Of a stretch of 21,201 nucleotides of DNA, positions 1-21,201 are shown one piece after another. The notes under the pieces are model-generated. The model worked only from the letters and a program-made list of their open reading frames with translations, was not told the DNA's origin and ran no database searches. Source of the stretch: a virus; the IMG/VR virus record IMGVR_UViG_3300028837_003261, positions 1-21,201 of that record; one strand, given 5' to 3'. The translations under genes and the position numbers were made by a program. Within the stretch, counting starts at the first letter, position 1. Each line of letters begins with the position of its first letter.

Positions 1-1
1 C

Positions 2-406
2 ATCGCCCGCAACCGCCGGGCCCTGATCGACCGCGAGGAGGCGATCTGGCTGGCCGCCGAGCGGGCGCGGGCGGTGATGGAGGCCGCCACGGCCGCGGGC
101 GTCGCCGACGTCCTGGCCGGCGGCACGGCCCTGGCCGCACAGGTCCTGTTCGAGGCATTGAGCGAGCTGCCGGCGGCGGCCCTGCGCGACCTGACGGGCG
201 GGCAGATCATCCAGATGATCGACGTGCTCGGGCGGCTGCGGAAGACGGCCGCCGAGACGGATCTGATCGGGGCGCGGGTGGCGGAGATGCAGCGCCGATT
301 CGACGAGCAGATGAAGGCGGCGACCGCCCCGGCCGCCGACGGCCGCGGACTCACCCCCGAGCAGATCGCCGAGATCCGCCGGGCGGTCTTCGGAGACGCG
401 GCGTGA
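2..406 (+). CDS. Terminase small subunit-like protein (DUF3486 / Mu gp27-like), 5' partial
   Basis: The frame is open from the left edge of the window, so the N-terminus lies outside; an internal ATG at 74 is possible but the frame before it (IARNRRALIDREEAIWLAAERA) reads as protein. The visible 134 residues are almost wholly helical and Ala/Arg rich, and end in LTPEQIAEIRRAVFG, a tail resembling the C-terminus of Mu gp27-type (DUF3486) proteins. These act as terminase small subunits that recognise phage DNA for packaging. The position directly before a gp28-like TerL supports the role. The HTH expected at the N-terminus is not in view, so family assignment rests on the C-terminal resemblance and gene order. 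Confidence 0.55.
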   Translation: MARNRRALIDREEAIWLAAERARAVMEAATAAGVADVLAGGTALAAQVLFEALSELPAAALRDLTGGQIIQMIDVLGRLRKTAAETDLIGARVAEMQRRFDEQMKAATAPAADGRGLTPEQIAEIRRAVFGDAA

Positions 407-412
407 AAGACC

Positions 413-440
413 GCCACAGAGGCACAGAGGACACAGAGAG
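413..440 (+). repeat. Family A single arm (A1)
   Basis: GCCACAGAGGCACAGAGG followed by ACACAGAG matches the left arm of the full family A hairpins at 6483, 7981, 11645 and 21064, but no right arm follows. It begins seven bases after the stop of the upstream gene. Confidence 0.8.
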
Positions 441-452
441 ATTGCGATATTT

Positions 453-480
453 GTTTAACCGCGCCCCGTAGGGAAGCGCG
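453..480 (+). repeat. Family B single arm (B1)
   Basis: GTTTAACCGCGCCCCGTAGG and a following GGAAGCGCG match the left half of the full family B hairpins at 9338, 12235, 13167 and 15132. The right half is missing. It lies 13 bases after the A1 half-element, so two different half-elements are joined in one junction. Confidence 0.75.
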
Positions 481-500
481 TATTCGTGTCAGGATGGATG

Positions 501-516
501 TGACGTGACGTGACGT
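501..516 (+). repeat. TGACG short tandem repeat upstream of TerL
   Basis: TGACG is repeated three times in a row and followed by T, giving TGACGTGACGTGACGT just before the TerL ATG at 520. No good Shine-Dalgarno sequence sits at the usual distance, so the repeat occupies the place where one would be expected. Confidence 0.6.
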
Positions 517-519
517 AAC

Positions 520-1923
520 ATGACCACCGCCACCGAACAATCCGTCATCCGCCTGTACCCATACCAGCAGCGATTCTTTGCCGACCCGGCGCGGGTGCTG
601 GTCGCCTGCTGGTGCCGCCAGTCCGGCAAGGATTTCACGAGCGCCGCTCTGGCCGTCGATCACGCCCTGCGGACGGGCCAGGACTGGTATATCGTCAGCT
701 TGACCCAGCGCCAGGCCGACGCGACGTTCGCCAAGTGCGTGAAGGTCTCGGACGTTTTCAAGCGGGCGTTGGAAATCACCGGCGGGATCGGCCAGGCGAG
801 CGCCGAGTACAGCGAGTACGATCGCTGGATCGACCACTGGTTTTCGCGCCGCTCCCACACCCTGACACTGCCCGGCGGCGGGTCGGTGACCGCCCTGCCC
901 GGCCGCGACCCCGACACACTGGCCGGCCTGACCGGCAACATCATATTCACCGAGTTCGGCCTGTTTCCCGGCGGCGGTTACGATCACTGGCGGGTCGTGT
1001 TTCCCCTCGCCACGCGCGGATTCCGCGTGGTGGTCATCAGCACGCCCCGCGGCAAGAACACGAAATTTTTCGAACTCGTAAGCGCCCCCGAAACCTACAG
1101 CGTCCACCGCGTGGACATCCACCAGGCCGTCGCCGAGGGGATGCCCCTGACGGGCGAGGGGGGCCGGCCGATCACGATCGAGGATCTGCGGCGGGTGTAC
1201 GGCGACGAGGTTGGGTGGCGGCGCGAGTACGAGCTGGAATTTTCCGGCGACCTGGAGGCCCTGGTCAAGTGGGGCCAGCTCGTCGCCGCCGGCGAGTTGG
1301 GCGCCGGCCGGCCCTTCGACCTGCTGCGGATCGAGGCCGGGGCGGGCTGGCGGGCCGGGGCGGCCGCCGCCGGCCTGGCCGACGGCGGGCGGCCGGAGAT
1401 GGGCTGGGACGTCGCCCGCCGGGGCCATCTGAGCGTCCTGTGGATCAACACCGCCGATCCGGCGGGCCTCAAGCGGCTCCGCCGGCTGGTGGTGATGCAC
1501 GATACCGAGTTCGCGTTGCAGCGGACGATCATCGGCGAGGCCATGGACGCCCGCCGCGACGGCGTCGGCATGGGCGATTCGACCGGGTTGGGCATGGACT
1601 CCAACGAGACACTGGCGGCCCGCTATCCCGGCCGCTGGGAGGGGCTGGACTTTTCCGGCAAATCGAAACGCGAGCTCGGCTCGCTGCTGATGACGACCTA
1701 CGACGACGCGGGCCAGGCCATCCCGCCGACGGGCGGGCCGGCGAAGTTCGTGGCCACGGACGTGTACGCCCTCCAGCGGGAGGGCGAGGGGGCGAACCTG
1801 AAGTTGGCCGAGACCGGTAACCCACTCGACGACCGCAGCCACTGCGACATCGCATGGGCCTGCGCCCTGGCCCTGCGGGCCGGGCAGATCCGGCCGGCCC
1901 AGCCGTATATCAGTGTTGCCTGA
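520..1923 (+). CDS. terL: Terminase large subunit (Mu gp28-like TerL)
   Basis: 467 aa packaging motor. The ATPase half shows a Walker A-type CRQSGKD (residues 32-38), a Walker B-like hydrophobic strand ending NIIFTEF (140-146), and a coupling motif VVVISTPRGK (170-179). The nuclease half has RNase H-like acidic positions: D297 in MGWDVARRG, D353 in GMGDSTGLG and D443 in SHCDIAWACALA. TerL uses ATP to drive DNA into the prohead and cuts the concatemer. The GKD in place of GKS/T is slightly unusual. The ATG at 520 is chosen because ATGs at 494 and 498 run straight into stops. The N-terminus MTTATEQ resembles peptides encoded by family A repeats elsewhere in the window. The assignment is secure from motifs and order. 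Confidence 0.9.
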   Translation: MTTATEQSVIRLYPYQQRFFADPARVLVACWCRQSGKDFTSAALAVDHALRTGQDWYIVSLTQRQADATFAKCVKVSDVFKRALEITGGIGQASAEYSEYDRWIDHWFSRRSHTLTLPGGGSVTALPGRDPDTLAGLTGNIIFTEFGLFPGGGYDHWRVVFPLATRGFRVVVISTPRGKNTKFFELVSAPETYSVHRVDIHQAVAEGMPLTGEGGRPITIEDLRRVYGDEVGWRREYELEFSGDLEALVKWGQLVAAGELGAGRPFDLLRIEAGAGWRAGAAAAGLADGGRPEMGWDVARRGHLSVLWINTADPAGLKRLRRLVVMHDTEFALQRTIIGEAMDARRDGVGMGDSTGLGMDSNETLAARYPGRWEGLDFSGKSKRELGSLLMTTYDDAGQAIPPTGGPAKFVATDVYALQREGEGANLKLAETGNPLDDRSHCDIAWACALALRAGQIRPAQPYISVA

Positions 1924-1935
1924 TGCGAGAAGAAA

Positions 1936-1961
1936 CCGCCCCGGCGATGAGGCCGGGGCGG
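1936..1961 (-). terminator. Intrinsic terminator of the minus-strand cassette
   Basis: Perfect 10-bp stem (CCGCCCCGGC with GCCGGGGCGG) and a 6-nt loop, read on the minus strand. It is followed there by TTTCTTCT, a usable U-tract, and lies about 35 nt beyond the stop codon at 1997. On the plus strand no T-run follows, so it mainly serves the minus-strand operon while also separating it from TerL. Confidence 0.75.
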
Positions 1962-1996
1962 CTAAAAAGATCTTTGACAAGTGTTGACGCCGATTT

Positions 1997-2356
1997 TCAG
2001 TACGGCTCAGTCGGTTCGGAACTCCGCCAGGCATCGGCCGCCGCGCGAATGGCGGCTAATCGCCGAGTGAGGTCCGCCGGCTCATCCTCGCGATCGTCGG
2101 CAGCGTCCTGGATTTCCTCCGTCAATTGCCGAACGGCCTCCTCGCGTGCGAGCTCCGTGCGGCGGTCGTAGGGGCAGCTCGTGCGGGCGTCGCCCGCTCC
2201 GCTCCCGTAGGTCCAGGCGGCGGGGTAATTCGTTTCGTTCAGCCGCGGATAAAACGATGTGCTCGCTCGCTGCTCGATGCAGCGGCGGCGGGTTGCTGCC
2301 CGCAACTGAGGCAACGTGCATCCGAGGACATCGAGTTCGGTGGTCTGGGTGGTCAT
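1997..2356 (-). CDS. Unknown 119-aa protein, last gene of XRE cassette
   Basis: The start at 2356 is preferred over an upstream one because AGGAG lies eight bases before the ATG and its ATG overlaps the stop of the XRE gene by ATGA, implying translational coupling. The protein has a Tyr/Asn-rich middle (SFYPRLNETNYPAAWTYG) and an acidic, helical C-terminal half with many Arg/Glu/Asp. I recognise no domain. Encoded with a regulator and a short upstream gene, it could be the effector or a partner of the XRE protein, as in toxin-antitoxin or lysogeny modules, but there is no direct sign of either. Confidence 0.7.
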   Translation of the reverse strand: MTTQTTELDVLGCTLPQLRAATRRRCIEQRASTSFYPRLNETNYPAAWTYGSGAGDARTSCPYDRRTELAREEAVRQLTEEIQDAADDREDEPADLTRRLAAIRAAADAWRSSEPTEPY

Positions 2357-2562
2357 CGTTTGCGTCTCCTGGATTTGTCGCGCCCGGCCATGGCCAGCAG
2401 CGCGAGCCTGATGGTGTCCGGCGAGCGGGGGGTACGCTCCCCCCGCTCCCACCGGGCGATGGTGTTTGCCGACACGCCCAGGGCGGCGGCGAGCCGCGCC
2501 TGGGTCCAGCCTGTGCGGCGGCGGAACCCGACGATCTCCGCCGCGAAAGTCGCGGCAGTCAT
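2353..2562 (-). CDS. XRE/Cro-CI family HTH regulator
   Basis: 69 aa, essentially one helix-turn-helix domain: GWTQARLAAALGVSANTIAR and then WERGERTPRSP (about residues 18-49) is the classical Cro/CI-type HTH with the conserved W-E-x-G motif. The C-terminus is a basic tail (KSRRRKR). Both ends overlap neighbours by ATGA (2559-2562 and 2353-2356), so it is the middle gene of a coupled operon. It probably binds the palindrome at 2888-2902 and autoregulates the promoter of the cassette. It has no ligand or oligomerisation domain, so it may act as an antitoxin-like or Cro-like small repressor. Confidence 0.85.
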   Translation of the reverse strand: MTAATFAAEIVGFRRRTGWTQARLAAALGVSANTIARWERGERTPRSPDTIRLALLAMAGRDKSRRRKR

Positions 2563-2831
2563 AGCGCCGCGACCGCCCGGGCGATGCCGAAATCCGCGAT
2601 GATGAGATCGCGACGCGGCTCGCCCTTATACCTCTGCGTCTCCGTCAAAAGGACGACGCGAGTGCCGTTCGGCATTTGGTGGTCCTCGCGGCACTTGATG
2701 GTTCGGCAGGCGGCCATAAAATCATCGACGGTCTCGTGCGTGACGGCGACTCCGCGCGGGGTGAATCCATAGCCGAGCTCCTCGTCGCACCAGTCTCGAA
2801 ACTGCTGGATCTGCTCGTCGGTCAGCGACAT
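2559..2831 (-). CDS. Unknown 90-aa protein, first gene of XRE cassette
   Basis: The start MSLTDEQIQQF at 2831 is chosen because AAAAGGAGAC lies just upstream; a longer form from 2876 would read through that ribosome binding site. The protein is acidic at the N-terminus (DEQIQQFRDWCDEELGYGF), with a strand-like middle (NGTRVVLLTETQRY) and DLIIADFGIARA near the end. I recognise no family. It is the promoter-proximal gene, and its stop overlaps the XRE start by ATGA. This placement is the usual one for a toxin or small effector ahead of an HTH antitoxin, which is only a guess from arrangement. Confidence 0.75.
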   Translation of the reverse strand: MSLTDEQIQQFRDWCDEELGYGFTPRGVAVTHETVDDFMAACRTIKCREDHQMPNGTRVVLLTETQRYKGEPRRDLIIADFGIARAVAAL

Positions 2832-2885
2832 TGCCGTCTCCTTTTGATTGCCAAGGTTTTTGCTTGTCGTTCTCATTCCGCCCCT

Positions 2886-2913
2886 ATTATACCAGTGGTA
2901 TAGTCGGCGTCAA
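2886..2913 (-). promoter_or_regulatory. Sigma70-type promoter of the minus-strand cassette
   Basis: On the minus strand, -35 TTGACG (2913-2908) and a consensus -10 TATAAT (2891-2886) are separated by 16 bp. An A/T-rich patch at 2918-2936 lies just upstream of the -35, possibly an UP element, in an otherwise very GC-rich region. It points into the gene starting at 2831. Confidence 0.75.
2888..2902. promoter_or_regulatory. Palindromic operator (probable XRE binding site)
   Basis: TATACCAGTGGTATA is a perfect palindrome of 7-bp arms around one central base. It overlaps the -10 and spacer of the cassette promoter, so bound repressor would block RNA polymerase. The size and symmetry suit a dimer of the small XRE protein encoded at 2353-2562. 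Confidence 0.7.
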
Positions 2914-2941
2914 CCCGGAAAATGAAAAAATATTCATCCCC

Positions 2942-2965
2942 GCGGCGGGCCGGAAGGCCCGCCGC
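2942..2965 (+). other. GGAA-tetraloop hairpin in the portal leader
   Basis: GCGGCGGGCC, loop GGAA, then GGCCCGCCGC gives a perfect 10-bp stem that ends 11 bases before the portal ATG, immediately ahead of the AGGAC ribosome binding site. There is no T-run for termination. It may stabilise the transcript or separate the portal mRNA from antisense reading of the XRE cassette. Confidence 0.55.
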
Positions 2966-2976
2966 ACAGGACAGTT

Positions 2977-5571
2977 ATGGGTTTGTTCCGCACATTTCGA
3001 GAAATTTTCTCCCGGGCCCTTGACACGGCGGGGGCGGCGACGCCGCCCGGCCCCGATGCTATCGGGGCCCCCGGCGGAGCCGGGTCCGCCGAGTCAAGGG
3101 TCGAGGCGATGGCCACGGCCGCGATGGCCCTCAGTCCGGCGGCGAAGCTCACGCTCAGCCAGTACGCCCAGATGTTCATTCGCGGCGCCGACGTCTCCGG
3201 CGCCGGCGGGTCCGGCCTCGGCGGGCCTGACCGGCCGTATCAGCAGAGCCTGTGGTTCAATCGCTGCGTCTCCGTCAAGGCGGGCAATCTCGCCCGCGTG
3301 CCCCTGCGCGTGAGCGTCGCCGAGGCGGCCGCGACGAGGGCGCTGTGGGGCCTCAAGCACGTCCGGGCGGGCCGGATTAACGCCCGCTCGATCTGCCGCT
3401 ACAAGGGGCTCGACGCGGCGCCGAAGGCCCGCGAGGGCGAGATCCTCGAATCCGGCGAACTCGTCGATTTCGTCGCCCGCCCCAACCCCGAGCAGCGGTG
3501 GAACGATTTTATTCGGGCCACCGCCATTAACCTCGACGTCCACGGCCGCGTCCACTGGCTGTTCGACGAGATGGCGGGCCGGCGGCCCATCACCATGTAC
3601 GTCATCCCCGGCGCCAAAAGCTCGCCGATAGTCAGCAAGGCCGGCCGCGTCGAGCGGCTCGCCGGCTGGAAGTTCCGCGCCCCCCAGGGCGGCGAGTACC
3701 CCGTCGCCCTCGATGAGTGTATCACGTTCCAAATATACGACCCCTACGACCCCCACGGGGCGCTGTCGCCGCGGGTGCCGGGCAACCTGGCCATCATCTC
3801 GGACTACAACGCCTCGATGTACAACGCGGCGATGTTCGCCAACTCCTGCGAGCCCGGCACGGTCCTGTCCACGGACGTCCCCTACAATCCCGAACTCGAC
3901 GCCCAGATGAAAACCACCTGGGCCCAGCGGCATCAGGGCCCGCTCAACGCCCGGCGGCTGGCCATACTCTGGGGCGGCCTCAAGCACGACAGTGTCGCCC
4001 AGACGCTCCAGGAGATGGTGTTCGCCGAGGGCAAGCAACTCTCGCGCGAGGAGATCTGCGCGATCTGCGACGTGCCGGCCTCCGTGGCCGGGTTCCTCGC
4101 CACGCCGGGGCGGAGTGAGGCGTTCGTCCAGGAGGAATTGAAACGGTTTTGGCAGGACACCATCGGCCCCATGCTGGACGGGTTCGCCGACGCGGTCGAT
4201 AACGAGATCTGCCCGCGATTCGACATCCGCCTGGAGGCGTGGTTCGACCTGGAGTCGGTGCCGGTTTTCCAGGACCTGCGGCGGTCGCAGATATCGACTG
4301 TCAAGGATATGTGGGCCATGGGCGTCCCCCTGGCCGACCTGGACGATTGGTGCGATCTGGGGCTGCCGGAGCGGACCTGGCACCAGCGGGGCTTCCTGCC
4401 GATCTCGATCCAGACCGCCGAGGAGGCGGTCGAGGGGCAAGTTCTGCCGCCTCTCGCTGAAGGCGAGGAGGCGGCACACGCGCAGTTAACTGCGCGTGCC
4501 GGCACGCGCGATTCATCGCGCGTGAGCGGCGACCTTGACGAGTCCCTCGTCAAGGCCGCCGCGGAGCGAGTGTGGCGAGCCTGGGAGAAATCCTGGGCCC
4601 CGCTGGCCAAGCGCCAGGCGGCCATGTACGCGGCGCGGGGCGCGGCCCAGTGCCGGCTCGTCCGCAAGCTGCTTGCGGACGAGCCCCATGCGCACTTAAG
4701 TGCGCATGCCGGCACGCGCGATTCATCGCGCGTGGATGTCCGCGGGGCGAAGGCGCCCGCGGACATCGTCGCGAGGATCCTTGTCGAGGTATTCGACGAC
4801 GCGAGCGAGCTCGGCAAATTCAGGGGCCGCCTGGAGAAATTCCAGGGCGAGGCCAGCAAGCTCGGCGTCGAGCAGACCATCCACGAGGCGGCGCTGCCGG
4901 CCGAGGCCGCCCAGACCGCCCGCGTAGTCATGCAGGCCGACCCGGCCATCGCGGCGGCCATACGATCGGACGCGCTGCGGTTCTCGACGGTGGTCGATGG
5001 CGCCACGCGGGGCCAGCTCCGCCGCACCCTCATCGAGGGCATGGACGCCGGCGAGACCGCCCGCGAATTGACCGACCGCGTCCAGGCCGTCTCCGGCCAG
5101 GCCCGGGGCCGGGCCCTGACCACCGCCCGCAACTCTGTGGGCCAGGCCATGAGCCGCGCCCGGCATCGGACCCGCCAGGCGGCGGGCGTGTTCACCCACG
5201 AGATCTGGATCCATTCCCGCGGGCCCGGCGAGCGCCGGCCCGCCCACGTGGCCGCCGAGGCCGAGTACGCCGCCCACCCCAAACCCCTGGGCCAGCGCTG
5301 GGTGATCAACGGCGCCGAACTCGATCACCCCCGCGACCCCGCCGGCCCGCCGGCCGAGATCGTGAACTGTCAGTGCCTGGCCGTCGGCCGCAGGATGCGG
5401 CCGGCGGCCCATGCGTCCCGAGACATCGGGACGCATGCCGGCACGCTCGATTCATCGAGCGTGGTCCTGGAGGACCTCCAGAACATCCTCGCTCGCGGCT
5501 TCGCGGCATACAGCCCAACCGCGGAGGGCGCGGAGAACGCAGAGAACAGAAATGGCCAAGAAACAGATTAA
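2977..5571 (+). CDS. Phage portal protein (HK97 family) fused to Mu F-like minor head domain
   Basis: 864 aa. Residues ~70-490 are an HK97-type portal, with FNRCVSVKAGNLARVPLRV, VARPNPEQRWNDFI, the helix FVQEELKRFWQDTIGPMLD, and SQISTVKDMWAMGVPLADLD near the end. Residues ~635-805 resemble a Mu protein F / SPP1 gp7 head-morphogenesis domain, ending in the family's signature EIVNCQCLA (794-802). The portal is the dodecameric vertex through which DNA enters; Mu F-like proteins are minor head components needed for assembly or ejection. Separate genes encode these in many phages; here they are one chain. The N-terminus (residues 14-42), the linker (about 490-597) and the C-terminus (812-829) carry translated palindromic repeats. 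The stop overlaps the protease start by 20 bases. AGGAC precedes the ATG. Confidence 0.88.
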   Translation: MGLFRTFREIFSRALDTAGAATPPGPDAIGAPGGAGSAESRVEAMATAAMALSPAAKLTLSQYAQMFIRGADVSGAGGSGLGGPDRPYQQSLWFNRCVSVKAGNLARVPLRVSVAEAAATRALWGLKHVRAGRINARSICRYKGLDAAPKAREGEILESGELVDFVARPNPEQRWNDFIRATAINLDVHGRVHWLFDEMAGRRPITMYVIPGAKSSPIVSKAGRVERLAGWKFRAPQGGEYPVALDECITFQIYDPYDPHGALSPRVPGNLAIISDYNASMYNAAMFANSCEPGTVLSTDVPYNPELDAQMKTTWAQRHQGPLNARRLAILWGGLKHDSVAQTLQEMVFAEGKQLSREEICAICDVPASVAGFLATPGRSEAFVQEELKRFWQDTIGPMLDGFADAVDNEICPRFDIRLEAWFDLESVPVFQDLRRSQISTVKDMWAMGVPLADLDDWCDLGLPERTWHQRGFLPISIQTAEEAVEGQVLPPLAEGEEAAHAQLTARAGTRDSSRVSGDLDESLVKAAAERVWRAWEKSWAPLAKRQAAMYAARGAAQCRLVRKLLADEPHAHLSAHAGTRDSSRVDVRGAKAPADIVARILVEVFDDASELGKFRGRLEKFQGEASKLGVEQTIHEAALPAEAAQTARVVMQADPAIAAAIRSDALRFSTVVDGATRGQLRRTLIEGMDAGETARELTDRVQAVSGQARGRALTTARNSVGQAMSRARHRTRQAAGVFTHEIWIHSRGPGERRPAHVAAEAEYAAHPKPLGQRWVINGAELDHPRDPAGPPAEIVNCQCLAVGRRMRPAAHASRDIGTHAGTLDSSSVVLEDLQNILARGFAAYSPTAEGAENAENRNGQETD
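3017..3100 (+). repeat. Family D cloverleaf-like element inside portal (D1)
   Basis: An outer stem of CCCTTGAC + CGGCGG pairs with CCGCCG + GTCAAGGG around an A-A mismatch. It encloses three hairpins: GGGCGGC/GCCGCCC (loop GAC), GGCCCCGAT/ATCGGGGCC (loop GCT) and CCCGGC/GCCGGG (loop GGA). At 84 nt it is 28 codons, read as portal residues 14-42, between the short N-terminal helix and the portal core. The second copy is at 5946-6025. Confidence 0.85.
4445..4476 (+). repeat. Hairpin flanking C1 (left), in portal linker
   Basis: TGCCGCCTC pairs with GAGGCGGCA, and inner TCGC with GCGA, leaving a 5-nt loop and one bulged G. It directly abuts the C1 element at 4477. Confidence 0.6.
4477..4524 (+). 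repeat. Family C double palindrome inside portal (C1)
   Basis: Two 22-nt palindromes separated by CCGG: CACGCGC/GCGCGTG around AGTTAACT, then CACGCGC/GCGCGTG around GATTCATC. At 48 nt it equals 16 codons and is read in frame as HAQLTARAGTRDSSRV. It lies after the portal domain, in the linker to the Mu F-like domain. Confidence 0.88.
4526..4562 (+). repeat. Hairpin flanking C1 (right), in portal linker
   Basis: A stem of GCGGCG, an A-C mismatch and CCTTGACGAG pairs with CTCGTCAAGG and CGCCGC around the loop TCC. It starts one base after C1. With the hairpin at 4445 it makes a hairpin-C-hairpin composite. Confidence 0.65.
4655..4685 (+). repeat. Near-perfect hairpin flanking C2 (left)
   Basis: GGCTCGTCCGCAAGC and GCTTGCGGACGAGCC are exact reverse complements around a single central T, a 15-bp inverted repeat within coding sequence. 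C2 begins one base later. Confidence 0.8.
4687..4734 (+). repeat. Family C double palindrome inside portal (C2)
   Basis: CATGCGC/GCGCATG around ACTTAAGT, then CCGG, then CACGCGC/GCGCGTG around GATTCATC. The 48 nt are read in frame (HAHLSAHAGTRDSSRV). Compared with C1, the first palindrome changes both arms together (CAC/GTG to CAT/ATG) and its centre (AGTTAACT to ACTTAAGT) while keeping perfect pairing. Confidence 0.88.
4735..4767 (+). repeat. Hairpin flanking C2 (right)
   Basis: GATGTCCGCGGG pairs with CCCGCGGACATC (12 bp) around a short GCGAAGGCG loop. It directly follows C2, so 4655-4767 is an unbroken run of four palindromes, all translated within the portal linker. Confidence 0.8.
5385..5403 (+). 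repeat. Hairpin preceding C3
   Basis: CGGCCGC pairs with GCGGCCG around AGGAT. It lies just after the EIVNCQC signature of the Mu F-like domain and six bases before C3. Confidence 0.5.
5410..5463 (+). repeat. Family C double palindrome at the portal C-terminus (C3)
   Basis: A 28-nt palindrome (CATGCGTCCCGA/TCGGGACGCATG, loop GACA), then CCGG, then CACGCTCGA/TCGAGCGTG around TTCA. The 54 nt are read in frame as residues 812-829 (includes HAGTLDSSSV). Arms differ from C1 and C2 but remain complementary. A small hairpin, CTGGAG/CTCCAG, follows at 5467-5481. Confidence 0.85.
5517..5546 (+). repeat. Family E single arm at the portal/protease overlap
   Basis: AACCGCGGAGGGCGCGGAGA plus ACGCAGAGAA is a CAGAG-unit arm like those flanking the gene at 17237. 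It encodes the portal C-terminus (TAEGAENAEN) and also supplies the purine-rich leader for the protease ATG at 5552. Confidence 0.55.
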
Positions 5572-6478
5572 GCAGACGAAATTCATGTTCGCCCAGGTCA
5601 AGGGCTTCGAGGGCGACGAGCTGATCGCCGTGGCCTCGACCGGGGCCCTGGACCGCGACAACGAGATCATCGATCCCGGCGCGTGGGGCGAGAGCCTGGA
5701 CGGCTACCGCGCCAACCCGGTGATACTGGCCACCCACCAGCACCGCCTGGCCAGCGGCAGCAGCCCCGTGATCGGCTCGGCGTCCACGATCGACGCCACC
5801 GAAAAGGGGCTGATCTTCAAGATGAAGTTCGCCGGCACGGCACTGGGCCGCGAGTACGAGCAGCTCTACCGCGAGGGCCACATGCGGGCGTTTTCCGTGG
5901 GCTTCATTCCCATCGACGGCAAGTGGGAGGACCTGAACCGCGGGGCCCTTGACACGGCGGCCGGCGGCAAAGCCGCCGAGGCCGCGAAGCGGCCACCCGC
6001 GGAGCGGGGATCGCCGAGTCAAGGGTTAAAGAGGGTCTGGCACATCACCAAGGCGGAACTCCTGGAGATCTCCGCCGTCCCCGTGCCCGCCAACCCCGAG
6101 GCCCTGGCCGCCATGCGGGCGGCGGGGGCGATGGGCGCGGCCGACGAGGGACTAGCCACCACCATCGCCGCCGAGATCATGCTGGCCATGGCCGAGTTCG
6201 ACCTGGCGGGCAAGTTGGCCGATCGTTTAACCGCGACCGGCACGGGAGCGCTCAGTGATCGCCTGGAGCAAATCGAGAATCGACAAGCACTCATCCTCGA
6301 CCGGCTCAGCGAGCTGGCCGAGGCGATCAGCCTGTCGTCAGACACGCTCGGAGCTTTTGCCAGCCCGCCGCTACGTGCCCCGGCCGGCGGAGACGGCGGC
6401 TCCAAGCACGGCGACAGTGAGGGGCAGGACGCGATAAAGCGAGCGGCCGCGAAACTCAAGGCCGCCACGAAAACATGA
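5552..6478 (+). CDS. Prohead protease (HK97 family, peptidase S78)
   Basis: 308 aa serine protease that matures the prohead by cleaving capsid and scaffold. N-terminal motifs are typical: STGALDRDNEIIDPGAW (29-45), NPVILATHQH (55-64) with the catalytic-type His, MRAFSVGF (111-118) with Ser115, and AELLEISAVPVPANPEAL (168-185) with Glu172. The start at 5552 overlaps the portal by 20 bases. Between Ser115 and Glu172, where family members usually have a short loop, lies the D2 palindromic element (residues 132-158). A family B-like arm is at residues 225-234. The C-terminal ~120 residues are helical with a Gly/Ser/Lys tail and may be a scaffold or oligomerisation part. Confidence 0.9.
   Translation: MAKKQIKQTKFMFAQVKGFEGDELIAVASTGALDRDNEIIDPGAWGESLDGYRANPVILATHQHRLASGSSPVIGSASTIDATEKGLIFKMKFAGTALGREYEQLYREGHMRAFSVGFIPIDGKWEDLNRGALDTAAGGKAAEAAKRPPAERGSPSQGLKRVWHITKAELLEISAVPVPANPEALAAMRAAGAMGAADEGLATTIAAEIMLAMAEFDLAGKLADRLTATGTGALSDRLEQIENRQALILDRLSELAEAISLSSDTLGAFASPPLRAPAGGDGGSKHGDSEGQDAIKRAAAKLKAATKT
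5946..6025 (+). repeat. Family D cloverleaf-like element inside prohead protease (D2)
   Basis: The outer stem matches D1 (CCCTTGAC, A-A mismatch, CGGCG with CGCCG, GTCAAGGG). Inside are three hairpins: CGGCGGC/GCCGCCG (loop AAA), GGCCGC/GCGGCC (loop GAA) and CCCGC/GCGGG (loop GGA). Hairpins 1 and 2 differ in sequence from D1 but keep pairing. D2 is 80 nt and leaves in a different frame from D1, so the encoded peptides differ at the right end. Confidence 0.85.
6225..6252 (+). repeat. Family B-like arm inside protease coding sequence
   Basis: GTTTAACCGCGACC followed by GGCACGGGAGCGCT closely matches the left half of family B (GTTTAACCGCGACC then CGCAGGGGAGCGC). It is translated in frame as part of DRLTATGTGALS. 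It may be a remnant of an insertion; the right half is missing. Confidence 0.5.
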
Positions 6479-6522
6479 CAACGGCCACAGAGACACAGAG
6501 GACACAGAGGCTTCTTTTTTGA
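6475..6522 (+). CDS. Tiny repeat-derived ORF (MTTATETQRTQRLLF)
   Basis: An ATG overlapping the protease stop (ATGA) opens a 15-codon frame that reads the left arm of family A and stops in its loop. I doubt it is a functional gene. It is listed because the same repeat-derived start recurs at 10568 and 19179 and resembles the TerL N-terminus. It may allow terminating ribosomes to re-initiate. Confidence 0.2.
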   Translation: MTTATETQRTQRLLF

Positions 6523-6563
6523 AAAGACAAAGCCGTTCTCTGTGAACTCTGAGCCTCTGTGGC
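6483..6563 (+). repeat. Family A full hairpin between protease and capsid gene (A2)
   Basis: The left arm GCCACAGAGACACAGAG + GACACAGAGG and the right arm CTCTGTGAACTCTG + AGCCTCTGTGGC pair over most of their length, with a conserved internal mismatch (GGA opposite AAC). The loop contains TTTTTTGAAAAG. The right arm ends just before the capsid ribosome binding site. Confidence 0.9.
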
Positions 6564-6582
6564 GGTCCTGGAAGGAATGAAC

Positions 6583-7932
6583 ATGACACCGATAGAGGCA
6601 TTGAAAGCAAACGCCGCGGAGCTCGCCGACGAGTTCGGCAAGGGCGAGGCCCGCGACGACGGCAAGGTCGCGGTGCTGCTGGAAAAGCAGGCCAGGCTCC
6701 TGGCCGATCCCGCCGCCGCCGGCTACGGGGCGACGGACGAACTCAAGACCCAGATCACACAGCTCCGCGCCGACCTGGACGCCGAGGTCAAGGCGCGGCG
6801 GCAGTTCGAGAAGCTGGGCCTGGGCCTGGCCAAGGCCGGCGGCGTGATCGTCCCCGGCCGGTCGGCCCGGCGCGAGATGCTGGCCGACGGGAGGGCCTTC
6901 TACGACGACGACATGGCAGCCGAGTTCGGGGCCCTCATGGCCGTCCACCTGGCCGGCTGCAAGGGCGCCCCGCTCACGCCCGACCAGCTGCCCCGCTACA
7001 CGAAGGACCTGGCCAAGACCGCCCAGCAAAAGGCGACGCCGGACATCGAGGCCGCCACCGGCATCGGCGCCGAACTCGTGGCCAATCTGTACCTTCGCGA
7101 GCTGATCCGCAACGTCGAGACCTACGGCACCGTTTTCCCGGAATGCCGCCGCGTGGCGCTGGCGACGATGGGGACGGTGACGGTCCCCAAACGCACCGCG
7201 GGCATGAACGCCTACTGGACGGCGGCCGGGGCGACCATCAACCAGTCCGGCATCGCCTTCGACACGGTGACCCTCCACGCCGAGAAGCTCGCCGCGCTGA
7301 CGGCCGTGACGCGTGAGATGTTCCTGGACCCGGCCCTGCTGGCGGACCTCGGGCAGCTCATCGGCCTGGAGATCGCCCTGGCGATCGCCTACGCGCTGGA
7401 CAATGCCGTCGTCAACGGCGACGGGACGGCCACCTACGGCGGCATCACCGGACTGCTCAAGTCAGCGACGCTCGGCTCGGCGGCCGCCGCCACGGGCCAC
7501 ACCACCATCGCCCTCATGGACGCCGGCGACGTGAGCAGCTTCAGCCGCAGCCTGACCATCGGCATGTTTTACAATCAGGCGAAATGGTACGGACATCTCA
7601 GTGTCCGCGAGGCGTTCCTGGACCTGCGGACCACCACCGGCGGCTGGGTCTTCCGGGACCGCGCCGACGACGCCGGCCGGCGGATCCTCAAGGGCTACCC
7701 CTGGGTTGTGGGCCAGCTCTTCCCGCCCGAGTCGGCCGTGGCGACGGGCGACAAGTTCGCCTGCTTCGGAGATCTCCGCAGCGCCTACCTTTTCGGCTCC
7801 ATCCGCGGCGTGGAGATCGCATCGAGCGAGCACGTGTGGTTCGACCAGGGCCTCGTGGCCGTCCGCGGCATCATCCACGCCGACGCGGCCGAGGCGGACG
7901 CCAACGCCATCAACACACTGGCGGCGGCATAG
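6583..7932 (+). CDS. Major capsid protein (HK97 fold)
   Basis: 449 aa. ATG 6583 is chosen over GTG 6559 and ATG 6577 because AAGGA is six bases before it. Residues 1-~85 are helical and charged with coiled-coil character, like the delta/scaffold domain that the prohead protease removes. The HK97 core follows: ATGIGAELVANLYLRELIRN, TVTVPKRTAGMNAYW (199-212), AALTAVTREMFLD (237-249), AYALDNAVVNGDGT (269-282), and the C-terminal GDLRSAYLFGSIRGVEIASS with VRGIIHADAAEADANA. It forms the hexamers and pentamers of the head. The neighbouring protease and portal agree. Length is normal for a capsid with a delta domain. Confidence 0.92.
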   Translation: MTPIEALKANAAELADEFGKGEARDDGKVAVLLEKQARLLADPAAAGYGATDELKTQITQLRADLDAEVKARRQFEKLGLGLAKAGGVIVPGRSARREMLADGRAFYDDDMAAEFGALMAVHLAGCKGAPLTPDQLPRYTKDLAKTAQQKATPDIEAATGIGAELVANLYLRELIRNVETYGTVFPECRRVALATMGTVTVPKRTAGMNAYWTAAGATINQSGIAFDTVTLHAEKLAALTAVTREMFLDPALLADLGQLIGLEIALAIAYALDNAVVNGDGTATYGGITGLLKSATLGSAAAATGHTTIALMDAGDVSSFSRSLTIGMFYNQAKWYGHLSVREAFLDLRTTTGGWVFRDRADDAGRRILKGYPWVVGQLFPPESAVATGDKFACFGDLRSAYLFGSIRGVEIASSEHVWFDQGLVAVRGIIHADAAEADANAINTLAAA

Positions 7933-7949
7933 GCCCGCCCCCGGCGGGC
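7933..7949 (+). other. Short GC hairpin after the capsid gene
   Basis: GCCCGC/GCGGGC with a 5-nt loop directly follows the capsid stop. No T-run follows, so it is not a clear intrinsic terminator. It may protect the 3' end of the capsid mRNA. Confidence 0.4.
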
Positions 7950-7980
7950 GAGAGTACGTGAGAACGAAAATGCGAAAACG

Positions 7981-8060
7981 GCCACAGAGGCACAGAGGAC
8001 ACAGAGGTTTCTTTTTGAAAAAGACGAGGCTGTTCTCTGTGAACTCTGTGTCTCTGTGGC
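7981..8060 (+). repeat. Family A full hairpin (A3)
   Basis: Arms GCCACAGAGGCACAGAGG and GTGTCTCTGTGGC close a long stem with the TTTCTTTTTGAAAAAGA tip. The element ends 21 nt before the ATG at 8081, just ahead of GAAGGAG. Confidence 0.9.
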
Positions 8061-8080
8061 GAATTTGAAGGAGCGCACAC

Positions 8081-9011
8081 ATGAAGCGACTGACATTGAT
8101 TTTGATTGCGGCCGCCATCCTCGCGGCCGCCTGGACGCCCGGTTTGGCGAAATCGCCCAACGCAAAGGCCGCCTCCGCCGTCACCACGGGCCGATTCGTG
8201 TACCTGACGGCCGCCGGCACGATCGCCCACGCCACGGCGGCGACCAATCCGGTGGTCGGCGTCTGCGCCATGACGCAGGCGACGACAAACGCCCAGACCT
8301 ACTATCACGCCGCCGGCGAGGTCTGCACGGTGACATCCGGCGAGCTCATCGCCGTGGGCAATCTGCTGACCGGCGGGACGCTGGGCAAGGCGTTCGTTTT
8401 GGACGCGGATGATGCGTCCACCCAGTACTGGGGCGGGATTGCGCTGACCGCCGCCAGCGGCGCCGACGAGGACCACCGCCGGCGTCATCCAGGCCAACGG
8501 GGCGATCAGCTCCGACGGAGCGGTGACCGGCGGCAGTCTGACCGACGGGACGGCGACGATCTCCTCCGGCGTGGCCGATACGCTGACGGTCGATGGCGAC
8601 GACAACACCGTCCAGGACCTCGGCGTCACGGTCCCCAAGGCCGTGACGGCCAACGCCGCGATCCCGTTCCTGGTTATCTTCGAGCCCGCGGCGGCCGGCA
8701 CGACCAGCTACACCGTACCGGTGGGCAAGAAGCTTCGCGTCCTGGACGCCTGGGCGTTCAAGCGGGAAGCCGCCGGCGCCCACGCCGACGACGACTGGAA
8801 CCTCCAGAACAACGACGGCACGGCGGCGAACATCTTCGATACCGAGGAGCTGAACACCATCGCCGACAAGGCGAGGATCCTGTTCGACAATCTCGACGAT
8901 ACCGAACAGGACGTCGCCGCCGGCGACACGCTCGACCTGGTCGCCAACGAGGACGCCGCCGGCGGCTGCGACGGCGCGATCTACGTCCTGTGCGTATGGG
9001 TGACGCCGTAA
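8081..9011 (+). CDS. Capsid decoration-like protein (DUF2190-like), with apparent frameshift near 8471
   Basis: A GAAGGAG site precedes ATG 8081. The first frame gives a Sec-like signal (MKRLTLILIAAAILAAAW) and then VTTGRFVYLTAAGTIAHATA, a pattern like DUF2190 capsid-cement proteins (G-x-hydrophobic-VYLTAAG... VVGVC). At about 8461-8472 the reading frame must move by one base: before, it reads ALTAASGADE; after, TTAGVIQANGAISSDG and on to a stop at 9011 with sensible protein (LRVLDAWAFKREAAG, DTLDLVANEDAAG). The unshifted frame becomes Arg-rich and continues only as a by-product to 9061. The cause may be an inserted base, an assembly error or real frameshifting; there is no classical slippery site. 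The N-terminal signal is odd for a capsid protein. The function is a guess from position after the capsid gene. Confidence 0.6.
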
Positions 9012-9016
9012 CAACT

Positions 9017-9045
9017 GCCACAGAGGCACAGAGGTCACAGAGAAA
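9017..9045 (+). repeat. Family A single arm (A4)
   Basis: GCCACAGAGGCACAGAGG and TCACAGAGAAAGG match the A arm, with no partner arm downstream. A family B half-element follows at 9056. Confidence 0.8.
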
Positions 9046-9055
9046 GGCGTTTGAT

Positions 9056-9070
9056 GTTTAACCGCGACCC
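9056..9070 (+). repeat. Family B single arm (B2)
   Basis: GTTTAACCGCGACCC matches the start of family B. The sequence then diverges (GACTAGCCG), so only the left arm remains. It is joined to a family A half-element, as also seen at 413-480. Confidence 0.7.
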
Positions 9071-9102
9071 GACTAGCCGATCCGAAATCGAAGGCCCAGG
9101 CC

Positions 9103-9336
9103 GTGGCCAAGGGCAATGTCGCCAACGCCGACGGCCTGGTCATAGCGACGGTCAAGCAGGCCGTCAGTTTCGGCGGCGTGCGGATCGCCCCCACGGAGAC
9201 CCACGCCCGCCGGCCGCAGAAAGTCGCGCCGGTGCGGGCGGTGATCCCGCTGGCGATCTGCGATCGCCACCCGGACAGCCGAGTCGAGTACGTTGGCCCG
9301 GCGCCCGACGGGGCGCGGGTCGGCGTGATTAAATAG
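9103..9336 (+). CDS. Small unknown head-region protein
   Basis: 77 aa from a GTG at 9103 (MAKGNVANADGL, ending EYVGPAPDGARVGVIK). The frame is open further upstream to a stop at 9052 (reading LADPKSKAQAVAK), but no ATG, GTG or TTG in that stretch has a ribosome binding site, so the true start is unsure. The upstream part of the frame runs into the family B half-element and the original leader may have been replaced. The protein is basic in the middle (THARRPQKVAPVR). Position between decoration and connector genes suggests a head accessory protein. No family is recognised. Confidence 0.55.
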   Translation: MAKGNVANADGLVIATVKQAVSFGGVRIAPTETHARRPQKVAPVRAVIPLAICDRHPDSRVEYVGPAPDGARVGVIK

Positions 9337-9337
9337 C

Positions 9338-9389
9338 GTTTAACCGCGACCCGCAGGGGAGCGCGCTTCCCTCTGGGGCGCGGCTAAAC
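9338..9389 (+). repeat. Family B full hairpin (B3)
   Basis: GTTTAACCGCGACCC pairs with a right arm ending GCGGCTAAAC, keeping an A-C mismatch at the fifth to sixth position. The inner GGGGAGCGC pairs with GCGCTTCCC. It sits between the stop at 9336 and the next gene start. Confidence 0.88.
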
Positions 9390-9424
9390 CCGGAAATCGC
9401 GTACGGATCGCGATGGGAGACATC

Positions 9425-9685
9425 ATGGACATCGACGCAGTGAAGCGAGCCGCGGGCAGCGAAGCCGACGCCGACGGCATGGTGAAGGTGGTCGCCGTGC
9501 TCGACGGCGTAAAAGACAACGGCAAAACCTACGCGAAGCTGGCCCGGTTCCGAATGCACCGGGACCTGGTCCCGGCGCACGTCATGGCGGGACAGGTCGG
9601 CATCGACGGCGATGCCGCTCTGCCCAAGGCCAAACAACAGCCGACGCCCCGCGACAAGCAGCAGCGCGGCGGCGCTGACAAATAG
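9425..9685 (+). CDS. Small unknown head-region protein
   Basis: 86 aa (MDIDAVKRAAGSEADADG, then MVKVVAVLDGVKDNGKTYAKL). The start at 9425 is preferred to ATG 9413 because GGGAG lies five bases before it. The middle has a strand-rich look (KVVAVLDGV...KTYAKLARFRM) and the C-terminus is a Lys/Gln/Pro-rich tail. Genes like this, encoding short proteins between the capsid and connector genes, are common in siphoviruses, but I cannot place it in a family. Confidence 0.65.
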   Translation: MDIDAVKRAAGSEADADGMVKVVAVLDGVKDNGKTYAKLARFRMHRDLVPAHVMAGQVGIDGDAALPKAKQQPTPRDKQQRGGADK

Positions 9686-9686
9686 T

Positions 9687-9764
9687 GTTTAACCGCGATG
9701 CCGCAGGCGAGCGCGTTGGGATTCGCGTGGGCCATCCGCGCTCCCCGATGGGTCGCGGCTAAAC
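9687..9764 (+). repeat. Family B element, degenerate (B4)
   Basis: GTTTAACCGCGATGCCGCAGG opens the element and GGGTCGCGGCTAAAC closes it, with a longer and less perfect interior than in other copies (about 45 nt including CATCCGCGCTCCCC). The right arm is the first unit of the tandem repeat that follows. Confidence 0.75.
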
Positions 9765-9821
9765 GCTATTCGACGCTGGGTCGCGGCTAAACGCTATTCG
9801 ACGCTGGGTCGCGGCTAAACG
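9750..9821 (+). repeat. 28-bp tandem repeat of the family B right arm
   Basis: A unit starting GGGTCGCGGCTAAACG and continuing CTATTCGACGCT is present in two full copies (9750-9777, 9778-9805) and a third partial copy (9806-9821), with no visible differences. It lies directly ahead of the connector gene leader. Confidence 0.88.
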
Positions 9822-9833
9822 TGGAAAACAAAC

Positions 9834-10571
9834 ATGCTATGCACGTTGGCCAACCTGAAAGCCCACCTGGGCATCGCGAGCGCCGACACCGAATACGACA
9901 CGGTGCTCAACGCCATCATCGCCGGCGTCTCGGACTCCCTGGCCCGGATCGCCGGGCGGGTGGCCGGGGCCGAGCCCTGCCTGGAGATGATCGAGGACCT
10001 GGTCGTCACGCTCAACGTGCCGCCAGTGCGGACCTACGTCCTGTGGCTGCCGGCCTATCCGGTGATCGAGATCACCGAGGTCAAGGAGGCCCTGTACGGC
10101 GACTTCGCGGCGGCGACGGCCCTGACGGCCAATACCGATTACCAGCTCGATGCGGGGGTCGGCGGCCTGTACCGGATCGGCTGGTGGCTGCCCGGCGTGC
10201 AGACCGTCCGGGTGACCGCCACCGGCGGCTATACCCCGGCCGAGGCCTGGGTCAGCGCCGACACCTACGTCATCGGCGACCGGGTGATCTACGGCGGCAT
10301 CGTGTACAAGTCCAAGACGGGTCACACCGGCGTCGCCACCCTGCCCTCGGCCGACGCGACCAACTGGGAGGCCACCGACGAGATCGTCCTGCCGGCGGAT
10401 ATCCGCCAGTGGGCGGTGATGCAGTGTGCCCACGAGTTTTTCCGGCGCACCACGCCGGGGGCCTCGGGCCAGTCCGCCCAGGGCGCGAACGTCTCCTGGA
10501 TCGGCGCGGTGGATCTGCTGCCGATCGTGCGGCGGGGAATGATCGACGGATACGGACGGAGAGTCGGATGA
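9834..10571 (+). CDS. Head-tail connector (gp6-like) with inserted CBM5/12-like module
   Basis: 245 aa. The outer parts match gp6-type head-tail connectors: LANLKAHLGIASADTEYDTV with a helical N-terminus, MIEDLVVTLNVPP..VRTYVLWLPAYPVIEI (53-80), then VRVTATGGYTP (125-134), and the C-terminal helix LPADIRQWAVMQCAHEFF (186-203). These form the ring under the portal. Between GGYTP and LPADI lies a ~40-residue insert with aromatic spacing of carbohydrate-binding modules of family 5/12: W139, Y145, GD 148-149, Y153-GG, Y158, G166, W178. Such a module on a connector is unusual. GGAAAAC stands ahead of the ATG; its stop overlaps the next frame by ATGA. Confidence 0.8.
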   Translation: MLCTLANLKAHLGIASADTEYDTVLNAIIAGVSDSLARIAGRVAGAEPCLEMIEDLVVTLNVPPVRTYVLWLPAYPVIEITEVKEALYGDFAAATALTANTDYQLDAGVGGLYRIGWWLPGVQTVRVTATGGYTPAEAWVSADTYVIGDRVIYGGIVYKSKTGHTGVATLPSADATNWEATDEIVLPADIRQWAVMQCAHEFFRRTTPGASGQSAQGANVSWIGAVDLLPIVRRGMIDGYGRRVG

Positions 10572-10576
10572 CGACA

Positions 10577-10591
10577 GCCACAGAGACGCAG
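10577..10591 (+). repeat. Truncated family A arm at a gene start
   Basis: GCCACAGAGACGCAG is a 15-nt fragment of the A arm following ATGACGACA. It creates the alternative N-terminus MTTATETQ of the next gene. Confidence 0.5.
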
Positions 10592-10627
10592 ATACCGGCG
10601 GTCGAAAAGCCGGAAGGCAGGAAAAAC

Positions 10628-10984
10628 ATGAACGATGGGCTGAGAGGCACAATCGACAGGCTGGGCGAGGTCCGCGAGCGGATCGCGGAGTTGGCGGCGA
10701 CGGAGAAAAAGCTGGCCGGCGTGGTCCGCAAGGCGCTCAGCGGCCGCAAGGACCCGGTCGAGCGCGGCGACCACTACATCGCCCAGCTCCTGACCGTCGA
10801 GTCGATCCGCATCACCAGCCTGGCGGCGTTGAAGCGCGCGGCGGGCAAACAGTTCCTCGAGGTCGTCCGCGCCGACGTCGCGGCCGCCCGGAAGGTCCTG
10901 GGCGACGAGGCCGTCGCGGCCCTCGGCAAGCCGACGCGCAGCCGGCGGCTGACGGTGACGCGACTCAAAGACACGCGCGATTAA
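10628..10984 (+). CDS. Unknown helical protein of the head-tail region
   Basis: 118 aa from ATG 10628, which has AGGA six bases before it. An alternative start at 10568 overlaps the connector stop (ATGA) and adds the repeat-derived MTTATETQ leader, giving 138 aa. The protein is Ala/Arg/Glu/Leu-rich and almost wholly helical (TIDRLGEVRERIAELAATEK, then AAARKVLGDEAVAALG). No family is recognised. Its position between connector and tail-completion genes suggests a head-tail joining or stopper role. The stop codon TAA is inside a family C palindrome. Confidence 0.65.
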   Translation: MNDGLRGTIDRLGEVRERIAELAATEKKLAGVVRKALSGRKDPVERGDHYIAQLLTVESIRITSLAALKRAAGKQFLEVVRADVAAARKVLGDEAVAALGKPTRSRRLTVTRLKDTRD

Positions 10985-11019
10985 TCGCGCGTGCCGGCAT
11001 GCGCAGTTAACTGCGCATG
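10972..11019 (+). repeat. Family C double palindrome at a gene junction (C4)
   Basis: CACGCGC/GCGCGTG around GATTAATC, then CCGG, then CATGCGC/GCGCATG around AGTTAACT. The order is reversed relative to C1-C3, so the element is inverted. It contains the stop codon of the upstream gene and an ATG at 11017. Confidence 0.88.
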
Positions 11020-11034
11020 TTCCTGGAAATGGGA

Positions 11035-11637
11035 ATGATCGTAAGCCTGGAAATTCCGGCCTCGACCCGGCGGCAGATCGCACGCGACCAGCGCGCCGCC
11101 GCGCGGGCGTCCGAGGTGTTCGGCCAGGCCCTGCTGGCCGGGGCGGTGGTCGGCGCCGAGCGGATCCGCGAGCAGCTCGTCATGGGCGAGCTGGGACTGA
11201 CGATGCGGCATCCGGCCTCCGGCCTGGCGGCGTCGCTGATGGGCTGGATGGTGGATGCCCAAAAACCCGAGGCCGCCATCGGCGTGCCGGCGAACAGCCC
11301 GGCGGCCAAATACGCCGGCATCCTCGAGCGTGGCGGGACGATCGTTCCGAAAAACGCCCGGGCACTGGCGATCCCCGTCAGCGAGGAGGCCAAGCAGTAC
11401 AGCAGCCCCCGCGACATGCCGGACCTGACATTGATACCACGCAAGGGCAAGCCGCCCCTGCTGGTCCGCGAGCTGATGAGGCGCGGCGACGTGCGGGGCT
11501 TCGAGCTGCACTGGGTCCTGGTGTCGAGTGTGACCATCGAGTCCCGCCACTGGCTGACCAAAGGCGCCGAGGCGGCGACGCCGGATATCGCCGACGCCGC
11601 GGGTGACGTGATACATGAATGGATCGGCGAATGGTGA
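11035..11637 (+). CDS. Tail completion protein (HK97 gp10-like)
   Basis: 200 aa (MIVSLEIPASTRRQIARDQR). ATGs at 11017, inside a palindrome, and 11029 are alternatives; 11035 is preferred because GGAA lies six bases ahead and the sequence turns protein-like there. Features typical of gp10-like tail completion/neck proteins: a Lys/Arg-rich N-terminal helix, GVPANSPAAKYAGILERGGTI (a Tyr-Ala-x-Ile-x-Glu-x-Gly pattern), and a late strand-helix ending in EWIGEW. These proteins join the tail to the connector. The gene order connector, helical protein, gp10-like, terminator fits. Confidence 0.75.
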   Translation: MIVSLEIPASTRRQIARDQRAAARASEVFGQALLAGAVVGAERIREQLVMGELGLTMRHPASGLAASLMGWMVDAQKPEAAIGVPANSPAAKYAGILERGGTIVPKNARALAIPVSEEAKQYSSPRDMPDLTLIPRKGKPPLLVRELMRRGDVRGFELHWVLVSSVTIESRHWLTKGAEAATPDIADAAGDVIHEWIGEW

Positions 11638-11644
11638 GAAGAGG

Positions 11645-11723
11645 GCCACAGAGACACAGAGGACACAGAGAACGGCTTCTGCTTTTTGAAAACAAACCTC
11701 TGTGAGTTCTGTGCCTCTGTGGC
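11645..11723 (+). repeat. Family A full hairpin (A5)
   Basis: GCCACAGAGACACAGAGG and TGTGCCTCTGTGGC close the stem with a GCTTTTTGAAAAC tip. The conserved GGA opposite GTT internal loop is present. It ends about 11 nt before the next start codon at 11735. Confidence 0.9.
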
Positions 11724-11734
11724 GGCATTGAGAA

Positions 11735-12175
11735 ATGGCCAACAGCATAGACACCGCGTTGGACGCACTGGCCGGGGCGAGCTACCTGGGCGCCCTGGTC
11801 ACGTCGAGCGTCCTGAAAAAGGTCGAGCGGCGAATAATCAATCCGCTCACCGAGCCGAGCGTCCCGGTGTTGGGCATCGTGCCCGCCGACGCCGTCCGCC
11901 AGATCGTCACCACCGGCGGGACGGAGTATTGGCACGTGGGGCTGCTGCTGATGCTGTGCACCCGGGCGAAGGGCGTGAAGTCCGACGAGTCGATCACGGA
12001 ACTCGTCGGCGAGGTGATGGGCAAGCTCAACGCATTCAACGCCGCCGGCGCCTCCGGCGGGATCGCCGTGGGGCCCAGGATCGACTTCTGGTATCAGTTC
12101 CAGGTCTCGAACAATCCCGTCGGGGCCTGGATGACCGCGACATTGAAACTCGAAGGGCCGTTGAAGACACCGTAA
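11735..12175 (+). CDS. Tail terminator candidate
   Basis: 146 aa (MANSIDTALDALAGASYLGA, ending FQVSNNPVGAWMTATLKLEG PLKTP with the break only for display). A first helix is followed by strands with NPLTEPSVPVLGIVPAD and a late strand pair that ends in an aromatic-rich sheet. The size, place between the completion protein and the major tail gene, and this helix-sheet pattern suit a tail terminator (gpU-like) protein, which ends tail polymerisation. Sequence identity to a named family is not evident by eye. The leader GAGAAATG is weak. Confidence 0.55.
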   Translation: MANSIDTALDALAGASYLGALVTSSVLKKVERRIINPLTEPSVPVLGIVPADAVRQIVTTGGTEYWHVGLLLMLCTRAKGVKSDESITELVGEVMGKLNAFNAAGASGGIAVGPRIDFWYQFQVSNNPVGAWMTATLKLEGPLKTP

Positions 12176-12223
12176 CACGCGCACTTAAGTGCGCGTGCCG
12201 GCACGCGCGCTTAACCGCGCGTG
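12176..12223 (+). repeat. Family C double palindrome at a gene junction (C5)
   Basis: CACGCGC/GCGCGTG around ACTTAAGT, CCGG, then CACGCGCG/CGCGCGTG around an imperfect centre CTTAAC. It begins at the base after the stop of the upstream gene. Confidence 0.88.
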
Positions 12224-12234
12224 AACAACAGTGC

Positions 12235-12284
12235 GTTTAACCGCGACCCAGAGGGGAGCGCTTCCCTCCGGGGCGCGGCTAAAC
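12235..12284 (+). repeat. Family B full hairpin (B5)
   Basis: GTTTAACCGCGACCC pairs with GGGGCGCGGCTAAAC with the conserved mismatch, around GGGGAGCGCTTCCC. It sits 11 bases after C5 and ends ahead of the ACAGGAGCC ribosome binding site of the next gene. Confidence 0.88.
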
Positions 12285-12300
12285 GGACAGGAGCCACAAC

Positions 12301-13158
12301 ATGGCAGCCGGAGACACCATTTACGCCGCTCGATACGTCAAGCATCCGACAGTCGCCATCGCCGGCGCGGTCGCCGTCGATCTGACCCCCGGCGCCGTCT
12401 CGGGGGTCAACCAGGGGGCAGCCGGGGCGACGGGCCGGGCGGAGTCCCTGGTGACGTACCGCACGCTCGACGCGCTGGTCCGCTGCATCGACACGGCGTA
12501 TTGCCTGCGCACCGTCGATCACGGCGGCGCGCTCGCCGGCTGCGTCCACGCCCGGATCATTCCGGGCACGCGGTTCAGCGTCAATCAGGGCCCCGCCGGG
12601 GCCCTGGGCCCGGCCGAGGCGTTGGTGACCTACTACGAGCTGGCGGTCGAGCTATACGGCATCCAGTACGCCGAACTCCTGGCCCTGATCGGGACGGCCA
12701 AGGGCACGTTGACACTGGGCGTGGAGGGCGCCGCCGGGGCCGACGTGACCATCGCGCTGACGAACGTCTATTTCACCGAGCCGATCCCCCCGATCAGCGT
12801 GCCGGCGGTGGAGGGCGGCGGGCCGCTGGCGGTCAGCGGAGTCCGCGGGTACGTGCAGTTCGGGGCGGCCGAGGTTTTCGCCGACGTGATCACCGCCGCC
12901 GGCCAGGCCGACTGGCTGGCCGCCCTGGCCAAGATCGGCGCGGCGGCGGCGAACCTGGTGATCGGCACCGAGGGGGCGGCGGGGACGAACGAAAAGCTCA
13001 CGTTGAAGAACTGTATTTTCGTGGAGCCCCCGGCCCCGCTGGAGATCCCCGCGGTGGAGGCCGGCGGCCCGTTGCGGCCGTTCGCCATCCGCGGGATCTG
13101 CGAGTGGGGCGCCGCGGACACGTTCGCGACGATGATCGCGCCGGCCGCGGATATGTGA
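12301..13158 (+). CDS. Major tail protein candidate with internal duplications
   Basis: 285 aa, AGGAG eight bases before the ATG. Two pairs of repeats can be seen: residues 35-52 (GVNQGAAGATGRAESLVT) match 93-110 (SVNQGPAGALGPAEALVT), and about 139-197 matches 220-279 (LGVEGAAGADVTIALTNVYF... versus IGTEGAAGTNEKLTLKNCIF..., both going on through PAVE-x-GGPL). The protein is Gly/Ala/Val-rich and strand-like. Its position before the tape measure gene makes it the likely tail-tube subunit. The duplicated blocks suggest two Ig-like or tube domains. No named family could be confirmed. Confidence 0.6.
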   Translation: MAAGDTIYAARYVKHPTVAIAGAVAVDLTPGAVSGVNQGAAGATGRAESLVTYRTLDALVRCIDTAYCLRTVDHGGALAGCVHARIIPGTRFSVNQGPAGALGPAEALVTYYELAVELYGIQYAELLALIGTAKGTLTLGVEGAAGADVTIALTNVYFTEPIPPISVPAVEGGGPLAVSGVRGYVQFGAAEVFADVITAAGQADWLAALAKIGAAAANLVIGTEGAAGTNEKLTLKNCIFVEPPAPLEIPAVEAGGPLRPFAIRGICEWGAADTFATMIAPAADM

Positions 13159-13166
13159 CGAGTTGC

Positions 13167-13218
13167 GTTTAACCGCGACCCGTAGGGGAGCTCGCTTCCC
13201 GTCGGGTCGCGGCAAAAC
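13167..13218 (+). repeat. Family B full hairpin (B6)
   Basis: GTTTAACCGCGACCC pairs with GGGTCGCGGCAAAAC around GGGGAGCTCGCTTCCC. This copy has AAAAC in place of TAAAC, so the mismatch spans two positions. Confidence 0.85.
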
Positions 13219-13233
13219 GAGACGAGACGGAAA

Positions 13234-14787
13234 ATGCCGGACGACGAACTGAAAATCCGAGTCACCGGCCCCGGCGCGAGGCGCACGGAGGGCGATCTGC
13301 GCAAGGTCGCCGAGGGCGAGAAGGCCGTCGGCCGCGCCGGCAAGCAGGCCGGCAAGGACGTCAAGGACGGCGCGGACAAGGGCAAGGAGGGCCTAGAGGA
13401 CCTCGGCTCGGCGGCCGGGGTCAACGTCCGCGCCTTTATGAACTGGAAGATCGGCGCCGGCCTGGCCATCGCCGCGGTGATCGGGATGATCAAGCGGGCC
13501 GAGGAGCGGCTACGTGAGTTTTCCGAGCGCATGGCCCAGACGTACCGGCAGTACGTGGACCTCACCCGCCAAGCCCAGACGGTCAACCTGGCCGGGATCC
13601 GCGGAGAGACGCCCACGGCGACCGTCGCTTGGATGCGGCGGAAGGCGGCCCAGTACGGCATCGCCCCCGAGGCCGCCCGCGGCGCGGCCTTTGAGATTGA
13701 AAGCGCCTTACCGAAGGCCCTGTGGCAGCCCACGGAGGAGGCGGGCTTCCAGGCTATGGCTGTCAAGGGCGCGACCGGGGCGACGATGGCCGGTCTGGCC
13801 ATCGCCGGCTACGGGGCCGGGGTGGCGCGGACGCCGCAGGCGATGCGGGCGTTCTTCGCCCGCGCCAGTCAGGCGGCCGACACCAGCCGGGTCAGCATCG
13901 AGCAGCTCGGTCAGCTCGCCAGCCGCTACCTGCCGGCGGCCGTCAAGGCCGGCATCGACCCGGATTACTTTCTCGCCCAGGTCGGGGCCATGAGCATGCG
14001 CGAGCCCCGCCCGGACAGGCTCGGCACGGCCATCGAGCAGATGATCCGCGCCGCTGGCCAGACCAGCCCGCCGCTGGAGGCATTTGCCGCCGAGAGCGGC
14101 CGGACCGCGGCGCAGCTTTCGGCGGCCGAGACCATGGAGTTTCAGGGCCGCTACCTGGCCGGGGCGATGAAGGGCGGCGGGCCTCAGGCCGCCGCCGCCG
14201 CCGCCGAGGCGCTCGGCATAGCCCCCGAGATTGGCAGCGTGTACGCCCGCCTGTTCGGGCCCGGCGAGCAGGAACGGATGCGGGCCACGATGCCCGCCAT
14301 CGGCGCCGCCACCTGGGCCGGTGGGATTGACAAGGCGTTCCGCGGCCTGGCGACCACGCCGGAGTTCGGCGAGTTCACCGCCCGCACCGCCGCCGAAACG
14401 GCCGGCTTCGAGGCGGCCCGCACTCAGTCTGGCTTGGCGATCGCCTACCAGGTCGCCGCCGCCAGGTACCAGCGGCGCTACCGCGGCGGCCTGGACCTGC
14501 CGGTAGGCATAAGCCCGAAGCAGATGACTGAGAGATTGACGACCGTGGTGATCGCCGAAGCCCTTGACGCGATGATTGCGGCGGGCGGCATGCCCGAGGA
14601 CGTAGCCCGCCAAGCCGAATTAATCGAATTCCGGCTCGGCGATCGCGGAGGAGAATTGATCGCTCCGACCCGCCGGAGGTACACGGCGGCGGCCCAGTTC
14701 ATCATCAACCACGGCGGAACGCAGTACATCACCGCCGACAAGCGCGACCCGGCGGGCAAGCCGCGAACGCCCGCGGGGAGGCACTAA
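13234..14787 (+). CDS. Tape measure protein candidate (short)
   Basis: 517 aa. The N-terminus has a charged helical segment rich in Lys/Glu/Gly, a hydrophobic stretch KIGAGLAIAAVIGMI (72-86), and long Ala-rich helices after it (for example GATMAGLAIAGYGAGVARTP; AAAAAAEALGIAP). Such composition and the place after the major tail gene suit a tape measure protein, which sets tail length and is ejected with DNA. At about 1.5 Å per residue a chain this long would give a tail near 78 nm, an estimate from the known rule. No lytic domain is visible. The C-terminus (QYITADKRDPAGKPRTPAGRH) is basic and probably unstructured. Confidence 0.65.
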   Translation: MPDDELKIRVTGPGARRTEGDLRKVAEGEKAVGRAGKQAGKDVKDGADKGKEGLEDLGSAAGVNVRAFMNWKIGAGLAIAAVIGMIKRAEERLREFSERMAQTYRQYVDLTRQAQTVNLAGIRGETPTATVAWMRRKAAQYGIAPEAARGAAFEIESALPKALWQPTEEAGFQAMAVKGATGATMAGLAIAGYGAGVARTPQAMRAFFARASQAADTSRVSIEQLGQLASRYLPAAVKAGIDPDYFLAQVGAMSMREPRPDRLGTAIEQMIRAAGQTSPPLEAFAAESGRTAAQLSAAETMEFQGRYLAGAMKGGGPQAAAAAAEALGIAPEIGSVYARLFGPGEQERMRATMPAIGAATWAGGIDKAFRGLATTPEFGEFTARTAAETAGFEAARTQSGLAIAYQVAAARYQRRYRGGLDLPVGISPKQMTERLTTVVIAEALDAMIAAGGMPEDVARQAELIEFRLGDRGGELIAPTRRRYTAAAQFIINHGGTQYITADKRDPAGKPRTPAGRH

Positions 14788-14791
14788 AGAT

Positions 14792-14834
14792 GCCACAGAG
14801 ACACAGAGTTCACAGAGAACGGCTTCCTCTTTTT
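14792..14834 (+). repeat. Family A single arm (A6), right-arm type inverted
   Basis: GCCACAGAGACACAGAGTTC and then ACAGAGAACGGCTTCCTCTTTTT carry the TTC spacer that in full elements belongs to the right arm read in reverse. It is therefore one arm of an inverted copy whose other arm, with the leader of the next gene, is missing. Confidence 0.75.
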
Positions 14835-14926
14835 GCGGGCGGATCGCCGGGGCCGCCCAGTCCCGCGGGCCCGCACTGCTGTGCGCGACGGGTGCCACCC
14901 GGGCACTGGCCGACGCGGCACTGTCG

Positions 14927-15127
14927 GTGCTGGAGGCCCCCATCGAGGCGCTGGTCGAATCCGGCCAGGCGGTCGCCTGGGAAGACGACGCCGGCCGCAG
15001 CGGGTCGCGGCTGGTCCTGACGGCCTACCGGCCCGTCGGGCCGCGGACGTATGGGATGCAGGGAGCGACGCACCATGTATGGCAGCGGTACGTGATCGAG
15101 TTCACGGAATTGGACGGTGGATGGTGA
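14927..15127 (+). CDS. Small tail gene with unclear start
   Basis: 66 aa from GTG 14927 (MLEAPIEALVESGQAVAWED, then DAGRSGSRLVLTAYRPVGPR, ending FTELDGGW). The same frame is open to the left and reads protein-like (ALLCATGATRALADAALSV) up to a family A arm, but has no ATG, GTG or TTG with a ribosome binding site. The original start has probably been lost when the A6 element or a deletion removed the leader, or translation begins at a weak codon. Location between tape measure and baseplate genes implies a tail assembly or minor tail role. Family unknown. Confidence 0.5.
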   Translation: MLEAPIEALVESGQAVAWEDDAGRSGSRLVLTAYRPVGPRTYGMQGATHHVWQRYVIEFTELDGGW

Positions 15128-15131
15128 CTCT

Positions 15132-15181
15132 GTTTAACCGCGACCCATAGGGGAGCGCTTCCCGATGGGGCGCGGCTAAAC
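15132..15181 (+). repeat. Family B full hairpin (B7)
   Basis: GTTTAACCGCGACCC pairs with GGGGCGCGGCTAAAC around GGGGAGCGCTTCCC with a conserved A-C mismatch. It sits between the stop at 15127 and the tail gene starting at 15190. Confidence 0.88.
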
Positions 15182-15189
15182 GTGGACAA

Positions 15190-17187
15190 ATGACTGACCT
15201 GATACGACATCGCGTCCTGCACGCCCGCCGGCGGGCACAAGGCGCCGGCGGCTGGGGCTGGGACGATTGGATCGACTCCGACGTCCTGCTGCCGGTGGAG
15301 GTCCGCGACTGGGTCGCGCCCGGCCACGCCGAGGCGAAATTCCGGTTCAACTGCGGCGCCGACAGCATCCAGCTCGCCACCGGACAGACCGGCGACCACG
15401 TGTGGAACTGGCGGCGGTGGGCGGGGACGGACGATCTCGTCGCCGTCGTCACAGACCATCCCGAGCCGGCCGACCGGCAGGTCCTGTTCGCGGGATTCCT
15501 GGCCGACGCCGACTGGCAGTTCGACCGCGACGAGGACCTGACGCTGACGGCCGCGGGGATGACGTTCCGCCTCCGCGACCAGTTCTACCTGGTGTACGGC
15601 CGCTACATGGTTTCGACCGGCGGCGCGGTCGGGCTGTACTCGGGCCTGCCGTGCTCGTTTAACGCCGGCGGGCGGCCCAACCGCCACGCAACCCGCTACG
15701 CGGTCGCCGGCGGCCCGGCCCGCGGCATGGCCATCTTCACCGACGATGACGCGCCCGGCGCCGAGTGGTGGACGGTCACCGACGCGCTCGAGTACCTGAT
15801 GTGGGGCCTCAATGCCGGCCAGGCATGGCTGGCCAACCACGCCTTCAATCCCGGCATCCCGGCGCTGAAGGACGATTACGGCGATTATGACGCCAGCATC
15901 GACCCGGTGGTCCAGCTCGACATCGAGGGCCTGGACCTGTGGACGGCCCTTTCCGCCGTCGCCGACCACGGCCGCTACGACGTCTGCTGCCGCCACACCA
16001 GCCTGGCCGACGAGGCGATCTCCTCGCGGATAGTCTGTCAGCGCCGGGGCACGGGCACCGTGCGCATCGTCGATCACCAGCCCCCCGCCATCGGCGGCGG
16101 CCACGCTGTCATCGATGCCGATCAAACCAACCTGTTCGCCGCCCGCATCGCCGAGGCGACGGCGTCCTGCGTGACCGCCCCCGTCGTCGCCGGCGGCCGC
16201 TACCTGTTCGAGATCGGAATCGAACTCGGCAAGGCATGGAACGCCGCCGACCTGGCACTGCCGTCCGGGCCGATCGTTATACCCGGCCTGGAGAACCGCA
16301 ACGCCACCGCCCCCTACGTTCAGCGGTATGTCGTGGGCGGATCGAGCTTCGCGTCCTACGCCATGGTCGGACGCCTCTGGGACGCCAACACGGACGGCCT
16401 TTTCTCAGGCGCCCCTTACGGATTGTCCATACCGGACGTCGCGGCATTGGCCGATCAGACGGCCGGGTCCTGGCCGGCCATGACGTACACGCCCCGCCGC
16501 TGCCTGACCCAGATCACCGTCGGCTCGCGATCGGCGGGGATCGAGAGCCTGCTGGAGTTCACGATCGACAACGGCGCGAACTGGTATCCGCTGAAAGGCT
16601 ACAAAATCCTGCCCGGCCGGCTGGGCGTGTACCTCACCGTGGCCAACCTGGCGGGGATCGTCCCCGACGGCGGCGACGAGATCGCCAGCAATCTGTTCCG
16701 GCGTCTATTGGATGCGCCCGCGAGCGTCCGGATGCGGCTGACGTGCAGCATCGAGGCGCCCGATCGCGTCGTCAGCGCCCCCGGCCGGCGGGGCACGGCG
16801 GGGACGTGCTTCGCGCAGTCCGCCTGGATAGATCGCGGCGCCGCCCGGCCCACGCGAGTGCGGGCGGCGTCCAGCAGCTACGCCAGCAGCGGCCTTTCCG
16901 CCGACACCGCCGACGGGTCGGCCGACCTGGAAACCGTCGCGGCGGCCATACAGGACCTCAACGAGGACAGATTCATCGAGGCCTCGCTGCCGATCGAGTG
17001 GGTCGATCCGGCCATCCAGATCGGCGATTTAATCGGCCGTATAGGGGGCATCGAAGTGGATTTGAAAAGCAATTGCGGGCCCGCGGACAGATACCCCCGG
17101 GTGATCGGCAGGGCGTTCCTGCTGACGGCCAACACGTATCAGACGGTGCTGACGTTGGACACAGAACGCCAGGCGGGCGCCCTGTGA
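15190..17187 (+). CDS. Large tail/baseplate protein
   Basis: 665 aa, a strand-rich protein. The N-terminal ~140 residues (LLPVEVRDWVAPGHAEAKFRF, FAGFLADADWQFDRDEDLTLT) look like a distal tail or baseplate hub domain of the type that begins with a split-barrel fold. A middle region (VTDALEYLMWGLNAGQAWLA; LDIEGLDLWTALSAVADHGRYD) resembles the hub's phage-late-D-like domain. The C-terminal half has a Trp/Tyr-rich receptor-like portion and ends in a strand-turn domain (PIEWVDPAIQIGDLIGRIGG). Its size, position after the tape measure and composition fit the tail tip hub; the exact family is not certain. The ribosome binding site is weak (GTGGA). Confidence 0.6.
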   Translation: MTDLIRHRVLHARRRAQGAGGWGWDDWIDSDVLLPVEVRDWVAPGHAEAKFRFNCGADSIQLATGQTGDHVWNWRRWAGTDDLVAVVTDHPEPADRQVLFAGFLADADWQFDRDEDLTLTAAGMTFRLRDQFYLVYGRYMVSTGGAVGLYSGLPCSFNAGGRPNRHATRYAVAGGPARGMAIFTDDDAPGAEWWTVTDALEYLMWGLNAGQAWLANHAFNPGIPALKDDYGDYDASIDPVVQLDIEGLDLWTALSAVADHGRYDVCCRHTSLADEAISSRIVCQRRGTGTVRIVDHQPPAIGGGHAVIDADQTNLFAARIAEATASCVTAPVVAGGRYLFEIGIELGKAWNAADLALPSGPIVIPGLENRNATAPYVQRYVVGGSSFASYAMVGRLWDANTDGLFSGAPYGLSIPDVAALADQTAGSWPAMTYTPRRCLTQITVGSRSAGIESLLEFTIDNGANWYPLKGYKILPGRLGVYLTVANLAGIVPDGGDEIASNLFRRLLDAPASVRMRLTCSIEAPDRVVSAPGRRGTAGTCFAQSAWIDRGAARPTRVRAASSSYASSGLSADTADGSADLETVAAAIQDLNEDRFIEASLPIEWVDPAIQIGDLIGRIGGIEVDLKSNCGPADRYPRVIGRAFLLTANTYQTVLTLDTERQAGAL

Positions 17188-17190
17188 AGA

Positions 17191-17231
17191 TTACACAGAG
17201 ATCACAAAGAGCGCAGAGACCGCAGAGGAGA
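17191..17231 (+). repeat. Family E left arm upstream of the 17237 gene
   Basis: TTACACAGAGATCACAAAGA followed by GCGCAGAGACCGCAGAGG is a run of ~9-nt CAGAG units on the plus strand. Its inverted counterpart is at 17556-17594, beyond the gene in between. Confidence 0.6.
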
Positions 17232-17236
17232 GAACC

Positions 17237-17566
17237 ATGAAAGTGCAAATCATAGTGGATATTGAGAAGATGCCGGAGAATGACAGCGGTTACTCCATCG
17301 TTGGCCCGCTGCTTCGACTGAAGGTTCCAGGGGTCAGTGCGGTTTTTGAGTTGCGCCGGCCTGGTGGTTACCCCGGGTACGACATGGCTCCGGCCTTGCG
17401 AGACGGCAAGGCCATAGCCCAATCGATCGCCCGCGAATTGCTGGCCATTGGCGTGCGAGCGGAGATCCGCTTCAAGCATATCGCCGATCTTGAGGCCAAG
17501 CGCGAGGAGCTGAAGCGCGAACTAGCAGACCTGGAGGCGCAAATCAACTGTACATCTTCTCTGTGA
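17237..17566 (+). CDS. Unknown 109-aa protein enclosed by inverted CAGAG arms
   Basis: Begins ATG 17237 after GGAGAG. The product (MKVQIIVDIEKMPENDSGYS, middle FELRRPGGYPGYDMAPALRD) ends with a strong coiled-coil helix (HIADLEAKREELKRELADLE). The gene is noticeably less GC-rich than its neighbours and lies exactly between a left arm (17191) and a right arm (17556) of CAGAG units, with its stop codon within the right arm. This suggests the gene was carried in with the repeat arms or the arms mark an insertion point. It has no recognised domain. It could be a phage accessory (moron) gene rather than tail structure. Confidence 0.65.
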   Translation: MKVQIIVDIEKMPENDSGYSIVGPLLRLKVPGVSAVFELRRPGGYPGYDMAPALRDGKAIAQSIARELLAIGVRAEIRFKHIADLEAKREELKRELADLEAQINCTSSL

Positions 17567-17594
17567 TCTCTGCGTCCTCCGCGATCTCTGCGGT
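17556..17594 (+). repeat. Family E right arm downstream of the 17237 gene
   Basis: TCTTCTCTGTGATCTCTGCG followed by TCCTCCGCGATCTCTGCGG is the reverse-complement style of the left arm at 17191 (CTCTG units on this strand). The gene's stop TGA is in it. Confidence 0.65.
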
Positions 17595-17613
17595 GAATGA
17601 TCGGAAATCGTAA

Positions 17614-18120
17614 ATGGGCATCATCGCACAGGCACAAGCCGAGCTGACCTGGATGCAGGCCCAGTCCGTGGGCGTCCGCGGGCACTACGACGTGTTCGTC
17701 AACGACGGCGCCGGCGGGGCGGTGAATTACTCCGCCGCGATCAACCCCGCCCCCATCGCCGCCTGGCCGGACGGCGAGGGTAAGCAGGGGTTCGGGCGCG
17801 GGACATTCGGCGGCGGGCGATTCGGCCACGGCGACGTCGGCCTGGGGTTCGGGCGGGGCTGTTTCGGCCTGGGCCGCTTCGGCTTCGGCGCCCGGCGGAT
17901 CCATCACGTCACCCGGCCGCTGGCGGACGGGACCTGGGTATTCGCGGTGCTGGCATTCGACGCGGCGGGCAACCCCGCCGCGCCCGCCGCCGGCACGGAG
18001 GTGACGGTGGCGCTTGCCGGCGAGCCCGACCCGCCGGACGATCCGGCGGCCACCGGCTACGACGCCGGCACGGACACACTGACATTGGAATGGACGCTGA
18101 GTCCAGACGACGAGGGCTGA
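17614..18120 (+). CDS. Gly/Phe-rich tail-region protein
   Basis: 168 aa. The N-terminal ~55 residues (MGIIAQAQAELTWMQAQSVG, VNYSAAINPAPIAAWPDGE) lead to a striking Gly/Phe repeat at about 59-92 with FGxG units (GFGRGTFGGGRFGHGDVGL, GFGRGCFGLGRFGFG). A strand-rich C-terminus (DGTWVFAVLAFDAAGNPAAP... LAGEPDPPDDP) resembles a fibronectin-type repeat. Gly-rich tails like this occur in distal tail or fibre proteins as flexible or collagen-like links. The stop is 3 bases from the next ATG, suggesting coupling. No firm family. Confidence 0.55.
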   Translation: MGIIAQAQAELTWMQAQSVGVRGHYDVFVNDGAGGAVNYSAAINPAPIAAWPDGEGKQGFGRGTFGGGRFGHGDVGLGFGRGCFGLGRFGFGARRIHHVTRPLADGTWVFAVLAFDAAGNPAAPAAGTEVTVALAGEPDPPDDPAATGYDAGTDTLTLEWTLSPDDEG

Positions 18121-18123
18121 CAG

Positions 18124-19182
18124 ATGGCCGATACATTTCCCAGCGACGCGACGTTGGTGGCGATGCTGAACACGACCCGCTCGCCGGGGATTGTCATCCC
18201 CGACGACGATGACGACCCGCACACCGCGGACATCATCAAGATCTTCTGGCGGCTGGCCAAGGCCATCGAGCCCCTGTGCGGCTGTGAGATCTACGCCGAT
18301 TCGACCGACGGGGCCTGCGAGTTCAGCGTCCGGGCCGGGGTGTACCTCGACGACGGCACGCCCACCGCCTACGCCGGCAGCGTCAACAACTCCCTGACCA
18401 ACAACCAGACGAACTACATCTACCTGACGGCGGCGGGCGTGCTGACGGTCAATATCACCGGCTGGCCGACAACGCCCCACGTGCGGCTGGGGACGATCGT
18501 GACCGCCGCCGGGGTGTACGATTTCGACGACGTGGTCCAGCACCGCACCGTCCTGCCGCCGGCGGTGACCATGGCCCACCGGCCGGCCAAGTACGCCGTC
18601 GGGGCCGTCTATTTCTCCGGCCGGCCGGCCGACGACGAGCTGCTGACGATCGGCGGCCGCAAGTACGAAATGGACGATGACGGCGACTTCCCCGCGGCCG
18701 GCGGCGACGTGCAGTGCGACCTCCAGGGCAACGCCAACGTCGATGAGGACATCACCGACATCGCCGCCGCCATCAACGGCGACGGCTCGGCGACCGTCAC
18801 CGCCGTGGCCGACACCGCCAACGACGTCCTGTGGATCTACGCCGCCACCGCCGGGGCGGCCGGAAACGCCATTACGCTGGTCGAGGCCCTGACCAACGCC
18901 ACCGTCAGCGGGGCCACGCTGGCCGACGGGGCCGACGCGGCCCTGGCCCAGATCTACGACGTCGCCCACGTGATCTCGGCAGCCGAGGCGGCCGCGGGTT
19001 TTTTGAGATTCGACACCGGCCTCACCAGCATCCAGAGCTGCCAGGTGACGTTTTTGGACGCCGGCACGGAGGCCGCCAGCGGGGTGGACGTGACCATAAC
19101 CGCCGGGGTGATAGAGATCGCCGAAAACGCCGTCGCCTGGGTGGCCGCCGACGAGCTGCACATTCTGGCGGTGGGAACATGA
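18124..19182 (+). CDS. Tail fibre or baseplate appendage candidate
   Basis: 352 aa (MADTFPSDATLVAMLNTTRS). The N-terminal ~60 residues are helical and acidic (DDDDDPHTADIIKIFWRLAK). The rest is strand-rich with Gly/Ala/Thr/Val repeats (LTAAGVLTVNITGWPTTPHV; YAATAGAAGNAITLVEALTN; VTITAGVIEIAENAVAWVA), a composition seen in fibre-like tail proteins. It starts 3 bases after the previous stop and is followed by a family A hairpin. No domain can be named with confidence. Confidence 0.55.
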   Translation: MADTFPSDATLVAMLNTTRSPGIVIPDDDDDPHTADIIKIFWRLAKAIEPLCGCEIYADSTDGACEFSVRAGVYLDDGTPTAYAGSVNNSLTNNQTNYIYLTAAGVLTVNITGWPTTPHVRLGTIVTAAGVYDFDDVVQHRTVLPPAVTMAHRPAKYAVGAVYFSGRPADDELLTIGGRKYEMDDDGDFPAAGGDVQCDLQGNANVDEDITDIAAAINGDGSATVTAVADTANDVLWIYAATAGAAGNAITLVEALTNATVSGATLADGADAALAQIYDVAHVISAAEAAAGFLRFDTGLTSIQSCQVTFLDAGTEAASGVDVTITAGVIEIAENAVAWVAADELHILAVGT

Positions 19183-19292
19183 CAACGGCCACAGAGACAC
19201 AGAGATCACAGAGAAAGCAAATGCTGTTTCTTCTTAAAAACACGATGCCGTTCTCTGTGGACTCTGAGCCTCTGTGGCATCTGGAGAACTGA
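19179..19292 (+). CDS. Repeat-derived ORF across the family A hairpin
   Basis: An ATG overlapping the previous stop (ATGA) starts a 37-residue frame that reads both arms and loop of the A7 hairpin (MTTATETQRSQRKQMLFLLK and on). It ends two bases before the next gene's ATG. It is probably not a functional protein. It could keep ribosomes moving across the hairpin to the next start. Confidence 0.2.
   Translation: MTTATETQRSQRKQMLFLLKNTMPFSVDSEPLWHLEN
19188..19278 (+). repeat. Family A full hairpin (A7)
   Basis: GCCACAGAGACACAGAG on the left and CTCTGAGCCTCTGTGGC on the right close the stem, with an enlarged loop. A GGAGA ribosome binding site starts just after it. Confidence 0.85.
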
Positions 19293-19293
19293 C

Positions 19294-19523
19294 ATGGTTG
19301 AGCCTGCGCACGACGAAAAAGGGACGTACACGTTCCCCGGCACCACCCGCCTGGCCGGGCCGCACAAGGTGCGGGGGTGTACTGGGCGGCCGGCAGCGCA
19401 TCGGCCGCCAGCCCCTGGCTGCCCACCGGCGGCGTGGAGCTCCACGTGACCGCCGACGACGCCGCCGCACTCAAATTCTACAGCGCGACCAACATCGAGA
19501 TGGTCGTGGTCCAGGAGGGCTGA
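19294..19523 (+). CDS. Small tail-region gene, frameshifted at a G-run
   Basis: A GGAGA site seven bases upstream supports ATG 19294 (MVEPAHDEKGTYTFPGTTRL, then AGPHKVRG). At five Gs (19373-19377) the frame must slip back by one to continue as GVYWAAGSASAASPWLPTGG and VELHVTADDAAALKFYSATN, ending IEMVVVQEG with a stop at 19521-19523. Unshifted, it runs into unlikely sequence. The likely causes are a lost G (six would restore the frame), a sequencing error in the run, or real -1 frameshifting, as GGG can re-pair on GGG. The joined product would be about 76 residues, strand-rich, of unknown function. Confidence 0.6.
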
Positions 19524-19528
19524 GAGCC

Positions 19529-21055
19529 ATGAGAGTATTCCAAGAGCATAACGTCGGCGCGGATCGGATCGCCCACGGGGCTATCGTTCCCCGACACATC
19601 GACCCTGATCTGCGAGACGCATTGATGGGCCTTCGCCCGCCAATTGTACCCCTGAGTCGAGGGCACTTCGACATCGAGCACGGCAACGGCGATTGGACGA
19701 TATCGATAGAGGGCGGCAACAACCCGACCATCGCCAGGGACGGCACCCACGAGCACATCTCTAATCAGGCAGGACAAGTCCAGGGCGTCAAGCTCACCGC
19801 CGGCGGTGTCGCGGTTCCCGGCATCACGCGGTTCCGGTACGCGGGGCCGGACGGGCATGGCTTCGACCTGCGCGGACCGCTCGGACTCTACCTGCGTGTC
19901 GCCGCCGGCGCCGGGGGCGGTGACCTGGGCAACATGGACCGGTTGATGGTTCGCCTCTACAACGGCACGGACTACCACAGCGTCTATCTCATCCTTAACG
20001 GAGTCGCTTCGTATGACGCGAGGCTCGTTGCGGACACGATGCTCTACATCCCCCTGCCGCCAACGTGTTGGACGGCGACTGGCGACGAGTGGACCTATGG
20101 GACGCACATCCCATTCATCGAGTTTCACGTCACGCCGACGGCAAACCAGACCGCCGTATTTACGGTGGGCGGAATGACGATGGAGCATTTCAAGAAGGGA
20201 CACATCGTTATCGGCAGCGACGGCGGGTACACGACCGCGATGGATTTCCTGGAGCCTATCTGCCTCGCGAACCAATTCCCCCTGACTGTTTTCTCCTGCA
20301 CCGACAGTCAGGACGCCGGCGGTCGCAGGACCTTCGCCGAGATGCGGGCCTTCGGTGAGAAGTGTCCCATCGAAGTCATTTCGCATGGCCACTCGGGACA
20401 GCTGGACGGTGCGTCAACGTACGACCAGGCGGCGGGGACTGTCGGGTGGGCCCAGCAAAAGCTGGCCATTGAAGGGTTCGCACGCGGCGCGAACGTATTC
20501 TCACCACTCGGCCATGCGGGCGAGGTCACGGGGGGCGAGTTTGTGAATACCATACTTACCCCACTCGGGATTACTGCATCCCGACACCACAGCGAGGATG
20601 CTTCCAAGTACTTCGCGACTTACGGCCGGAATTACCCTCCGAAAATAACAAACGGCGTGCATTTGCTGCCGGACATCATGCAGTGTCCCAGCGGAGGCTG
20701 GAAGCAGCTCGCCGACGGCGGCACCTGGGCGCAAAAGCTGGCGGCCGAGCTACAGCGAGTCACCCGAATTGCCGAACACCGTGGCTGTCTCTGGACGTTT
20801 ATGCACGCAGTTAAGCCCGAAGCCTCGATGTCTTCGCCCACTGATGACAACAATACGTCGCTGGAGATGATGACTGTCGTGATGGCGAAGGTGGTCCAAC
20901 TTGTGGCCGAGGGCAAGCTCGGGGTGATCACTCCTACCGAGTTCGTCGCCATGACGACCGAAAGGCCGGGCCGGTGGCAGTGGGACGGACACGACGGATT
21001 CGCCCCGCACCTGCTGCGCCGCGACGCGACCGGAGCACTGACCCGCTGCTGGTAA
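19529..21055 (+). CDS. Tail protein with NodB/polysaccharide deacetylase-like domain
   Basis: 508 aa. The start is ATG 19529 after AGGAGG. The N-terminal ~40 residues (MRVFQEHNVGADRIAHGAIV) look like a tail-attachment head, followed by a strand-rich region with a possible sugar-binding jelly-roll (110-215). Residues ~224-500 resemble a NodB-type deacetylase: HIVIGSDGGYTTAMDFLEPI (225-244) sits where DDG motifs occur, and IEVISHGHSGQLD (281-293) where the His motif lies. The second Asp of DDG is Gly and the His spacing is HxH rather than HxxxH, so activity is uncertain. The likely job is host surface polysaccharide recognition or modification. The coding region is less GC-rich than its neighbours. 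Confidence 0.65.
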   Translation: MRVFQEHNVGADRIAHGAIVPRHIDPDLRDALMGLRPPIVPLSRGHFDIEHGNGDWTISIEGGNNPTIARDGTHEHISNQAGQVQGVKLTAGGVAVPGITRFRYAGPDGHGFDLRGPLGLYLRVAAGAGGGDLGNMDRLMVRLYNGTDYHSVYLILNGVASYDARLVADTMLYIPLPPTCWTATGDEWTYGTHIPFIEFHVTPTANQTAVFTVGGMTMEHFKKGHIVIGSDGGYTTAMDFLEPICLANQFPLTVFSCTDSQDAGGRRTFAEMRAFGEKCPIEVISHGHSGQLDGASTYDQAAGTVGWAQQKLAIEGFARGANVFSPLGHAGEVTGGEFVNTILTPLGITASRHHSEDASKYFATYGRNYPPKITNGVHLLPDIMQCPSGGWKQLADGGTWAQKLAAELQRVTRIAEHRGCLWTFMHAVKPEASMSSPTDDNNTSLEMMTVVMAKVVQLVAEGKLGVITPTEFVAMTTERPGRWQWDGHDGFAPHLLRRDATGALTRCW

Positions 21056-21063
21056 AGAAAGAT

Positions 21064-21143
21064 GCCACAGAGACACAGAGATCACCGGGCCGTTCCTTTT
21101 GAAAAAACAGAGCCGTTCTCTGTGAACTCTGTGCCTCTGTGGC
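21064..21143 (+). repeat. Family A full hairpin (A8)
   Basis: GCCACAGAGACACAGAG and GAACTCTGTGCCTCTGTGGC close the stem with a CTTTTGAAAAAAC tip. It ends 20 bases ahead of the next start, just before AGGAG. Confidence 0.9.
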
Positions 21144-21163
21144 TCTCTTGAGAGGAGACCGAG

Positions 21164-21201
21164 ATGAGCTTCGCGTACACCTACGGCAAGACCAAGGTCA
21201 T
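21164..21201 (+). CDS. Start of next gene (3' partial)
   Basis: ATG 21164 has AGGAG about eight bases before it (GAGAGGAGACCGAG). Only 12 residues are visible, MSFAYTYGKTKV, before the window ends. Too little to assign a role. The leader pattern (family A hairpin, then ribosome binding site) matches other genes of the block. Confidence 0.6.
   Translation, partial: MSFAYTYGKTKV

Follow-up and report, generated by a model that had tools for sequence, protein, structure and literature searches.

Cloverleaf-like insertion elements in two head genes of a phage and in a Planctomycetota genome

Known palindromic elements and two cloverleaves in phage head genes

Short palindromic repeats that occur in genes as well as in intergenic gaps have been described in Rickettsia. 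These Rickettsia palindromic elements (RPEs) are open through the palindrome and lie in frame in conserved proteins (PMC10969869, PMC2229807). They are known from Rickettsiales as long stem-loops of about 100-150 bp, and their target duplication is marked with a question mark (PMC2229807). In the literature found, protein-coding palindromic elements are known essentially from Rickettsia and Wolbachia, and their insertion mechanism is open (PMC2229807). Bacterial MITEs (RUP, Correia/NEMIS, ERIC, YPAL) have terminal inverted repeats, a target duplication, no transposase gene and many copies; TA ends and a high A+T content are found in most of the families listed in PMC2229807. REP/BIME elements (RAYT) are small multicopy hairpins.

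The family described here resembles the RPEs and their Wolbachia relatives in being palindromic, open, and in frame in conserved genes (protease, RsmD-type, kinases). In contrast to the RPEs, it is about 80 bp long and cloverleaf-shaped, has 4-bp duplications and nested copies, and is found in a planctomycete genome and in phage head genes; the criterion of a 100-150 bp long stem-loop is not met by a three-hairpin cloverleaf of about 80 nt. With the bacterial MITEs it shares all four properties given above, and the MITE criteria of inverted ends, a fixed 4-bp duplication, small size and filled/empty sites are met. It differs from the listed MITEs in being G+C-rich, in its CNNG target, in a body that covaries almost wholly with only the 8-bp ends constant, and in that no partner IS was identified. 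By this comparison, the family may be classified as a MITE-type element that would work like an RPE and not as a member of the RPEs; sequence homology to RPEs was not assessed.

The window, i.e., the whole stretch of DNA that was analysed, is a 21.2-kb IMG/VR virus record. It encodes a terminase (520-1923), a portal protein, a prohead protease and an HK97-type capsid protein (6580-7932). Two elements, D1 and D2, were located in it:

2977-5571, plus strand: portal protein gene, with a Mu F-like C-terminal region, holds D1 (PF04860, 7.5e-35; phrog_2662, 2.5e-58)
3017-3100, plus strand: D1, complete cloverleaf element of 84 nt (direct fold; match to covariance model R1, E=1e-8)
3017-3024, plus strand: D1 left terminal inverted repeat CCCTTGAC (near-invariant across the family)
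3026-3031, plus strand: D1 inner stem, left arm, pairs with 3086-3091 (fold)
3025 and 3092, plus strand: D1 mismatch A3025-A3092 (fold)
3032-3048, plus strand: D1 hairpin 1, 7 bp, loop GAC (fold)
3049-3069, plus strand: D1 hairpin 2, 9 bp, loop GCT (fold)
3070-3084, plus strand: D1 hairpin 3, 6 bp, loop GGA (fold)
3086-3091, plus strand: D1 inner stem, right arm (fold)
3093-3100, plus strand: D1 right terminal inverted repeat GTCAAGGG (near-invariant across the family)
5552-6478, plus strand: prohead serine protease gene, holds D2 (PF04586; phrog_80, 9.7e-27; alignment)
5946-6025, plus strand: D2, complete cloverleaf element of 80 nt (fold; R1 match, E=8e-9; protease alignment)
5946-5953, plus strand: D2 left terminal inverted repeat CCCTTGAC
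5962-5978, plus strand: D2 hairpin 1, 7 bp, loop AAA (fold)
5980-5994, plus strand: D2 hairpin 2, 6 bp, loop GAA (fold)
5996-6008, plus strand: D2 hairpin 3, 5 bp, loop GGA (fold)
6018-6025, plus strand: D2 right terminal inverted repeat GTCAAGGG

The protease was typed as an S78 prohead protease. A search of a phage nucleotide database gave no match for the portal gene and only distant homologues for the protease. Two matches of the viral pattern scan (L007 and L011) were the window phage from another sample, with shared parts essentially 100% identical. The host of the phage was sought via the double-palindrome family of the window in 392 Planctomycetota genomes, and none was found.

Folding of D1 and D2 gave in both cases an outer arm of 8 bp, or 9 bp when a G-T wobble is counted. 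It is followed by an A-A mismatch and the inner stem CGGCG(G), beyond which there are three hairpins; each hairpin loop has 3 nt, and the third loop is GGA in both elements. The sequences of hairpins 1 and 2 were unlike in the two elements, and pairing was complete in each. The predicted RNA folding energies were -72.4 kcal/mol for D1 (z -6.5) and -61.2 kcal/mol for D2 (z -6.6), the z values of DNA folding were -7.4 and -6.3, respectively, and no shuffled sequence matched either fold as RNA or DNA. Scans for known structured RNAs (Rfam) and tRNAs (ARAGORN) gave no match. A sequence-only reading had proposed exactly these coordinates as well as the common outer stem, mismatch and third loop, and folding confirmed them.

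In the protease, D2 is flanked by the Ser region (AFSVGF) on one side and the LLEIS region on the other; the homologues have a short turn at this place. Alignment on both flanks with nine prohead proteases from planctomycete prophages, all of which lack D2, revealed a clean insertion of 28 residues: the window protease reads NRG, 28 residues, KRVW, and the homologues read, e.g., IDGKRVR. The sequence-only reading had inferred an insert at this position, between the Ser and Glu motifs, and the comparison bears it out. The net insertion comprises 84 nt (80+4, 28 codons, about 5945-6028) and encodes protease residues 132-159, ALDTAAGGKAAEAAKRPPAERGSPSQGL. D1 starts 13 codons into its gene and encodes about residues 14-41 of the portal protein. 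The empty site of D1 could not be shown, and only its membership in the family identifies D1 as an insertion, because the N-terminus of the portal protein would not align with homologues. In addition, its length plus a 4-bp duplication (84+4) is not divisible by 3. No 4-bp duplication was recognisable at D1 (CGGG/TCGA) or D2 (GGGG/TTAA), and, therefore, these copies would be old or have a different target.

Further copies and compensated variation of the hairpins

The absence of copies elsewhere would have refuted the sequence-only reading, but further copies exist. They were sought with a gapped stem pattern through viral contigs and bacterial and archaeal genomes. Among the matches listed, many came from a groundwater MAG of the Planctomycetota, NC_groundwater_669_Ag_B-0.1um_68_34 (G001). 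Retrieval and comparison of the copies revealed about 55 distinct elements in this genome; the exact-end pattern alone occurred at 42 places. Eight more elements came from a looser viral scan; they are spread over five additional phage contigs, all G+C-rich (L245-L248 and L257). Scans of 23 genomes of the same class and 392 of the same phylum yielded G001 as the only carrier, and thus the family is patchy; further carriers may exist among bacterial and archaeal genomes, for which only the matches listed were considered. Only G001 sequences, and none from the window, went into the covariance model R1; its matches to D1 and D2 are therefore independent evidence of their membership and speak against chance resemblance. 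The elements sit in unrelated genes and in intergenic gaps, in both orientations.

Several other matches were rejected. The viral-scan matches L249-L256 and L258-L267, obtained with the loosest pattern, had no cloverleaf and were chance or other sequences, and G021 and G153 from the class and phylum scans were simple repeats or chance. Unpartnered CCCTTGACAC sites in G001 resembled promoters (TTGACA) or contig ends. The Alphaproteobacterial matches among those listed in the genome scan were a different, simple palindrome, CTTGACCCGGCC...GGCCGGGTCAAG. They share CTTGAC and GTCAAG with the family by construction of the search pattern, but their structure is a single long perfect stem, at least about 17 bp in length, without a cloverleaf and with different outer bases (GCCGGG); they are probably unrelated, although no direct comparison was made.

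The 8-bp ends were near-invariant throughout the family and have the form of terminal inverted repeats. The elements had sizes of 31-173 nt, mostly 77-86 nt, a composition of about 80% G+C, and no internal transposase gene. Three hairpins were present in 43 of the 49 elements tested. Loops of 3 nt prevailed (129 of 140), and 74 of these 129 were GNA or its complement TNC; GNA loops are very stable in DNA hairpins. The inner stem varied between copies (CGGCGC, CGGGGC, CCCGGC, CGCGGC, CGAGCCG and CAGGCC in G001; CGCCGC, CGCGGC and CAGC in the phages), and the partner arm always matched.

In 46 sequences aligned to R1, 97.8% of the cells were standard pairs versus 75.2% in column shuffles (maximum 77.4), and 286 cells had double changes versus 86 (maximum 104). 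The outer-stem columns scarcely varied. The alignment behind these counts was itself fitted to the structure. With this reservation, the variation of the hairpins is shown to be compensated; whether selection or self-copying of the hairpins caused it is open. The sequence-only reading had taken the differing and yet complementary hairpins 1 and 2 as an argument for a selected structure. The full pairing stands, but selection is not proven, because template switching or swapping of hairpins could do the same.

Target duplications, nesting and inferred translation of copies in genes

Exact 4-bp direct repeats flanked 21 of the 55 elements, versus a mean of 2.9 and a maximum of 8 in shuffles, and there was no excess of 2- or 3-bp repeats in the same 55 elements. 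The commonest target was CNNG, often inside GCNNGC; the duplications of the phage copies were TCCA, CTGG, CCTG, CCCG and CAGG. About 10 of the 55 G001 copies had inverted 4-bp flanks, some of which (e.g., CCGG and CTAG) are direct and inverted at the same time; the rest is unexplained. Nesting was found in L144, L154 and L205, where an element of one subfamily (CCCGGC-type) lies inside a hairpin of an element of another subfamily, and the composites in L144 and L205 were flanked by exact duplications.

Filled and empty sites were found in the head-protease genes of two related phages. L247 has exactly 81 additional nt (77+4, 27 codons) where L257 reads GGGAATGGCAAGGAGGCC. Conversely, L257 has an 80-nt element with the duplication CAGG in the same gene and the protein reads EQ-(ALDS...SQG)-QVPD, while L247 has EQVPD there; the alignment of the two phages is poorer at this end of the gene. 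With the window included, copies in head-protease genes are known from three phages. Sequence comparison demonstrates the family and its near-invariant ends, the covariation, the 4-bp duplications, the nesting, the in-frame insertions in genes and the filled/empty sites. The additional copies, the D2 insertion, the duplications, the nesting and the filled/empty sites also uphold the earlier view that a structured insertion element is tolerated in essential genes.

In-frame ALDT inserts were found in Pfam-supported G001 genes for an RsmD-type methyltransferase, a cytidylyltransferase, a PQQ-repeat protein and a zinc-ribbon protein, and in three kinases. Some copies were in awkward places, i.e., lipoprotein signal regions and, in one of the kinases (L169), the catalytic domain. 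ORFs with ALDT or PLT but without Pfam support were left out of the gene counts. In all seven Pfam-supported G001 cases the insert length plus 4 was a multiple of 3; this is only mildly informative, because a frame-preserving length is found in about two thirds of the whole set of elements anyway. D1 and D2 share the left-end reading ALDT, and their right ends differ (AESR and SQG, respectively), because the elements are 84 and 80 nt long. The agreement at the left and the difference at the right had already been pointed out, with the inference that selection is not on the peptide. This is supported, since genuine insertions use at least two frames, ALDT (window, G001 genes, L257) and PLT (L247), and the L247 insertion in the PLT frame indicates that conservation does not concern the peptide. 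From the reading frames, and without protein data, the elements are apparently translated through as extra protein.

Origin of the elements and of their paired changes

D1 and D2 are very probably copies of a MITE-like, non-autonomous mobile element that depends on an unidentified transposase acting in trans and is translated through. In the proposed mechanism, the ends CCCTTGAC and GTCAAGGG would act as terminal inverted repeats, and the transposase would insert the element at a staggered target of 4 bp (commonly CNNG) and thereby duplicate this target. The cloverleaf body is a variable inner stem bearing usually three short triloop hairpins. The element tends to be stop-free in two of the three frames, so that, where element plus duplication is a multiple of 3 (80+4, 77+4, 83+4, 86+4), insertion in a gene would add about 27-30 residues. 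These would be mostly small or polar and might be tolerated, e.g., at a protein surface turn; this loop-like tolerance is inferred.

The inverted ends, the fixed 4-bp duplication and the absence of an internal gene lead to the inference of a DDE-type transposase, which remained unidentified. In the fragmentary G001 MAG, no PF13701 transposase was detected, and no orphan pair of ends at a distance that would suit an autonomous copy was seen. The lone PF01609 gene of G001 was rejected as a partner, as its terminal repeats differ from the element ends, and no prophage relative of L257 was found in the class of G001.

Movement by a Y1 (RAYT) transposase, as for REP elements, is hardly credible, even though the elements are likewise small, palindromic and multicopy. 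The Y1 transposase gene (Y1_Tnp, PF01797) was absent from G001, an incomplete MAG, while control genomes were positive. The elements are intragenic and have 4-bp duplications, which IS200/IS605-type elements are not known to make. In addition, neither GTAG nor CGTC, the tags of the REP super-families (PMC3733652), occurs in the conserved ends. Awkward sites such as the kinase catalytic domain or the lipoprotein signal regions would be accounted for if the inserts were lost from the transcript or the ribosome passed over them, as with an intron or a bypassing element. This can be given very little credence, because the supported gene insertions plus duplication are multiples of three (77+4 and 167+4 among them) and leave the frame open, which precise removal would not need, and no intron family matched. 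The strong structure predicted for both strands and the three head-protease genes with copies would also fit an RNA or DNA signal that serves its gene (translation pausing, mRNA stability or packaging) and for which the phage copies were kept. This is improbable as well, in view of the copies that lie, in either orientation, in intergenic gaps and in genes without relation to one another, the close relative without the element at the same site, and the lack of Rfam and tRNA matches.

That the elements are mobile and their paired changes are nevertheless mutational is a serious possibility, although we would not quite call it probable. Template switching between hairpin arms or swaps of whole hairpins would renew complementarity. 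Indeed, most double changes were flips from G-C to C-G, G-U intermediates were few, identical 5-bp stem cores reappeared at different hairpin positions and in different inner-stem subfamilies, and inverted flanks of 4-7 bp prolonged the palindrome past the element in some copies. However, a composition of about 80% G+C favours flips regardless, and the strict loop size and the GNA/TNC bias need not arise from mutation alone. It is conceivable, but rather unlikely, that the transposon family is selected for its DNA cloverleaf (cruciform), that only the 8-bp ends are fixed in sequence while an undescribed transposition machinery reads the inner stem and the three GNA/TNC-type triloop hairpins by shape, and that the hairpins double as an open, mild 28-residue linker with which the element can persist in essential genes of phage and host. 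The loop size and loop bias favour a shape constraint, the flips and recurring cores favour renewal or swapping, and both remain open.

The sequence-only reading had also called the element previously undescribed. No description of the family was found in a literature search that was thin on subscription journals; the kind is known, because the element is MITE-like, and protein-coding palindromes have been described. Its mobility is unusually well documented, and it is present in phage head genes. The family has inverted ends, duplications of 4 bp and nested copies, and its sites in phage head genes occur both filled and empty; it thus unites marks of transposition that have been missing for the Rickettsia and Wolbachia elements. 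The question of how new protein segments arise from selfish palindromes thereby becomes directly testable. It provides many natural examples of insertions borne by structured proteins, including capsid-maturation proteases, and it offers a set of hairpins in which the sequence turns over and the pairing is retained. The number of hairpins was lower in short forms, which had 62 nt (two hairpins), 44 nt (one) and 31-32 nt (none).

Elements within phage genes

Insertions of the cloverleaf family were found in the prohead protease genes of three different phages, and they are independent of each other. Whether this reflects chance or sampling bias, or a real preference, remains undecided.

Prohead-protease insertions of the cloverleaf family
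6870-6949, related phage L257
6817-6893, related phage L247
5946-6025, window

A further G+C-rich phage contig, L246, carries two elements (1830-1909 and 2336-2415), each in frame in an apparent lipoprotein signal region. The contexts of the inserts are ...AGILL[ALDT...SQG]LAILALFGISGC and ...AAGAL[SLDT...RQG]LVALAALLSGC. The CNNG target is matched by GCTGGC-type codons of lipoprotein signal regions. For the putative signal regions of L246 that carry the elements there was no Pfam support.

Copies in the Planctomycetota genome G001

Six loci of this metagenome-assembled genome (L136, L147, L149, L168, L172 and L179) contain near-identical copies of 78 nt, which are mostly intergenic, and for which the length plus the 4-bp duplication is not a multiple of three. 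The similarity among them reaches into longer flanks; they represent a recent amplification, in which perhaps a larger unit was amplified. At L201, L184, L215 and L175:2061 the flanks of 4-7 bp are inverted instead of direct repeats (e.g., CCCTCG...CGAGGG), and they continue the palindrome beyond the element.

Further repeats of the window

Double palindromes of the type CACGCGC..TTAA..GCGCGTG-CCGG-... are present at five positions:

4477-4524, in the portal ORF (2977-5571, + strand)
4687-4734, in the portal ORF
5406-5463, in the portal ORF
10972-11019
12176-12223

The arms vary in sequence, but pairing is retained. The three copies in the portal ORF are in frame, with the recurring peptide AGTRDSSRV / AGTLDSSSV, and the double palindromes may constitute a further family of protein-coding palindromes. 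Among 392 Planctomycetota there was no match to the exact pattern.

Many intergenic gaps are occupied by two other repeat families:

Intergenic repeats
GCCACAGAG...CTCTGTGGC: 413-456, 6484-6564, 7981-8061, 9017-9048, 11645-11733, 14792-14834, 19188-19279, 21060-21144
GTTTAACCGCGACCC...GGGGCGCGGCTAAAC: 452, 9337, 9664-9829, 12235, 13167, 15132

The viral contig L011 (IMGVR_UViG_3300008516_000240) represents the same phage from a different sample and is practically identical, but it contains additional sequence at three places: 352 nt at window position 8473, 159 nt at 9071-9072 and about 320 nt at 10592. These stretches adjoin repeats, and the window assembly may have collapsed at the three positions.
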